From NCBI RefSeq assembly GCF_006716125.1, contig NZ_VFOM01000001.1, positions 310,001-374,000 of the forward strand: DNA of 64,000 nt, written 5' to 3'. The notes below the pieces were generated by a model that made no database searches, had not been told where the DNA came from, and saw nothing but the letters and a program-made list of their open reading frames with translations. How positions within the stretch are numbered: the first letter of the stretch is position 1; each line of letters opens with the position of its first letter. The DNA comes from Homoserinimonas aerilata. Its GTDB lineage: Bacteria; Actinomycetota; Actinomycetes; Actinomycetales; Microbacteriaceae. Below are positions 1 through 64,000 of this stretch, piece by piece. The translations under genes and the position numbers were made by a program.

Positions 1-584
1 TCGTCGCCGGCGAACACGATGTCGATGTGGGGGAGCAGCCGCGCATACTCCGCGGCGGCCTCTTCGCGCGTCCAGAGTTTGCTGCGGTAGTTGAGGTCCA
101 TCGAGATGGGCACACCGGCTTCGGATGCGGCGGTGACGGCGTCGAAGATCGTCTGCCGCATGGTCTCCGAGAGCGCCGGTGAGATCCCTGTCACGTGCAG
201 CAGGGTCGCGCCGCGCACGAGCGCGAGGTCGATCTCGTCGCTGCGCAGCCGCCCGCCGGCGTTGCCGCGGCGGTAGTAGTAGACCTGCGTGCCCGAACCG
301 GTGCGGTGCTCTTTGATCATGAGCGAGGTGGGTGCCTCCGAGTCGCGCACCGCCTCGACGCGCACGCCCTCCGCGCGCAGTTCGCGCACGATGAGTTCGC
401 CGAGCGGGTCGGCGCCGACCTTGCCGATCCAGGTGACTTCGGTTCCGAGTCGGGCGAGCGCGACGGCGACATTGCTTTCGGCCCCGCCGTGGCTGAGGTC
501 GAGGCTGTGCTCGTGCTGCAGTGGCCCGACGTTCGGGGCTCCGAGGAGGGCCATGGTCTCGCCGATGGTGACGACGCCGCTCAT
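1..584 (-). CDS. kdgK: 2-keto-3-deoxygluconate kinase, PfkB family (3' part cut by window edge)
   Basis: Phosphorylates 2-keto-3-deoxygluconate to KDPG in cytosolic sugar-acid breakdown (family role; substrate inferred from context). The first 195 codons are present, beginning MSGVVTIGETMALLG; the PfkB N-terminal glycine motif appears as GGAESNVAVALARLG near residue 33, followed by RTGSGTQVYYYRRGNAG, typical of KDG kinases. The C-terminal ATP-site motif lies beyond base 1. Its ATG overlaps the stop of the upstream aldolase gene (ATGA at 581-584), so the two are translationally coupled. Another PfkB sugar kinase specificity such as ribokinase is possible, but the aldolase partner argues for KDG. 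Confidence 0.85.
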   Translation of the reverse strand, partial: MSGVVTIGETMALLGAPNVGPLQHEHSLDLSHGGAESNVAVALARLGTEVTWIGKVGADPLGELIVRELRAEGVRVEAVRDSEAPTSLMIKEHRTGSGTQVYYYRRGNAGGRLRSDEIDLALVRGATLLHVTGISPALSETMRQTIFDAVTAASEAGVPISMDLNYRSKLWTREEAAAEYARLLPHIDIVFAGD

Positions 585-1249
585 CGTGCCGACCCCGCGA
601 TTGCGACGGCTTCCTGCGCGCGCCGTGCCAGAGCATCCAGTGACCCGCCCTTGAGCGCATCGCCGACGAGCGGTCCTCCGAGGCTGACGGCGAGTGCGCC
701 GGCCTTCAGCCACGCGGGGATGTCGGCCAGGCCGACCCCGCCGGAGGGTACGAACTGGATGTCGGGGAACGGCCCGCGCAGGTGCCCGCCGAACTGCGGG
801 CCGACGGTTTCGGCCGGGAACACCTTCACCGCGGTCGCCCCCGCCTCCCACGCGCTGAACAGCTCGCCGGGGGTGAGGCCGCCCGGGAACACGGGGACCC
901 CGGCCGCGACGGCTGCCGCGATGACGTCCTCCCGCACGATGGGGGTGACCAGGTACTGGGCTCCGGCGTCGATGGCGCGCGCCGCCTGGCCGGTGGAGGT
1001 CACAGTGCCGATGCCGATCTCGGCCGCGCCGGCGACCCTGGCGAGCAGCGACGGCAGGTGCTCGATCGTGCCGGGGGTGGTCAGCGTCAGTTCGATCGAG
1101 CGCACGCCGTTCTCGACGAGAACGTCGACGACGGCGTCGTAGTCGCGGGGCTCGTTCGCGCGCAGCACCGCGATCACGCGGCTCTCGCGCAGCAGCGTCG
1201 ACGGCGTGGCGCGGGTCGGGCCCGCCGTGGTGGTCGGTGTCTCGGTCAT
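581..1249 (-). CDS. eda: KDPG/KHG aldolase
   Basis: Class I aldolase that cleaves 2-keto-3-deoxy-6-phosphogluconate to pyruvate and glyceraldehyde 3-phosphate. At 222 residues it has the family length. The Schiff-base lysine lies in TAVKVFPAE near residue 140; the glutamate-bearing strand reads SIELTLTTP and the phosphate-binding end reads FVPSGGVG. The ATG at 1249 is preceded by GAAGGACC. It sits between the LacI regulator and KDG kinase in one leftward operon, supplying the step after the kinase. A second, divergent aldolase of the same family lies at 7896-8531, suggesting different epimer preference. Confidence 0.9.
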   Translation of the reverse strand: MTETPTTTAGPTRATPSTLLRESRVIAVLRANEPRDYDAVVDVLVENGVRSIELTLTTPGTIEHLPSLLARVAGAAEIGIGTVTSTGQAARAIDAGAQYLVTPIVREDVIAAAVAAGVPVFPGGLTPGELFSAWEAGATAVKVFPAETVGPQFGGHLRGPFPDIQFVPSGGVGLADIPAWLKAGALAVSLGGPLVGDALKGGSLDALARRAQEAVAIAGSAR

Positions 1250-1270
1250 GGTCCTTCTTTCTTCGTTCTT

Positions 1271-2278
1271 CTACGAGAGTACGGATGCCTCGGCGGTCGA
1301 GTCGCGCACGACCAGCCGGGTGGGCACCGTCGCGGTGTGGTGGGGTTTCGGCTCGACGATGGCGGCGGCCGTCAGCGCCCCGAGCGTGCGTGCGGAGCTG
1401 TCGACGGTGGTCAGCGACGGCCAGGCGAGGCCCTCGGGAAGCGAGTCGTCGCATCCGATCACGCTCATTCGCGCCGGCACCTCGACGCCGGCGTCGCGCA
1501 GCGCCGAGAGCAGCCCGAGCGCGATCTCGTCGTTGAAGGCGATGATCGCGGTCGTGTGCGTCAGGTCGATCGAGGCCAGCGCGCGTCTGCCGCCCACGAA
1601 ATCGGGTGTCGCGGTTGCGGCGACGGCCAGGGGCATCCGCAGCTCTCTGCAGGCGCGTTCGAGGCTGCGCATCTTCTGCCGGCCCGACCATGACTGCGGC
1701 GGCCCGTCGAGGTAGGCGACGGAGCGGTGCCCGAGCGCGTGCAGGTGGCGCACCGCCTCGGCGAATGCGGGTTCGATGTCGAGCGTGATCTGCGCGAGAC
1801 GCTCGGGGAGTTCGAGCCGGTCGCCCGCGTCGCCGTCGAGCAGGCGGTTGGCGAGCACGACGGGCAGGCGGGCGGCCGCCGCGACGATGTCGGCGTCGGG
1901 CAGCCGGCTGGAGGCGAGCACGAGTGCGTCGACCTGGCCGGACATGCGGCGGATGAGCGCACGCTCCTGCTCGCTGCTCTCGTGGCTGTCGCCGACGAGG
2001 ATGCCGCGGTCGTGGGCGCCGAGCACCGACTCGAGTTCCGCCAGGAAGGAGGTGTAGAAGGGGTTGGTGACGTCGGGCAGGATGACGCCGACGTTGCCGG
2101 TGGAGCCGGTCGCGAGGCTGCGGCCGAGCCGGCTGGGGGTGTAGTCGAGCAGGGCTGCCGCGGCGAGCACCCGTTCGCGGGTCCGGTCGACGACGGAGGG
2201 GGCGCCGTTGAGGGCGCGGGATGCGGTGGCGACGGAGACGCCGGCGGCGGAGGCGATCTGCCGGATGGTTGTTGCCAT
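1271..2278 (-). CDS. LacI-family transcriptional regulator
   Basis: Sugar-responsive repressor, 335 residues. The N-terminal helix-turn-helix (TIRQIASAAGVSVATASRAL, residues 4-23) is canonical LacI, followed by a hinge helix and a periplasmic-binding-like sensor domain (GVILPDVTNPFYTSFLAELE near residue 65; VIGCDDS near 270). It is the first gene of a leftward operon with the KDPG aldolase and KDG kinase, 21 bases upstream of the aldolase. A near-perfect LacI-type palindrome lies 40 bases upstream of its start, implying self-regulation of the operon. The inducer is unknown; a KDG or sugar-acid intermediate is my inference. Confidence 0.92.
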   Translation of the reverse strand: MATTIRQIASAAGVSVATASRALNGAPSVVDRTRERVLAAAALLDYTPSRLGRSLATGSTGNVGVILPDVTNPFYTSFLAELESVLGAHDRGILVGDSHESSEQERALIRRMSGQVDALVLASSRLPDADIVAAAARLPVVLANRLLDGDAGDRLELPERLAQITLDIEPAFAEAVRHLHALGHRSVAYLDGPPQSWSGRQKMRSLERACRELRMPLAVAATATPDFVGGRRALASIDLTHTTAIIAFNDEIALGLLSALRDAGVEVPARMSVIGCDDSLPEGLAWPSLTTVDSSARTLGALTAAAIVEPKPHHTATVPTRLVVRDSTAEASVLS

Positions 2279-2318
2279 CTTGACCTTCCGCGCTGCAGGG
2301 CGAATAATGGAGACCGGG

Positions 2319-2336
2319 AATGAAACCGGTTACATT
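2319..2336. promoter_or_regulatory. Probable LacI-family operator
   Basis: AATGAAACCGGTTACATT is an 18-base palindrome with one mismatched pair and the central CG of LacI/PurR-type operators. It lies 41-58 bases upstream of the LacI start at 2278, inside the likely promoter of the lacI-eda-kdgK operon. Binding by the adjacent regulator is inference. Confidence 0.7.
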
Positions 2337-2495
2337 CATCCTAGCCCCCTACGGAGACAAGAATGAGCGTGCAGAGCTTGGCGCGGCCACCGCAGCCACC
2401 CTGCTGTGGTAACGACTCACGCTGGTACCGACTCGGCACTGACCTCATGCATGGCAACCCGCTGGCAGCGGGTGGCGGTGACAAACCCGACAGCG

Positions 2496-3335
2496 CTAGG
2501 CCGTCTCCTTCGGCCCGCCCCTGATGAGGGGGCCTGCGGTGCCGGAGACGGCATCTGCCTCTCCGCCCTCCCAGATGGAGCTCATCTCGAGGAAGGTGCG
2601 CTGCATGATCCGCAGCATCGAGGCCTGGGCGTCGTCCGGGTTGCCGCGCTGGATGGCGCTGGCCACGTCGACATGGAACTGCAGCGCCTCGACGTGCGGA
2701 TGCGTGGGCATGAGGCCGTAATGGGTGCGGCCCACGAGCACCTCTTCGACGAGGGTGTGCAGTTTGCCGAACATCTCGTTGCCCGAGTTGGTGAGCACGA
2801 GCCGGTGGAATTCGACATCGAGTTCGAGAAAACGCTCGCGGTCGCCCTCCTGCCCTGCCGCCCACAGTTTGCCGGCGAGGCCCATGAGTTCGCTCGCCCC
2901 GGTGAGGGGGGCGCGGATGGCGGCAAGCCGTGCGGCCTCTGGTTCGACCGCGGTGCGCAGTTCGGTGAGCGAGCGCAGCTGCGCGATGCGGCCGGGGGAT
3001 GCGAGGCGCCAGCGGATCAGCTGCGGGTCGTAGAGATTCCATTCGGACTGGGGGAGCACCTTCACTCCCACCCGGCGCCGCGAGGAGATCATCCCCATGG
3101 AGGCGAGCACGCGCAGGGCTTCGCGCACGACGGAGCGCGACACGTCGTAGCGCTGCTCGAGTTCGTCGATGCGCATGATCGACCCCGCAGACAGTTCGCC
3201 GGAACACAGCGCCAGACCGAGACGGTCGAGGACATGCGCGTGGAGGCCCATCAGGCGGGAGGAGAGTTCGTCGCCGGCATCGGCGGTCATCTCTTTGGCA
3301 TCATTGCTCACGGATAAATCATATCGTTTTCGCAT
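2496..3335 (-). CDS. GntR-family (FadR/FCD subfamily) transcriptional regulator
   Basis: Regulator of 279 residues. A winged helix-turn-helix occupies about residues 35-100 (LEQRYDVSRSVVREALRVLA), then an all-helical FCD ligand domain to about residue 235, with its usual metal-ligand pattern suggested by D-x3-H (LDVEFHRLV). FadR-type regulators next to DgoD genes usually sense galactonate or KDG derivatives (family knowledge). It diverges from the importer and dehydratase operon starting at 3460 and probably represses it. The ATG at 3335 gives the longest product; a GTG about eight codons in (VSNDAKEM) is an alternative start. A weak 6-bp hairpin lies at 2458-2472 past its end. Confidence 0.9.
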   Translation of the reverse strand: MRKRYDLSVSNDAKEMTADAGDELSSRLMGLHAHVLDRLGLALCSGELSAGSIMRIDELEQRYDVSRSVVREALRVLASMGMISSRRRVGVKVLPQSEWNLYDPQLIRWRLASPGRIAQLRSLTELRTAVEPEAARLAAIRAPLTGASELMGLAGKLWAAGQEGDRERFLELDVEFHRLVLTNSGNEMFGKLHTLVEEVLVGRTHYGLMPTHPHVEALQFHVDVASAIQRGNPDDAQASMLRIMQRTFLEMSSIWEGGEADAVSGTAGPLIRGGPKETA

Positions 3336-3370
3336 ACGTGTTGAATAAGTATGACTTTATTTGTTATGTT
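3333..3370 (+). promoter_or_regulatory. Promoter and candidate operator of the sugar-acid uptake operon
   Basis: This AT-rich stretch contains TTGAAT (3341-3346) and TATGTT (3365-3370) spaced 18 bases apart, a plausible -35/-10 pair reading towards the importer. An inverted repeat CATAC-n11-GTATG (3333-3353) covers the -35 box and the divergent gntR start, a suitable place for the GntR-type regulator to act on both directions. The site is inferred from position and symmetry only. Confidence 0.5.
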
Positions 3371-3459
3371 GCCTCCAATGAGGTGACGTAGCCATCCCTG
3401 ACTGCGAAACCTTGGTGCGCAGAGGAGCGCATCATCACCAAGACACAGAGGAAGTCGTA

Positions 3460-4755
3460 ATGAAGCGATCTGTAATCCGAATCACCGGGATTGCGACAGC
3501 AGCCCTGCTCCTGGGAAGCGGCCTCGCGGCCTGCAGCTCGGGCGACGGAGGTGGCGGGGGCTCTGAGACCCTCCGCGTGACGCTCGTGAACCACGTGTGG
3601 ACCGACATCATCAAGGAGAAGATCCCGGAGTTCGAGAAGGAATCCGGCATCAAGGTCGAGGTCGCGCAGTTCGGCGAAGACCAGCTCTCCGACCAGTACA
3701 ACGTGAAGCTCAACGCGGGTAGCGACGAGATCGACGTCATGATGTACCGCCCGCTCCAGGAGGGCAAGCTCTTCGCGAAGAACGGCTACATGGCCGACCT
3801 GAGCGACCGCGTCTCCGAGAACGCCGACTGGGACTGGGCCGACTACCAGGAGGGCCCCGTCAACTCGACCACCTACGACGGCAATGTCGTCGGTGTGCCG
3901 ATCATCACCGAGCAGGAGGTGCTCTACTACCGCAAGGACCTGCTGGAGGCTGCCGGCCTCGAGGTGCCCAAGACGATGGATGACCTCCTCGCGGCGGCAG
4001 AGCAGATCAAGAACGAGAACCCGGGTGTTGCCGGCTTCGTCGCCCGCACCGGCAAGTCCGCTGCGGTGACCCAGTTCTCGAGCTTCCTGTTCAGCTACGG
4101 CGGTGACTTCATCGACAAGGACGGCAAGGCCAGCGTCAACACCCCTGAGGCCAAGGAAGCGTACGCCACCTACGGCAAGCTGATCCACGACTTCGGACCC
4201 GACAATGTCAGCACTGACATGAGCTGGTCTGAGGCGATGGCCATCTTCACGCAGGGTGGCGCGGCGTTCTACACGGAGGCCGACAGCCTCTACAAGAACG
4301 CGACCGACCCGGCCAACTCGAAGGTCTCCGACACGGTCGGCTTCGCGCCGATCCCGGCCGGCCCTGACGGTTCGAAGGCGTACAACGTTCCCTCGTGGGC
4401 GCTCGGCGTGAACGAGGCATCGGGCAACCAGGACAACGCGTGGAAGTTCATCGAGTGGGCCACCAGCCAGGACATGACGCTCGAGATCCAGAAGGCCGGC
4501 GTCCCCGGAGCCCGCACCTCGGTGTGGGATGACCCTGAGGGCATCTCGACCTACCCGGCCGACCTCGCCGAGGCGATCGCCATCAGCACGAAGAACGGTA
4601 TCGGTCACGACCGCCCGCTCGTCATCAAGGTTCCTGAGGCCCGTGAGATCGTCGGCGAGCCCATCGTCGTCGCCATCACCGGCGGAGATTCGGATGCCGC
4701 CGCGGATGCCGCGAACAAGGCATTCCAGGCGCTCCTGGACGACGAGAACAAGTAG
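3460..4755 (+). CDS. ABC transporter sugar-binding lipoprotein (family 1)
   Basis: Extracytoplasmic substrate-binding lipoprotein of a MalE/UgpB-like carbohydrate importer, 431 residues. A signal peptide (MKRSVIRIT, then a hydrophobic core) ends in the lipobox GLAAC with the lipidated cysteine at residue 25, followed by a Ser/Gly-rich linker. I chose the ATG at 3460 over an upstream in-frame GTG because it follows GAGGAAG and starts the signal peptide. The two cognate permeases follow after 187 bases. Neighbouring galactonate and mannonate dehydratases suggest a sugar acid, or a sugar or oligosaccharide feeding them, as ligand; the exact ligand cannot be read from sequence. Confidence 0.92.
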   Translation: MKRSVIRITGIATAALLLGSGLAACSSGDGGGGGSETLRVTLVNHVWTDIIKEKIPEFEKESGIKVEVAQFGEDQLSDQYNVKLNAGSDEIDVMMYRPLQEGKLFAKNGYMADLSDRVSENADWDWADYQEGPVNSTTYDGNVVGVPIITEQEVLYYRKDLLEAAGLEVPKTMDDLLAAAEQIKNENPGVAGFVARTGKSAAVTQFSSFLFSYGGDFIDKDGKASVNTPEAKEAYATYGKLIHDFGPDNVSTDMSWSEAMAIFTQGGAAFYTEADSLYKNATDPANSKVSDTVGFAPIPAGPDGSKAYNVPSWALGVNEASGNQDNAWKFIEWATSQDMTLEIQKAGVPGARTSVWDDPEGISTYPADLAEAIAISTKNGIGHDRPLVIKVPEAREIVGEPIVVAITGGDSDAAADAANKAFQALLDDENK

Positions 4756-4796
4756 TTCAGCACCACACGCAGTAACAGCACCACCCAGCCTGCGAC

Positions 4797-4831
4797 GGCC
4801 GGAGCCGACCCCGAGGGGTTGCGCTCCGGCC
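4797..4831 (+). terminator. Strong intercistronic hairpin between binding protein and permeases
   Basis: GGCCGGAGC (4797-4805) pairs perfectly with GCTCCGGCC (4823-4831), and an inner ACCCC/GGGGT stem extends it. There is no T-run after it, so it is more likely an attenuator or 3'-end protector that keeps binding-protein mRNA above permease mRNA than a full terminator. Confidence 0.55.
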
Positions 4832-4942
4832 GCCGCGGGCGCACAGTCTTCGAGACGGGCCAGCCTGTCTCGCCCCAGTACCTGCCCCTCCCCGCACCGG
4901 CCTTGCCGCCCGCGGGCCCCCACACTCACAAGGAGGTGAACG

Positions 4943-5869
4943 ATGACTGCGACGACCAGCATCCGCACATCGCCCCAGAAGACGTTCTCTGACTGGGCCA
5001 ATCGCCACCGCAAGTGGCTGTTCGCCTCGCCGGCGATGATCATCGTCGGCCTGCTCATCGCCATCCCGCTCGTCTGGACGATCTACCTGAGCCTCACCAA
5101 CTCCGAGGGTTCGGTGCGGTCAGAGCACGACTTCATCGGCTTCGACAACTACGCCGAGGTCTTCGCCGACTTCGACCGCTTCTGGCCAGCAGTCTGGCGC
5201 ACCTTCCTGTTCACGGGCGGCGTGCTCATCGTCGAGCTCGTGCTGGGCATGGCCATCGCCCTGCTCCTGTGGCGGCCGTTCCGCGGTGAGCGCTGGGTGC
5301 GCGTCGCCATCCTGCTTCCCCTCGTGGCGACCCCCGTCGCGGTCGGCATGATGTGGAAGCTCATCTTCGACCCCAACATCGGCTTCGCCAACCAGATGCT
5401 CGCGTTCTTCGGCATCCCCGCGCAGCCGTGGCTCTCCGGTGAGCTGACGGCGCTGCCGACGCTCATGTTCGTCGACATCTGGCAGTGGACGCCGATGGTC
5501 GTGCTCATCCTCCTGGCCGGCCTCACCTCCCTCTCGGACGAGCCCGACGAGGCGGCCCGCATCGACGGCGCCAACTCGTGGCAGCGCTTCTGGTTCGTGA
5601 CGCTGCCGCTCATGCGGTCGACCGTCATCGTCGCCATCCTGCTCCGCAGCATCGACGCCCTCAAGACCTTCGACATCCTGTACGCGACGAAGGGCAAGGG
5701 CGGCGGCTCGTTCCACGAGGTGGAGACGCTCAACGTCTACGCCTACGGGCTCAGCTTCGACTACAACGACTACGGTGTCGCATCCGCCGTTCTCATCATC
5801 TTCTTCCTGCTGATCATCGCGATCATGTGGGCCATCACGTTCAGAAGAAAGGAGAAGGCGTCCAAATGA
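4943..5869 (+). CDS. Sugar ABC transporter permease, MalF/UgpA type
   Basis: Inner-membrane permease subunit of 308 residues. About six hydrophobic helices are visible, starting with WLFASPAMIIVGLLIAIPLV. The cytoplasmic EAA loop that docks on the ATPase reads EAARIDGANSWQRFWFVTLP near residue 210, a good match to the family. The ATG at 4943 follows AAGGAGG closely. It overlaps the next permease by four bases. No ATPase gene lies in the operon, so it probably uses a shared MsiK-like ATPase encoded elsewhere, as is common for actinobacterial sugar importers. Confidence 0.92.
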   Translation: MTATTSIRTSPQKTFSDWANRHRKWLFASPAMIIVGLLIAIPLVWTIYLSLTNSEGSVRSEHDFIGFDNYAEVFADFDRFWPAVWRTFLFTGGVLIVELVLGMAIALLLWRPFRGERWVRVAILLPLVATPVAVGMMWKLIFDPNIGFANQMLAFFGIPAQPWLSGELTALPTLMFVDIWQWTPMVVLILLAGLTSLSDEPDEAARIDGANSWQRFWFVTLPLMRSTVIVAILLRSIDALKTFDILYATKGKGGGSFHEVETLNVYAYGLSFDYNDYGVASAVLIIFFLLIIAIMWAITFRRKEKASK

Positions 5870-6744
5870 CCACGACACTGTCACCCTCCGCGACCCTTCC
5901 CGCCCCGCGTCCGACCCGCCGGCGCAAGCCGCTGCGCTCGCGTGCATACAGCTGGTTCCGCGCGGCCGCGCTCGTCCTGATCGTTCTCGTCTTCATCCTG
6001 CCGCTGGCCTGGATGCTGCTGTCGTCGTTCAAGACGAACGTCGACATCTACGATGTCGCCAAGACGCTCGTGTTCACGCCCACCTTCGACAACTTCGCCA
6101 ATGTGCTGGGCCGCGACAACTACTTCCAGTTCATCTTCAACAGTGCCTGGATCGCGTTCGCCTCGACGGCGCTCTCCCTGCTGGTGGGGGTTCCGGCCGC
6201 CTACGTGATGAGCCGCTTCTCGATGGGCAAGTCGGCGGCGGTCGTGCTGCTGGCGCGCATCATCCCGGGCGTCAGCCTGCTCGTGCCGTGGTACTTCATC
6301 TTCGCGAATCTGCGCATGGTGGGCGACTACAGCGTGCTGATCCTGTCGCACATGTTCGTGGCGCTGCCGCTCATCGTGTACATCATGATGTCGTTCTTCG
6401 ACTCGCTTCCGGAGGATCTCGAGGAGTCGGCGCAGGTCGACGGGCTCACGCCCATCGGCGCGTTCCTGCGCATCACGCTGCCGCTGTCGACGCCGGGTAT
6501 CGCGACGGCGGGCATCCTGTCGATCATCTTCTCGTGGAACAACTTCATGTTCGCGCTCGTTCTCTCGGGTGCCAACACGAAGACGCTCCCGGTGGCGATA
6601 TTCAACTTCGTGTCGTACGCGAGCATCGACTGGGGCGGCCTCATGGCGGCCGCCGTCGTCGTGACCGTGCCCATCATGGTCATCGCCCTGTTCACGCAGA
6701 AGTACATCGTGTCCGGCCTCACCGCCGGCGCGACGAAGGGCTGA
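5866..6744 (+). CDS. Sugar ABC transporter permease, MalG/UgpE type
   Basis: Second membrane subunit, 292 residues with about six transmembrane helices. The EAA loop reads EESAQVDGLTPIGAFLRITL near residue 190. The ATG at 5866 overlaps the preceding stop (ATGA), with GGAGAAGG just upstream; longer in-frame extensions into the previous gene are not needed. It forms the heterodimeric channel with the preceding permease and takes substrate from the lipoprotein at 3460. The galactonate dehydratase gene starts six bases downstream, so uptake and catabolism share a transcript. Confidence 0.92.
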   Translation: MTTTLSPSATLPAPRPTRRRKPLRSRAYSWFRAAALVLIVLVFILPLAWMLLSSFKTNVDIYDVAKTLVFTPTFDNFANVLGRDNYFQFIFNSAWIAFASTALSLLVGVPAAYVMSRFSMGKSAAVVLLARIIPGVSLLVPWYFIFANLRMVGDYSVLILSHMFVALPLIVYIMMSFFDSLPEDLEESAQVDGLTPIGAFLRITLPLSTPGIATAGILSIIFSWNNFMFALVLSGANTKTLPVAIFNFVSYASIDWGGLMAAAVVVTVPIMVIALFTQKYIVSGLTAGATKG

Positions 6745-6750
6745 TCCGCT

Positions 6751-7896
6751 GTGCTGATCGACCGCGTTGAGACCTTCATGGTCGCGCCCCGCTGGCTGTT
6801 CGTTCGCATCGAAACCGATGAGGGCGTCGTCGGCTGGGGTGAGGCCTCTCTTGAGGGCCATTCGGCCACAGTGCGAACGGCCGTCGAGCAGTTCGCCGAG
6901 TACCTCGTGGGGCGCGACCCGCTCACGATCGAGGACCACTGGCAGGTTCTGAGCAAGTCCGGCTTCTACCGGGGCGGTGCCGTTCTGGCGAGCGCCGTCT
7001 CCGGCATCGACCAGGCGCTGTGGGACATCGCCGGTCGCCACCTCGGGGTTCCCGTGCACCAGCTGCTCGGTGGGGCCGTTCGCGATCGCATCCGGGCCTA
7101 CGGCTGGGTCGGCGGCGACGACCCGTCCGAGATCGCCGACAGCATTCAGGCCCAGCTCGATGTGGGGCTCACCGCTGTCAAGATGAATGCGAGCGGCCGG
7201 ATGAGCCGCAACGGCTCCGTCGCCGAGCTGGACGCCGTCGTCAAGAGGGTCGCCGCTGCCCGCGATGTTCTCGGCCCTGACCGTGACGTCGCCGTCGACT
7301 TCCACGGTCGCTTCACGATCGCGACCGCCCGGCGTATCGCTCCGTTGCTCGAGCCCTTCCACCCCTTCTTCCTGGAGGAGCCGGTCGTGCCCGAGAACTC
7401 GCACATGATCGGGGCGCTCGTCGACGCGACCACCACCCCGGTCGCGACAGGCGAGAGGCTGTACAGCCGGCAGGAGTTCCTGCCGGTGCTCGCGGCGGGC
7501 ATCGCGATCGCCCAGCCCGACCTGTCGCACGCCGGAGGAATCAGCGAGGTGCGGCGCATCGCATCCCTCGCCGAGGCCTACGACGTGCAGCTCGCACCGC
7601 ACTGCCCGCTCGGCCCGCTCGCGCTGGCCGCCTGCCTGCAGGTGGGTTTCGCGACTCCGAACTATCTCATCCAGGAGCAGAGCATCGGCATCCACTACAA
7701 CCAGGGCGCTGAGGTTCTCGACTACGTGCTCGACAAGGAGCCGCTGAAGTTTGTCAACGGCTCCATCGAGCGTCTGACGGGGCCGGGTCTCGGAATCGAG
7801 ATCGACGAGGTCGCCGTACGCGCGGCCGACAAGATCGGGCACGAATGGCGGTCGCCGATCTGGCGGCACGACGACGGCTCCCTGGCTGAATGGTGA
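6751..7896 (+). CDS. dgoD: D-galactonate dehydratase
   Basis: Enolase-superfamily enzyme that dehydrates D-galactonate to 2-keto-3-deoxy-D-galactonate. The 381-residue protein resembles E. coli DgoD along its full length: PRWLFVRIETDEGVVGWGE at the N-terminus, metal and base residues in VDFHGR, acidic ligands in LEEPV and ATGERL, the catalytic histidine in LAPHCPLGPLALAACLQ, and the ending WRHDDGSLAEW. The GTG start at 6751 gives the family N-terminus. Another acid-sugar substrate within this subgroup cannot be excluded. Its product would be handled by kinase and aldolase steps encoded in this island. Confidence 0.93.
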   Translation: MLIDRVETFMVAPRWLFVRIETDEGVVGWGEASLEGHSATVRTAVEQFAEYLVGRDPLTIEDHWQVLSKSGFYRGGAVLASAVSGIDQALWDIAGRHLGVPVHQLLGGAVRDRIRAYGWVGGDDPSEIADSIQAQLDVGLTAVKMNASGRMSRNGSVAELDAVVKRVAAARDVLGPDRDVAVDFHGRFTIATARRIAPLLEPFHPFFLEEPVVPENSHMIGALVDATTTPVATGERLYSRQEFLPVLAAGIAIAQPDLSHAGGISEVRRIASLAEAYDVQLAPHCPLGPLALAACLQVGFATPNYLIQEQSIGIHYNQGAEVLDYVLDKEPLKFVNGSIERLTGPGLGIEIDEVAVRAADKIGHEWRSPIWRHDDGSLAEW

Positions 7897-8531
7897 TGGG
7901 TATGGGCGACTCCTCTGGCGACTTCATTGGCGGGCTGCGTGCTGCGCGCCTCCTCGCGATCATCCGCGGCAGCAATGCCGACGACGCCGTGGCGACAGGC
8001 CTGGCGCTCATCGATGAGGGCGTGCGCTACATCGAGGTCTCGCTGACGACCCCGGATGCTCTGCGCGTGATCTCCGCGCTGGCGGCAGACGGTCGCGCCC
8101 ACATCGGCGCCGGAACCGTCCTCACGGAGGGCGACGTGACGGAGTCGGTGGCCGCCGGAGCATCCTTCCTGCTGACGCCCGCGCTCGCCGAGAGCGTGCC
8201 CTTCGCGGTCGCCCGGGGCGTGCCCATCATCGCGGGCGTCTTCACGCCCTCCGAGGCGCTCGCCGCCATGCGGCAGGGGGCCACGGCCGTCAAGCTGTTC
8301 CCCGCGGCGCAGGGAGGCCCCGGCTATCTGAAGGCGCTGCGCGAGCCGTTCCCGCAGATCCCGTTCCTGCCCGTCGGCGGCGTCGACGCCGCAGCCGCAG
8401 AACAGTACCTCGCCGTGGGCGCCTTCGCTGTCGGCGTCGGCGGCCCGCTCATCGGCGACGCCGCATCCGGGGGAGACCTCGATGCGTTGCGCGCCCGGGC
8501 CCGCGACTTCGTCAGCCGCATCGCATCCTGA
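7896..8531 (+). CDS. dgoA: 2-keto-3-deoxy-6-phosphogalactonate/gluconate aldolase
   Basis: Second KDPG-family aldolase of the window, about 211 residues. The Schiff-base lysine lies in TAVKLFPAAQGGPGYLKALR, where PAAQ-GP-YLKAL is the pattern of KDPGal aldolases rather than classical Eda. Position directly after dgoD supports cleavage of 2-keto-3-deoxy-6-phosphogalactonate to pyruvate and glyceraldehyde 3-phosphate. Start choice is uncertain: in-frame ATG 7890, GTG 7893, ATG 7896 and ATG 7902 all fit; 7896 shares one base with the dgoD stop. It lacks an adjacent dedicated KDGal kinase; the kinase at the left window edge may serve both pathways. Confidence 0.87.
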   Translation: MGMGDSSGDFIGGLRAARLLAIIRGSNADDAVATGLALIDEGVRYIEVSLTTPDALRVISALAADGRAHIGAGTVLTEGDVTESVAAGASFLLTPALAESVPFAVARGVPIIAGVFTPSEALAAMRQGATAVKLFPAAQGGPGYLKALREPFPQIPFLPVGGVDAAAAEQYLAVGAFAVGVGGPLIGDAASGGDLDALRARARDFVSRIAS

Positions 8532-8561
8532 GAACCCCACCCGTCAGCAAAGGAACACACA

Positions 8562-9800
8562 ATGAAGATTGAACGCGCTGAAGTCATCGTCACCAGCCCC
8601 GACCGCAACTTCGTCACCCTCAAGCTGACGACGGATGACGGCATCACGGGCCTCGGCGACGCCACCCTGAACGGCCGCGAGATGGCTGTCGTCAGCTACC
8701 TCAGCGAGCATGTCGTGCCGCTGCTGCTCGGCCGCGACGCGCACCGCATCGAAGACACCTGGCAGTTCCTGTACCGCAGCGCCTACTGGCGTCGCGGCCC
8801 CGTCACCATGGCCGCGATCGCCGCCGTCGACGTCGCCCTGTGGGACATCAAGGCGAAGGCCGCCGGCATGCCGCTCTACCAGCTGCTGGGCGGCGCATCC
8901 CGCACCGGCCTGCTCGCCTACGGCCACGCATCCGGCAAGTCCATGCCCGAGCTGTTCGACAGCGTGCGCGACTACCAGGAGCAGGGCTACCAGGCCATCC
9001 GCATCCAGACGGGCGTGCCCGGCCTGCGCGCCATCTACGGCATCGCCGCCAACGAGCCGCTGCCGGGCAACGAGGGCAAGCGCTACGACTACGAGCCCGC
9101 GCAGCGCGGCGCGTTCCCGGCCGAGGAGGACTGGGACACGCGCGCCTACCTGCGCCACGTGCCCACCGTCTTCGAGGCGGTGCGCAACGAGTTCGGCCCC
9201 GAGGTTCCGCTGCTGCACGACGGCCACCACCGGATGACGCCCATTCAGGCCGCCAAGCTGGGTAAGTCGCTCGAACCCTACGACCTGTTCTGGCTGGAGG
9301 ACTGCACCCCCGCCGAGAACCAGGAGGCGCTGCGGCTCGTGCGCCAGCACACCACAACGCCGCTGGCGATCGGCGAGATCTTCAACACCGTCTACGACTA
9401 CCAGCAGATCATCCGCGAGCAGCTCATCGACTACGTTCGCAGCGCGGTCACGCACACCGGCGGAATCTCGCACCTCAAGAAGATCCTCGACTTCGCCGGC
9501 CAGTACCAGATCAAGTCGGGCATGCACGGGCCGACCGACATCTCGCCCGTCGGAATGGCCGCAGCCATGCACCTCGGCATGGCCATCCACAACTTCGGAA
9601 TCCAGGAGTACATGAAGCACGGCGAGAAGACGAACGCCGTCTTCGAGCAGTCGTACACCTGGAACAACGGGCTGCTGCACCCCGGCGACAAGCCCGGCAT
9701 CGGCGTCGAGCTCAACGTCGACGAAGCCGGCAAGTACCCGTACGAGCAGGCCTACCTGCCCTACAACCGGCTCGCCGACGGCACCGTCCACGACTGGTGA
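8562..9800 (+). CDS. manD: D-mannonate dehydratase, enolase superfamily
   Basis: Dehydrates D-mannonate to 2-keto-3-deoxy-D-gluconate. The 412-residue protein has the ManD-subgroup N-terminus ([20 protein letters not shown]), the insertion of this subgroup near residues 145-200, [11 protein letters not shown] with metal-binding Asp and active-site His, [12 protein letters not shown] and AIGEIFN carrying the acidic ligands, and [10 protein letters not shown]. Some ManD-subgroup members act weakly or on gluconate, so true activity is uncertain. RBS AAAGGAA precedes the ATG. It feeds KDG to the kinase and aldolase at the left edge, linking glucuronate-type breakdown to the galactonate branch. 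Confidence 0.88.
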
Positions 9801-10321
9801 CCGAGTCAGAGATGGCGGCGGATGCGCCCCTGATCGTGGTTCTCGGAGTCTCCGGCTCCGGCAAGACCACGATCGGGGCGCTCATCGCCGACGAACTCGG
9901 AGTGCCCTTCGTCGACGCCGACTCGCTGCACCCTGCCTCGAATGTCGCCAAGATGGCATCCGGAACACCGCTCGACGACGACGACCGCTGGCCGTGGCTT
10001 GCCCGCGTGGGCGGCGAGCTCGCGCGTGCGGCGTCAGCGGAAACGGGCCTCGTCATGGCATGCTCGGCGCTGAAACGCGTCTACCGGGATGCGATCAGGG
10101 CGGAGGCCCCGGCCCTGCATTTCGTTCACCTCAGCGGTGACCGCGAGGTGCTCTCGCACCGTACGACGGGTCGCAGCGGGCATTTCATGCCGGCGAGCCT
10201 GCTCGACTCGCAGTTGGCGACGCTGGAGCAGCTGCAGCCGGACGAGCCCGGCATCGTCGTCGACATCGCACCGCCCGTGGCCGACGTCGTGGCCGACGCG
10301 GTGGCCCGCATCCGCCCGTAA
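9797..10321 (+). CDS. gntK: Gluconokinase
   Basis: Phosphorylates D-gluconate to 6-phosphogluconate with ATP. The 174-residue protein has the P-loop GVSGSGKTT (from about residue 17), [29 protein letters not shown] and [16 protein letters not shown], all hallmarks of the GntK family. The GTG at 9797 overlaps the manD stop; an ATG five codons in (MAADAP) is an alternative start. It ends the sugar-acid operon and adds a gluconate entry point. No gluconate permease is visible nearby. A short repeat block follows it. Confidence 0.92.
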
Positions 10322-10325
10322 CGCC

Positions 10326-10397
10326 GCTGGTCGAGGTGTCGCCGCGAGGCACCTCGCTGGTCGAGGTGTCGCCGTCTACGGCGACAGTCTCGAGACC
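10326..10397. repeat. Dispersed palindromic repeat, type A (one partial, one full copy)
   Basis: A partial copy (10326-10354) and a full 42-base copy (10356-10397) share GCTGGTCGAGGTGTCGCCG; the full copy ends GTCTCGAGACC and contains an inner GTCGCCG-TCTA-CGGCGAC hairpin. An almost identical copy lies at 21290-21331. The copies fill the gap between converging gntK and the dehydrogenase. Confidence 0.85.
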
Positions 10398-10413
10398 GAG
10401 CCCCGCGCACACC

Positions 10414-11352
10414 TCACCGCACCCGGTTGCGCAGCTCTCCACCGTCGAGCAGCACCCGCACATTGTGTTCGATGAGCTGTTCCGCACCGAGCGGTCGCCC
10501 GCCGGCGGCGTGCGGCGTGATGATGATGTTCGTTTCGTCCCAGAGTGGCGAGTCGGCGGGCAGCGGCTCCTGCGCGGTCACGTCGAGTGCGGCTCCTCCG
10601 AGCCGCCCGGCGCGGATGGCGTCGAGTAGTGCTCCTTCGTCGACGGTCGCCCCGCGGCCCACGTTCACGAGCCAGGCGTGCGCGGGCAGCTGCGCGAGCA
10701 CGGCCGCGTCGACGATGTTCTGCGTCGCATCCGTCGCCGGCAGGATGTTGATCAGAACATCCGTTGTCGGTAGTTCGGATGCCACGTCTTCGGTGGCGAT
10801 CACACGGTGGCCGTCGGTGGTGCGGGCGCTGGTGGCCACCCCGGTCACGGTCGCACCGAGGGAGACGAGGTGCGGGGTGAGTTCGCGGGCGATCCCGCCG
10901 AAGCCCCACACGAGCACTCGCGCGCCGCGCAGTGTGCTGAAGAGGCCGGGGCTCGGTTCGGGCTGCACGCCGCCCACTTCGGCGGCCCAACGGTGGTCGA
11001 GCTGCGCGCGGAATGTCACGTGCAGCCGCCGTGCGGCGGCGAGCACGAGGGCGAGGGCGTGTTCGGCGACGGGCCTGTCGTGCAGGCCTGTTCCGGATGC
11101 GATGGGCAGCATTGCGTCGAATCCCGCGGCAAGCGCCTGGTCGACTCCGGCGGAGAGGGTCTGCACGAGCCGCAGCCGGGTCAGTCGGGTTGCCGCGTCT
11201 TCGAGTACGGCACTCGGGTTGGCCCACGAGACGAGCACGTCGGCGTCGTCGTGTTCTGCGGGGATGAGCTTCACCGGGTCGTACTCGATGTACTCGACGT
11301 CGTTGATGGGGCTGAGGCTGAGGGCGACACTGGTGGGGATGAGAACCTTCAT
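10414..11352 (-). CDS. NAD-dependent D-2-hydroxyacid dehydrogenase
   Basis: Oxidoreductase of the phosphoglycerate dehydrogenase/glyoxylate reductase family, 312 residues. The Rossmann fold starts near GARVLVWGFGGIARELTPHL (about residue 145); the catalytic triad is seen as Arg in VNVGRGATVDEGAL, Glu in DVTAQEPLP and His in IITPHAAGG. The ATG at 11352 (MKVLIPTS) is preferred over a longer upstream frame because it begins the first strand and follows AAGGATC. It converges on gntK, so it is separately transcribed. A 2-keto acid reductase role near sugar-acid metabolism is possible, but substrate is unknown. Confidence 0.9.
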   Translation of the reverse strand: MKVLIPTSVALSLSPINDVEYIEYDPVKLIPAEHDDADVLVSWANPSAVLEDAATRLTRLRLVQTLSAGVDQALAAGFDAMLPIASGTGLHDRPVAEHALALVLAAARRLHVTFRAQLDHRWAAEVGGVQPEPSPGLFSTLRGARVLVWGFGGIARELTPHLVSLGATVTGVATSARTTDGHRVIATEDVASELPTTDVLINILPATDATQNIVDAAVLAQLPAHAWLVNVGRGATVDEGALLDAIRAGRLGGAALDVTAQEPLPADSPLWDETNIIITPHAAGGRPLGAEQLIEHNVRVLLDGGELRNRVR

Positions 11353-11532
11353 GATCCTTACGGTAGACTCTTGTTCTGAACTTCGGCGAGGGATGCTCCT
11401 ATGGCATCCGTTATCGACGCGGCGAGCAGGCTTCGGGCTTTCCTCACGCTGCAGTTGCTGTTTGAACTGCCGATGCGTTCGAGTTGACAATCATTTGACC
11501 GCAGCCGTTGCGCTGCAAAGGGAGACAACACC

Positions 11533-12189
11533 ATGGGTGAGAAGACCAGCCGCGCAGGGCGACCGTCCGTAGCGAGCACCACCGAGCCGTCGAACAACAT
11601 CGTCGCTGAGGTTCGCGAGAACTTCGGCAAGGGCTTCGCTCGTCGCCTCCGCGCCACGGGCAAGATCCCGGCTGTGCTGTACGGCCACGGCACCGACCCG
11701 CAGCACCTTGCGCTGCCGGGCCACGAGACGTCTCTTCTGCTCCGCAAGGCGAACGCCATGCTTGAGCTCGACATCGCCGGCAAGTCGCAGCTCGCTCTTG
11801 TCAAGGATGTCCAGAAGGACCCGGTGCGTCAGATCATCGAGCACATCGACCTCGTTGTCATCCGCAAGGGTGAGAAGGTCCAGGTTGACGTTTCTGTTCA
11901 CGTCACCGGTGAGGCCGCCCCCGGCACCGCGCTCGAGCAGGAGGCGCACTCGCTCCTCGTCGAGGCTCCCGCGATCAGCATCCCCGAGAACCTGTCTGTC
12001 AGTGTTGAGGGCCTTGAGGCCATCACTCACCTGTACGCGTCGCAGATCGAGCTGCCCGAGGGTGTCCTTCTCGTCTCTGATCCCGAGACTCTCGTTGTCA
12101 GCGTTGTTGTTCCGACGGTCGCTCCTGAGCCTGAGGAGACCGAGGCGCCTGCTGCTGCGGCTGCCCCCGCTGCGGAGGCTGCGGAATAG
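11533..12189 (+). CDS. rplY: 50S ribosomal protein L25/general stress protein Ctc
   Basis: Binds 5S rRNA on the large ribosomal subunit. The 218-residue protein is the long two-domain Ctc/TL5 form: L25 core ([27 protein letters not shown]) in about residues 25-110, then a C-terminal beta domain, and an acidic Ala/Glu-rich tail from about residue 190. Upstream in-frame sequence supports the ATG at 11533 with AAGGGAG before it. The leader of roughly 180 bases lies between it and the divergent dehydrogenase. Next gene is pth, the usual partner in actinobacteria. Confidence 0.95.
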
Positions 12190-12224
12190 TCGACTTCCTC
12201 TCCCTCTTCTCGAAGAGAGTTCCG

Positions 12225-12809
12225 CTGGATACCAATCAGTGGCTCGTAGTCGGGCTCGGCAACCCCGGGCCCGACTACGCGAGCAATCGACACAATGTCG
12301 GTCAGATGGTTCTGGCCGAGTTGGCGGATCGCGCATCCGCTTCGTTCCGGTCCCACAAGGCGAACGCCATGGTGGCCGAGGGGCGCACCGGCATCGAGGG
12401 CCCACGCCTGGTGTTGGCGAAGCCGAACAGTTTCATGAACCTCTCCGGTGGCCCTGTCGCGGGGTTGGTGCGGTTCTTCAAGATCCCTGCCGAGCAACTC
12501 ATCGTGGTGCACGACGAGCTCGATATCCCCTTCGACTCGGTGCGGTTGAAGCGTGGGGGCGGTCACGGTGGGCACAACGGCCTTCGTGACATCATCTCCG
12601 CCATCGGCACCCCCGATTTTCTGCGGGTGAGGGTCGGCATCGGCCGCCCTCCGGGTCGCCAGCCGGCCGCCGATTTCGTCTTGCGCGATTTCGCGTCGGC
12701 CGAGCGTGAGGTGCTCCCGAATCTGCTGACGGATGCCGCGGATGCGGTCGAGCTGTTGGCTCGCGAGGGTCTCACTGCCGCGCAGCAGCGCTTCCACGGT
12801 CCCGCCTGA
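12225..12809 (+). CDS. pth: Peptidyl-tRNA hydrolase (start codon uncertain)
   Basis: Releases peptides from peptidyl-tRNA that dropped off ribosomes. The catalytic Asn and His are visible in [22 protein letters not shown] (12240-12305), with FMNLSGGPV and [29 protein letters not shown] further on. These essential N-terminal strands lie upstream of the first ATG (12306), which would remove them. Reading back from 12240 to the in-frame stop at 12132 there is no ATG, GTG or TTG; CTG at 12225, six bases after GAAGAGAG, is the best near-cognate start and gives 194 residues, the family length. The end at 12809 is firm; the start is not. Confidence 0.85.
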
Positions 12810-12811
12810 GC

Positions 12812-12936
12812 GAGTAGCTCTGCGGGCTGAGGGGTCGCCGTCTGCGGCGATCGTCTCGAAGCCGCTGCCGCGCAACCCCGCCGAGTAGCTCTGCGGGCTG
12901 AGGGGTCGCCGTCTGCGGCGATCGTCTCGAAGCCGC
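12812..12936. repeat. Dispersed palindromic repeat, type C, tandem pair
   Basis: Two identical 54-base copies (12812-12865 and 12883-12936; period 71) begin GAGTAGCTCTGCGGGCTGAG and end GATCGTCTCGAAGCCGC, with inner GTCGCCGTCTGCGGCGA symmetry. They occupy most of the 179-base gap between pth and mfd and share the flanking frame GG..GAGG...GTCTCGAA.CC with types A and B. Confidence 0.85.
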
Positions 12937-12988
12937 CCGCGATCAACCCCGCGACTGCGCTGTCGGTGGCCGCGTTTAGACTTGCTCG

Positions 12989-15900
12989 GTGATACTCGAG
13001 GGATTGATTCCGGCGCTTTCGCGCGCCCAGACGTTCGAGGATGCACTCCGCTTCGCCTCGCGCGATGCCGACTTCTCGCTTGTGGAGGGGCTCCGGGCTC
13101 CGCTGCTTGCGGGGCTGTTGGCCCGTCGCGACGGCCCGGCTTCTCTGTTGGCGGTTGTGGCGACCGGCCGCGAGTCGGAGTCGCTGCGGCAGGCGTTGGC
13201 GAGTGTTGCGCCGCGTGCCGAGATCATCGAGTTCCCTGCGTGGGAGACGCTGCCGCATGAGCGGCTGAGCCCGAGCACGGAGACGGTGGGCAAGCGCATC
13301 GATGCGCTGCAGCGGGTCGCCGCCTGGTCGAGGCGTGCGGCCACCGAGCCTGATGTGGCACCGCTTGTCGTGGTGGCGAGTGTGCGTGCTGCGCTGCAGC
13401 CGGTGGCCGACAATCTGACGAGTTTCGAGGCGATCGAGATCATGGCGGGCGGCCGCGGTTATGACCTCGCGGGGTTGCAGGGCCGGCTCGTCGATCTGGC
13501 CTATTCGCGTGTCGACATGGTGACGCGTCGCGGCGAGTTCGCGGTGCGCGGCGGAATTCTGGATGTCTTCCCTCCTGCTGCGGAGCATCCGGTTCGCGTC
13601 GAGTTCTTCGGCGATGAGGCGGAGCAGTTGCGGCAGTTCTCGGTGGCCGATCAGCGTTCGCTTGACGCGCCCGTCGCATCCGTGAGCCTGCCGCCGTGCC
13701 GGGAGCTGCTGCTGAGTGAGCCGGTGCGGCAGCGTGCCCGCGAGATGCAGCATGAGTTCCCGAGCCTGAGCACGATGCTGGCGAAGATCGCCGATGGCAT
13801 CCCGGTCGATGGCATGGAGTCGCTCGCGCCGGCGCTCGTCGACCGCCTGGTGCCGTTGACCCACTATCTGCCTGCGGATGCGGCGATCGCCGTGCTGTCG
13901 CCGGAGCGTGTGGCGACCCGCGCGGTGTCGCTGATCGAGACGAATCGCGAGTTCCTGTCTGCTGCCTGGAATGCGGCGACGGCCGGCGCGGAGGCCCCCA
14001 TCGATCTGGATGCGGGTGACTTCCTCAGCCTGCAGGGGCTGCGCGATGCGGCCGGCGCCCGCTCCTGGTGGACCCTCAGCTCGTTCGACAGCGGCGCATC
14101 CGAGCCCGTTTCTGTGGAAGATCTTGTCGCCGAGGCTGGCGACTATGTGCGCATCGACGCGGATGCGGTGCCCAGTTTCACCGGTCAGGCCGAGGGGGCG
14201 ATCGCGCATGTCGGCGAGCTGCTGCGCTCCGGATGGTCGCTTGCAGTTGTCGCGCAGGGTCACGGCCTCGTGGAGAGGGCGGCGGAGGCGCTCGGCGAGC
14301 ACGGCCTCGCGGCGCGTGTGGTCGAGGAGTTGCCCGCAGATCTCGACAGCGGCGTCGCGTACCTTCTCACCGCATCCGTCGAGCACGGCTTCGAGGTTCC
14401 GGATGCTCGGCTGGCGGTGCTCAGTGAGGCCGAGTTCTTCGGCCGCGCGGTCGGCTACGAGTCGCGGCAGGTGAAGAAGTTGGCGACGCGGCGCCGTAAT
14501 GTGGTCGACCCTCTGCAGTTGAAGGCGGGCGACTTCGTGGTGCATCAGACGCACGGCATCGGCCGTTTTCTGGAGCTGGTCAACCGCGAGGTGTCGAGTG
14601 GTGGGCGCAACGCGGTGAAGACGACGCGCGAGTTCCTGCTGATCGAGTACGCGCCGTCGAAGCGCGGCTACCCGGGCGACAAACTGTATGTGCCGACCGA
14701 CCAGCTCGACCTCGTGTCGCGGTATGTGGGCGGCGAGGCGCCGGCGCTCAGCAAGATGGGCGGCAGCGATTGGTCGGCGGCGAAGGGTCGCGCGCGCAAG
14801 GCGGTGCGCGACATCGCGGTGGAGCTGGTGAAGCTGTATTCGGCGCGCATGGCGAGCCGCGGGCACGCCTTCAGCCCTGACAGCCCGTGGCAGCGCGAGT
14901 TCGAGGAGGCGTTCCCTTTCGCGGAGACCCCGGATCAGCTCACCACGATCGACGAGGTGAAGGCCGACATGGAGCGTGAGGTCCCCATGGACCGTCTCGT
15001 GTCGGGCGATGTCGGCTACGGCAAGACCGAGGTGGCGGTGCGGGCCGCGTTCAAGGCGGTGCAGGATGGCAAGCAGGTGGTCATGCTGGTGCCGACGACG
15101 CTCCTGGTGAAGCAGCATCTGGAGACCTTCGCGGAGCGTTTCGCCGGGTTCCCGGTGCACCTGCGCGGGCTGAGTCGCTTCAACACGGAGAAGGAGTCGA
15201 AGGAGATCCTTGAGGGCCTCACCGATGGCACCGTCGATGTCGTCATCGGAACTCACCGGCTGCTGTCGAAGAGCGTCTCCTTCAAGGATCTGGGGCTCGT
15301 CATCATCGATGAGGAGCAGCGCTTCGGTGTCGAGCACAAGGATGCGCTCAAGAAGTTGAAGACGAATGTCGACATCCTGGCGATGAGTGCGACGCCCATC
15401 CCGCGCACACTGGAGATGGCGGTGACGGGCATCCGCGAGATGTCGACGCTGGCGACGCCGCCGGAGGACAGGCATCCGATTCTCACGTTCGTCGGCCCGT
15501 ACAACGACAGGCAGGTGGCGGCGGCGATCCGGCGTGAGCTGCTGCGCGAGGGCCAGGTGTTCTTCGTGCACAACCGGGTTTCGAGCATCAACCGGGTGGC
15601 GGCGCAGCTGGCGGAGCTGGTGCCGGAGGCCCGCATCGCGGTTGCGCACGGGCAGCTGCCCGAGTCTGTGTTGGAGCAGGTGATGGTGGACTTCTGGGAG
15701 CGCCGCTTCGATGTGCTCGTGTCGACGACGATCATCGAGACCGGTCTGGATGTGACGAATGCGAACACGCTCATCATCGACCGCGCCGACAAGTACGGCC
15801 TCAGCCAGCTGCACCAGTTGCGAGGCCGGGTGGGGCGTGGCCGGGAGCGCGCGTACGCCTACTTCCTGTACGACGGCGAGAAGCCGCTCGGCGAGGTCGC

Positions 15901-16597
15901 CCATGACCGCTTGGCGACGATCGCGGCGAACAACGAGCTGGGTGCGGGCATGCAGGTCGCGTTGAAGGATCTGGAGATCCGCGGCGCCGGCAACCTGCTG
16001 GGCGGCGAACAGTCGGGTCATATCGCGGGGGTGGGTTTCGATCTGTATCTGCGGATGATCGGCGAGGCGGTGTCGACGTTCCGTGGCGAGGACACGTCGG
16101 GGCAGGCCGAGCTGCGTCTCGAGCTGCCGGTGGATGCGCGCATTCCTGAGGAGTATGTCGAGAGCGAGCGGCTGCGGTTGGAGGCGTACCAGAAGCTGTC
16201 GACCGCGGCGTCGCCTGCTGCCACTCCGGATGCGATCGACAGCGTGCGCGAGGAGTTGGTCGACCGCTACGGCGAGCCTCCTGCGGCGGTCGCGCAGCTC
16301 ATCGCCGTGTCGCGCCTGAGGAGGCGCGCGCAGGCGGCGGGCCTGAGCGAGGTCGTGGTGATGGGGCCGAACCTGCGCGTGGCCCCGCTGGAGTTGCCGG
16401 ATTCACGTCAGGTGCGCCTGCAGCGCATGTACCCGGGTGGTCGGTATTTCCCGCAGAACGGCGCCGTGGTTGTGCCTCTGCCGAAGGTCGGCGGCGAGCC
16501 GCTCAGTGATGACGGCCTCGTCGAGTGGGTGGCGTCGCTGTTCGACGCCCTGCTGCCTGACCCTGTCGCGCCGGTGGAGGAGACGCCGGCCCCCTGA
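12989..16597 (+). CDS. mfd: Transcription-repair coupling factor
   Basis: DNA translocase that removes stalled RNA polymerase and recruits UvrA for transcription-coupled repair. The 1202-residue protein has the UvrB-like N-terminal module (ETLPHERLSPSTETVGKR), the RNA polymerase-interacting domain (LKAGDFVVHQTHGIGRFLEL near residue 510), RecG-like helicase motifs (GDVGYGKTEVAVRAAFKA; DEEQ in IIDEEQRFGV; SATPIPRTLEMAV), the TRG motif region, and a C-terminal TRCF domain. Length is typical. The GTG at 12989 gives MILEGLIPAL. The gene order mfd then mazG then eno is conserved in actinobacteria. Confidence 0.97.
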   Translation: MILEGLIPALSRAQTFEDALRFASRDADFSLVEGLRAPLLAGLLARRDGPASLLAVVATGRESESLRQALASVAPRAEIIEFPAWETLPHERLSPSTETVGKRIDALQRVAAWSRRAATEPDVAPLVVVASVRAALQPVADNLTSFEAIEIMAGGRGYDLAGLQGRLVDLAYSRVDMVTRRGEFAVRGGILDVFPPAAEHPVRVEFFGDEAEQLRQFSVADQRSLDAPVASVSLPPCRELLLSEPVRQRAREMQHEFPSLSTMLAKIADGIPVDGMESLAPALVDRLVPLTHYLPADAAIAVLSPERVATRAVSLIETNREFLSAAWNAATAGAEAPIDLDAGDFLSLQGLRDAAGARSWWTLSSFDSGASEPVSVEDLVAEAGDYVRIDADAVPSFTGQAEGAIAHVGELLRSGWSLAVVAQGHGLVERAAEALGEHGLAARVVEELPADLDSGVAYLLTASVEHGFEVPDARLAVLSEAEFFGRAVGYESRQVKKLATRRRNVVDPLQLKAGDFVVHQTHGIGRFLELVNREVSSGGRNAVKTTREFLLIEYAPSKRGYPGDKLYVPTDQLDLVSRYVGGEAPALSKMGGSDWSAAKGRARKAVRDIAVELVKLYSARMASRGHAFSPDSPWQREFEEAFPFAETPDQLTTIDEVKADMEREVPMDRLVSGDVGYGKTEVAVRAAFKAVQDGKQVVMLVPTTLLVKQHLETFAERFAGFPVHLRGLSRFNTEKESKEILEGLTDGTVDVVIGTHRLLSKSVSFKDLGLVIIDEEQRFGVEHKDALKKLKTNVDILAMSATPIPRTLEMAVTGIREMSTLATPPEDRHPILTFVGPYNDRQVAAAIRRELLREGQVFFVHNRVSSINRVAAQLAELVPEARIAVAHGQLPESVLEQVMVDFWERRFDVLVSTTIIETGLDVTNANTLIIDRADKYGLSQLHQLRGRVGRGRERAYAYFLYDGEKPLGEVAHDRLATIAANNELGAGMQVALKDLEIRGAGNLLGGEQSGHIAGVGFDLYLRMIGEAVSTFRGEDTSGQAELRLELPVDARIPEEYVESERLRLEAYQKLSTAASPAATPDAIDSVREELVDRYGEPPAAVAQLIAVSRLRRRAQAAGLSEVVVMGPNLRVAPLELPDSRQVRLQRMYPGGRYFPQNGAVVVPLPKVGGEPLSDDGLVEWVASLFDALLPDPVAPVEETPAP

Positions 16598-16641
16598 GGT
16601 AGAGGTGGCTCGTGTCGGGGTTCGCTCGCCGGCCATCCCGC

Positions 16642-16697
16642 GAGTTGCCCACTTTCGCCCCTCCCGGGGCGAAAAAAGGGGCAGAAGTGGGCAACTC
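16642..16697. repeat. Long inverted repeat element downstream of mfd (copy 1)
   Basis: Arms GAGTTGCCCACTTTCGCCCC and its near-complement (16677-16697) form a stem of about 21 bp with two mismatches. A competing inner hairpin TTTCGCCCC-TCCC-GGGGCGAAA (16653-16674) is perfect. The right arm touches the stop codon of the reverse CPBP gene. A second copy with the same GAGTTGCCCACTT arm lies at 24565-24620. It may work as a bidirectional terminator between converging genes, or be a REP-like element. Confidence 0.75.
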
Positions 16698-17547
16698 AGC
16701 GTCGAGGATCGGGGGAGGTGCCGGCAGGCGTTGCCGTGGGCGCCGTCCCGGTGGCTTGTGCGAGGGCCGCCCGTCGCTGCCCCTTCGGCTTGTGCACCTC
16801 GTACACGACCACGGGGATGAGCACGAGCGAGCGCAGGTCGATGAGCGCGTGCGCGACGATGGCGAGCAGGATGCTGCCGCTCACGAGGAACAGCGCCATG
16901 AGCAGGGCGCCTATCGCGATGGAGCCGACGATGCCGGGCACCCCCTGGTAGAGGTGCAGCAGCCCGAACAGGAGAACGCTGCCGACGACGGCGATGACGG
17001 CATTCCCTGACACGGCGTAGACGAGGGTGGGCAGTGCGAGTCGGAACATGAGTTCCTCGACGATGCCCGCGTTGACCGACATCGCTGCGCCCCAGCCGAG
17101 TTCCTGTCGGTTGCGCGGCAGCAGTGCGGCGATGTCGCCGATGGACGGCACCTCGTCGCTGTGGCGCGCAGCCCAGATGGCGATCGCCGGGCCGAGCAGC
17201 AGGATGGCACCGCCGCCCCAGATGATGGCGGTGGTCACGCCGGCGCCGTCGACCATGAGCTGACGCAGCCACTGCATGGCGGGCAGCCGTTCGATGTCGC
17301 CGAGCATGAGCGGCACGTACTGCCAGGCGAGTGCGAGGATCACGAGCGAGGCGCCGCCGAACAGGAGGAACGATTCGCGCAGCCATTTGGCGAAGAACTT
17401 CTGCCGGCGGGCCGTGCTGCGGAGGCGCTTGAAGCGCCCGTATTCGCGGCGGTCCTTGCGCAGCGTGCGCAGTATGAGCCCGAGCAGCAGCGCGACGAGC
17501 ACGACGACCAGCACGGCGGGGGAGAGCGGCTGGCTGGGCGAGAGCAT
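16696..17547 (-). CDS. CPBP-family intramembrane metalloprotease
   Basis: Membrane protein of 283 residues with about seven hydrophobic helices. The CPBP/Abi signature is present: EE-x3-R in GIVEELMFRLALP, then FGLLH and HALID as the second and third conserved motifs. In the Rce1/CPBP family these residues bind the metal and catalyse cleavage within the membrane; bacterial members include bacteriocin self-immunity proteins, but no bacteriocin gene is near. The ATG at 17547 follows GGGAGAATG. It diverges from mazG (51 bases between starts) and converges on mfd. Substrate unknown. Confidence 0.85.
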   Translation of the reverse strand: MLSPSQPLSPAVLVVVLVALLLGLILRTLRKDRREYGRFKRLRSTARRQKFFAKWLRESFLLFGGASLVILALAWQYVPLMLGDIERLPAMQWLRQLMVDGAGVTTAIIWGGGAILLLGPAIAIWAARHSDEVPSIGDIAALLPRNRQELGWGAAMSVNAGIVEELMFRLALPTLVYAVSGNAVIAVVGSVLLFGLLHLYQGVPGIVGSIAIGALLMALFLVSGSILLAIVAHALIDLRSLVLIPVVVYEVHKPKGQRRAALAQATGTAPTATPAGTSPDPRR

Positions 17548-17598
17548 GTTCCATTCTCCCAAGCCGGCGCCGTCGGCTGGGGGTGACAGGATGGTGCC

Positions 17599-18342
17599 AT
17601 GAGCGAACAGCCTGACAGCCCTGAACTTGCGCAGCTGCGGTTCGTGACCGATACGCCACTGCGGGGTGAGCATCCGAGGTTCGACGAGTTGGTTGCGGTG
17701 CTGGCCCGTCTGCGTGCACCGGGCGGATGCGCGTGGGATGCCGAGCAGACCCATGAGTCGCTGGTGCAGTATCTGGTCGAGGAGACGTATGAGCTGATCG
17801 ATGCGATCGAGTCGGGTTCGCGCGAGGAGCTCATCGAGGAGCTCGGCGATGTGCTCTACCAGGTGGTGTTCCATGCCGATATCGCGGCGCACACGCCGGG
17901 CGAGGAGTTCACGCTCGAGGATGTCGCGGCGCATATGACGCGCAAGATGGTGGGCCGCCATCCGCATGTCTTCGGCGATGAGGAGGCGCGGGCCGCGCTC
18001 GGCATCACGTCGGCTGACGACGTGGTGGCCAATTGGGATGAGTTCAAGAGGCTCGAGAAGCCTCACCGCACGAGCGTGCTCGATGGCATCCCGCAGGGGA
18101 TGCCGGCGCTGGCGCTTGCCGACAAGCTGTTGGGGCGGGCGCAGAAGGTGGGCGTGCTCGACGCGGATGCCGTGGGCGGCGTCCCGTTGGAGACGGAGGA
18201 GGAGCTGGGCGGCCTGCTGTTGGCGATCGTCTCTTCGGCGAAGGCGCGCGGTCTCGATTCGGAGCGTGCGCTGCGGTCGACGCTCAGGAGCCTGCAGGGT
18301 GAGATCCGGGAGGCTGAGGGCTCGGAGATCTCAGAGGAGTGA
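17599..18342 (+). CDS. mazG: Nucleoside triphosphate pyrophosphohydrolase
   Basis: Hydrolyses (d)NTPs to monophosphates and pyrophosphate, removing damaged or signalling nucleotides. The 247-residue protein carries the MazG metal-binding helices EETYELIDAIESG and EELIEELGDVLYQVVFHA (EExxE and ExxD), followed by the GRHPHVFGD and NWDEFKRLEK blocks of full-length MazG. The ATG at 17599 begins MSEQPDSPEL. It diverges from the CPBP gene and ends shortly before a hairpin terminator at 18346-18378. Confidence 0.92.
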   Translation: MSEQPDSPELAQLRFVTDTPLRGEHPRFDELVAVLARLRAPGGCAWDAEQTHESLVQYLVEETYELIDAIESGSREELIEELGDVLYQVVFHADIAAHTPGEEFTLEDVAAHMTRKMVGRHPHVFGDEEARAALGITSADDVVANWDEFKRLEKPHRTSVLDGIPQGMPALALADKLLGRAQKVGVLDADAVGGVPLETEEELGGLLLAIVSSAKARGLDSERALRSTLRSLQGEIREAEGSEISEE

Positions 18343-18345
18343 GGC

Positions 18346-18378
18346 GGTGCCCTCCCCGACCCGAACGGAGAGGGCACC
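18346..18378 (+). terminator. Hairpin terminator after mazG
   Basis: GGTGCCCTC (18346-18354) and GAGGGCACC (18370-18378) form a perfect 9-bp stem three bases past the mazG stop. There is no clear T-run, as is usual in high-GC actinobacteria. Confidence 0.65.
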
Positions 18379-18576
18379 CAGCCCGGGCAGCGTTTCGCTG
18401 GAAATTTCACAGCGCAACACGAGGCTCCGGACACTGGCCGTCGACTTACCCGATCGGCGGCCATGTTTTTTGAGGTGAGAGGCACCCGTTGCCTCTCGCT
18501 GCGCAAAACTGTGGGCCCAGGCCGTCATGCTTGTGATCGGCGGGCGACGTCGTTTGCGTCGTCAATCACAGTACAC
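18379..18576. other. Intergenic stretch with several hairpins, no gene recognised
   Basis: The gap from mazG to the ferritin (18343-18712) is 370 bases and holds no convincing protein gene. Visible structures are CAGCG-TTT-CGCTG near 18390, a T6 run at 18465-18471, a perfect GAGAGGCA-CCCGT-TGCCTCTC hairpin (18477-18497) and a GACG...CGTC hairpin near 18547. A small RNA is possible but not demonstrated. Confidence 0.4.
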
Positions 18577-18608
18577 AATAACACTCGTTAGCACAACAGT
18601 CGTTATGT
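18577..18608 (+). promoter_or_regulatory. Putative TetR operator upstream of the ferritin
   Basis: AATAACACTCGTTAGC (18577-18592) matches AATAACGATCGTTAGC, the palindrome in front of the downstream TetR gene (19311-19326), at 14 of 16 bases. A further half-site GTCGTTATG follows at 18600-18608. The region is AT-rich and would sit in the ferritin promoter, suggesting control by the neighbouring TetR protein. Confidence 0.6.
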
Positions 18609-18712
18609 ATTGATTGTTCCGGATGCTCCGCGGCCGTTGGCAAGGCTCGCCTCGCTTTATGCGTGCCTATCCTTGGGTGCGCTTCGTCGCCCCGCAGAGT
18701 AGCTTCTCCTGT

Positions 18713-19243
18713 ATGACACAGGCATCGTTCGACACATTGCTCGCCGAGCAGATCGGCCACGAGTTCGAGGCGGCCCAGCAGTACATCGCCATCGCCGTCT
18801 GGTACGACAATCGCGATCTTCCCCAGTTGGCCAAGCACTTCTATGCGCAGTCTCTCGAGGAGCGCAATCACGCCATGATGCTCGTGCAGTACCGCCTCGA
18901 CCGCGACCTCGGCGTCGTCATCCCGGGCGTGCCGACTGTGCAGAGCGAGTTCGCCGACGAGCGCGAGCCGATCGTGCTGGCCCTCGCGCAGGAGAAGCGC
19001 GTCACGGAGCAGATCGAGGCGCTCTTCGCCGCGGCGCGCTCTGAGACGGATGCTCTGGGTGAGCAGTTCATGTTGTGGTTCCTGAAGGAGCAGGTCGAGG
19101 AGGTGGCGTCGATGTCCACTCTGCTGACGATCGTCGAGCGCGCCGAGAACCTGTTCGACGTCGAGAACTATCTCGTGCGCGAGTCGATCGGCGATGGCGG
19201 CCATGACGCGAATGCCCCTCAGGCGGCGGGCGGCGCGGTCTAG
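18713..19243 (+). CDS. bfrB: Ferritin, BfrB type
   Basis: Non-heme ferritin that stores iron as ferric mineral in a 24-subunit cage. The 176-residue protein follows M. tuberculosis BfrB closely in pattern: EQIGHEFEAAQQYIAIAVWYD, AKHFYAQSLEERNHAMMLVQY and GEQFMLWFLKEQVEEVASM carry the ferroxidase Glu/His ligands. The ATG at 18713 (MTQASFDTLL) fits the family; a longer in-frame start at 18614 would add an unrelated N-terminus. An operator-like site upstream matches one before the adjacent TetR gene, implying joint control. No iron box (DtxR/IdeR type) was recognised. Confidence 0.93.
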   Translation: MTQASFDTLLAEQIGHEFEAAQQYIAIAVWYDNRDLPQLAKHFYAQSLEERNHAMMLVQYRLDRDLGVVIPGVPTVQSEFADEREPIVLALAQEKRVTEQIEALFAAARSETDALGEQFMLWFLKEQVEEVASMSTLLTIVERAENLFDVENYLVRESIGDGGHDANAPQAAGGAV

Positions 19244-19310
19244 TTTCGGCGCATCCTGCACCGCGGCATGCGGCGCTGCGTTATGTGGCGGGGAGCTAAG
19301 TTCGATTCAG

Positions 19311-19326
19311 AATAACGATCGTTAGC
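19311..19326 (+). promoter_or_regulatory. Operator of the TetR-family gene
   Basis: AATAACGATCGTTAGC contains the perfect 12-base palindrome TAACGATCGTTA and ends 21 bases before the GTG start of the TetR gene. Such a position and symmetry are typical for autorepression. Confidence 0.75.
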
Positions 19327-19347
19327 CGAAAGCTGTATGCTGGCGTC

Positions 19348-19944
19348 GTGACTCGGCAGCCTGACCTGGAGCGCAAGCCCGCGCTGATCGAGCAGATCCT
19401 CGACTATCTGCTTGACAAGCCTTTGTCGAGCCTGTCGTTCCGTACTCTCGCGAAGGCGCTCGAGGTGAGCACGTTCACGCTCGTCTACCATTTCGGCACG
19501 CGCGCCGAGCTGGTGAGCGACATCGTTTCGGCGATCTCGATGCGGGCGGAGGATGTCGAGGATGAGCTGATGCAGTCGCCGACGACGATCGACTCCTACC
19601 TTCTGGGGCAGATCAAGTCGTGGGAGTGGTCGGTTCAGCCCCGCAACATCCGTCTGCAGTGCCTCGAGTTCGAGGCCGCCCTGCTGGAGGCGCACGACCG
19701 TGAGGCTCACGAGTTCACGCGCACGCTGTACACGCGCTGGTATGAGATGGGGTGCGAGGCGCTTGTCGATCTCGGGCTAAGCCAGGAGGAGGCCACGGTG
19801 GAGGCGCGTCTCGCCGTCGACACTTTCTTCGGCCTGCAGTATGACCTCGTCGTGAATGAGGATGTCGAGCGTGCGACGGCGGCATTCCACCGCTCGATCG
19901 AGGTGCGCCGGGAGCGTCTCGAGCGCCTGCTCGCCCACGCCTGA
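19348..19944 (+). CDS. TetR-family transcriptional regulator
   Basis: DNA-binding regulator of 198 residues. The helix-turn-helix lies near residues 28-50 (SFRTLAKALEVSTFTLVYHFGTR), followed by a helical ligand domain with an alpha-helical pocket of unknown ligand. The start is GTG at 19348. A perfect palindrome directly upstream and its near copy upstream of the ferritin suggest it represses itself and the ferritin. It lies between the ferritin and hisS, both in the same direction, with 104 and 45 bases of gap. What it senses is unknown; iron or oxidative stress is speculative. Confidence 0.92.
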   Translation: MTRQPDLERKPALIEQILDYLLDKPLSSLSFRTLAKALEVSTFTLVYHFGTRAELVSDIVSAISMRAEDVEDELMQSPTTIDSYLLGQIKSWEWSVQPRNIRLQCLEFEAALLEAHDREAHEFTRTLYTRWYEMGCEALVDLGLSQEEATVEARLAVDTFFGLQYDLVVNEDVERATAAFHRSIEVRRERLERLLAHA

Positions 19945-19989
19945 CCTCGAGCAGCCGTGCCGGGCCGGCCGGCCTGCCAGAATAGGGGG

Positions 19990-21213
19990 ATGGCTTCTCC
20001 TGTCAATCCTCCCCGCGGTATGCGCGATTTCCTTCCTGCCGACAAGGCTCGCCGTGAGCGGGTGCTGTCGGTCATCCGCGGCGTCTATCGCTCGCATGGT
20101 TTCGATGAGATCGAGACGCCCGTCGTGGAGGACAGCTCCCGGCTGCATGCGGGCCTGGGTGGCGACAATGAGAAGCTCGCCTTCGGCATCCTGAAGCGGG
20201 GTCTCACGCGTGATGACTTCGCGGCGGCGACGGATGCTCTCGATCTGGCCGATCTGGGGCTGCGATTCGACCTGACGGTGCCGCTTGCGCGTTTCTATGC
20301 GACGCACCGCGGTGCGCTGCCGCCCGTGTTCCGTGCCATCCAGATCGCGCCGGTGTGGCGTGCGGAGCGCCCGCAGAAGGGCCGCTTCCGGCAGTTCGTG
20401 CAGTGCGACATCGATGTGATCGGTGAGGCGGGCCCGCTCGCCGAGGTCGAGCTGATCACGGCGACGTCGGCGGCGCTGGATGCCCTGGGGCTCGTCGGCT
20501 GCACGATCCGTATCAATGACCGCCGCATCCTGGTGGGGCTGCTGAATCACTGGAATGTGCCGACCGAGCTGCACGAGCGCGCGCTCATCACGATCGACAA
20601 GCTCGACAAGATCGGTGCCGATGGCGTCGCCGCGGAGCTGGCCGAGTCGGGCATCGCGACCGACGGCCTTGCTGCGGCGCTCGAGGTCGGCGGCTGGGAT
20701 CTGCTGGCGGATGCCCCCGCCTGGCTCGACACGGACGCCTACCGGGCGCTGCTCGATCTGCGCGCCGCAGTGCCCTCGGCGGAGCTCGTCTTCGACCCGA
20801 CGCTCGTGCGCGGCATGGGCTACTACACGGGCACCATCTTCGAGGTCGCGCATCCTTCGCTCGGCTATTCGCTGGGCGGCGGCGGCCGCTATGACGGCAT
20901 GATCGGCCGATTCCTGGGGGCGGATGTCCCGGCCTGCGGTTTCTCGCTCGGCTTCGAGCGGCTCGTCGATCTGGTCGAGCTGGGCGACGACGAGTCGGCG
21001 GATGCTGTGGCGCTTCTGCATGATGCGGACGTTCCCGCAGCCAGGCTTGTCGAGCTCAAGTCCGCGCTCGTCGCGCAGGGGCACAGGGTGCGGCTGGAGC
21101 GGCGCCCGAAGAACACGAAGGCGACGCTGGAGCGGCTCGCGGCGGACGGCTTCTCGCGTTTCGCGTTCGTCGACGCGGCCACGACGGAGCCGCAGCTGCG
21201 CCCCCTCGCGTAA
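19990..21213 (+). CDS. hisS: Histidyl-tRNA synthetase
   Basis: Charges tRNA-His. The 407-residue class II synthetase shows PRGMRDFLPADKARRERVL at the N-terminus (motif 1 region), motif 2 in RPQKGRFRQFVQCDIDVIG, the histidine-specific GMGYYTGTIFEV and motif 3 GGGRYDGMIGRF...GFSLGFERL, then an anticodon-binding domain. I chose the ATG at 19990 after GGGGG because it starts the family N-terminus; upstream in-frame sequence is unrelated. The motif 2 sequence (KGRFRQF) resembles the branch of HisRS that is common in several actinobacteria. Repeats follow the gene. Confidence 0.95.
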   Translation: MASPVNPPRGMRDFLPADKARRERVLSVIRGVYRSHGFDEIETPVVEDSSRLHAGLGGDNEKLAFGILKRGLTRDDFAAATDALDLADLGLRFDLTVPLARFYATHRGALPPVFRAIQIAPVWRAERPQKGRFRQFVQCDIDVIGEAGPLAEVELITATSAALDALGLVGCTIRINDRRILVGLLNHWNVPTELHERALITIDKLDKIGADGVAAELAESGIATDGLAAALEVGGWDLLADAPAWLDTDAYRALLDLRAAVPSAELVFDPTLVRGMGYYTGTIFEVAHPSLGYSLGGGGRYDGMIGRFLGADVPACGFSLGFERLVDLVELGDDESADAVALLHDADVPAARLVELKSALVAQGHRVRLERRPKNTKATLERLAADGFSRFAFVDAATTEPQLRPLA

Positions 21214-21237
21214 CGATCTGCCGCGTGCGGGTAACCC

Positions 21238-21331
21238 GCTGGTCGACGGGTAGCCCGCTGGTCGAGGTGTCGCCGTCTACGAGTAACTCGCTGGTCGAGG
21301 TGTCGCCGTCCACGGCGACAGTCTCGAGACC
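21238..21331. repeat. Dispersed palindromic repeat, type A (two partial, one full copy)
   Basis: Partial copies begin at 21238 and 21257 and a full 42-base copy spans 21290-21331. The full copy differs at one base from 10356-10397 (TCCACGG versus TCTACGG), 11 kb away. The repeats end 27 bases before the MarR operator. Confidence 0.85.
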
Positions 21332-21357
21332 AGACCGCAGATGCATAACCAATTTAT

Positions 21358-21370
21358 ATAACCATGTTAT
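21358..21370 (+). promoter_or_regulatory. Probable MarR operator/promoter
   Basis: ATAACCATGTTAT is a palindrome (ATAAC-n3-GTTAT) in a very AT-rich patch, ending 9 bases before the MarR start at 21380; another ATAACC lies at 21344. Its position suggests autorepression by the MarR protein. Confidence 0.6.
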
Positions 21371-21379
21371 GTTATCTCG

Positions 21380-21814
21380 GTGAGCAACGACATCCGCGAA
21401 ACCCTCGGCGAGCTCGTCGGCGCTGCCTACCGCCTGTCCCGTGTGGCAGCCCGCGCGACCGGTGAGACGACATCCGCCCTCGCCTACAGCGCGCTGAGCA
21501 CGCTCATCGAGAACGGCCCGCTGCGGGTGGGGGAGCTCGCGTCCCTCTGCCGTGTCAGCCAGCCCGGCATGACCAAGGTCGTCACCGCCCTCGAGGAGGG
21601 CGCGTGGGTCGAACGCGTCACCGACCCGCTTGATGCCAGGGCATCCGTCATCTCGATCACGGATGCGGGGCGTGTCGCCCGCAGCGAGAGGCTTGCCCGC
21701 ATCGGCGCCGCGATCGGGCCGTACTTCGAGGGGCTCGATCCGGCCGACCGGGCCGCGCTGGAGCGTGCCGCCCGCATCCTCGCTGAACGCGGCGATTCCG
21801 CACGATCGGGCTGA
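21380..21814 (+). CDS. MarR-family transcriptional regulator
   Basis: Winged-helix repressor of 144 residues that usually senses phenolic compounds, drugs or oxidants. The DNA-binding core is visible as RVGELASLCRVSQPGMTKVVTALEE, with the wing LDARASVISITDAGR. Start is GTG at 21380 immediately after an AT-rich palindrome. It precedes a major facilitator exporter by 62 bases in the same direction, the standard arrangement of a MarR-controlled efflux pump. Confidence 0.92.
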   Translation: MSNDIRETLGELVGAAYRLSRVAARATGETTSALAYSALSTLIENGPLRVGELASLCRVSQPGMTKVVTALEEGAWVERVTDPLDARASVISITDAGRVARSERLARIGAAIGPYFEGLDPADRAALERAARILAERGDSARSG

Positions 21815-21876
21815 CGGCCGCGATCTCCCGCAGCTCCCATTCCTTCAGCCAAAATCTCAAACAGAAAGCCGCCCGC

Positions 21877-24469
<2,593 letters not shown>

Positions 24470-24489
24470 CATCCGGCCAAAGCCGTACC

Positions 24490-24523
24490 GAAACCCTCGT
24501 CGCCTCTGCGCGGCGAGGGTTTC
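24490..24523 (+). terminator. Hairpin terminator after eno
   Basis: GAAACCCTCG (24490-24499) pairs with CGAGGGTTTC (24514-24523); an inner GCC/GGC extends the stem. It starts 21 bases past the eno stop. Confidence 0.75.
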
Positions 24524-24564
24524 GTCGTATCCGGCGGCGCTTACCCACTGCCCCGGATGCCTGT

Positions 24565-24620
24565 GAGTTGCCCACTTCGGCCCCTGATTTGGGCGAAAAG
24601 AGGGCCGAAGTGGGCAACTC
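24565..24620. repeat. Long inverted repeat element downstream of eno (copy 2)
   Basis: GAGTTGCCCACTTCGGCCC (from 24565) and its complement ending at 24620 form a stem of about 19 bp around a 16-base centre. The outer 13 bases of each arm equal those of the element at 16642-16697, although the centres differ. It lies between the eno terminator and the next gene. Confidence 0.8.
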
Positions 24621-24720
24621 GGCCGCCGGCCACACGACAAGACGCCCGCGCGGTGGTCCGCCACGGCCTTCGCGCATTTCGCTGGCCGTCCGCCCAGCCT
24701 GCCGCGGTTAGGCTTTTGGC

Positions 24721-25242
24721 ATGCCCAGATCTCCCCGTGTGAAGCGCGTCCCTGTGACGCTGCCCGCGCAGGGTGCTCCGGCGAACTGGCTGCGCGGCAT
24801 CCGCTTCTCTGGTTTCACGATGTTGACTCTCGGAATGCTGGTGCTGTTCGTCGTCGTGTTGGCGCCGTCGCTGCGCGTGTATGTGGAGCAGCAGCAGGAG
24901 CGCGCCGCGCTGGCGGCCGAGGTGGCGACGCAGCAGGATGAGGTCGACTCGCTCAAGCAGGATGTGGCGCGGTGGGATGACCCCAGCTATGTCGAGGCGC
25001 AGGCCCGCGAGCGTCTCTACTATGTGAAGCCGGGCGAGTTCAGCTATCTCGTGATCGATGACGGCGCGACGGCGGCGACGGCGGCGAATGGCGTTCCGAT
25101 CAGTGACCGGCTGCAGACGACCGAGGTCGACTGGGTGACGACGCTGCTGTCATCCGTGTTGACGGCCGGGTTGACGGATGCCGCCCCCGATGAGATCGTC
25201 GCCCCCGAATTTCAGACCGCTCCACAGCAAGGTTCACAATGA
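24721..25242 (+). CDS. DivIC/FtsB-like septum formation initiator
   Basis: Small bitopic division protein, 173 residues. A single transmembrane helix (FTMLTLGMLVLFVVVLAPSL, about residues 32-51) is followed by a coiled coil rich in Gln/Glu (residues 55-85) and the DivIC-type block WDDPSYVEAQARERLYYVKPGE. In the FtsQLB/DivIB-FtsL-DivIC complex such proteins couple septal peptidoglycan synthesis to the Z-ring. Order eno-divIC-DUF501 matches M. tuberculosis Rv1023-Rv1025. Its stop overlaps the next start by four bases. The C-terminal 60 residues are poorly conserved in type. Confidence 0.88.
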   Translation: MPRSPRVKRVPVTLPAQGAPANWLRGIRFSGFTMLTLGMLVLFVVVLAPSLRVYVEQQQERAALAAEVATQQDEVDSLKQDVARWDDPSYVEAQARERLYYVKPGEFSYLVIDDGATAATAANGVPISDRLQTTEVDWVTTLLSSVLTAGLTDAAPDEIVAPEFQTAPQQGSQ

Positions 25243-25817
25243 CGACCCCTCCTTTTGATCCGCCCACGGCTGAGGATGTTCGCATCGTCTCGCTCCAGTT
25301 GGGTCGCCCCGCCCGTGACGTGATCGGCATCGCCGCGCGCTGTGTCTGCGGTGCGCCGACCGTCGTGTCGACGAGTCCGCGGCTGGCCGATGGCACGCCG
25401 TTCCCCACGCTCTACTACCTGAGCCACCCTGCGGCGACCGCTGCTGTGTCCACGCTGGAGGCGAACGGCGTGATGGTCGAGCTGGCTGCCCTTCTCGAGG
25501 GGGAGACGGCGGATGCCTACAGCGCCGCCCATGAGGCATATCTGGCCGACAGGGAGGGCATCGAGCATGTGCCCGAGATCCACGGCGTCTCGGCGGGCGG
25601 CATGCCCACGCGCGTCAAGTGCCTGCATGCGCTGGTCGGCCATTCGCTTGCGGCAGGTCCTGGCGTGAATCCGATCGGCGATCTCGCTCTGGAGCGCGCC
25701 GCCTGGTCGCCCACAGTGTGTGAGTGCCCCGACTATTCAGATTCGGGCTATTCGGATTCGGGCCATGAAGGTTCGACCGGTGCCGAGGCATCCGGAGACG
25801 CGGTCCCGAACGAATGA
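25239..25817 (+). CDS. DUF501 family protein
   Basis: Cytosolic protein of 192 residues with no assigned biochemical role. The DUF501 hallmarks are RDVIGIAARCVCGAPTVVSTSPRL near residue 25, PFPTLYYLSHP, and TRVKCLHALVGHSLAAGPGVNPIG near residue 125, with conserved cysteines. The C-terminus ends in a short low-complexity repeat (YSDSGYSDSGH) and acidic tail. Four-base overlaps on both sides couple it to divIC and the subtilase. In other actinobacteria the next gene is often an exopolyphosphatase; here it is a protease. Confidence 0.85.
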   Translation: MTTPPFDPPTAEDVRIVSLQLGRPARDVIGIAARCVCGAPTVVSTSPRLADGTPFPTLYYLSHPAATAAVSTLEANGVMVELAALLEGETADAYSAAHEAYLADREGIEHVPEIHGVSAGGMPTRVKCLHALVGHSLAAGPGVNPIGDLALERAAWSPTVCECPDYSDSGYSDSGHEGSTGAEASGDAVPNE

Positions 25818-27079
25818 CTCGCGTTCCGCGTGCTGTGACAGCTGCGGCCATCTCGGTGCTGTTCGCCGTGCTGGCCACGCTCCTGGTGGCGTCTCCGGCT
25901 GCGGCTGACAGCATCCGCGACCGCGAGTACTGGCTGCAGCAGTACGGTGTGACGGAGGCGTGGGCGAAGAGTCGCGGCGCCGGTGTCACGGTCGCCGTCA
26001 TCGACACGGGTGTCGACGGTACGCATCCTGATCTGCTCGGCGCTGTCGTCGGGGGCACGGATGTCTCGGGTGTCGGTGCGTCGAATGGCCAGACCCCGGT
26101 GGGTGCCTCGAGCAGGGAGCACGGCACGATGGTGGCGTCGCTGCTGGCCGGTCGCGGTCACGGTGAGAATGGCGAGGACGGCGTGATGGGGGTGGCGCCG
26201 GAGGCGCGGCTGCTGTCGATCTCTGTCGGCTTCGGTGTGGGCACGATCAGCTCGGATGATCAGATCGCCGAGGCGGTGACCTGGGCGGTCGACAATGGGG
26301 CGGATGTGATCAACATGTCGCTCACCCGCAACACGCTCGAGTGGCCCGAGAGTTGGGACGACGCCTTCCTGTACGCCATGCAGAACGATGTGGTGATCGT
26401 TGCGGCGGCGGGTAACCGGGGCAGCGGTACAACGCAGGTGGGTGCGCCCGCGACGATGCCCGGCGTGCTCACGGTCGCCGGCGTCGACCGGCAGGGCGGC
26501 GCCAGTTTCGACGCGTCCTCGCAGGGCATCACCATCTCGGTGGCCGCTCCCAGCGAGGAGCTTGTGGGGGCGACGCCGTCTGGCGGGTATTCGACCTGGG
26601 GCGGCACCAGCGGGGCGACGCCGATCGTCGCCGGCCTGGTCGCACTTGTGCGTTCGGCGTATCCGAATCTGGATGCGGGCAATGTCATCAACCGAATCAC
26701 GGAGACGGCCACGCAGGTGGGCGCGTCGGCGCAGAGCCCCATCTACGGGCACGGGCGCATCAATGCGGCGCTCGCCGTTTCGGCGTCCGTGCCGGGGGTC
26801 GACGATGACCCGGCGAAGCAGTTGAGCGATTGGATCCGCGTGTATCGCAGGGCGGATGCGCCGCCGCTGCCGACCCCGACGCCCGCGCTTCCGACTCCGA
26901 CGCCCATTGCGGAGCCGGTGACGCAGGTGGCGAGTCCGCTCGGCACGGTGCTGCCGACGGTGTCGGATCTGCGCGAGTTCGGCATCCCTCTTCTCGTCTT
27001 CGTGCTGTTCGGCGGCGCAGTGGCCGCTGTGGGGTTTGCCGCGTTACGTCAGTTCGGGAGGAACCGGAGAAGGTACTAA
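25814..27079 (+). CDS. Membrane-anchored S8 (subtilisin-like) serine protease
   Basis: Secreted, C-terminally anchored protease of 421 residues. A signal peptide ends near SPAAADS; the catalytic Asp is in VAVIDTGVDGTHPDL, His in SREHGTMVASLLAG, the oxyanion Asn in VAAAGNRGSG and Ser in GGTSGATPIVAGLVAL, where the usual Met of GTSMATP is Gly. A Pro/Thr linker (PTPTPALPTPTP) and one transmembrane helix near residues 385-405 follow, with basic residues inside. The layout resembles mycosins, but no type VII secretion genes are in the window. It overlaps DUF501 (ATGA) and precedes NDH-2. Substrate unknown. Confidence 0.9.
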   Translation: MTRVPRAVTAAAISVLFAVLATLLVASPAAADSIRDREYWLQQYGVTEAWAKSRGAGVTVAVIDTGVDGTHPDLLGAVVGGTDVSGVGASNGQTPVGASSREHGTMVASLLAGRGHGENGEDGVMGVAPEARLLSISVGFGVGTISSDDQIAEAVTWAVDNGADVINMSLTRNTLEWPESWDDAFLYAMQNDVVIVAAAGNRGSGTTQVGAPATMPGVLTVAGVDRQGGASFDASSQGITISVAAPSEELVGATPSGGYSTWGGTSGATPIVAGLVALVRSAYPNLDAGNVINRITETATQVGASAQSPIYGHGRINAALAVSASVPGVDDDPAKQLSDWIRVYRRADAPPLPTPTPALPTPTPIAEPVTQVASPLGTVLPTVSDLREFGIPLLVFVLFGGAVAAVGFAALRQFGRNRRRY

Positions 27080-27080
27080 C

Positions 27081-28661
27081 ATGAAGGTCGTGCCAAAAAT
27101 CCTTATCGTCGGCGGCGGCTATGCCGGTTTCTACACTGCTCTGAAGCTCGAGAAGCATCTCAGGCGGGGTGAAGCCGAGGTCACAGTGGTCGACCCTCTG
27201 CCTTACATGACGTACCAGCCGTTCCTCCCTGAGGTGGCGGCGGGTTCCGTGGAGCCGCGCCATGCGGTTGTGTCGATCCGCAAGCACCTGAAGTCGACCG
27301 AGGTCATCTCGGCTCGCGTGACGGCCATCGATCACGCCACGAAGACGGCGACGATCACGCCGGAGCTGGGCGAGCCGTGGCAGTTCGAGTACGACATCGT
27401 CGTGGTCACTGCTGGCGCGATCACCCGCACCTTCCCCATCCCGGGCATCGCCGAGAACGCCTACGGTCTCAAGACCATCGAGGAGGCGACTGCGATCCGC
27501 GACCGGGTCACCGCCAACTTCGAGCGTGCCTCCGCGTTGCCGGCCGGCCCGGAGCGCGACCGTCTGCTCACCTTCACGGTTGTCGGTGGCGGCTTCGCCG
27601 GCATCGAGGTCTTCGGTGAGTTGCGCAGCCTCGCGAGCTCGCTGCTCAAGCACTACCCGCAGCTCGGCTTCGAGGATGTGCACTTCCACCTCATCGAGGC
27701 CATGGGCCGCATCATGCCCGAGGTCTCGCTCAAGACGAGCCAGTGGGTCATCAAGAACCTTGCGCAGCGCGGCGCGCAGATCCACCTCGACACGCAGCTC
27801 AGCTCGGCTGTCGATGGCAAGATCGAGACGTCGACCGGCCTCGTCTTCGAGAGCGACACGATCATCTGGACGGCGGGCGTCATGGCGCACCCCGTGCTGC
27901 GCAACACCGACCTTCCGATCGAGGAGCGTGGCCGTCTGCGCCTCGGCGCCGACCTGCGGGCCCGCACCGAAGACGGCGATGTCGTCGCGGATGCCTGGGG
28001 CGCCGGCGATGTCAGCGCGGTTCCCGATCTGAGCGGCGGCGGCGTGGCAGGCTTCTGCGTGCCGAACGCGCAGCACGCGGTCCGCCAGGGCAAGCTTCTC
28101 GCCAAGAACCTGGTCGGCAGCCTCCGCGGTGATGAGCCGAGGGACTACTTCCACAAGAACGCGGGCGCTGTTGCCGGCATCGGTCTCGGCACTGGCGTGT
28201 TCCAGGCCGGCCGCATCGCCGTCAAGGGCTTCGTCGCCTGGGGCATGCACCGCGGCTACCACGGTCTCGCGATGCCGATGTGGGAGCGCAAGATCCGCGT
28301 CTTCGCGGGCTGGTTCGTGCAGGCCATCACCGGTCGTGACATTGTCGGCATCGAGGCGCGCAACGAGCCGCGCGCGGTGTTCGAGCAGTACGCGGCCCGC
28401 CCCAAGACGACGCCGCGCCAGGCTCCGGCGGCTCCGGCTGCTGCGGGTACCGAGGCGAAGTCCGCAGCGAAGGCTGCACCGAAGGCTGCTGCCAAGTCGA
28501 CGGCTCCGAAGTCGACCGCAGTCAAGACCGGCACTGCCAAGACGGGCGCTGCCAAGTCGACCGCAGCCAAGACGGGCACTGCCAAGGCGCCTGCTGCCAA
28601 GACTACGGAGAAGGCCGCTGCTGAGCCTGCTCAGAGCGAGGCGACGACCGCCTCCCAGTAG
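27081..28661 (+). CDS. ndh: Type II NADH dehydrogenase with Lys/Ala-rich tail
   Basis: Single-subunit, non-proton-pumping NADH:quinone oxidoreductase, or a related FAD-dependent oxidoreductase, on the inner membrane face. Residues 1 to about 440 form the two-dinucleotide fold: FAD site ILIVGGGYAGFYTALKLE, NADH site FTVVGGGFAGIEVFGEL near residue 170, and AWGAGDVSAVPD near 315. The last 70 or so residues are histone-H1-like repeats (AAKST, AKTGTAK, PAAKT), basic and low in complexity, longer than usual for NDH-2. The ATG at 27081 is just past the protease stop, preceded by GAGAAGG. A strong terminator follows. Confidence 0.88.
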   Translation: MKVVPKILIVGGGYAGFYTALKLEKHLRRGEAEVTVVDPLPYMTYQPFLPEVAAGSVEPRHAVVSIRKHLKSTEVISARVTAIDHATKTATITPELGEPWQFEYDIVVVTAGAITRTFPIPGIAENAYGLKTIEEATAIRDRVTANFERASALPAGPERDRLLTFTVVGGGFAGIEVFGELRSLASSLLKHYPQLGFEDVHFHLIEAMGRIMPEVSLKTSQWVIKNLAQRGAQIHLDTQLSSAVDGKIETSTGLVFESDTIIWTAGVMAHPVLRNTDLPIEERGRLRLGADLRARTEDGDVVADAWGAGDVSAVPDLSGGGVAGFCVPNAQHAVRQGKLLAKNLVGSLRGDEPRDYFHKNAGAVAGIGLGTGVFQAGRIAVKGFVAWGMHRGYHGLAMPMWERKIRVFAGWFVQAITGRDIVGIEARNEPRAVFEQYAARPKTTPRQAPAAPAAAGTEAKSAAKAAPKAAAKSTAPKSTAVKTGTAKTGAAKSTAAKTGTAKAPAAKTTEKAAAEPAQSEATTASQ

Positions 28662-28677
28662 TCACTGACTGTATTCA

Positions 28678-28711
28678 GATGCGGGCCCCGGTTTCGACCG
28701 GGGCCCGCATC
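28678..28711 (+). terminator. Strong hairpin terminator after ndh
   Basis: A perfect 15-bp stem begins GATGCGGGCCCCGGT (28678-28692), with a TTCG tetraloop and the complement at 28697-28711. It starts 16 bases after the ndh stop. No T-run follows. Confidence 0.85.
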
Positions 28712-28801
28712 CGTTAGCCGCGCCGTATTCGCGGTCTTCCGAACGGGTGTCGCTTCTGCGTCGATAGAGTTGTCTTTCGCGGTTCCGGATGGCACCGCAT
28801 C

Positions 28802-28875
28802 GCCCCTATAGCCCAATTGGCAGAGGCAGACGACTTAAAATCGTCAGAGTCAGGGTTCGAGTCCCTGTAGGGGCA
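28802..28875 (+). tRNA. tRNA with anticodon UAA (tRNA-Leu by anticodon), short variable loop
   Basis: A complete 74-base cloverleaf can be drawn: acceptor GCCCCTA/TAGGGGC, D arm with GCCC-AATTGGCAGA-GGC, anticodon stem GACGA/TCGTC with loop CTTAAAA (anticodon TAA at 28835-28837 by my count), variable loop AGAGT, T arm CAGGG-TTCGAGT-CCCTG, and discriminator A followed by encoded CC but not the final A. The anticodon reads UUA leucine codons. The 5-base variable loop is class I, whereas bacterial tRNA-Leu is normally class II with a long variable arm, so true identity is open. Confidence 0.85.
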
Positions 28876-28930
28876 CCTTCGTTCTGTGCAACCCGGGGGG
28901 CACTCCTCCGCCGGCTGACAGTGAACGGCC

Positions 28931-31225
28931 TCAGCGCAGTGCCGACTCGACCGGCCGCACGAATCGCAGCCACGCCCAGATGGCGACGCAGGCGGCCGCG
29001 AAGCCGATCGCGATGAGCACGGTCGCGGCGAGCGGGAAGTGGGCGCTCGCCCCGCCGAGCAGGATTCCGAAGCCGACGGTCGCACCGACGAGGGCGATGC
29101 CGAACCATGCCCACGGTGACCACTCGAGGATGATGCGGCCCGGCAGCGGCCCGAGCGGCAGCATCATGATGAAGGCCGAGCCGATGCCGGCGAGGCAGGC
29201 GGTGGCGAGTGTCTCGCTGAGCAGGGACGGCCAGAATCCGAGCACCGGCCCGAGCATCCCGTGCCCGATCCAGGCGGCCACGCCGAGCAGCAGCACGGCG
29301 ACGGCTTGCAGCAGGTTCACGAGAGCGCGTTTGCGCACGGGGGTGTCGTGGGCGAAGCGCACGCCGATGAGCACGCCTGTCACGATGGGCGGCACGAGGC
29401 CGGTCATGCGGGAGAGCAGGCCTGTGACGGCCGCGGCGACGAGCAGGAGGGGAATGAAGCGGAGGCGCCCGTCGACGCCCTGCCATCGGTAGCCGAGCCG
29501 CGCGATGAGGGCGACGCCGACGAGGTTGAGCACGGCGAGGGCGACCCCGACGGCGAAGGTGAGGCGCAGGTAGCGGACCTCCCCGCTGATGCCGCCCGAG
29601 ATGGCGATGAATGCGGTGGCAGCGGCGAGTGGCACGAGGCCGGCGAGCCAGGGGTTGGGGCCGGCTGTGTGTTCCTGCTCCGGTGTCGGCTCGGCGCGGT
29701 TGCGGCCGGTGAGTTGGCCGAAGGGCGAGCGGATGCGCCCGCGCAGGCTCGAGGCGAGCAGTCGCAGCGGCAGCCCGATGAGCAGGATCGCTCCGAGCGC
29801 GAGCATCGGTGCGCGCGCCCAGTTGCCGCGTTCGATGCTCTCGGCGAGCGTGGGGAGTGCGGCGCCGAAGCCGGTGCTGCTGCCCCAGTTGGTGAGCGCC
29901 TCCTCGAGGCTGGGGGCGGTGCCGTCGGCGCGAGGGAACAGGGGCGGTGGGGAGGAGCTCGCGTCGGGCGTGCTGGGTGCGGGCGTCACGGCGTTCTGCG
30001 AGGGCGTCGGGGTGGGGGTCGGGGTGGGCGTCGAACTGGGCGCGCCGGCGACGGGCGGCACTGTCGCGGGCGGAACGGCTACAAATGTTCCGACGAAGAA
30101 GCGCCGCTGTTCGGAGAATCCGCCGATGTTGCCGGCGACGTCCTGCTGGCGGGCCTGGACCCAGTGGGCGCCGCGGGGGAGGTCCGCGCCGCCGACGCAT
30201 GCCCAGGCCCCGGCCGAGATGGTGGCCTCGCAGGAGGGCACGGGTGCGTCGTCGATGTACACGCTGACCACGCCGGCCGGTTCCGCGGAACTGCCCGAGA
30301 ATGTGGTGGGCGACGGCACGAGGCCGTAGTCGCCGGCGGGTACGGTGATCGTCGGCGGGCCTGGCTGCACATTGTCGATCTCGATCTGGCGCCCCGCGGC
30401 ATCCGAGCGGTCGGCGGCGGCACCGATGGCGGGGTGGTTCTGTGTGGCGCTGACCCGGTAGCTGCGGGATGCGGGCATGCTGCCGTCGGGCATCCGCGGG
30501 TCGCACGACCAGTAGCCGCTGGCGATCACCGTGGTGATGCAGCTTGCGGTGCTTCCGCTGAGGGTGACGGTGAGTCGTGCCTGCGGCTGGCCGGTTCCCG
30601 ACATGACGCTGATGGTGGGGCTGTGCCCGTCGATGCTCGGGGGGCCGAGCACGTGCACGGTGGTCGTGTCGGTGAGGGAGCTGCCGTCGGCGAGGGTTTC
30701 GATGGCGGTGATCTGTTGGCCTGCCCCGTTGGGCATCCCGGCCAGGTCGCAGGACCAGGCGTAGACCGGGCTCGGACTCGGGCTCGGCGACGGAGACGGG
30801 GAGGGGCTCGGCATTTCGTTCGCCTTCACCTCGCAGGTGGCGTCGCCGAGGCTCACCCGAATGGTGCTGCCCTTCTCGCTCGCGGAGCCGGACACGGTGA
30901 CGGTGTTGCGCCCGATGAAGGTGCCGTCGGCGGGCGAGGTGATGAGTTCCGCTGTGTTCGATGGTGTGAGGGCGGGCGGGGCCACGGCAGGCGGGGCGAA
31001 GGATGGCGGTGGGGTGGCGCTGGGGGACTGCAGCTCGTCGTCGGGCGCGATGACGGCGATCGATGCGGATGCCGCGGCGGGTGTCGTGGGGGAGGCCAGC
31101 GCGAGCACCATGAGGGCAGCCGCCACGCCGAGTACGCCCGCCCACTGGGTGCGCCCGGTCGCGCTGTCACGCCGCCTGCCCTGGCGGGCAGGGGGCTGTT
31201 GCGCGGGGGCAGGGGGCACAGTCAC
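28931..31225 (-). CDS. Large cell-surface membrane protein with Ig-like repeats
   Basis: About 764 residues. A basic N-terminus and hydrophobic segment (WAGVLGVAAALMVLALAS) form a signal peptide; then three or more Ig-like modules of about 90 residues (TFIGRNTVTVSGSASEKGST, SPTISVMSGTGQPQARLTV, PTTFSGSSAEPAGVVSVYID) with cysteine pairs, joined by SPSP and TPTP linkers, then about eight transmembrane helices in the C-terminal half. I prefer GTG 31225 (after GAGAAGA) to an upstream ATG at 31351, which adds a non-signal-like extension; GTG 31219 is possible. It lies alone, head to head with a TetR gene. No function can be assigned; surface sensing, adhesion or export are options. Confidence 0.75.
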   Translation of the reverse strand: MTVPPAPAQQPPARQGRRRDSATGRTQWAGVLGVAAALMVLALASPTTPAAASASIAVIAPDDELQSPSATPPPSFAPPAVAPPALTPSNTAELITSPADGTFIGRNTVTVSGSASEKGSTIRVSLGDATCEVKANEMPSPSPSPSPSPSPSPVYAWSCDLAGMPNGAGQQITAIETLADGSSLTDTTTVHVLGPPSIDGHSPTISVMSGTGQPQARLTVTLSGSTASCITTVIASGYWSCDPRMPDGSMPASRSYRVSATQNHPAIGAAADRSDAAGRQIEIDNVQPGPPTITVPAGDYGLVPSPTTFSGSSAEPAGVVSVYIDDAPVPSCEATISAGAWACVGGADLPRGAHWVQARQQDVAGNIGGFSEQRRFFVGTFVAVPPATVPPVAGAPSSTPTPTPTPTPSQNAVTPAPSTPDASSSPPPLFPRADGTAPSLEEALTNWGSSTGFGAALPTLAESIERGNWARAPMLALGAILLIGLPLRLLASSLRGRIRSPFGQLTGRNRAEPTPEQEHTAGPNPWLAGLVPLAAATAFIAISGGISGEVRYLRLTFAVGVALAVLNLVGVALIARLGYRWQGVDGRLRFIPLLLVAAAVTGLLSRMTGLVPPIVTGVLIGVRFAHDTPVRKRALVNLLQAVAVLLLGVAAWIGHGMLGPVLGFWPSLLSETLATACLAGIGSAFIMMLPLGPLPGRIILEWSPWAWFGIALVGATVGFGILLGGASAHFPLAATVLIAIGFAAACVAIWAWLRFVRPVESALR

Positions 31226-31459
31226 TCTTCTCGGGCCAGCCGTGCGGTGCGGTTCGGCGGGGACGGGTGGACAGCTTGGTCTGCTGTCAATATACGTCAC
31301 GCTGCTGGGAAGGCGATGGACGTGACGGGGTGTCGGCGTACCTCTTGACATCCTGCTCGCCGCGGTGGATCGTTAGTCAATCGTCTGGGACGGATGACCC
31401 ACTTCTGGCTTCCGGCGGTTCTCCCGCGACGAGGCGGGGCGAGGCGAAGGGGCTTCTCT

Positions 31460-32155
31460 GTGGCGCGATTCTCGGTTGACGAGCGGCGTGAGGCGCTCGT
31501 GCTCGCCGCCCTGCGCGTCATCGATCGCGGCGGCGTGAGCGGGGCCACGACGCGTGCGATCGTGAGCGAGGCGGGCATGGCCCTGGCCAGCTTCCACTAC
31601 GCCTTCCGTTCGCGCGACGAGCTCATCAGCGCCGTCATCGCGCATGTCATCGCCGAAGAGGACGAGCACGCCTTCGCCGCCATGCGGGAGGCGCCGGCCG
31701 AGGGCGACGCGACCCCGGGTATCCGCGATCTGGTCCGTGCCGGACTCGAGGGGTATTTCTCGCACCTGAGTGCCCGGCCCGGCCATGAGCAGGCCGTCTT
31801 CGAGCTCTTCCACTACGCGCTGCGTACGCCCGGCATGGAGAGACTCGCGGCGAGCCAATACGAGAGCTACCGCGCCTTCGCCGGACGGCTCCTGGCTCTC
31901 GCCGCCGAGCGCGCTGCCGTGCGGTGGGCCCTGCCACTCGACGAGCTCGCCCGGCTCGCGGTCGCCTTCGTCGATGGCTTCAGCCTGTCGTGGCTCGCCG
32001 ATCGCGATGCTGAAGCCGCGTCCCGCATGATCGACGCCGCAGCCGACATGATCGCCGCTTTCGCCCATCCGCTCGATCCCGCAGGATTACCTGCCGGGGC
32101 GCCGGCATCCGCATCCCAGGAGAGGTTCCCGCCGCATGACATCGTCGATCGATAG
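31460..32155 (+). CDS. TetR-family transcriptional regulator
   Basis: Regulator of 231 residues. The helix-turn-helix reads SGATTRAIVSEAGMALASFHYAFRSRDE in pieces near residues 32-60; a TetR C-terminal ligand domain follows. Start GTG 31460 begins MARFSVDERREALVLAAL; a longer frame from ATG 31394 is open but would add unrelated residues. It overlaps the next gene (MFS transporter) by 20 bases, so it is cotranscribed and probably controls the MFS, PLP-enzyme and lactone-oxidase operon. Confidence 0.88.
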   Translation: MARFSVDERREALVLAALRVIDRGGVSGATTRAIVSEAGMALASFHYAFRSRDELISAVIAHVIAEEDEHAFAAMREAPAEGDATPGIRDLVRAGLEGYFSHLSARPGHEQAVFELFHYALRTPGMERLAASQYESYRAFAGRLLALAAERAAVRWALPLDELARLAVAFVDGFSLSWLADRDAEAASRMIDAAADMIAAFAHPLDPAGLPAGAPASASQERFPPHDIVDR

Positions 32156-33458
32156 AGCAGACCCGGATGGTATCGAAGCCGCAGGCGACGCGACGGAGGG
32201 GCTCGCGACTCCGTCTCCCTTCGCCGAGCCGACGAAGGCGGTGACGGGGGCATGGATCGCGCTGTTCGCGACCGCCTGGCTGGGCGTGTGGATGGCGCAG
32301 TTGACGCCGATCCAGTTGCTGCTGCCCGTGCAGATCGAGGCGCAGCTGGGGGCGAGCAGCTGGATCGACAATGTTGTCGCGTTCGGGATCGTCTCCGGCA
32401 TCGCCGGTCTCTGCGCTGTTGTCGCGTATCCGGTGACGGGGGCGCTCTCCGATCGCACCGTGTCGCGCTTCGGGCGGCGGCGGCCCTGGGTCGCGGCGGG
32501 GGCGCTCCTCTTCTCGGGGTCGCTTCTGCTGCTCGGTGCGCAGGAGTCGATGATCGGCATCGGGGTGTTCTGGTCGCTCGCCCTGGTCGGCTTCTGCATG
32601 CTGACGGCTGCCCTGACAGCCACCATCTCCGACCAGGTTCCGGTCGGCCAGCGTGGTTTCGTCTCGGGCTGGATCTCGGCGCCGCAGGCGGTCGGCACGA
32701 TCCTGGGCCTCATCCTCGTGACGGAGCTCTTCGTGGGCCAGTTCGTCGGTTACGCCGTCATGTCGGCACTGCTCGTGCTGCTCGTGCTGCCGTTCCTGCT
32801 GCGTGTGGGCGACGAGGTGCTGCCGGCGGCCGACCGTCCGCCGCTGACCCTGCGCGGCCTCGTGCAGGGCTTCTGGATCAGCCCGACCCTCTTTCCCGAT
32901 TTCGGCTGGACCCTCCTCAGCCGGGTGCTCATCAATGTGGGCAACGCGCTGGGCACCTCCATGCTGCTGTACTTCCTGGCCTTCGGGCTCGGTCTGGGCA
33001 TCGTCGAGGCGGAGGGCAGCCTCATCGTGCTCACGCTCGTCTACATGGTGTTCGTGATCGTCGCCTCGCTCGTGTTCGGGCGGCTCAGTGACCGGGTGGG
33101 GCGGCGCCGGCTGTTCGTCTTCATCGCGGGGGCGCTGCAGGCGATCGCAGCACTCATGCTCGCGCTCATCCCGGAACTGTCCGTGGCGATGGTCGCGGCC
33201 GCGATTCTGGGCCTCGGCTACGGCACGTTCCTGTCGGTTGATCAGGCGCTCGCCACGCAGGTGCTTCCGGATGCCCAGAGCCGCGGTAAGGACTTGGGCA
33301 TCATGAACATTGCCTGGGCTGTTCCGCAGGCGATCTCTCCTCTTCTGGGCGCGTGGGTTGTGGCGTGGCTGGCCGGGTTTCAGGGTCTCTTCCTGCTGGC
33401 GGCGGCCGCGGGGCTGCTGGGGGCGCTCGCTGTTCTGTTCGTGAAAGGGGTTCGTTGA
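32136..33458 (+). CDS. MFS transporter
   Basis: Membrane transporter of 440 residues with about 12 helices. Loop motifs are GALSDRTVSRFGRRRPWVAAG (shown in part by SDRTVSRFGRRRPW) and GRLSDRVGRRRLFVF, characteristic of a sugar- or glycoside-like MFS branch. The ATG at 32136 starts inside the end of the TetR gene. It shares its last base with the start of the following PLP enzyme. Uptake or export of the operon's substrate, perhaps a D-amino acid or sugar lactone, is inferred from neighbours only. Confidence 0.88.
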   Translation: MTSSIDRADPDGIEAAGDATEGLATPSPFAEPTKAVTGAWIALFATAWLGVWMAQLTPIQLLLPVQIEAQLGASSWIDNVVAFGIVSGIAGLCAVVAYPVTGALSDRTVSRFGRRRPWVAAGALLFSGSLLLLGAQESMIGIGVFWSLALVGFCMLTAALTATISDQVPVGQRGFVSGWISAPQAVGTILGLILVTELFVGQFVGYAVMSALLVLLVLPFLLRVGDEVLPAADRPPLTLRGLVQGFWISPTLFPDFGWTLLSRVLINVGNALGTSMLLYFLAFGLGLGIVEAEGSLIVLTLVYMVFVIVASLVFGRLSDRVGRRRLFVFIAGALQAIAALMLALIPELSVAMVAAAILGLGYGTFLSVDQALATQVLPDAQSRGKDLGIMNIAWAVPQAISPLLGAWVVAWLAGFQGLFLLAAAAGLLGALAVLFVKGVR

Positions 33459-34690
33459 TGTCGATTGTGCTGCCAGCGCCGGGTGTTGTGACGGCCAGAC
33501 CGGGAGGCCCCGAGTACTGGGAGTCACTCACGGAGGCGACGCGTGCGCTGGAGACGCCGCTCGGCGCGATCTCCCTGCAGGCGCTCGCCTTCAACGCGGA
33601 CTCGATGGCGCAACGGGCGGCCGGAACACGCATCCGGGTCGCCAGTAAGTCGATCCGGGTGCGTTCGGTGATCGACGCGGTGCTTGCCCGCCCCGGTTTC
33701 GGGGGTGTGCTCGCCTATACGCTGCCGGAGGCGCTGTGGCTGGCCGAGTCCGTGAATGACGTCGTTGTCGGTTATCCGAGTGTCGACCGGGATGCGCTGC
33801 GAGCCCTCGCCACGAGCGCCGAACTCGCCTCACGGGTGACGATCATGGTCGACTCGATCGAACACCTCGACCTTGTCGACGCCGTGCTGCCGCCGTCCCG
33901 CCGGGAGACGGTGCGGGTGTGCCTCGAACTCGACGCCTCCTGGAATTCGCGGCTGCTCGGCCACATCGGCACGTGGCGCTCACCCGTGCACTCTGTTGAT
34001 GACGCCCGGGCGCTCGCCGAGACGATTGCGGCCAGGCCGGGCTTTGCGCTCGTCGGGATGATGGCCTACGAGGGGCAGATCGCTGGTCTCGTCAACGCGC
34101 CTGCGAATGCCCTGCGCGGTATTGCGGTGCGCTGGATCCAGGGCCGCTCAGCCGCTGAACTGGCGGAGCGCCGTGCACGCGCCGTGCAGGCGGTGCGACA
34201 GGTCGCTGAGCTGGAGTTCGTGAACGGCGGCGGCACCGGCTCGCTCGAGTCGACATCGGCTGAGTCGAGCGTCACTGAGATAGCGGCCGGTAGCGGGCTG
34301 TTCGGCCCGCACCTCTTCGACCACTATCGGCACTTCAGCCCGGCGCCGGCGGCCGCGTTCGCCCTCTCTGTCGTGCGCAGACCGGATGCCGGCAAGGCGA
34401 CCCTGCTGGGTGGCGGCTGGGTCGCATCCGGCCCCGCGGCATCCGATCGTCTGCCCCTGCCGGTGTGGCCCGAGGGGCTGCGGATGATTCCGCGCGAGAT
34501 GGCAGGAGAGGTCCAGACACCGCTCACGGGCGCGGCGGCGGCCCGGCTGCGCACGGGTGACCGGGTGTGGCTGAGGCACACGAAGGCGGGTGAGCTGAGC
34601 GAGCACCTGAACGGTTTCGCGATTGTCGACGGCCGCGCGGTGGTGGGGGAGGCCCCGACCTATCGGGGCGAGGGGAAGGCTTTCCTGTGA
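33458..34690 (+). CDS. PLP-dependent D-amino acid enzyme (DSD1/D-threonine aldolase-like)
   Basis: Alanine-racemase-fold enzyme of 410 residues. RVASKSIRVRSVIDAVLAR near residue 55 contains the PLP lysine (VASKS), FVNGGGTGSLESTS lies at the PLP phosphate site, and the C-terminal block HTKAGELSEHLNGFAIVDG includes the His of the HxKxxE...H metal-site pattern seen in D-threonine aldolase and D-serine dehydratase. It likely acts on a D-beta-hydroxy amino acid. The ATG at 33458 overlaps the MFS stop by one base and its stop overlaps the next gene by four. Exact substrate is unknown. Confidence 0.85.
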   Translation: MSIVLPAPGVVTARPGGPEYWESLTEATRALETPLGAISLQALAFNADSMAQRAAGTRIRVASKSIRVRSVIDAVLARPGFGGVLAYTLPEALWLAESVNDVVVGYPSVDRDALRALATSAELASRVTIMVDSIEHLDLVDAVLPPSRRETVRVCLELDASWNSRLLGHIGTWRSPVHSVDDARALAETIAARPGFALVGMMAYEGQIAGLVNAPANALRGIAVRWIQGRSAAELAERRARAVQAVRQVAELEFVNGGGTGSLESTSAESSVTEIAAGSGLFGPHLFDHYRHFSPAPAAAFALSVVRRPDAGKATLLGGGWVASGPAASDRLPLPVWPEGLRMIPREMAGEVQTPLTGAAAARLRTGDRVWLRHTKAGELSEHLNGFAIVDGRAVVGEAPTYRGEGKAFL

Positions 34691-36051
34691 CGCAGCGACA
34701 GGATGATGCGGTGCAGGGCGATCGGTCGCGTACTGGGGGTCTCACCCCGGGCAGGCCGTGGGCCAACTGGAGCCGTGCCGTGTCGGTGCGCCCGCAGTTC
34801 ACCGGGAGCCCGCGCAGTGTCGACGAGGTCGTCTCCGCTGTCGCCTTTGCGCGCGAGCGGGGGCTGCCCGTGAAGGCGATCGGCGCGGGGCACAGTTTCA
34901 CGGCGATCGCGGTGGCTCCGGGCGTGCAGCTCGAGCTCTCCGCGCTGTCGGGGATCATCGAGGCCGATGCGAGCACCGGGAGGGTACGTCTGGGGGCCGG
35001 TACCCACCTGCACGAGCTGCCGGCACTGCTGCGGCCCCTCGGCCTGGCGCTCGAGAACATGGGAGACATCGACCGGCAGACGATCGCCGGCGCGACCTCC
35101 ACGGGCACCCACGGAACGGGGGCCACGTTCGGCGGGCTCGCCACCCAGATCGTCGCCCTCACGCTCGTCACGGCCGACGGCTCGGTGCTCACCGTCAGCG
35201 AGTACGAGAACGCCGAGCTGCTGCCGGCCGCCCGGCTCGGGCTGGGCGCGCTGGGCGTCATCGTCGATGTGACGATCCAGTGCGTTCCCGCCTTCCTGTT
35301 GCAGGCGGTGGAGAAGCCGGAACCGTTCGACGCCGTCGTCGACACCTTCGAGCAGCGCGCGAGTGCGGTCGACCATTTCGAGTTCTACTGGTTTCCGCAC
35401 ACGACGACGGCGCTCACGAAGACGAACACGAGACTGCCATCGGATGCCTCGCCAAAGCCGCTGGGTCGCATCCGTCGCTGGGTCGATGATTCTGTGATGG
35501 CGAACGGTGTCTTCGCGCTCACCTGCGGCCTCGGACGCATGGCACCCGCCGCGGTGCCCGGCATCAACAGCGTTGCCGCTCGCCTCACGGGCGACAGGAG
35601 TTTCACCGACTGGTCGCCGGATGTCTTCGTGACCGAGCGCTCGGTGCGGTTCCGCGAGATGGAGTACGCGCTGCCGAGGGCCGCCGTGCCCGAGGCGCTG
35701 CGGCAGATCCGTGCGCTCATCCGCACGCGCGGGTGGAGGATTTCCTTCCCCATCGAGGTGCGGGTTGCGGCGGCCGACGAGAACTGGCTGTCGACGGCGT
35801 ACGGGCGGGAGAGCGGCTACATCGCCGTGCACAGGTATTTCCGTGAGGATCACAGCGAGTACTTCCGCGCGGTCGAGCAGATCATGCGCGCCCACGACGG
35901 GCGGCCGCACTGGGGCAAGCTGCATTACCGGGATGCTCCGGAGTTGTCTGCCCTGTACCCGCGTTTCGCAGATTTCACGGCCGTGCGGGACAGGCTCGAC
36001 CCCGAGCGGGTCTTCGGCAACCCCTATCTCGGCCGCGTCCTCGGCCCCTGA
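34687..36051 (+). CDS. FAD-linked D-arabinono-1,4-lactone/L-gulono-lactone oxidase
   Basis: Aldonolactone oxidase family, 454 residues. The FAD-binding PCMH domain shows IGAGHSFTAIAV near residue 60, where the His can bind FAD covalently, then GDIDRQTIAGATSTGTHGTG near 125. The C-terminal ALO domain shows REMEYALPR, GWRISFPIEVRVAAADENWL and PHWGKLH, all typical. GTG start at 34687 overlaps the preceding stop. In actinobacteria a PLP enzyme of the preceding type and this oxidase are often neighbours; the pathway is not established. Confidence 0.88.
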   Translation: MTQRQDDAVQGDRSRTGGLTPGRPWANWSRAVSVRPQFTGSPRSVDEVVSAVAFARERGLPVKAIGAGHSFTAIAVAPGVQLELSALSGIIEADASTGRVRLGAGTHLHELPALLRPLGLALENMGDIDRQTIAGATSTGTHGTGATFGGLATQIVALTLVTADGSVLTVSEYENAELLPAARLGLGALGVIVDVTIQCVPAFLLQAVEKPEPFDAVVDTFEQRASAVDHFEFYWFPHTTTALTKTNTRLPSDASPKPLGRIRRWVDDSVMANGVFALTCGLGRMAPAAVPGINSVAARLTGDRSFTDWSPDVFVTERSVRFREMEYALPRAAVPEALRQIRALIRTRGWRISFPIEVRVAAADENWLSTAYGRESGYIAVHRYFREDHSEYFRAVEQIMRAHDGRPHWGKLHYRDAPELSALYPRFADFTAVRDRLDPERVFGNPYLGRVLGP

Positions 36052-36074
36052 ATCGCTGCCCGCGGGGCCACTTG

Positions 36075-36110
36075 CTGGTTGAGGAGGCGCGCCAGCGCCG
36101 TCTCGAAACC
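36075..36110. repeat. Dispersed palindromic repeat, type B, single copy
   Basis: CTGGTTGAGGAGGCGCGCCA followed by GCGCCGTCTCGAAACC, with inner GGCGCGCC symmetry. It lies between converging genes and matches the array at 39941-40113 in its outer parts. Confidence 0.8.
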
Positions 36111-36136
36111 CAACCCGCGTGCAACCCCACTCACCC

Positions 36137-36871
36137 TTATGGCGTGCGCCGCCGCAGTGTCGCCGCCCCGAGCGCGATGGCGCCGACGCAGAACGCGCCG
36201 ATGATGAGCAGTTTCATGCCGATGTATTCGGCGTCGTGGTCGTCGCGCGCGACGGCGTTGAGCGCGTCGATCGCGTGTGAGAGCGGAAGCCAGTCGCTTA
36301 TGGCGTGCAGCACGTCGGGCATCTGGTCGCGCGGCAGCAGCACCCCTCCGAGCAGGATCTGCGGAAACACGAATGCCGGCATGAACTGCACGACCTGGAA
36401 TTCGGTGCGGGCGAATGCGCTCGCCAGAAGGCCGAGGGTCGTTCCCAGGATGGCGTCGACGACGGCGATGGCCAGAAGCATCCAGAGCGATCCTTCTATC
36501 TGCAGCCCGCACACCCAGACGGCGAAGGAGACTGTGACGGCGGCCTGCACGACGGCGACGAGGCTGAAGGCGATCGCGTAGCCGAGGATGAAGTCGAGTT
36601 TGCCCATGGGCAGGGTCAGCAGGCGTTCGAGCGTGCCGGAGCGGCGTTCGCGCAGCGTGGTGATGCTGGTGATCACGAACATGAGGATGAAGGGGAACAG
36701 CGCGATGAGTGCCGGCCCGATCGTGTCGAACACGGGGGTGTCGTCGAAGACCCAGGCGAGCAGCCCGATGAGCACGCTCGGCATGAGCATCAGCAGCATG
36801 ATGCTGCGCGGGTCGTGTCGAAGCTGTGCGAGCACGCGGCCTGTGGTGGCGAGGGTCAGCCGGATGCTCAT
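36137..36871 (-). CDS. ABC-2 type transporter permease
   Basis: Membrane subunit of an exporter, 244 residues with six hydrophobic segments. The conserved RERRSGTLERLLTLPMGKLDFILGY region (here split: RERRSGTLERLL, LPMGKLDFILGY) and PQILLGGVLLPRDQMP are typical of ABC-2 permeases of the DrrB/YhhJ kind. The ATG at 36871 overlaps the ATPase stop by four bases. Together they would pump out a drug, lipid or peptide; the substrate cannot be read. Confidence 0.9.
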   Translation of the reverse strand: MSIRLTLATTGRVLAQLRHDPRSIMLLMLMPSVLIGLLAWVFDDTPVFDTIGPALIALFPFILMFVITSITTLRERRSGTLERLLTLPMGKLDFILGYAIAFSLVAVVQAAVTVSFAVWVCGLQIEGSLWMLLAIAVVDAILGTTLGLLASAFARTEFQVVQFMPAFVFPQILLGGVLLPRDQMPDVLHAISDWLPLSHAIDALNAVARDDHDAEYIGMKLLIIGAFCVGAIALGAATLRRRTP

Positions 36872-37668
36872 GGCGCCTCCTTCGCGCGATGCTGCGGATG
36901 CCCATGGCTGGCATGGCCGGGCGCTTGCTGCTCGTCCGCCGCGGCGATGAGCTTGAGGAAGGCCTCCTCGGCGTCTTCTGCCCCTGTGGCCGCGAGCAGC
37001 CCGTCGGGGGTGTCGTCGGTGAGCACTTCTCCTTCGCGCAGCAGCAGGAGGCGGTCGCAGCGGGTGGCCTCGTCCATGACGTGGCTGGAGACGAGCACGG
37101 TGACGCCGTCGCGGGCGAGGGTGTGGAACAGGCCCCACAGTTGCACGCGGAGCACGGGGTCGAGGCCGACGGTGGGTTCGTCGAGCACGAGCAGTTCTGG
37201 TGCGCCGAGGAGGGCGGCGGCGAGTGAGACGCGGCTGCGTTGGCCGCCGGAGAGTGATCCGGTGAGCTGTCTGGCCTGGGGGCGCAGTTCGACGGCGTCG
37301 AGCACCCTGTCGACGTCGCCGCGCGGTGCTCCGACGACGGACGCGAAGTAGGCGAGGTTCTGGCGCACGGTGATGTCGTCGTATTGGCTGGGTGATTGGG
37401 TGACGTAGCCGACGCGGCGGCGCAGAGCGGCACTGCCGGCGGGCAGACCGAGAACGTCGATGGTTCCGGTCACGCCGAGCTGTACACCCATGATGCTGCG
37501 CATGAGGGTGGTCTTGCCGCTGCCGCTGGGCCCGAGCAGGCCGACGAGCCGCCCGCGCGGCACGAGCACGTCGACGCCGTGCAGCACCTCGGAGTGGCCG
37601 CGTTTCACACGGAGGCCGCGGATGTCGATGGTCGCCGTCTCCGCGGTGCCCGGTGACGTGTTCGTCAT
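36868..37668 (-). CDS. ABC transporter ATP-binding protein
   Basis: Cytoplasmic ATPase of the exporter, 266 residues. Walker A GPSGSGKTTL, Q-loop YVTQSPSQYDD, signature LSGGQRSRVSLAAALL, Walker B LLVLDEPTVGLDP and the switch His in VLVSSHVMDEATRCD are all present. The C-terminus carries a His-rich stretch (HASHGHPQHRAK). I chose the ATG at 37668 (MTNTSPGTAET) over the longer frame from 37749, which extends into promoter-like AT-rich sequence. First gene of a two-gene leftward operon, divergent from lemA. Confidence 0.93.
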   Translation of the reverse strand: MTNTSPGTAETATIDIRGLRVKRGHSEVLHGVDVLVPRGRLVGLLGPSGSGKTTLMRSIMGVQLGVTGTIDVLGLPAGSAALRRRVGYVTQSPSQYDDITVRQNLAYFASVVGAPRGDVDRVLDAVELRPQARQLTGSLSGGQRSRVSLAAALLGAPELLVLDEPTVGLDPVLRVQLWGLFHTLARDGVTVLVSSHVMDEATRCDRLLLLREGEVLTDDTPDGLLAATGAEDAEEAFLKLIAAADEQQAPGHASHGHPQHRAKEAP

Positions 37669-37859
37669 GTGATGAAGTATTCGCCTTTCGGGGTGATTGC
37701 GCACTATCGCTCTCGGCTTTCGCACGGCCACCCCGCATCCGATTCCCATCGACTCCTCAGCAGCCTTGGCTATAGTTGTTCCCGGTGCAGCAGCACTGTC
37801 CGCGCCTCACCCGGTCAAGCGACGCGGCGCGGGGGAGCACAGCACATGAGGAGCAACAG

Positions 37860-38426
37860 ATGGAATTCCTGATCGTCATCGGCATCATCGTCCTGCTGGC
37901 CGTGATCGTCGGTATCTACCTGTGGTCCACCTACAACGGTCTTGTGACGCTGAATGTGCGCGTCGACGAGGCGTGGAGCGACATCACGGTGCAGCTCAAG
38001 CGGCGTGCCGACCTCATCCCGAACCTCATCGAGACGGTGAAGGGCTATGCGGCCCATGAGAAGGGCGTGTTCGAGGCGGTCACGAAGGCGCGCGCAGAGT
38101 CGCTCAGCGCGGGCAGCCCGGCCGAGGCGGCTGTCGCCGAGAACCACATGCAGTCGGCGCTCAAGAGCATCTTCGCGGTCGCCGAGGCGTACCCGCAGCT
38201 TCAGGCGAGCCAGAACTACCTGCAGTTGCAGGGCGAGCTTGTCGACACCGAAGACAAGATCCAGGCCAGCCGTCGCTTCTACAACGGTGGCGTGCGCGAG
38301 CTGAACACGAAGATCAAGATCTTCCCGAACACGCTCTTCGTGCGCGGGCTCGGCTTCAGTGAGCGCGAGTTCTTCGAGGTCTCCGACTCGGCGGCCATCG
38401 CCGAGCCGCCGCGCGTCCAGTTCTGA
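37860..38426 (+). CDS. lemA: LemA family protein
   Basis: Protein of 188 residues with one N-terminal membrane helix (FLIVIGIIVLLAVIVGIYLW) and a helical domain outside or along the membrane. WSTYNGLVTLNVRVDEAWSD, LKRRADLIPNLIETVKGYA and REFFEVSDSAAIAEPPRVQF are strong LemA hallmarks; length is typical. Function is unclear; LemA is repeatedly found with HtpX proteases, as here (23 bases between genes). The ATG at 37860 follows GAGGAGCAAC. Confidence 0.93.
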   Translation: MEFLIVIGIIVLLAVIVGIYLWSTYNGLVTLNVRVDEAWSDITVQLKRRADLIPNLIETVKGYAAHEKGVFEAVTKARAESLSAGSPAEAAVAENHMQSALKSIFAVAEAYPQLQASQNYLQLQGELVDTEDKIQASRRFYNGGVRELNTKIKIFPNTLFVRGLGFSEREFFEVSDSAAIAEPPRVQF

Positions 38427-38449
38427 TCTCGCAGCAGTAGCGGGGTCAC

Positions 38450-39340
38450 ATGTACAGGGCGATAGCGAAGAACAAACGAAACACAGTCTTCATCATCCTG
38501 CTGTTCCTGATCATCATCGCGGGTCTCGGCTTCGTGGCGAGCTACATCTGGGGCGGCGGCAGCTGGGGCATCTTCATCGGCACGATAGTGGGCTCGCTCA
38601 TCTACGTGGCGATCCAGTACTTCGCTGCGAGCAGCCAGGCGGTCGCACTCGCCGGCGGGCGGCAGATCACGAAGGCGGATGACCCGAGGCTGTACCGCAC
38701 GGTCGAGAATCTGGCGATCACGAACGGCATGCCGATGCCGAAGGTGTACATCATCGACGACCCCGCGCCGAACGCCTTCGCGACGGGCCGCGACCCCGAC
38801 CATGCGATCGTGGCGGCGACGACGGGCCTGCTCGCGATCATGGACAACGCCGAACTTGAGGGCGTGATGGCGCACGAGTTGGGTCACGTCAAGAACTACG
38901 ACATCCGCGTCTCGACGATCGTGTTCGGCCTGGTCGTCGCGATCGGCTTCATCGCTGACATCCTGCTGCGTATGTCGTTCTTCGGCGGCGGCAACCGCAA
39001 CAACAACAACGGCGGCAACCCGATCATGCTCATCCTGGGGCTCGCGGCGATGATCATCGCGCCGCTCGCGGCCTCGCTCGTGCAGGCCGCGGTGTCGCGT
39101 GAGCGCGAATATCTGGCGGATGCGACGGGTGCGATGACGACGCGGCACCCGGATGCGCTCGCGAGCGCCCTGCAGAAGCTGGGCGAGTACGGCCGCCCCA
39201 TGAAGCGACAGAACACGTCGATGGCGCACCTGTGGATCAGTAACCCGGCCAAGCCGAGCGCCATGAGCCGCCTCTTCTCGACGCATCCGCCGCTGGAGGA
39301 GCGCATCGCCCGCCTCGGCAGGATCGGCACGAGCTTCTAG
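38450..39340 (+). CDS. htpX: M48 family membrane metalloprotease, HtpX-like
   Basis: Zinc protease of 296 residues for membrane-protein quality control. Two N-terminal helices (residues 13-55) precede the catalytic HELGH in VMAHELGHVKNYDIRVST near residue 145, two further helices follow, and the third ligand Glu is in SREREYLADATGAM. A short Asn-rich linker (NRNNNNGGN) lies between helix and domain. It forms an operon with lemA. Substrate unknown; the family degrades misfolded membrane proteins. Confidence 0.93.
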   Translation: MYRAIAKNKRNTVFIILLFLIIIAGLGFVASYIWGGGSWGIFIGTIVGSLIYVAIQYFAASSQAVALAGGRQITKADDPRLYRTVENLAITNGMPMPKVYIIDDPAPNAFATGRDPDHAIVAATTGLLAIMDNAELEGVMAHELGHVKNYDIRVSTIVFGLVVAIGFIADILLRMSFFGGGNRNNNNGGNPIMLILGLAAMIIAPLAASLVQAAVSREREYLADATGAMTTRHPDALASALQKLGEYGRPMKRQNTSMAHLWISNPAKPSAMSRLFSTHPPLEERIARLGRIGTSF

Positions 39341-39466
39341 CGGTTTCGCTTCTGGCTGAAGCCTCGTGGCTGGGAGCCCGCTGAGTGATTCCTCCGCAGC
39401 ACGCGGCTAGCGTGGTGTGTGCATGCGCTGCGGCACACCGCCGCGACGCGGAGGGAGAGAATCACG

Positions 39467-39931
39467 ATGAAGGCATCGAAGAAACTGTCCGACAGCCTGC
39501 AGGCCGTGCTGGTCGATCTGATCGAGCTGGGCATCCAGGGCAAGCAGGCGCACTGGAATGTGGTCGGCAAGAACTTCAGGGACATGCATCTGCAGCTCGA
39601 CGAGATCATCGCGGTCGCCCGCAGCTCGTCCGACACGGTGGCCGAGCGGATGCGCGCCCTCCACGCCCTGCCGGATGGCCGTTCTGAGACGGTCACCAAG
39701 ACGACGACGCTGCCGAAGTTCCCGGATGACCAGGTCGACACCTCGACGGTGACGAACCTGGTGACGGAGCGGCTGGAGGCTGCTGCTGCGACCTGCCGTC
39801 GCGTGCATGACGATGTCGATGAGGCCGACCCGACGAGTGCGGACATCCTTCATGCGATCATCGAGCAGCTCGAGCAGTACGCCTGGATGGTCAGCGCGGA
39901 GAACCAGAAGCCGCGCAAGCGCACCCCCTGA
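39467..39931 (+). CDS. dps: Dps-family DNA-binding/ferroxidase protein
   Basis: Mini-ferritin of 154 residues that oxidises Fe(II) with peroxide and protects DNA. The intersubunit ferroxidase ligands are visible: His in GKQAHWNVVG, His/Asp/Glu in FRDMHLQLDEIIAVA. The C-terminal tail is basic (NQKPRKRTP), suitable for DNA binding. The ATG at 39467 follows GGAGGGAGAG. It is monocistronic, ahead of a repeat array. Together with the ferritin at 18713 it gives the window two iron-storage proteins. Confidence 0.92.
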   Translation: MKASKKLSDSLQAVLVDLIELGIQGKQAHWNVVGKNFRDMHLQLDEIIAVARSSSDTVAERMRALHALPDGRSETVTKTTTLPKFPDDQVDTSTVTNLVTERLEAAAATCRRVHDDVDEADPTSADILHAIIEQLEQYAWMVSAENQKPRKRTP

Positions 39932-39940
39932 CGCCACCCG

Positions 39941-40113
39941 CTGGTTGAGGAGCGAGGAACGAGCGTCTCGAAACCCGGTGGGTTGAGGGGCACGAAGTGC
40001 CGTCTCGAAACCTGCTGCGATCGGCCTGGGTTTCGAGACGACCTCGTTCCTCGGTCCCTCAACCCGCGGGTGATTTCGCTGGTTGAGGAGCGAGGAACGA
40101 GCGTCTCGAAACC
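39941..40113. repeat. Array of four dispersed palindromic repeats, type B
   Basis: Two identical 35-base copies (39941-39975 and 40079-40113; CTGGTTGAGGAGCGAGGAAC then GAGCGTCTCGAAACC) flank a shorter direct variant (39978-40012, inner GGCACGAAGTGCC) and an inverted copy (40028-40065). Together they can fold into large alternative stems. They fill the gap between the converging dps and AlkX-like genes. Confidence 0.9.
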
Positions 40114-40129
40114 TCGTCCGCGAGTAACC

Positions 40130-41410
<1,281 letters not shown>

Positions 41411-41477
41411 TGTTCGAGACTACTGAGCGCCGCCGACATCCGTGCCCCCGGCATCCGCATCGATACGGGCGCATCGA

Positions 41478-41499
41478 GTTCACCTTCCGTTCACCGGGG
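41478..41499 (+). promoter_or_regulatory. PHO box-like direct repeat upstream of the ABC importer
   Basis: GTTCACCTTCC (41478-41488) is followed directly by GTTCACCGGGG (41489-41499): two 11-base direct-repeat units with the GTTCACC core that PhoP binds in Streptomyces. It lies 107 bases upstream of the importer start; a GAGGC/GCCTC hairpin follows at 41516-41533. It suggests induction on phosphate starvation. Confidence 0.6.
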
Positions 41500-41605
41500 T
41501 GCCGCCACCAGTACAGAGGCGAGTTCTAGCCTCGGCGGAGGCCCACCCGGTTACCCACTGTTCGCACACAGCGCGAGCGGCCGGCGACGCCCATAGAGGA
41601 GTCCT

Positions 41606-42733
41606 GTGAACACGTCACGCACATTCAAGAAGGGTCTTGCGACTGTCGCCCTGATCTCGGCGGCCGCCATCACGCTCAGCGGTTGCGCAAGCACTGAGGC
41701 GAACGCCTCGGATGCTGCCGCCGCCACCAGCGCGGCTGACCTCGGGGGCCTCGACGCCCTCATCGAGGCGGCGAAGGCGGAGGGTGAGCTCAACGTCATC
41801 GCGCTTCCCGAGAACTGGGCCAACTACGGCAAGATCATTGCCGCGTTCGAGAAGAAGTACGGCATCACCGTGAACTCGGCCGACCCGGATGTCTCGAGCG
41901 CCGAGGAGATCCAGGCCGCCGAGAACCTCAAGGGCCAGGACACTGCCCCTGACGTGTTCGACCTCGGCAGCGCTGTCGCCCTCGACAGCCTCGACCACTT
42001 CGCGCCGTACCAGGTCGAGACGTGGGATGACATCCCGGCCGATTACAAGGAGTCGACGGGTCTCTGGGTCTACGACTACACGGGCCTCATGTCGATCGGC
42101 TATGACGCGGGTGCCGTCTCGGCTCCGACGAGCATCGATGACCTGCTGGGCGCCGAGTACAAGGGCAAGGTCGCGATCAACGGCGACCCCACCCAGGCTG
42201 GTGCAGCTGCGGCGGCCGTCAACCTGGTCGCGCTGCAGAACGGCGGCTCGGCGGATGACATCCAGTCCGGCATCGATTTCTTCGCCGAGCTGAACGCGGC
42301 CGGCAACTTCCTGCCGCTCGACCCGACCCCGGCGACGATCGCCTCCGGCGAGACGCCTGTCGTCTTCGACTGGAGCTACAACAACCTCGCCGAGGCGGAG
42401 GCCAACAAGGGCCAGCGCGACTGGAAGGTCACCGTGCTCCCCGGCGTCGCCGTCGGCAGCTACTACAACCAGGCCATCAACAAGGATGCCCCGCACCCGG
42501 CGGCCGCCCGCCTGTGGCAGGAGTTCATCTTCTCGGATGAGGCGCAGAACCTGTACCTCGCCGCCGGCGCCTACCCGGTCCGCCTTGCGGCCATGGTCGA
42601 GGTCGGAACCGTCGATGAGAAGGCGCTGAAGGCTGTCGGTGAGGCTCCTGCCGACATGGTGCAGTTCACGGGCGCGCAGACGGAGGCGGCTTCGGCTCTC
42701 CTCGCCGAGAAGTGGGCTGCGGCGGTCAACTGA
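41606..42733 (+). CDS. ABC transporter substrate-binding lipoprotein (PotD/PhnS-like)
   Basis: Extracytoplasmic binding lipoprotein of 375 residues. Signal peptide KKGLATVALISAAAITLSGC with lipobox LSGC, lipidated at about Cys28; then a type II binding fold (LNVIALPENWANYGKIIAAFEKKYG; APDVFDLGS; FDWSYNNLAEAE). It resembles binding proteins for spermidine/putrescine, thiamine or 2-aminoethylphosphonate. The PHO-box-like repeat upstream favours a phosphorus compound such as 2-aminoethylphosphonate; this is inference. GTG start after AGAGGAG. First gene of a complete four-gene importer. Confidence 0.85.
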   Translation: MNTSRTFKKGLATVALISAAAITLSGCASTEANASDAAAATSAADLGGLDALIEAAKAEGELNVIALPENWANYGKIIAAFEKKYGITVNSADPDVSSAEEIQAAENLKGQDTAPDVFDLGSAVALDSLDHFAPYQVETWDDIPADYKESTGLWVYDYTGLMSIGYDAGAVSAPTSIDDLLGAEYKGKVAINGDPTQAGAAAAAVNLVALQNGGSADDIQSGIDFFAELNAAGNFLPLDPTPATIASGETPVVFDWSYNNLAEAEANKGQRDWKVTVLPGVAVGSYYNQAINKDAPHPAAARLWQEFIFSDEAQNLYLAAGAYPVRLAAMVEVGTVDEKALKAVGEAPADMVQFTGAQTEAASALLAEKWAAAVN

Positions 42734-42758
42734 CAGTCTGCGGCGACGGCATCCGTTC

Positions 42759-43628
42759 ATGACGACTGCTGCTCCGGCACGGCGTTCGGGGTGGGCCCTT
42801 CTCGGGCTCGCCCCGTTCGCGGTGTACGTTCTGCTCTTCCTTGCCATCCCCACCGTGTTGGCCCTGGCGACGGGCTTCTTCGATGGGGAGGGTCTCTTCA
42901 CCCTCGACAACATCATTGCGCTGGGCAGCCCGGTCATCCTTGACACCTTCGTGAGCTCGTTCTGGGTGTCGGCGGTGACTGCCATCATCGGCGCCGTCGT
43001 GGGTGCCCTCGTCTGTTACGCGCTGTTGGCGGCCCGACCCGATGGCCTGCTTCGCACCGTCGTCGATGGACTGAGCGGTGTGCTGGCCCAGTTCGGCGGC
43101 GTCATGCTCGCCTTCGCCTTCATCGCGGCGATCGGCACGCAGGGCCTCGTCACGCGGTGGCTGATGGATGCCTTCGGTATCGATATCTTCGAGAACGGCG
43201 TCTGGCTGTACCAGGTTCCGGGCCTCCTGCCGGTGTACATCTACTTTCAGGTGCCGCTCATGGTGATCACGTTCATGCCGGCGATGGAGGGCCTCAAGCC
43301 GCAGTGGGCGGAGGCCACAGCCACGCTCGGCGGCACCCGGTTCAGTTTCTGGGCGCGCATCGCCGCCCCCATCCTGGCCCCCTCCTTCTTCGGCAGCCTG
43401 CTGCTGTTGTTCGCGAACGCGTTCTCCTCCTACGCCACGGCGGCCGCCCTCATCAGCCAGGGTTCGCAGATCGTGCCGTTGCAGATCCGCGGTGCGCTCA
43501 TCAGCGAGACGGTGCTGGGGCGCGAGAACATGGCCGGTGCGCTCGCGCTCGGCATGATCATCGTGATGATCGTGGTCATGGTCGGCTATTCGCTGTTGCA
43601 GCGACGCACCGAGCGGTGGCAGCGGTGA
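42759..43628 (+). CDS. ABC transporter permease (PotB/PhnU-like)
   Basis: Permease of 289 residues with six helices, starting WALLGLAPFAVYVLLFLAIP. The cytoplasmic coupling loop reads EATATLGGTRFSFWARIAAP near residue 190. The ATG at 42759 lies 25 bases past the binding-protein gene; the next permease overlaps by four bases. Forms the channel with that second permease. Confidence 0.9.
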   Translation: MTTAAPARRSGWALLGLAPFAVYVLLFLAIPTVLALATGFFDGEGLFTLDNIIALGSPVILDTFVSSFWVSAVTAIIGAVVGALVCYALLAARPDGLLRTVVDGLSGVLAQFGGVMLAFAFIAAIGTQGLVTRWLMDAFGIDIFENGVWLYQVPGLLPVYIYFQVPLMVITFMPAMEGLKPQWAEATATLGGTRFSFWARIAAPILAPSFFGSLLLLFANAFSSYATAAALISQGSQIVPLQIRGALISETVLGRENMAGALALGMIIVMIVVMVGYSLLQRRTERWQR

Positions 43629-44437
43629 GCGGCCGGCCGGTGTCGGCGGCTCCATCCCGACTGACCCGCACGATCATCCTCGTCGTCGTCGGGCTGGTCT
43701 TCGCGATCCCGATCGTGGCCATGCTCGAGTTCACGCTCCGCGCGGGGCTCGACGGCGGCTACGATCTGCGCCATTGGCTCGACGTGATCGACCCCGAGAA
43801 CGAGCGCAGGTATCGCGTGCTGTTCACGGGCATCCTGAACTCGCTCGTCCTTGCGCTCGTGACGGTGGGCATCGTCGTGCTGCTGCTCGTGCCGACGATG
43901 GTGCTCGTCACGCTGCGCTTCCCCAAGCTGGTGCGCCCGCTCGAGCTGCTGTGCCTCGTGCCGATCACGGTGCCGGCGATCGTGCTGGTGGTGGGCCTCG
44001 CGCCCGTCTATGCGGTCGTGTCGCGCGTGTTCGGCAGCTCTGCCTGGACTCTCGCCTTCGCCTACGGCATCACCGTGCTGCCCTATGCGTACCGGGCGGT
44101 GCAGTCCAATCTGGGCGCCGTCGACGTCACGACGCTCAGCGAGGCGGCCCGCTCGCTCGGCGCCGGCTGGGGAACCGTTCTCGTGCGCGTCATCGTGCCG
44201 AACATCCGTCGCGGCATCCTGTCGGCATCCGTCATCTCGGTCGCCGTCGTGCTCGGCGAGTTCACGATCGCGTCGCTGCTGAACCGTCTCAACCTGCAGA
44301 CGGCGCTCGTGCAGGTGTCGCGCACCGACGCCTACGTCGCCACGATCTTCGCCCTGCTCGCGCTCGCCTTCGCGTTCGTGCTGCTCTTCGCCATCGGTCG
44401 CGGGGGAGCCTCGCGCCGCGCCAGGAAGGACCCATGA
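43625..44437 (+). CDS. ABC transporter permease (PotC/PhnV-like)
   Basis: Second permease, 270 residues, six helices. The GTG at 43625 (MSGRPVSAAPSRLTRTIIL) overlaps the preceding stop (GTGA). The coupling loop reads EAARSLGAGWGTVLVRVIVP near residue 180. Its stop overlaps the ATPase start (ATGA at 44434-44437). Both permeases have different sequences from the sugar importer at 4943-6744, in line with a different substrate class. Confidence 0.9.
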   Translation: MSGRPVSAAPSRLTRTIILVVVGLVFAIPIVAMLEFTLRAGLDGGYDLRHWLDVIDPENERRYRVLFTGILNSLVLALVTVGIVVLLLVPTMVLVTLRFPKLVRPLELLCLVPITVPAIVLVVGLAPVYAVVSRVFGSSAWTLAFAYGITVLPYAYRAVQSNLGAVDVTTLSEAARSLGAGWGTVLVRVIVPNIRRGILSASVISVAVVLGEFTIASLLNRLNLQTALVQVSRTDAYVATIFALLALAFAFVLLFAIGRGGASRRARKDP

Positions 44438-45528
44438 CCATGCCAGCATCCTCACCCGCGGAGGCGCCCACGCTCGTCTCGCAGGGAACCCGTGTGGAAC
44501 TCCGCGACGTCGTCAAGGACTATTCGGGGCATCGCGCGCTCGCGGGCGTGAACCTCACGCTCGAACCGGGCGAGTTCGTCGCCCTGCTGGGCCCGTCCGG
44601 CTGCGGCAAGACCACGGCGCTGCGCAGTGTCGCCGGCCTCGAGAGCCTCACCTCGGGCAGCATCCTGCTCGACGGCGTCGACGTGGCGGGCCTGCCCACG
44701 AACAGGCGCGACATCGGCATGGTGTTCCAGTCGTATTCGCTGTTCCCACATCTGACGGTCGTCGAGAACATCGAATTCGGGCTCCGGATGCGCAGGGTCG
44801 CCGCCGCAGAACGCCTCGAGAGGGCGCACGAATCGCTCGCCCTCGTCGGGCTCGGGCACCTCGGCTCCCGGTACGCGCACCAGCTCTCCGGAGGGCAGCA
44901 GCAGCGCGTGGCGCTGGCCCGTGCCCTCGTGACGAAGCCGCGCGTGCTGCTGCTCGACGAGCCGCTCTCGGCGCTGGATGCGAAGGTGCGGGTGCAGCTG
45001 CGCGACGAGATCAAGCGAATCCAGGGTGAGCTGGGCATCACAACCCTCTTCGTCACCCACGACCAGGAGGAGGCGCTCGCCGTCGCCGACCGGGTCGCCG
45101 TGATGCGCGAGGGCGACATCGAGCAGATCGGCACGCCGGAGCAGCTCTACACGACCCCGGCTTCGTCATTCGTGGCCGAGTTCGTGGGGCTGAGCAACCG
45201 GGTCGCGGCGCGCGCCGAGTCGGGGCGGGTCACGGCGCACGGCCAGTGGTTCGAACAGCTGGGTGAGCCGCTGCCCGACGGGCCGGTCACGGCGTACATC
45301 CGTCCGGAGGACGTGCTCATCGAGCAGAGCGGCATCGGGGAGGATGCTTCGGGCGAGCCGGCCACGGTCGTCGCCAGCAGCTTCCTCGGCTCTCTGCGTC
45401 GCACGCAGCTGCGCCTCGCAGACGGCTCGCTGCTGTCGGCCCAGCACGGCGTCGACATCGTGCCGCAGCCCGGCGATGCCGTGCGCGTGCGCTTCCTGGG
45501 CAGGCCGGTGGCCGCATCCGCCGCCTGA
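44434..45528 (+). CDS. ABC transporter ATP-binding protein (PotA/PhnT-like)
   Basis: ATPase of 364 residues that powers the importer. Walker A LGPSGCGKTTALRSVAGLES, Q-loop GMVFQSYSLFPHLTV, signature LSGGQQQRVALARAL, Walker B VLLLDEPLSALDAK and switch His in TLFVTHDQEEALAVADRVAV are intact. A C-terminal TOBE domain (about residues 270-360) is present, as in PotA, FbpC and PhnT. The ATG at 44434 overlaps the permease stop. Unlike the sugar importer, this operon carries its own ATPase. Confidence 0.93.
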   Translation: MTMPASSPAEAPTLVSQGTRVELRDVVKDYSGHRALAGVNLTLEPGEFVALLGPSGCGKTTALRSVAGLESLTSGSILLDGVDVAGLPTNRRDIGMVFQSYSLFPHLTVVENIEFGLRMRRVAAAERLERAHESLALVGLGHLGSRYAHQLSGGQQQRVALARALVTKPRVLLLDEPLSALDAKVRVQLRDEIKRIQGELGITTLFVTHDQEEALAVADRVAVMREGDIEQIGTPEQLYTTPASSFVAEFVGLSNRVAARAESGRVTAHGQWFEQLGEPLPDGPVTAYIRPEDVLIEQSGIGEDASGEPATVVASSFLGSLRRTQLRLADGSLLSAQHGVDIVPQPGDAVRVRFLGRPVAASAA

Positions 45529-45606
45529 TCTCGGGCGAGAGAGCACAAGGATTCCACCTTCGGCATATAGTACGAACGCCCAGGGATGCGCATTTAGACT
45601 GAGTCG

Positions 45607-46800
45607 GTGATATTCGGCAGGAGCAAGCCCACATCATCCGCCATCGAACGCGCTCGCATCGAGGAGGCTGTTCCCCCCGGCATGCGAATCGCCGGGGCCT
45701 GGTCGTGGCGCATCCTCGTCATCGCCGGCGTCGTCGCCCTTCTGATCTTCCTGATCATGGAGCTGCGGGTCATCGTCATCCCGCTCATGGTCTCCATCCT
45801 GGTGAGCGCGCTGCTGGTGCCGTTCTCCCACTTCCTGCAGCGGCACGGCTGGCCCAAGTGGTTGGCGATCGTCACCGCTCTGGTCGCCACGATCGCGGTC
45901 ATCACGGGGCTCGTCTGGCTCATCATCTGGCAGGTGCGCGCGGGGCTTCCCGAGCTGCAGGCGCAGTCGCTTGAGGCATGGGACGAGTTCAAGCAGTTCC
46001 TGCTCGACTCGCCGCTGCATCTCACCGACGCGCAGATCAGCCAGTACGGCATGCAGCTGTGGGAGACCGTGCAGCGTGACAGCGCGGTCTGGATCAGCGG
46101 GGCGGCGTCGATCGGCTCCTCCGCAGGGCACTTGATCGCCGGGCTGTTCCTGGTGATCTTCGCCAGCATCATCATCCTCATCGACGGCAAGGGCATCTGG
46201 GCCTGGATCGTGCGCATCTTCCCGCGCCGCGCCCGCGCCGCCGTCGACGGTTCCGGCAGGGCCGGCTGGGGCACCCTGACCGAGTTCGTGAAGGTGCAGA
46301 TCTTCGTGGCGGCGATCGATGCCGTCGGCATCGGCCTGGGCGCGGCCATCCTGCAGCTTCCCCTCGTCATCCCGATCGCGGTCGCCGTGTTCCTCGGCTC
46401 CTTCGTGCCGATCGTCGGAGCGGTGCTCACGGGCGCCCTCGCCGTCTTCGTCGCGCTCGTCTTCAAAGACGTCGTGATCGCGATCATCATGCTCGCCATC
46501 GTGCTTCTCGTGCAGCAGGTCGAGAGCCACATCCTGCAGCCGCTCATCATGGGCAACGCCGTGAAGGTTCATCCGCTGGCCGTCGTCTTCGCGGTCGCCG
46601 GGGGCGGCTACCTGGCGGGCATCCCCGGGGCGCTGTTCGCGGTGCCCGTGGTCGCGACACTCAACACGATGATCTCCTACATCGCGCGGGGCAGATGGCG
46701 TGCGGATGCTTCTCCCGGGCTTCCCGCGATCGTCAAGGCGCGGCGCGGCTCCTCACCTGCCGCATCGTCGCCCGCCTCGGAGAGCGTGTTCGATGACTGA
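45607..46800 (+). CDS. AI-2E family (PerM/UPF0118) transporter
   Basis: Polytopic membrane protein of 397 residues with about eight helices. Hallmarks are LVSALLVPFSHFLQRHGWPKWLAI near residue 65 and LGSFVPIVGAVLTGALAVFVAL plus VQQVESHILQPLIMG in the C-terminal half. The family includes TqsA (AI-2 exporter) and Na+/H+ antiporters; specific substrate is unknown and no AI-2 synthesis gene is near. GTG start at 45607. It overlaps the next gene by eight bases. Confidence 0.9.
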   Translation: MIFGRSKPTSSAIERARIEEAVPPGMRIAGAWSWRILVIAGVVALLIFLIMELRVIVIPLMVSILVSALLVPFSHFLQRHGWPKWLAIVTALVATIAVITGLVWLIIWQVRAGLPELQAQSLEAWDEFKQFLLDSPLHLTDAQISQYGMQLWETVQRDSAVWISGAASIGSSAGHLIAGLFLVIFASIIILIDGKGIWAWIVRIFPRRARAAVDGSGRAGWGTLTEFVKVQIFVAAIDAVGIGLGAAILQLPLVIPIAVAVFLGSFVPIVGAVLTGALAVFVALVFKDVVIAIIMLAIVLLVQQVESHILQPLIMGNAVKVHPLAVVFAVAGGGYLAGIPGALFAVPVVATLNTMISYIARGRWRADASPGLPAIVKARRGSSPAASSPASESVFDD

Positions 46801-48052
46801 GGCCGCGGCCGTCGCCCCCGGGCGTCCTGTGCCCGGCCCCACGCTGGCCGATTTCGAGGCGGCGCGTGGGCGCGTCGACAGGGTCGCTCAGCTCACGCCG
46901 ATGGAGAGTTCGCGCTATCTCAGCGACCTCGTCGGCGGCCCCGTGCACCTCAAATGTGAGTCACTGCAGCGCACAGGCTCCTACAAGATCCGTGGTGCCT
47001 ACAACCGCCTGTCTCAGCTGAGCGAGGAGGAGCGTGCCCGCGGTGTCGTCGCCGCCTCCGCCGGCAACCACGCGCAGGGTGTGGCCTTCGCGGCGCGCGA
47101 GCTCGGCATCAAGGCGACCATCTTCATGCCCGTCGGCGTGGCCCTGCCCAAGCTGCAGGCGACGCGCAACTACGGTGCGGAGGTCATCCTGCGCGGTCAC
47201 ACCGTCGAGGAGCCGCTGCGGGCCGCTGCCGACTACGCCGAGACGACGGGTGCCGTGCTCATCCCTCCCTTCGACCATGCGGATGTCGTGGCCGGCCAGG
47301 GAACGTTGGGCCTGGAGATCCTCGATCAGGTTCCCGATGTGGAGACCGTCATCGTCCCGATCGGCGGGGGAGGCCTCGCTGCGGGCGTCGCGAGTGCTCT
47401 CACCCAGAAGCTGGCCACCATGGGGCGGCGCATCCGGGTCATCGGCGTGCAGGCATCCGGTGCGGCCCCCTACCCGGAGTCGCTGCGCCTGGGCGAGCCG
47501 ACCCCCGTGGTGGTCGAGCCGACGATCGCCGACGGTATCGCCGTCGCCAAGCCGGGCCTGCTCAACTTCGAGATCATCCGCGAGGTCGTCGACGAGGTCG
47601 TCGTGGTGACGGATGACGACATCGCGCGGGCGCTTCTGGTGCTGCTCGAGAGGGCCAAGCTTGTGGTGGAGCCGGCCGGCGCGGCCGCGGTCGCCGCGAT
47701 CCTCACCGGGCAGGTCGTCGGCACCGGCGTGACGGTCGCGATCCTGAGCGGCGGCAACATCGACCCGCAGGTCATGGAGCGCATCATCTCTCGCGGCCTC
47801 GTCGCATCCGACCGCTATCTCAAGATCAGGCTCATGCTGCCCGACCGCCCCGGCCAGCTTGCGCGCATCGCCGAGCTCATCAGCGAGGCGAACGCCAACG
47901 TCGTGGAGGTGCTGCACACGCGGCACGGCCGCAACGCGCTCATGGGTCAGGTCGGTATCGAGCTGAGCGTGGAGACGCGCGGGCCCGAGCATGTGCAGCG
48001 GGTTCTGGAGCGTCTGCGCGAGGCAGACTACGACCCGCGCATCGACTTCTAG
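46793..48052 (+). CDS. ilvA: Threonine ammonia-lyase with C-terminal ACT domain
   Basis: PLP enzyme converting threonine to 2-oxobutanoate and ammonia, for isoleucine synthesis or threonine breakdown. The 419-residue protein has the PLP lysine in GSYKIRGAYNRLSQL near residue 62, the glycine-rich phosphate site VIVPIGGGGLAAG and SGGNIDPQVM. A single short ACT domain (LMLPDRPGQLARIAELISEA) ends the protein, the TdcB/catabolic-like form frequent in actinobacteria. ATG at 46793 overlaps the preceding gene by eight bases. A strong terminator follows. Confidence 0.92.
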   Translation: MTEAAAVAPGRPVPGPTLADFEAARGRVDRVAQLTPMESSRYLSDLVGGPVHLKCESLQRTGSYKIRGAYNRLSQLSEEERARGVVAASAGNHAQGVAFAARELGIKATIFMPVGVALPKLQATRNYGAEVILRGHTVEEPLRAAADYAETTGAVLIPPFDHADVVAGQGTLGLEILDQVPDVETVIVPIGGGGLAAGVASALTQKLATMGRRIRVIGVQASGAAPYPESLRLGEPTPVVVEPTIADGIAVAKPGLLNFEIIREVVDEVVVVTDDDIARALLVLLERAKLVVEPAGAAAVAAILTGQVVGTGVTVAILSGGNIDPQVMERIISRGLVASDRYLKIRLMLPDRPGQLARIAELISEANANVVEVLHTRHGRNALMGQVGIELSVETRGPEHVQRVLERLREADYDPRIDF

Positions 48053-48065
48053 GCTCACCGCTTAA

Positions 48066-48105
48066 AGCGTTCAGCGGGCCGGGAATCCCCGACCCGCTGA
48101 ACGCT
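48066..48105. terminator. Bidirectional hairpin terminator between ilvA and greA
   Basis: AGCGTTCAGCGGG (48066-48078) pairs perfectly with CCCGCTGAACGCT (48093-48105): 13 bp with a 14-base loop that has its own GGG/CCC. It lies between the converging ilvA and greA genes (13 bases from each stop). Confidence 0.85.
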
Positions 48106-48117
48106 GTGGTGTGGGAG

Positions 48118-48612
48118 CTACGGGCGGTAGGTCTCGACCTTGTCGATCTTCACCGTGATCTCGCGGCCGTTGGGCGCGATGTAGCTGGTCTTGTCGCCGG
48201 CCCTGAGACCCAGGATGGCCTCGCCGAGCGGGCTGCCCTCGCTGTAGACGTCGAGGTCGTCGGCGGCGTCCTCGTCGACGATCTCGCGGCTGCCGAGCAG
48301 GAACACCTCCTCGTCGCCCATGACCTGGGCGGTGACGACGGTTCCGGATGCGATGACGCCGTCTTCTGCGGGCTCGCCCACCTTCGCGTGGCGCAGCAGC
48401 TCGGTGAGCACGCGGATGCGCGCCTCGATCTTGCCCTGCTCCTCCTTGGCGGCATGGTAGCCGCCGTTCTCCTTGAGGTCGCCCTCTTCGCGTGCCGCCT
48501 CGATGCGCTTCGCGATCTCGGAACGGCCCTCACCCTCGAGCTGTGCCAGCTCGGCGGCGCGGCGGTCGAATGCCTCTTGGGTCAACCAGGTTTCGGTGAT
48601 CTGCCCGGACAC
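48118..48612 (-). CDS. greA: Transcription elongation factor GreA
   Basis: Binds RNA polymerase's secondary channel and triggers cleavage of backtracked transcripts. The 164-residue protein has the N-terminal coiled coil (LAQLEGEGRSEIAKRIEAAR, EGDLKENGGYHAAKEEQ with the acidic tip) and the C-terminal FKBP-like domain (GSPLGEAILGLRAGDKTSYI). The GTG start at 48612 follows AGGAG. greA precedes DUF4307 and mca in the opposite order known from mycobacteria. A 180-base spacer holds its promoter. Confidence 0.95.
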   Translation of the reverse strand: MSGQITETWLTQEAFDRRAAELAQLEGEGRSEIAKRIEAAREEGDLKENGGYHAAKEEQGKIEARIRVLTELLRHAKVGEPAEDGVIASGTVVTAQVMGDEEVFLLGSREIVDEDAADDLDVYSEGSPLGEAILGLRAGDKTSYIAPNGREITVKIDKVETYRP

Positions 48613-48792
48613 GATGTACTCCTAAAAAAAGGGAACCGTCCGCCTCCCGGCCGTGGCGATCCCCGGAGGGGTGCTGGGTGGGAAGGAACGGTCCATGGCT
48701 GTATACGTCTCCCTCTCGGCGGACCGTGGCAGGAGTCGTATAAACGAATGAGACCGGCCCGTCAGGCCGATCTCTGGATCGAATACACCATT

Positions 48793-49281
48793 TTAGGCGG
48801 GCCAGCAGCGATAGAGCAAGCCTGTTACGCCCAGCTCGGTGCTGCGCACCGTCTCTGTCATGCTCTGCGTGTACTTCTCGGATGCGGGGATGTCGACGAT
48901 CTTCCAGCCGACGATGGCGTGCTGTTCGTTCTGCACCTGCAGGGCACATTCGGCCCTGGTGCCAGCCGCCATCGACACCTCGAACGACACCGTGACGGTG
49001 CTGTCGTCGATGATGCTGTGACCGATGTCGCGGGCATCGATCGTTGCACTCGTGCCGTCGAAGGCGACCCAGACGACCCAGGCGGCGAAGACGGCGACGA
49101 AGCCGAGGCCCACGATCCAGGCCACCAGCCGGGTGCGTGCCGCGCGGGCGGGGGTGCGACCGTATCGCGCCTCTATTTCGGTGCGGGCGTCGAGTTCGGC
49201 GCGGGAGGGGGCATCCGCCGTCTGCTCTCCTGTCGGAGTGGCAGTGTTGTGGTTCCGGCCCGGCTGGTCCGCGTCTGTCAC
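48793..49281 (-). CDS. DUF4307 membrane protein
   Basis: Protein of 162 residues. A hydrophilic N-terminus with RYGRTPARAART precedes one transmembrane helix (LVAWIVGLGFVAVFAAWVVW, about residues 52-71) and an extracytoplasmic beta-rich domain (STVTVSFEVSMAAGTRAECALQVQN) with two cysteines. DUF4307 is found beside mca throughout mycothiol-producing actinobacteria; the role is unknown. It diverges from mca with 49 bases between starts. Confidence 0.88.
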   Translation of the reverse strand: MTDADQPGRNHNTATPTGEQTADAPSRAELDARTEIEARYGRTPARAARTRLVAWIVGLGFVAVFAAWVVWVAFDGTSATIDARDIGHSIIDDSTVTVSFEVSMAAGTRAECALQVQNEQHAIVGWKIVDIPASEKYTQSMTETVRSTELGVTGLLYRCWPA

Positions 49282-49330
49282 CTGTTCCCCTTACGCTTGG
49301 GTACAAGGCTATTCGAATTGAAGGAGCACG

Positions 49331-50215
49331 GTGACCCGGCGCTTACTTGCGGTGCACGCCCATCCCGACGACGAGTCGAGCAAGGGCGCAGCCACCTCTG
49401 CCTTCTACCTGGCGCAGGGCGCCGAGGTCATGGTCGTCAGCTGCACGGGGGGCGAGCGCGGCGACGTGCTGTGGCCGGGCCTCGACCCGCGCGCCATGGC
49501 CGATCGCGACATGGCCGGCCACCGCCGCTACGAGATGGCGCGCGCGCAGCAGGTGCTGGGCGTGCAGCACCGCTGGCTCGGTTACACCGACTCCGGCCTG
49601 CCGCCCGAGGGTGAGCCGCTGCCCGCGAACTGCTTCGCCGTCATCCCGCTCGAGCATTCGGCCGCCCCGCTCGTGAAGCTCATCCGCGAGTTCCGGCCGC
49701 AGGTGCTCGTGACCTACGACGAGAACGGCGGCTACCCGCATCCTGATCACATCAGGACGCACGAGGTGTCGATGTTCGCGGTCGACGCTGCGGCCGACCC
49801 TTCGCGCTATCCGGAGGCGGGCGAGGCCTGGCAGGTGTCGAAGGTCTACTACGACAGGGGCTTCAACTCGAGCCGCATCGGTGCGCTCGCGGATGCGCTG
49901 GTCGCCGCCGACGCCGACTCGCCGCTGCTCGAAGAGATCGAGCGGATGCGCGGCTGGATGGGTGAGCGGCCAGACACGTCGACGACGCATGTGCCCTGTG
50001 GCGAGTTCTTCGCGGTGCGCGACGACGCCCTGCGGGCGCACGCGAGCCAGGTGCCGCCCGACAGCAGTTTCTTCTTCTGGCCGATCGAGCTGCAGCAGCA
50101 GGCGTGGCCGTATGAAGACTACGAACTTGTGCGTTCGCTCGTCGAGTCGACGCTGCCGGAGAGCGACCTCTTCGCCGGAGTCGTCACAGAATCAGCTCAG
50201 GAGGCCCAGGCGTGA
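49331..50215 (+). CDS. mca: Mycothiol S-conjugate amidase
   Basis: Zinc amidase that cleaves mycothiol-toxin conjugates, releasing mercapturates for export. The 294-residue LmbE-fold protein has the zinc site HAHPDDESSKGAATSAFYL (His, Asp-Asp; the Lys is characteristic of Mca rather than MshB), SCTGGERGDVL, and the third ligand in YPHPDHIRTHEVSMFA. GTG start at 49331 after AAGGAG. It shows that the organism makes mycothiol. The small membrane-protein gene overlaps its end by four bases. Confidence 0.94.
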   Translation: MTRRLLAVHAHPDDESSKGAATSAFYLAQGAEVMVVSCTGGERGDVLWPGLDPRAMADRDMAGHRRYEMARAQQVLGVQHRWLGYTDSGLPPEGEPLPANCFAVIPLEHSAAPLVKLIREFRPQVLVTYDENGGYPHPDHIRTHEVSMFAVDAAADPSRYPEAGEAWQVSKVYYDRGFNSSRIGALADALVAADADSPLLEEIERMRGWMGERPDTSTTHVPCGEFFAVRDDALRAHASQVPPDSSFFFWPIELQQQAWPYEDYELVRSLVESTLPESDLFAGVVTESAQEAQA

Positions 50216-50538
50216 GCCCTGCAGTCATCGCCCCATTCGCGGCGGCCCCGTTCGTCATCGATGCCGTCGTGCGGCTCGCAGACAAGGACGAGGGTTTCGA
50301 CCTCGACTCGGTGACCCCGGGAGTGGTCGGCTTCTTCGCGACATTCCTCATCGCCGCAGTCACGGTCCTGCTGCTCATCGACATGAACCGCAGGGTGCGC
50401 CGCACGCGCTACCGCACCGAGATCCGCGAGCGGCTCGCGGCAGAGCGCGAAGTCGGCGAGCAGGGCACCGCTGAGACCGAGGCACCCGCTCCCGAGGCAC
50501 CCACCAACCCCACCGACCCGGCCGACCCCACCCCCTAA
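50212..50538 (+). CDS. Small membrane protein downstream of mca
   Basis: Protein of 108 residues with an N-terminal hydrophobic region and one clear helix (TPGVVGFFATFLIAAVTVLLLI, about residues 35-56), then a basic stretch (NRRVRRTRYRTEIRERL) and a disordered Pro/Thr/Glu tail. Position after mca matches the conserved small membrane protein Rv1081c next to mca in M. tuberculosis. Function unknown. GTG start at 50212 overlaps the mca stop. The gene's 3' end is duplicated just downstream. Confidence 0.85.
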   Translation: MSPAVIAPFAAAPFVIDAVVRLADKDEGFDLDSVTPGVVGFFATFLIAAVTVLLLIDMNRRVRRTRYRTEIRERLAAEREVGEQGTAETEAPAPEAPTNPTDPADPTP

Positions 50539-50610
50539 GCACCTGCCGACCCCACCGACCCGGCCGACCTCACCCCCTAAGCTCCTGAAGCATCCGCTCC
50601 TGAAGCATCC
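50511..50610. repeat. Tandem duplication of the 3' end of the small membrane-protein gene
   Basis: A 35-base unit beginning CACCGACCCGGCCGACC and including the stop codon (50511-50545) recurs at 50553-50587 with two changes (period 42), followed by two copies of a 15-base unit, GCTCCTGAAGCATCC (50581-50610). This points to recent slippage or unequal recombination. Confidence 0.8.
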
Positions 50611-50736
50611 GCCAACCCCACCTCCATCTCCTAAGCTCGCGGTCCGCGCCGCCGGATGCTTCGGCAGGAGATTCTGCGCGACGCGCCGCTGATGCGGCTG
50701 CGGGTGCGGCGTGGCGGCGAAGATCTCCTGTTGAGT

Positions 50737-50844
50737 GAGAGCAGAGAGCAGAGAGCAGAGAGCAGAGAGCAGAGAGCAGAGAGCTGAGAGCAGAAAGCAG
50801 AGAGCAGAAGCGGGAGCGCGAGCAGGCGCTGAGAGCAGAGAGCA
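50737..50844. repeat. Heptanucleotide tandem repeat (GAGAGCA)
   Basis: Ten tandem 7-base units run from 50737 to 50806, eight exactly GAGAGCA and two with one change; two more exact copies lie at 50831-50844 after a degenerate stretch. With the preceding duplication the 50539-50855 gap (317 bases) is essentially all repeat and contains no gene I can support. Confidence 0.95.
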
Positions 50845-50855
50845 GGGGCGGGAGC

Positions 50856-51617
50856 TCAGCCCCCGTACACCGGGTTCGCCGCGATGAGCAGGATCGCTAC
50901 CCAGTGGCACAGGAACGCCGCGAGTGTGAGCGCGTGGAAGATCTCGTGGAAGCCGAAGTGCCCGGGGAACGGGTTCGGCCGCTTGGTTCCGTAGGCGACG
51001 GCGCCGATCGTGTAGCAGAGCCCGCCGATGACGATGAGCGTCATCATGGCGGCGTTCGCGGTGAAGAAGTCGACGATGAACATGACGGCCGCCCATCCGA
51101 GCAGCACGTACAGCGGCACGTACAGCCAGCGGGGTGCGCCCACCCAGAACACCCTGAAGCCGATGCCGAGCAGTGCGCCGCCCCAGACGAGTGCCAGCAG
51201 CATCCATGATTTCTCGGGTGGAAGCGCGAGCACGGTGATGGGCGTGTATGAGCCTGCGATGAGCAGGAAGATGTTGGCGTGGTCGAAGCGCTTGAGCATG
51301 CGCTTGGTCTTCTCGCGCCAGTTGAAGCGGTGGTAGAGGGCTGAGACGCCGAACAGCATGAGTGATGAGGCCATGAACACGGCGGATGACCATTTGGCGG
51401 CGGTGCCGTCGGCGAGCACGATGAGGATGATCCCGAGCACGATCGCCACGGGGAAGGTTGCGGCGTGTATCCATCCGCGCCAGCTCGGCTTCACGTCGGC
51501 GGCGACCGGGTGGCGTTCGAGTTCGTCGTCGAGCAGGGGGATGTTCGGCAGTTCTGCGCCCGGTTCGCGGTCGACGGATGCTGTGGTGTCGCGCTCGGGC
51601 TGCGCCGGTGTCGTCAT
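50856..51617 (-). CDS. trhA: Hemolysin III/TrhA (PAQR-family) membrane protein
   Basis: Integral membrane protein of 253 residues with seven helices. Conserved metal-site residues are visible: SALYHRFNW in helix 2, and HEIFHALTLAAFLCHWVAILL near the C-terminus. The family includes bacterial TrhA, linked to membrane energetics and lipid homeostasis rather than to true hemolysis. ATG at 51617 starts MTTPAQPERD; longer upstream frames enter the divergent gene. Order with the next, divergent cis-prenyltransferase equals M. tuberculosis Rv1085c-Rv1086. Confidence 0.9.
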   Translation of the reverse strand: MTTPAQPERDTTASVDREPGAELPNIPLLDDELERHPVAADVKPSWRGWIHAATFPVAIVLGIILIVLADGTAAKWSSAVFMASSLMLFGVSALYHRFNWREKTKRMLKRFDHANIFLLIAGSYTPITVLALPPEKSWMLLALVWGGALLGIGFRVFWVGAPRWLYVPLYVLLGWAAVMFIVDFFTANAAMMTLIVIGGLCYTIGAVAYGTKRPNPFPGHFGFHEIFHALTLAAFLCHWVAILLIAANPVYGG

Positions 51618-51740
51618 GCAGAAAATTCTAGGGGTGCGACATCGGCGCACCCTGTGACGGACGGAGCATCCGGATCGCGGCACCGAAATCGGTGGGCTGA
51701 AAGTCGATCCGCCCGCCGTGCCGTGGGCTAGCGTAGACCC

Positions 51741-52526
51741 GTGCAGAAACGGGACGTACCGATCGGGCGAGGCATTCTCTACGGTCTCTACCAGAACCGC
51801 ATCCGGCGCTGGCTCAGCACGCAGGAGTTGCCGAAGCATGTGGCGATGATCCTCGACGGCAACCGCCGTTGGGCGCGGCAGCGTTCCCTTGGCGCCGCCG
51901 CCTACGGGCATCGGGCTGGCGCGGCCAAGTTCCGCGAGTTCCTGGTGTGGTGTGATGACCTCGACATCCAGGTGGCGACCCTCTACCTGCTGTCGACCGA
52001 CAATCTGTCTGGTCGCGCATCCGAGGAGCTTGATGGTCTTTTCGAGATCATCGCCGACCTGGCGGAGGACCTTTCGCACTACCGCGACTGGCGGGTGCAG
52101 CATGTGGGTTCGGCGGATGGCCTGCCTGAGCCGCTCGTGCACGCGCTGCATGCGGCGGAGACGCGCACGGAGGGCAACAAGGGTCTGCACATCAATCTGG
52201 CGGTCGGCTATGGCGGTCGGCGGGAGATTGCGGATGCGATGCGCAGCGTCGTCAGGGATCACATCGCGAGCGGCGGCACGATCGACACGCTCGCTGAGAT
52301 CCTCACCCCCGAGTTGATCGGCAACCACCTGTACACGGGCGGGCAGCCTGACCCGGATCTGGTCATCCGCACGTCGGGTGAGCAGCGGCTGAGTGATTTC
52401 ATGCTGTGGCAGAGCGCGCACAGCGAGTTCTATTTCGTTGAGGCGCTCGGGCCGGATCTGCGCGAGGTGGACTTCCTGCGCGCGCTGCGTGACTACGCGA
52501 CCCGCAACCGGCGGTTCGGTTCGTGA
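51741..52526 (+). CDS. Isoprenyl transferase (short-chain Z-prenyl diphosphate synthase type)
   Basis: Cis-prenyltransferase of 261 residues that condenses isopentenyl diphosphate units. Catalytic Asp in MILDGNRRWARQR near residue 39; Asn and Arg residues in STDNLSGR; NLAVGYGGRREIADAM; and the IPP-binding RTSGEQRLSDFMLWQSAHSE with GEQRLS. By neighbourhood (trhA divergent, as in Rv1085c-Rv1086) it is likely the short-chain Z-farnesyl-type enzyme that primes decaprenyl/undecaprenyl synthesis, not the main UppS. GTG start at 51741. Overlaps the following aminotransferase by four bases. Confidence 0.9.
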   Translation: MQKRDVPIGRGILYGLYQNRIRRWLSTQELPKHVAMILDGNRRWARQRSLGAAAYGHRAGAAKFREFLVWCDDLDIQVATLYLLSTDNLSGRASEELDGLFEIIADLAEDLSHYRDWRVQHVGSADGLPEPLVHALHAAETRTEGNKGLHINLAVGYGGRREIADAMRSVVRDHIASGGTIDTLAEILTPELIGNHLYTGGQPDPDLVIRTSGEQRLSDFMLWQSAHSEFYFVEALGPDLREVDFLRALRDYATRNRRFGS

Positions 52527-53659
52527 GCGAAGCGCGCGCCGGCACGGTCGAGGAGTTCGCGGCGCAGTTCGACGAGGAGCCCGGCTACCTGGATTTTGCA
52601 CGGCTCGGCCCTCTCGGCCTTGCCGTTGTCGAGGAGGAGCGGATGCACGCCGAGTTCCTCAGGCGGGCCCGCTTCGGCAGCCTCGACCAGCTGCTGGGGC
52701 AGGATGTCCGCGTGCGCGAGGCGGCATCGGTCCTGACGGGTTTCGCGCCGGAGCAGATCGTGTTCCAGCCGGATACGAGCACGGGGCTCATGCACGCCAT
52801 GTTCGGCCTCACCGGTCAGGTGGCGCTCTCGCCGGCCGAGTTCCCGAGCCTGCGCTACGCGGTTGTGCGCGCCCAGCAGGCCCTCGGCCTGCTCTCACCC
52901 GTCTGGCTGGAGGCGGAGCACAACAGGGTCACGCCGGGCACGCTGCGCGAGCAGCTCACCCCGGAGGTCACGGCTGTCGCGGTCAGCCTGGTCGACTACC
53001 GCACCGGTTATCTCGCCGATCTTGACGGCATCCGGCAGGTCATCGGCGACAGGCTGCTGATCGTGGATGCGGTGCAGGGTTTCGGCGTCGTCGACGCCCC
53101 GTGGGAGCTTGCGGATGTTGTGGCGAGCGGTGGCCAGAAGTGGGTGCGCGCCGGTATGGGCACGGGCATCCTGGCGCTGAGCGATCGTGCCGCCGAGCGC
53201 CTGGTGCCGATGCTGTCTGGCTGGATGGCGGGGCCGGATGTGCAGGAGGGCGAGGATGTTGCGGATGCTGTGGCCGGCGCGGGCGCGTTCCGCATCACCC
53301 ACCCGAATCCGATAGCCCAGGCTCGGATGGGTGCGGCGATGGAGGCGATCTCGCTCGCCGGAATCGACCGGGTACAGGCGGCGATCTCAGCCAATGTGGA
53401 TCGCGTGCTCGCGCTCGTCGACGAGTTCGGCATCCCTGTGACATCCCCGCGCAGTGAGGCGGAGCGGGCCGGCATCATCGTGTTGACGCCCGCCCCCGAT
53501 CAGTTCACGGTTCTGTCGGCGGCCCTGTACAACCACGGAATCACGGTCTCGCAGCGCGACGGCAGCATCCGCATCAGCGTTCATGTGTCGACGAGCGAGG
53601 AGACCTTCGAGCTTCTCCGGTCGGCGCTGCTGGGCTTCGCGAGCGCGACGCGCGCCTGA
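52523..53659 (+). CDS. Class V aminotransferase-family PLP enzyme
   Basis: PLP enzyme of 378 residues in the cysteine desulfurase/kynureninase-like fold. The PLP lysine is in VASGGQKWVRAGMGTGILAL near residue 210; the Asp pairing with the pyridine N is in LLIVDAVQGFGVVD; substrate-side FQPDTSTGLMHAMFG near 75. No clear cysteine loop for desulfurase activity is seen, so isoaspartyl/amino-acid epimerase, lyase or transaminase activity all remain possible. GTG start at 52523 overlaps the prenyltransferase stop, an unusual coupling of unknown meaning. Confidence 0.85.
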   Translation: MSEARAGTVEEFAAQFDEEPGYLDFARLGPLGLAVVEEERMHAEFLRRARFGSLDQLLGQDVRVREAASVLTGFAPEQIVFQPDTSTGLMHAMFGLTGQVALSPAEFPSLRYAVVRAQQALGLLSPVWLEAEHNRVTPGTLREQLTPEVTAVAVSLVDYRTGYLADLDGIRQVIGDRLLIVDAVQGFGVVDAPWELADVVASGGQKWVRAGMGTGILALSDRAAERLVPMLSGWMAGPDVQEGEDVADAVAGAGAFRITHPNPIAQARMGAAMEAISLAGIDRVQAAISANVDRVLALVDEFGIPVTSPRSEAERAGIIVLTPAPDQFTVLSAALYNHGITVSQRDGSIRISVHVSTSEETFELLRSALLGFASATRA

Positions 53660-53688
53660 CGCGAGCCTGACTCGCCCCTGAGGCATCC

Positions 53689-53716
53689 GTTCATCTTCCC
53701 GCACTGTTCACCTTCC
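53689..53716 (+). promoter_or_regulatory. PHO box-like half-sites upstream of phoH
   Basis: GTTCATCTTCC (53689-53699) and GTTCACCTTCC (53706-53716) resemble PhoP direct-repeat units, but their 17-base spacing is not the usual 11, so this is weaker than the site at 41478. CGTAAC follows immediately. Confidence 0.4.
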
Positions 53717-53802
53717 CGTAACGGGGCGCGGGGCGTGTCGGTGCGGCTGCGGCGCCGCGACGGACGTAGCGTCAGTGTCATCAGGTATGGCGCCTGATCG
53801 AG

Positions 53803-53890
53803 ACGGCCACGTAAGTTCGTTTCGAGCATCGCCCGGGAGATCGGGCAGTGGCCGTTTTGCTGACAGGATCCGGGTTCCCAGAGCCCGGGA
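53803..53890 (+). other. Possible structured 5' leader of phoH
   Basis: ACGGCCAC (53803-53810) pairs with GTGGCCGT (53848-53855), enclosing a GCCC-n8-GGGC hairpin (53831-53846); a second hairpin TCCGGG/CCCGGGA follows at 53869-53890, ending just at the RBS. A smaller ATCAGG/CCTGAT stem lies at 53780-53798. The nested design so close to the start resembles a regulatory leader, but I do not recognise a known riboswitch class. Confidence 0.4.
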
Positions 53891-53901
53891 ATGGAGCGCA
53901 C

Positions 53902-55290
53902 GTGGCCCAGGCAACTTCGTCCATCGCCCAGCAGCCGACCGAGAAGCGGTCGACCCCGAGGCAGGCGCCCACGGCGGCCGTCGCGGGGGCGCAGCGGCAG
54001 GCTGAGCGCACCTATGTGCTCGACACTTCTGTTCTGTTGTCGGACCCGCGGGCGATCTTCCGGTTCGCCGAACATTCGGTTGTGCTGCCGGTGGTGGTCA
54101 TCGCCGAGTTGGAGGCGAAGCGGCACGACCCTGAGATCGGCTATTTCGCCCGGCAGGCGCTGCGCAATCTCGATGAGCTTCGCGTGAAGCATGAGCGCCT
54201 CGACTTTCCGATCGAGGTCGGCGATGGCGGCTCGCTCCGGGTGGAGCTGAACCATTCCAGCATGGATGCGCTGCCGTCGGGCCTGAAGCTCGGCGACAAC
54301 GATTCGCGCATCCTGGCGGTGGCCATGAACCTCGCCGCGGAGGGGCTCAACGTAACGGTCGTCTCGAAGGATCTGCCTCTCCGGGTGAAGGCGGCATCCG
54401 TCGGCCTCGCCGCCGACGAGTACCGCGCCGAGATGGCGGTGGATTCCGGATGGTCGGGAATGGCCGAGATAGACCTTGGCTCCGAGCAGATGGCGAAGCT
54501 GTATGAGGACGAGTCGCTCAGCAGTCGGCTGGTCGCCGACATGCCCATCAACACGGGCCTCGTCGTGCACTCCGACCGCGGCTCCGCGCTCGCTCGTGTC
54601 TCCGAGCGCGGCCAGATGCGGCTCGTGCGCGGCGACCGCGACATCTTCGGCCTGCACGGGCATTCGGCCGAGCAGCGCCTCGCCATCGACATGCTGCTCG
54701 ACCCGGAGATGGGCATCATCTCGCTCGGCGGCCGCGCGGGCACCGGCAAGTCGGCGCTCGCGCTCTGTGCGGGCCTCGAGGCGGTGCTCGAGCGCCAGCA
54801 GCACCGCAAGATCATGGTCTTCCGCCCGCTGTATGCGGTGGGCGGCCAGGATCTCGGCTTCCTGCCCGGCGATTCCGGCGAGAAGATGAACCCGTGGGCG
54901 CAAGCCGTGTTCGACACCCTGGGTTCGGTCGTGTCGCAGAATGTGCTCGATGAGGTGCTCGAGCGCGGCCTGCTGGAGGTTCTGCCGCTCACGCACATCC
55001 GGGGTCGTTCGCTGCATGATGCCTTCGTGATCGTCGACGAGGCACAGTCGCTCGAACGCAATGTGCTGCTGACGGTGCTGAGCCGCATCGGGCAGAACTC
55101 GCGGGTCGTACTCACGCATGACGTCGCCCAGCGCGACAACCTGAGGGTGGGGCGCCACGACGGCGTAGCATCCGTCATCGAGGCGTTGAAGGGGCAGTCG
55201 CTCTTCGGGCACATCACGCTCACCAAGTCGGAGCGCAGCGCGATCGCCGCACTTGTCACCGAGATGCTGGAGTCAAACGAGCTGGCCTGA
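53902..55290 (+). CDS. phoH2: PIN domain-PhoH ATPase fusion (PhoH2-type)
   Basis: RNA-processing enzyme of 462 residues. The N-terminal PIN nuclease has acidic residues in [23 protein letters not shown] and [12 protein letters not shown]; the C-terminal PhoH NTPase/helicase has Walker [20 protein letters not shown] and Walker [15 protein letters not shown]. Such PhoH2 fusions are RNA helicase/RNases in mycobacteria. GTG 53902 follows GGAG by five bases and is preferred to GTG 53848, which lies inside a hairpin. PHO-like repeats and a structured leader precede it. Confidence 0.9.
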
Positions 55291-55447
55291 GCAGGGTCGG
55301 GTGGGCGGATGTCCGTGGTCGGCGGCGTCGGCGGGGTCCGGAGTCCGCGCCATCGGTGTCGAGGCTCTGCCCACCGCGGCTCCGCTCACCGCACGTCTGG
55401 CCGCAATGCCGTCACCGGGTGACTCCGGCACGGCTTAGGGTCGTTAT

Positions 55448-56209
55448 GTGACCTTCGTGTTCTTCATCGCGGCCCTGCTCGCGCTCCTCTTCGTGTGGGG
55501 GCTGTTCTGGCCCCGCTCGCTGTGGCGGGTGATGGCGTCGTGGTCGCGACGCAACCCACAGGCGTCCGAGCCCGGGCCTGTCAGCTATGGGCTGCAGCGG
55601 GTGGTCTCGGCCATCGGCCTGGCCTCCTTCGCCGCGGTCGGCGTCTTTCTCGCCGTCGACTACGTGCAGTCGCTGCCGCAGCCCGAACCCAAGCCGACCG
55701 CGCTGCAGGCGATGTGGGGGAGCGCCCCGGCCCCGCTCATCGTCGATCGGGTGGTGAACCCGAGCGGCGAGACCGATCCGTCGTTCGCGGCGGAGCCGAT
55801 CCTGGCCTATCAGGCGGTCGACAGCACGGCCCACACCCCGCGGTATCTGGCATTCCTCAGTGTGTATCAGCCGCCGGGGCCGCCTGATCGTGGCTACATC
55901 GGCTCGACGCCGGGCACCGGGTTCGCGGCGCTCGACAGTGCCGAGCTGGTCATCAATCTCCGGCCGAAGACGCAGTGCGTGCCCATGCAGGCGACGGTCA
56001 TCGAGACGGAGACTGCGGTGCAGATCGGCGTCGTGAGTGGCCTGCCCGGCCAGCTCGGCGGGGCCACCGCCGACAACGCCTTCTGCGCGGGCGGCTCGAT
56101 TGTGGGGCCGTCGCTGCTGCTGCCATTGAACCTCTCTGCGCCGCTCGGTGACAGGCAGGTGCAGATGCTCGACGGCACCCCGATTCTCGAGGTGCCGCCG
56201 GCCGAATAG
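55448..56209 (+). CDS. Conserved membrane protein of unknown function
   Basis: Protein of 253 residues. Two transmembrane helices are visible (FVFFIAALLALLFVWGLFW at the start; VVSAIGLASFAAVGVFLAVDYV near residue 60), the first followed by a W-R-rich loop of the kind SLWRVMASWSRRNP, then a C-terminal extracytoplasmic domain with two cysteines. I do not recognise a family function. GTG start at 55448, 157 bases after phoH; converges on fumC 16 bases away. The 55291-55447 gap holds nothing I can identify. Confidence 0.75.
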   Translation: MTFVFFIAALLALLFVWGLFWPRSLWRVMASWSRRNPQASEPGPVSYGLQRVVSAIGLASFAAVGVFLAVDYVQSLPQPEPKPTALQAMWGSAPAPLIVDRVVNPSGETDPSFAAEPILAYQAVDSTAHTPRYLAFLSVYQPPGPPDRGYIGSTPGTGFAALDSAELVINLRPKTQCVPMQATVIETETAVQIGVVSGLPGQLGGATADNAFCAGGSIVGPSLLLPLNLSAPLGDRQVQMLDGTPILEVPPAE

Positions 56210-56225
56210 CGCCTCGTCGTGCCGC

Positions 56226-57629
56226 TCAGGCGGTCGGCGGAACCGTCATCGAGAGCAGGTCGAGCTTCTCGTCGAGCAGCTCGAGGCTGATCTCGCCGCG
56301 CTCGACGTAGCCGAGGTCGATGACGGCCTCGCGCACAGTCACGCCCTTGGCGACGGCGTGCTTGGCGATCTTGGCTGCAGCCTCGTAGCCGATGACCTTG
56401 TTCAGGGGCGTGACGATCGACGGAGACATACCGGCGAAGGCTGCGGCGCGCTCGAGGTTCGCCTCCAGCCCGCTCACCGTCTTGTCGGCGAGCACGCGGC
56501 TCGCGTTCGAGAGCAGGCGGATCGACTCGAGAACGGCGGTGCCCATGACGGGGATGGCGACGTTCAGCTCGAACGAGCCGGATGCTCCGGCCCAGGCCAC
56601 GGTGGCGTCGTTGCCGATGACACGCGCGGCGACCATGAGAACGGCCTCCGGTACGACGGGGTTGACCTTGCCCGGCATGATCGACGAGCCGGGCTGGAGG
56701 TCGGGGATGTGCAGTTCTCCGAGGCCCGTGTTGGGGCCGGAGCCCATCCAGCGCAGGTCGTTGTTGATCTTGGTGAGCGAGACGGCGATGGTGCGCAGGG
56801 CGCCGGATGCCTCGACAAGGCCGTCGCGGTTGGCCTGCGCCTCGAAGTGGTCCTTCGCCTCGACGATGGGCAGCCCGGTCTCGGCGGCAAGCAGCGCGAT
56901 GACCTTCTGCGGGAAGCCTGCAGGGGTGTTGATGCCGGTGCCGACGGCCGTGCCGCCGAGCGGCACCTCGGCCACACGGGGGAGGGCGGCCTGCACGCGC
57001 TCGATGCCGAGGCGCATCTGGCGGGCGTAGCCACCGAACTCCTGGCCGAGGGTGACGGGCGTCGCATCCATGAGGTGGGTGCGGCCCGACTTGACGGCAT
57101 CCTTCCACAGCACGGCCTTCTCCTCGAAGGCGAGCGCCAGGTGGTCGAGCGCGGGCACGAGGTCCTCGATGAGGGCCTGCGTGACGGCGACATGCACCGA
57201 GGTGGGGAACACATCATTCGACGACTGCGAGGCGTTGACGTGGTCGTTGGGGTGCACGGCCGAGCCGAGGTGACGCGTCGCGAGGGTCGCAAGCACCTCG
57301 TTCATGTTCATGTTCGAGGATGTGCCCGAACCTGTCTGGTAGGTGTCGACAGGGAAGTGCTCGTCGTGCTGCCCCGTGACGACCTCGTCGGCTGCGGCGA
57401 CGATAGCGTCGGCGATGGCGGCATCGAGCACGCCGAGCTCGCGGTTGGCGATCGCCGCAGACTTCTTGATGCGGGCGAGCGCCGCGATCTGGCTCGACTC
57501 AAGGCCTTTGCCTGAGATCGGGAAGTTCTCCACGGCCCGCTGCGTCTGCGCGCCGTACAGGGCGTTCACGGGAACCCGGACCTCTCCCATGGTGTCGTGC
57601 TCGATACGGAACTCAGATGACGTGCTCAC
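56226..57629 (-). CDS. fumC: Class II fumarate hydratase
   Basis: TCA-cycle enzyme converting fumarate to malate without an iron-sulfur cluster. The 467-residue protein shows the fumarase/aspartase signature [19 protein letters not shown] with the catalytic Ser, plus [31 protein letters not shown] and [23 protein letters not shown] start at 57629. It is followed downstream only by the converging membrane-protein gene; carbonic anhydrase lies 57 bases upstream in the same direction. Confidence 0.96.
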
Positions 57630-57686
57630 GGCGCTGGAATCACTTTCTCTTGTCTGACGGGGCGTTCGTGCGGGTGGGGTACGCGC

Positions 57687-58322
57687 CTAGACGGCGCCGA
57701 CGGTGATGTCCTGCATCGCCGTGCCCTCGAGCAGGCGGTAGTTGGCGCCCACAATAGCCAGCGTACCCGCGGCGACGGCGTCACTGATCAACTCGGATGC
57801 CTCGAGCAGTTCGCGCACGGTGTCGCGCAGGTGTTCGCGGCCGACCTCCGTGGCATCCGGGCGCTCTTCCCTGCCGAGGCTGCGCCGCACGCGCAGCACC
57901 GCGGGCACGATCTTCTCGATCAGGGAGTGGATGTGCGGGGGCAGCAGCGGCGGCCGTGCCTCCTGGGAGTCGATGGCCGCGGCGACCGCTCCGCACTCGT
58001 CGTGGCCGAGCACCACGATGAGCGGAACGTGAAGGATGGCGACCGCGTATTCGAGCGTTCCGACAACGGAGTCGCTGATCACCTGGCCGGCGTTGCGCAC
58101 GACGAACAGGTCACCGAGGCCCTTGTCGAAGATGATCTCGGCGGCGAGGCGCGAGTCGCTGCAACCGAAGAGCGCCGCATGCGGGAACTGATCGCTGCCG
58201 AGCTCGGCACGTCGGTCAACATCCTGCCTCGGATGCCGCGGGGTTCCGGCCACGAAGCGCTCATTGCCCCGCACCATCTCCTCCCACGCCTTGGCAGGTG
58301 TGCGCGCGTCGCTTTCGCCCAT
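57687..58322 (-). CDS. Beta-class carbonic anhydrase
   Basis: Zinc enzyme interconverting CO2 and bicarbonate; 211 residues. Zinc ligands and partner Asp/Arg are visible in LFGCSDSRLAAEIIFD (Cys, Asp-Arg) and LGHDECGAVAAAI (His, Cys). ATG at 58322. In the same direction as fumC and DUF4245, probably loosely cotranscribed; it could supply bicarbonate to anaplerotic carboxylases. Confidence 0.93.
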   Translation of the reverse strand: MGESDARTPAKAWEEMVRGNERFVAGTPRHPRQDVDRRAELGSDQFPHAALFGCSDSRLAAEIIFDKGLGDLFVVRNAGQVISDSVVGTLEYAVAILHVPLIVVLGHDECGAVAAAIDSQEARPPLLPPHIHSLIEKIVPAVLRVRRSLGREERPDATEVGREHLRDTVRELLEASELISDAVAAGTLAIVGANYRLLEGTAMQDITVGAV

Positions 58323-58375
58323 GGTCGGGTCTCCTCGTTGTCTGTTGTTGGCGTGACGGTCCGGAGAGCGCAGGG

Positions 58376-59065
58376 CTAGCCGGAAGGTGTGGGCAGCTCG
58401 GCGGCGACGGCGGCGGCGAGCGTGCGGAACTGCTCGGGTGAGGCGGATCCGTACAACACCATTGTGCTCTCCTCCGGCGTGCTGCCCGTTGCCTCGCCCG
58501 GGAATGTCGCGGTCATCACGTATTCAAGGTTGCCGACGTCTTCTGCTCCGCGCTGGTCGTAGACATCCCAGCGCACACCATCGACGGTCTCACTGCCGGT
58601 CATACGTGCGCCGTCGAGCTGCGCGGCGAGCCAGGTCGGGTTCGCATCGATGCCCTGCGTCATGGCGACGAACTCGCTGCCGGGCGTCACAAAACCGATG
58701 TACCAGGATGCGACGCCGTCGGCACCCTTCTCGGTGCGGGCCGAGTTCGCCTCCCAGCCGGGCGGAAGCGTGGGGCTGACGATCGTGGTCTCAAAGCCGG
58801 GCTGCAACTGAGAGGCGATCGTGTCGTAGTCGACAGGCTCGCGCGGCTCAGGATCGGGGCGCACGACCATGACGACGATGACAGCGACGACCGCGAGCGA
58901 GACGAGCAGCGCTGCGATCAGGTTGAGGGAGGTCTGGTTCTCGCGGTGCGTCCGCGACGACGCGGCCTTGCGGTCGGCGGTCTCCTGGGCCGTCTCGGGT
59001 CGACCGAGCTCTGCGACGACGGGGACTCCGTCGGCGGTTTTACCGGGGTGGACCTGGCGCGCCAT
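58376..59065 (-). CDS. DUF4245 membrane protein
   Basis: Protein of 229 residues: cytoplasmic N-terminus of about 50 residues, one transmembrane helix (LIAALLVSLAVVAVIVVMVV), then an extracytoplasmic DUF4245 domain with FETTIVSPTLPPGWEANSART, SWYIGFVTPGSEFVAM and RWDVYDQRGAED. Conserved beside the xse/ispH block in actinobacteria; function unknown. ATG 59065 is chosen; longer frames overlap xseB. Four bases separate it from xseB. Confidence 0.87.
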   Translation of the reverse strand: MARQVHPGKTADGVPVVAELGRPETAQETADRKAASSRTHRENQTSLNLIAALLVSLAVVAVIVVMVVRPDPEPREPVDYDTIASQLQPGFETTIVSPTLPPGWEANSARTEKGADGVASWYIGFVTPGSEFVAMTQGIDANPTWLAAQLDGARMTGSETVDGVRWDVYDQRGAEDVGNLEYVMTATFPGEATGSTPEESTMVLYGSASPEQFRTLAAAVAAELPTPSG

Positions 59066-59069
59066 GCCG

Positions 59070-59312
59070 TTACTCGGTGGCCGTCGATGAGGCGCGGGCC
59101 GCATCGAGGCGAGCCTTCGCCCCGACAAGCCACTCCTCGCAGCGCTTCGCGAGCGCCTCGCCACGCTCCCACAGCGCCAGCGACTGCTCGAGCGTCGAAG
59201 AGCCCTGCTCGAGCTCGGAGACCACACGCACCAGTTCGTCGCGTGCCTGCTCGTAGCTGAGTTCTGCCACGTCAGGCTGCTCCGAGGCGGCGGGGGAGGG
59301 GGAATTCGTCAC
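59070..59312 (-). CDS. xseB: Exodeoxyribonuclease VII small subunit
   Basis: Small helical subunit of exonuclease VII, 80 residues. The family core [39 protein letters not shown] and AKARLDAA are present. Binds several copies per XseA. GTG start at 59312, nine bases after the xseA stop, same operon. Confidence 0.94.
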
Positions 59313-59321
59313 GTGTCGATC

Positions 59322-60578
59322 CTATCTTCTGGCTTTCTTGGGGCCGGCTCCGGATGCTCCGGCAGCGCCCGCATCGACGGTCGCGCCGAGCGAGCCATCG
59401 GCGAGCGTGAGCAGCAGTCTCGTGCCGGCCGGGGCATCCGTCGCAGCTCTCAGCACGCCGCCTTCAGCGAGCTGCGCAATCGCGTAACCCCGATCGAGAG
59501 TTGCCTGCGGGGAGAGGGCGCGCAACTGCGAACGCAGCTCGCCGACGGAGGAACGCGAACGCTCGATGCGCAGCTCGAGCAGCTCGTGGCTGCGGCTTGT
59601 GTAGCGCGAGAGCTCGTCCGCGCGGGAATCCACGATCCAGTCGGCCGACATGAGCACGGGGCGCGAACGGAACTGCTCCAGGCGGTCGACCTCACCCCTG
59701 ATGAGAGAGGTCAGCCTCATTCCGATGCGGGCGCGGGCCTGCTGCACCCTACTGAGCTCCTCCGCGACATCCGGAACAACACGCTTCGCGGCATCCGTCG
59801 GCGTCGACGCCCGCAGATCGGCGACATCGTCAAGCAGCGGACGGTCATTCTCATGCCCGATGGCGCTCACCAGAGGGGTTGTGGCGGATGCCGCGGCCCG
59901 CACGAGCGCCTCGTCACTGAACACGAGGAGGTTCTGGAAGTCGCCGCCGCCGCGCGCGACGATGATCACCTCGACCTCAGGGTCGGCATCGAGACGCTGG
60001 ATGGCGGCGATCACCTCAGAGACCGCGCGGTCACCCTGCACTGCCGCATGGGCGACCCGAAACTCGACGGCAGGCCAACGTAACTGCGCGTTGCGCAGAA
60101 CATCCTTCTCCGCATCCGAGTCGCGGCCCGTGACCAGGCCGACCACACCCGGCAGGAACGGCAGCGGGCGCTTGCGGCTCGGATCGAACAGCCCCTCAGC
60201 GCGGAGCTTCTGCCGCAGCCGCTCAAGCCGCTCGAGCAGATCACCGAGCCCCACATGCCGCATCTCGAGCACCTGCATGCTCAGCGTGCCACCCTTGACC
60301 CAGTAGTTGGGCTTGACCAACGCGACGACCCTGTCGCCCTGCTTCAGATCATCCGGAAGCTTCGACCGCACCGACGACCAGATGGTGAAACCGAGAGTGG
60401 CATCGACGTCGAGGTCCTTGAGCTTGCCGTACACATTGCCACCGGAGACGCCCCACTGCGTCACCTCGCCCTCAACCCAGGCGGTGCCGAGGCGGTCGAT
60501 CCAGCCCTTGATCTTGCCGGAGAGCACGCTCACAGGCCACGGGGTATCGACTGTGGGAGAGGCATCCGGAGTCGTCAT
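59322..60578 (-). CDS. xseA: Exodeoxyribonuclease VII large subunit
   Basis: Catalytic subunit of exonuclease VII, which degrades single-stranded DNA in both directions during repair. The protein of about 418 residues has the N-terminal OB-fold (VSVLSGKIKGWIDRLGTAWV, EGEVTQWGVSGGNVYGKLKD) and the catalytic core IIVARGGGDFQNLLVFSDEA with LVSAIGHENDRPLLDDVADLRAST. ATG 60578 (MTTPDAS) is chosen; GTG 60584 adds two residues. Divergent from ispH (115-122 bases). Confidence 0.95.
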   Translation of the reverse strand: MTTPDASPTVDTPWPVSVLSGKIKGWIDRLGTAWVEGEVTQWGVSGGNVYGKLKDLDVDATLGFTIWSSVRSKLPDDLKQGDRVVALVKPNYWVKGGTLSMQVLEMRHVGLGDLLERLERLRQKLRAEGLFDPSRKRPLPFLPGVVGLVTGRDSDAEKDVLRNAQLRWPAVEFRVAHAAVQGDRAVSEVIAAIQRLDADPEVEVIIVARGGGDFQNLLVFSDEALVRAAASATTPLVSAIGHENDRPLLDDVADLRASTPTDAAKRVVPDVAEELSRVQQARARIGMRLTSLIRGEVDRLEQFRSRPVLMSADWIVDSRADELSRYTSRSHELLELRIERSRSSVGELRSQLRALSPQATLDRGYAIAQLAEGGVLRAATDAPAGTRLLLTLADGSLGATVDAGAAGASGAGPKKARR

Positions 60579-60699
60579 CCCCACAGGCTACGGGATGCCG
60601 ACGACACGGCCGCTCGACTGTCCACAGGCGGGCAGGCGCCCGCGCTCGCCGGGCCACTCACCCAGACTGTCGTGACATGCACGGCCTACAATCGAAGGC

Positions 60700-61791
60700 G
60701 TGAGCACAATCTCGAACGGCAGTCTGCACCTCCTCGCCGTGCCGCCCGTACCCGAGCGGCGCGAACGCCTGCGCGACGAACCCGTCGCAGGCGACAAGAG
60801 AGTGCTGCTCGCCGCCCCCCGCGGCTACTGCGCCGGCGTCGACCGGGCCGTCGTCGCCGTCGAGAAGGCGCTCGAACGCTACGGCTCGCCCGTCTACGTG
60901 CGCAAACAGATCGTGCACAACGTCCACGTCGTGTCCACGCTCGAGAAGAAGGGCGCCATCTTCGTCGACGAGGTCGGCGAAGTACCCCGCGGATCACACC
61001 TCGTCTTCAGCGCTCACGGAGTCTCGCCCGCCGTCGTGCAGGGCGCCGCCGACCGCGACCTGCAGGCCATCGACGCCACCTGCCCCCTCGTCACCAAGGT
61101 GCACCGCGAGGCGACCCGCTTCTCGCGCGACGACTTCCACATCCTGCTCATCGGTCACGAAGGCCACGAGGAGGTCGAAGGCACCATGGGCCACGCGCCC
61201 GAGCGCACAACCCTCGTCAACAGCCCCGACGACGTCGACACGATCGACGTGCCCGAGACGGAGCGGCTCGTCTGGCTGTCGCAGACCACACTGAGCGTCG
61301 ACGAGACCATGGAGACGGTGCGCCGGCTGCGCGAACGCTTCCCGCATCTGCAGGATCCGCCCAGCGACGACATCTGCTACGCCACCCAGAACCGCCAGGT
61401 CGCCGTGCGCAAGATCGCAGAAGGCGCCGACCTCGTCATCGTCGTCGGATCCGCCAACAGTTCCAACAGCGTGCGCCTCGTCGAGGTCGCGCTCGAATAC
61501 GGTGCCAAGGCCGCCTACCGGGTCGACTACGCGAGCGAGATCCGCCAGGAATGGCTCGACGGAGCCTCCACCGTCGGCGTCACCTCGGGCGCCTCCGTTC
61601 CCGAGGTTCTCGTGCAGCAGGTCATCGACGACCTCGCCGACGCCGGCTACGGCGACGTCAAGCAGGTCGTCACGGCAGAAGAGGACCTCATGTTCTCGCT
61701 GCCCAAGGAACTGCGCCGCGACCTCAACGGCAACCAGGACAGCCGCGGCCTCGGAGGCCGCACCCGCAAGCTCGACTGGCAGACCCAATAG
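60700..61791 (+). CDS. ispH: 4-hydroxy-3-methylbut-2-enyl diphosphate reductase
   Basis: Last step of the MEP pathway, giving IPP and DMAPP. The 363-residue protein keeps the three [4Fe-4S] cysteines ([39 protein letters not shown]) and active-site residues in [22 protein letters not shown] and [19 protein letters not shown] start at 60700. The MEP product supports the prenyltransferase encoded at 51741. Confidence 0.95.
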
Positions 61792-61830
61792 AGCGCGCAG
61801 CCCGACGAAGAGATCGAAAAGGAAGACGTT

Positions 61831-62523
61831 GTGAGCGGAACCGCGGGGGAGAACAGCATGGATGAGACCGCCACCGGCGACAGCGTGCCTCGTCCCGGCT
61901 ACCGCGACAGCGCCGGCCGTCCCGCCTACGGCGAGCGTGCAACACCGGAGGAGCAGGCGAAGGCTCGCGGTTTCGCGGCCCCGGCCGCAGGCGAGCCGAG
62001 TGCCGTGATTCCGGATGCCACGGGGTCGCGCGTGACGCCGGATGGGTCGCGAGACTCGGTGCCCGCCTGGTCGGTGCCGGCCTGGCCCGCCTCCGCCCCG
62101 GCATCCGCCGCCGCGCCGCGTGCGGAGTCCGGGCAGCAGCCCGCCCCGCGCAAGGCCGACCGCATCGTCACGATCGTGCTGCTCTCGCTGGGCCTGCTCA
62201 ACGTGCTGTGGGGCATCCCCGGCTTCCTCTCGCTCGCGAACACCCTTCAGCTCGCCTACGACCAGATGGGCGTCGGTCAGTACGGCGCGGCCGGGCTTGC
62301 GGGCACGATGGGTGTTGTCGCGATCGTGTCGCAGCTCGTGATCTGGGCGGCCACCGCGTGGGGCTCGCTCCAGCGGATGAAGCGCGGCCGGTTGGCCTGG
62401 TGGGTTCCGCTCGTTGGCGCGGCTGTGGCCTTCATCGTCGTCGCGGTGGTGTTCACGATCGCCATCCTCGCCGACCCGACGTTCATGGCCTATGTGGATT
62501 CGCAGGTGGCGGTACAGGGCTGA
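61831..62523 (+). CDS. Membrane protein with Pro/Ala-rich N-terminus (DUF6264-like)
   Basis: Protein of 230 residues. About 110 disordered residues rich in Pro, Ala and Ser precede three or four transmembrane helices (IVTIVLLSLGLLNVLWGIP, AGLAGTMGVVAIVSQLVIWA, WWVPLVGAAVAFIVVAVVF). Common after ispH in Microbacteriaceae by my recollection; no known role. GTG start at 61831 after AAAAGGAAG, 39 bases from ispH and likely in its operon. Confidence 0.75.
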   Translation: MSGTAGENSMDETATGDSVPRPGYRDSAGRPAYGERATPEEQAKARGFAAPAAGEPSAVIPDATGSRVTPDGSRDSVPAWSVPAWPASAPASAAAPRAESGQQPAPRKADRIVTIVLLSLGLLNVLWGIPGFLSLANTLQLAYDQMGVGQYGAAGLAGTMGVVAIVSQLVIWAATAWGSLQRMKRGRLAWWVPLVGAAVAFIVVAVVFTIAILADPTFMAYVDSQVAVQG

Positions 62524-62535
62524 TGAAGACAGGGG

Positions 62536-62565
62536 TCTCACCCCATCGCTCACCCTCGGCTCACC
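62536..62565 (+). promoter_or_regulatory. CTCACC direct repeats upstream of the histidine-kinase-like gene
   Basis: TCTCACC (62536), GCTCACC (62548) and GCTCACC (62559) recur at 12 and 11 bases, a spacing like PhoP direct-repeat units though the core differs at one base. They lie 50-80 bases upstream of the next gene. Function is inference. Confidence 0.4.
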
Positions 62566-62615
62566 CCCTGATTAGGGACCTTTCGGAGGTCGGCTTACGC
62601 CCGTAGCCTGACAGC

Positions 62616-63866
62616 ATGCGGCTTCGTGTGCCGCCGCGGCGAGTCGCGGCCCAGATGAGACTCGACGCCACCATTCGCGCCGGGTGGGCCCTCGCCGCGA
62701 CCGCCCTCGTCATCCTTGCCGCGCTCACCATCAGTCGCATGGTGGATGCGGGGCGCGGTGCCGAGCTCGCCCTGCCGCTTCTTGCGATCGCCGCTGTTCT
62801 TGCCGCGCTCTGGGTGCTCATCCGCGCCCCCAGCACGCTCACCGGTGTGCTGTTCCTGACCGTCGGGGCATCCGCCATGCTCGTGCACGCCCACTCCGTC
62901 GCCGCAGCCGGGCTTGACGTCGACAGCTACGCAGCAGGGGGGATCGTGGTTGCCCTCTGCCTCATCGGCCCGGCGACCGGCCGCGAGCTCGGTGCGATGG
63001 CCTGGAACGCCGCCGGCTACCTCACCGGGCAGGGCACACTGCTGCTCGGCGAGGCGCTCTCAGGCCAGCCGCTGCGCTTCAACAGCCTCGCGACCGTCGT
63101 ATTCATCTGCTTCAGCTGTGTGCTCCTCATCATGAAGCGCACGCGCCGCATCGAGGCCCGCATCCTGCCCGAGGACGACACCGTCGAAGCCGAATTCGAG
63201 CGACATGAGGAGGAGAGGCGGCAGTCCAATCGGGCCGCCGTGATCGTGCACGAGACCATCCTCAGCGACCTCGCCCTCGTGGCGCACGGCTCCGTGCAGC
63301 TGGGCGAGGCCGAGCGGGCCCGCCTCAGGCGCAACCTTGAACTCGTCGGCCGGGCGAGGGTCGATCACTCCCACCACACCGCCGTCGTCGCCATGCTGCG
63401 CAACGACCTGTACGAGATCGTCAGCGAATTCCAGTGGCGCGGTCTCACGATCGACATCGGGGGCGACAGCAGCTGCCTCGAGCTGCTCTCCCTGCCGGAG
63501 CGCGAAGCGCTCATGGGCGCGATCAGGGCGGCCCTCGAGAACGTGCGTGCCCACTCGGGAGAGGATTCGGTCGAGATCTTCATCGACCAGGCCATCGACC
63601 GCCTCACCGTCATGATCGTCGACGAGGGCCGCGGCTTCGAATTCGAGAAGATCGCCGACGATCGCCTCGGCCTGCGGATGTCCATCATCCGGCGCATCGA
63701 GGACTGCGGCGGTTCGGTGACGGTCTGGTCGGCGCACGGTGCCGGAACATCCGTTGTCATCTCGCTGCCCGTCGGCGACGCCGGGGACGTCATCGTCGTC
63801 GGCACCGAGACGCCAGCTGCGCCGCAGGCTCGAACAACGGAGAACGGTTCGGATGCTCGCGCATAA
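62616..63866 (+). CDS. Membrane-bound histidine-kinase-like ATPase
   Basis: Protein of 416 residues with about six hydrophobic helices in residues 20-170, a basic linker (MKRTRRIEARIL) and a cytoplasmic kinase-like region. The HATPase_c domain shows an N-box ALENVRAHSG, G1 VDEGRGFEFE and G2-like GAGTSVVISLPVG. The dimerisation region reads VIVHETILSDLALVAHG, where His could be the phosphoacceptor although it does not fit the usual HisKA_3 pattern (H-D). Partner response regulator is not in the window. ATG at 62616; overlaps the next gene by 13 bases. Confidence 0.8.
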   Translation: MRLRVPPRRVAAQMRLDATIRAGWALAATALVILAALTISRMVDAGRGAELALPLLAIAAVLAALWVLIRAPSTLTGVLFLTVGASAMLVHAHSVAAAGLDVDSYAAGGIVVALCLIGPATGRELGAMAWNAAGYLTGQGTLLLGEALSGQPLRFNSLATVVFICFSCVLLIMKRTRRIEARILPEDDTVEAEFERHEEERRQSNRAAVIVHETILSDLALVAHGSVQLGEAERARLRRNLELVGRARVDHSHHTAVVAMLRNDLYEIVSEFQWRGLTIDIGGDSSCLELLSLPEREALMGAIRAALENVRAHSGEDSVEIFIDQAIDRLTVMIVDEGRGFEFEKIADDRLGLRMSIIRRIEDCGGSVTVWSAHGAGTSVVISLPVGDAGDVIVVGTETPAAPQARTTENGSDARA

Positions 63867-64000
63867 GGCACTCTTCACCTCACCCCAGCGCGCCGACCCC
63901 CTCAGCTGGATACTCAGGTTCACGATGCCGCTCATCCTGGCCATCACCAGCGCGCTCGTCATCGTCGTCGTGCTGCTCCGCGCGGGGCCCAGCATCACCA
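63854..64000 (+). CDS. Membrane protein, 5' end only (cut by window edge)
   Basis: 49 codons remain, beginning MLAHKALFTSPQRADP, with one hydrophobic helix (MPLILAITSALVIVVVLL). The ATG overlaps the preceding kinase-like gene by 13 bases, so both are cotranscribed. Too short to name; a partner of the sensor or a second sensor-like membrane protein is possible. Confidence 0.6.

Follow-up and report, generated by a model that had tools for sequence, protein, structure and literature searches.

In all systems save animal mitochondria, according to a 2023 review, tRNA-Leu carries a long variable arm (PMC9976931). The same review counts A73, A14, the A15-U48 pair, G18G19 and A20a among the leucine identity elements, and reports that the long arm is not crucial for leucine identity in E. 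coli, where armless variants are still charged (PMC9976931). The animal mitochondrial tRNA-Leu(UUR), the review's sole exception, resembles the gene described here in lacking the arm and is charged through A73 and A14, but it is organellar and is served by its own LeuRS (PMC9976931). Another case comes from a mycobacterial genome paper, the authors of which contrast the short variable loop of a tRNA-Leu(UAG) with the "normal" larger loop (PMC6582537). That gene is also a short-looped actinobacterial tRNA-Leu, but it has a different anticodon, belongs to a tRNA cluster and occurs in some species only (PMC6582537).

Phages supply further examples. Citrobacter phage Moogle (L250) carries short leucine tRNAs with the anticodons UAG, CAA and UAA and loops of 5, 6 and 7 nt (positions 3001-3077, 3576-3653 and 3994-4072 of L250), Mycobacterium phage Sunshine924 a short tRNA-Leu(UAA) (L251, 1501-1575) and Gordonia phage Keelan a short tRNA-Leu(UAG) (L252, 1501-1575). 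They share with the present gene a loop of 5-7 nt, C13.A22, A15-U48, A20a and A73, but they are phage-borne and have several anticodons, and those of Moogle lie within a tRNA array. Because this array holds three short leucine tRNAs, enterobacterial LeuRS presumably charges armless tRNA-Leu. Our search of the open-access literature found no description of a short tRNA-Leu(UAA) in actinobacteria; such genes are probably listed in tRNA databases.

The DNA analyzed here, hereafter the window, is a 64,000-nt stretch of the Homoserinimonas aerilata genome (2.84 Mb in 6 contigs, 99.96% complete, 67% G+C). ARAGORN finds one tRNA in it, a leucine tRNA with anticodon taa at 28802-28877 on the forward strand, and Rfam family RF00005 matches 28802-28875 over the full length of the model with 64 bits (cut-off 29; E 1.4e-11). 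The anticodon TAA (28836-28838; UAA in the RNA) reads UUA. The variable loop AGAGT (28846-28850), the final base of which, U48, can pair with A15, has 5 nt, within the 4-5 nt of a class I tRNA and below the 10 nt or more of a class II arm. ARAGORN, RF00005 and the sequence itself therefore confirm the combination of UAA anticodon and five-base loop on which the initial annotation of this locus was built. Its description of a perfect fit in every stem holds for the complete 7-bp acceptor, 5-bp anticodon and 5-bp T stems and for the D-stem pairs G10-C25, C11-G24 and C12-G23, but not at 13.22, where a conserved C13.A22 mismatch stands. The D arm (28811-28828), which reads GCCC-AATTGGCAG-AGGC-A, has these three pairs together with A14, A15, G18G19, A20a and G21. 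The discriminator base A73 stands at 28875, and the 3' CCA is only partly encoded (A73, CC, then T). A scan for sigma-70-type promoters, which may not suit actinobacteria, gave no match upstream of the gene. On the same strand upstream, at 27036-28661, lies a gene the product of which we take to be of the type II NADH dehydrogenase type (ndh-like), and which the neighborhood comparison shows to be a recurrent neighbor of tRNA-Leu(UAA). The 3' end of this gene (window positions ~28410-28661) encodes a long tail of Ala/Lys/Thr-rich repeats, unlike the remaining protein.

We propose, with a probability of roughly 87%, that the gene at 28802-28875 encodes this organism's normal tRNA-Leu for UUA, by pattern its sole one, that the tRNA is charged by LeuRS, and that its arm was lost in place and the short form spread by descent. 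The gene, its uniqueness by pattern, its conservation, the meaning of TTA in relatives and the shared neighborhood are established.

The features expected of a leucine tRNA are present. The anticodon is a leucine anticodon as read by ARAGORN, and A73, A14, A15-U48, G18G19 and A20a are all found in 28802-28875. Patterns that leave every D-arm letter free yield 65 distinct short UAA tRNAs. All 65 have A14, A15-U48, G18G19, A73, C12-G23 and C13.A22, and 64 have A20a-G21; U48 was forced by the pattern for loci from the class and phylum samples, and free for loci from the own genome, the family and the re-searched genomes. Pairs 10-25 (G-C in 53, U-A in 7, C-G in 5) and 11-24 (C-G in 59, U-A in 6) covary in this set. 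A set of 155 distinct sequences, which includes loci found with a pattern that forces D-arm letters and U48, was set aside for these D-arm counts. The class II bacterial tRNA-Leu(UAA), as in E. coli leuZ and the bldA-like genes of actinomycetes, shares the anticodon, A73, A14 and G18G19 with the short form, along with A15-U48 (10/10 class II sequences), a 3-bp D stem and a position 13.22 that is usually unpaired. The two kinds differ in the variable region, 5 nt against an arm of 13-17 nt, and in the core of the D arm: C12-G23 is found in 65/65 short forms and G12-C23 in 10/10 class II forms, 13.22 is C.A in 65/65 short forms but T.C (4), G.A (2), C.A (2), A.C (1) or T.G (1) in class II, and A20a-G21 occurs in 64/65 against 6/10.

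The initial annotation suggested that a second, class II tRNA-Leu(UAA) be sought in the genome. None was found by pattern: the short gene is the sole genome match to TTAARN{12,41}GTTCRANNC, which was meant for short and long UAA tRNAs alike but would miss genes whose anticodon or T loop is unusual. The finding rests on this pattern and not on the genome-wide RF00005 search, the 44 matches of which include no Ser GCU or UGA gene, so that this search probably missed some class II genes. The other leucine anticodons, CAA, UAG, GAG and CAG, belong to separate class II tRNA genes, and leuS has one match above the family cut-off, with weaker matches below it. We infer that this single bacterial-type LeuRS charges the short tRNA as well.

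UUA codons were said to be rare in such genomes, and here they are: among the 8725 leucine codons of 241 open reading frames with homologues, 26 are TTA, or 0.29 per 1000 codons. Ten open reading frames of the window that have homologues contain TTA (called mechanically, some overlapping others), with three TTA codons in the frame at 48106 on the forward strand (502 aa) and two in that at 55212 on the reverse strand (543 aa). Such rarity is what one would look for if the tRNA restrained TTA-bearing genes in the manner of bldA in Streptomyces, an explanation that we nonetheless consider quite improbable. TTA rarity also fits a G+C content of 67%, and the tRNA has the same form in relatives of 53% G+C that use TTA in conserved genes. 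Furthermore, no sequence feature points to regulation, and bldA-like genes are class II, a structure that 28802-28875 does not have.

Loss of the long arm could in principle let another synthetase take the tRNA, in which case UUA would be read as a different amino acid. No analysis here gave a result in favor of this. We consider what stands opposite TTA codons in alignments of homologues, with TTA masked and the residue most often aligned at each site recorded. Relative G059 carries the short tRNA. Of its 172 TTA sites, 105 have leucine as the commonest residue, in keeping with its other leucine codons (CTA 90/144, TTG 395/586, CTG 657/934). The controls ATT, TTT and TCA rank isoleucine, phenylalanine and serine first, and leucine falls on ATT at 119/956 and on TTT at 49/423 sites. 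Leucine is likewise the commonest residue at 27 of 55 TTA sites in G013 and at 5 of 9 in the own genome. In both G059 and G013 the short gene is, by eye, the sole tRNA-like UAA match among the matches listed. These alignments indirectly support the view that UUA is still read as leucine in relatives carrying the short tRNA, and the nine sites in the own genome weakly suggest the same there. Together with the retention of the leucine elements in 64-65 of 65 short sequences, this use of TTA like any other leucine codon makes a change of code hardly credible.

The short tRNA-Leu(UAA) is a widespread actinobacterial variant and not a peculiarity of this genome. Within the Microbacteriaceae, a loose UAA pattern, chance matches included, matches 247 of 249 genomes; the two without a match are G113 (77% complete) and G196 (59% complete). 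Judged by their letters, all 37 family genomes with matches listed, the own genome excluded, have a 29-nt tRNA-like match to the short form, and so do all 21 family members of the class sample, the own genome included. It had been stated at the outset that a form short throughout the family, and sole decoder of UUA, would speak against anything exceptional here, and this is nearly what is found (37/37 listed, 21/21 sampled, sole UAA match). The earlier view of the gene as specialized, mischarged or regulatory is not supported for a tRNA that is the only UAA tRNA found, has a form normal for its family and reads a codon that means leucine in relatives.

Across the class, a strict short pattern matches 205 of 394 genomes and 67 of 138 genera, and a reversed control pattern 1 of 394 (G451). 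The class II UAA pattern matches 60 of 394 genomes, 39 of them in genus g117, the class II UAA tRNA of which presumably resembles bldA; ARAGORN calls a UAA tRNA at 27 of 30 class II-pattern loci fetched. Both strict patterns match in three of the 394 genomes (G443, G453 and G455), but the long matches in G443 and G453 contain no UAA tRNA according to ARAGORN and that in G455 is not tRNA-like by eye, so by strict patterns no genome among the 394 bears both a short and a long UAA tRNA. A further 132 genomes match neither pattern, and 46 of these, hand-picked across families, were re-searched. Nineteen have a UAA tRNA with a variable region of 5-6 nt (18) or 8 nt (1), and because of these the strict-pattern counts are lower bounds; the other 27 have a class II form (10), a region of 8-9 nt (3) or 6 nt (1), no UAA tRNA at the match by ARAGORN (3) or no match (10). 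In a sample of the phylum, 56 of 296 genomes match the short pattern: 12 of the 26 class members and 44 of the 270 other genomes. From this sample 26 loci were fetched, 8 belonging to the class and 18 not. ARAGORN identifies 25 of them as tRNA-Leu(UAA) whose loop has 5 nt, and reads the remaining one, L391, as Phe with a shifted anticodon.

A broad scan returned at least 119 stretches matching the short form, and 112 of those listed are titled Actinomycetota. Among the matches listed are Mycobacterium, Nocardia, Rhodococcus, Gordonia, Corynebacterium, Amycolatopsis, Saccharopolyspora, Cellulomonas, Kocuria, Arthrobacter and many Microbacteriaceae. The rest of the 119 listed come from Planctomycetota (L135, L237), Rokubacteria (L138), Deltaproteobacteria (L150) and bacteria given simply as such (L157, L189), with one, L206, titled Rhodococcus but placed by the name table in another phylum; ARAGORN finds no tRNA in L206. 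Contamination or misfiling was considered, but the acceptor stems are unlike the actinobacterial type in all non-actinobacterial loci except L189, L206 not being counted. In the phylum of L150, two of 148 genomes match, that of L150 itself and G685, in which ARAGORN finds no tRNA; the short form is rare in this one other phylum sampled. In actinobacteria, the short tRNA-Leu(UAA) is apparently an overlooked variant, and its novelty is structural and evolutionary.

How the short form arose can be approached through its neighborhood. Within 1.5 kb upstream, an ndh-like gene of the same orientation is found at 62 of the 167 loci whose loop has at most 5 nt (within 500 nt in 57 of the 62), at 2 of 12 loci with a variable region of 6-9 nt, and at 8 of 37 loci with 13 nt or more (within 170 nt in 7 of the 8). 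The other loci (105 of the 167 short, 29 of the 37 class II) lack the gene, have it at another place, or have it outside the stretch examined, which reached less than 1.3 kb upstream in 12 of the 167 and 1 of the 37. None of the 26 phylum loci, 18 of them outside the class, has an ndh-like gene upstream. Since this neighbor is shared by long and short forms, we regard loss of the arm in place, at the ndh-linked locus, as the most likely origin. The initial annotation had described a leucine-type D arm and anticodon that looked as if the arm had been lost, and this fits with the eight ndh-linked class II loci, which come from seven other families of the class. In a quick tree of 43 Ndh proteins, the two arm states need at least 3 changes, against a mean of 6.7 with shuffled labels, although the starred branches force only 1; seven proteins were labeled long, L272 (6 nt) was labeled short, and L354, L358 and L281, with alignments below 300 residues, were dropped. 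In the ndh tree, its neighbors place the present bacterium in the Microbacteriaceae. The direction from long to short and the number of losses are inferred.

It is also possible that a class I tRNA of the Lys or Asn kind was remolded by the gain of one D-loop base, A73 and a UAA anticodon, which would give it leucine identity, and replaced the class II tRNA-Leu(UAA), either in place or at another locus. Compared over 61 positions, the own tRNA is indeed slightly closer to Asn (43 identities) and Lys(CUU) (42) than to the class II Leu(CAA) (39), with Arg(CCU) at 40, and by eye its D arm is about one substitution and one insertion from the Asn and Lys arms. Averaged over all short sequences, the identities are 41.2 for the class II L103, 41.1 for Arg(UCU), 40.3 for Lys(CUU), 40.2 for Asn and 39.1 for Leu(CAA). 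We consider remolding unlikely, however, since some class II genes are ndh-linked as well, the leucine-type D loop and the unpaired 13.22 occur in short and most class II forms (with 13.22 letters that vary in class II), and variable regions of 6, 8 and 9 nt, which exist in UAA tRNAs, resemble steps of a loss. A FastTree tRNA tree, to which we give little weight, also places class II Leu among the short forms. A mobile origin was considered and set aside: although 122 phage and 3 plasmid records match, chromosomal descent is favored by the occurrence of the gene in the whole family and by its recurring ndh-like neighbor.

Loss in place suggests the following course. The arm would be lost at the original ndh-linked locus, the D stem would change to C12-G23 and C13.A22, and descent would then carry the short form into many families of actinobacteria. 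LeuRS would charge the short tRNA via the hinge and A73, using elements common to class II tRNA-Leu, namely A73, A14, A15-U48, G18G19, A20a, the 3-bp D stem and the unpaired 13.22, none of which lies within the long arm itself; UUA would then be read normally. A broader proposal, which we regard as evenly balanced, is that class I tRNA-Leu is an old and stable bacterial kind, with perhaps several in-place losses across Actinomycetota and sporadic ones elsewhere; that these losses were possible because bacterial LeuRS reads the D-arm hinge and A73; and that the C12-G23/C13.A22 core replaces the arm in excluding other synthetases while keeping LeuRS. If this is true, one isoacceptor breaks the rule of an invariably class II bacterial tRNA-Leu across much of a major phylum. 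The lack of the arm in the only UUA-reading tRNA found here, and in the form seen across its family and many other families of actinobacteria, offers a natural experiment on the real requirements of LeuRS. Isotype-aware tRNA programs would be expected to disagree with the anticodon. The short form also bears on the use of arm length as a criterion for tRNA-Leu and on UUA decoding in actinobacteria.

Several loci show further arrangements. Variable regions of 8-9 nt, between class I and class II, are seen in L348, L360, L350 and L274, and the D loop is also shorter in L348 and L360; all 3 distinct forms of 8-9 nt have C instead of A20a before G21. One Rokubacteria MAG has its short gene at the end of a Gly(GCC)-Cys(GCA)-Leu(UAA) series, matching the glyW-cysT-leuZ order of E. 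coli K-12, the leuZ of which has 87 nt; we read this, too, as loss of the arm in place. This MAG (G632) has two Gly(GCC)-Cys(GCA) pairs of identical letters (L261, 384-670; L262, 1202-1546), one followed by the short Leu(UAA) and the other by an apparent long-armed Leu(UAA) that the contig end cuts off. Either a strain mixture or a duplicated cluster would account for the two pairs, and both forms occur at one kind of place. The Deltaproteobacteria MAG stretch L150 has a Cys(GCA)-short Leu(UAA) pair, in the place of E. coli cysT-leuZ. Finally, G260 has four class II UAA-type matches (L364, L367, L368 and L369), of which only L369 is called a tRNA; L364, L367 and L368, the second of which borders masked sequence, match only in the 3' part, as would be expected of attachment-site copies belonging to mobile elements.
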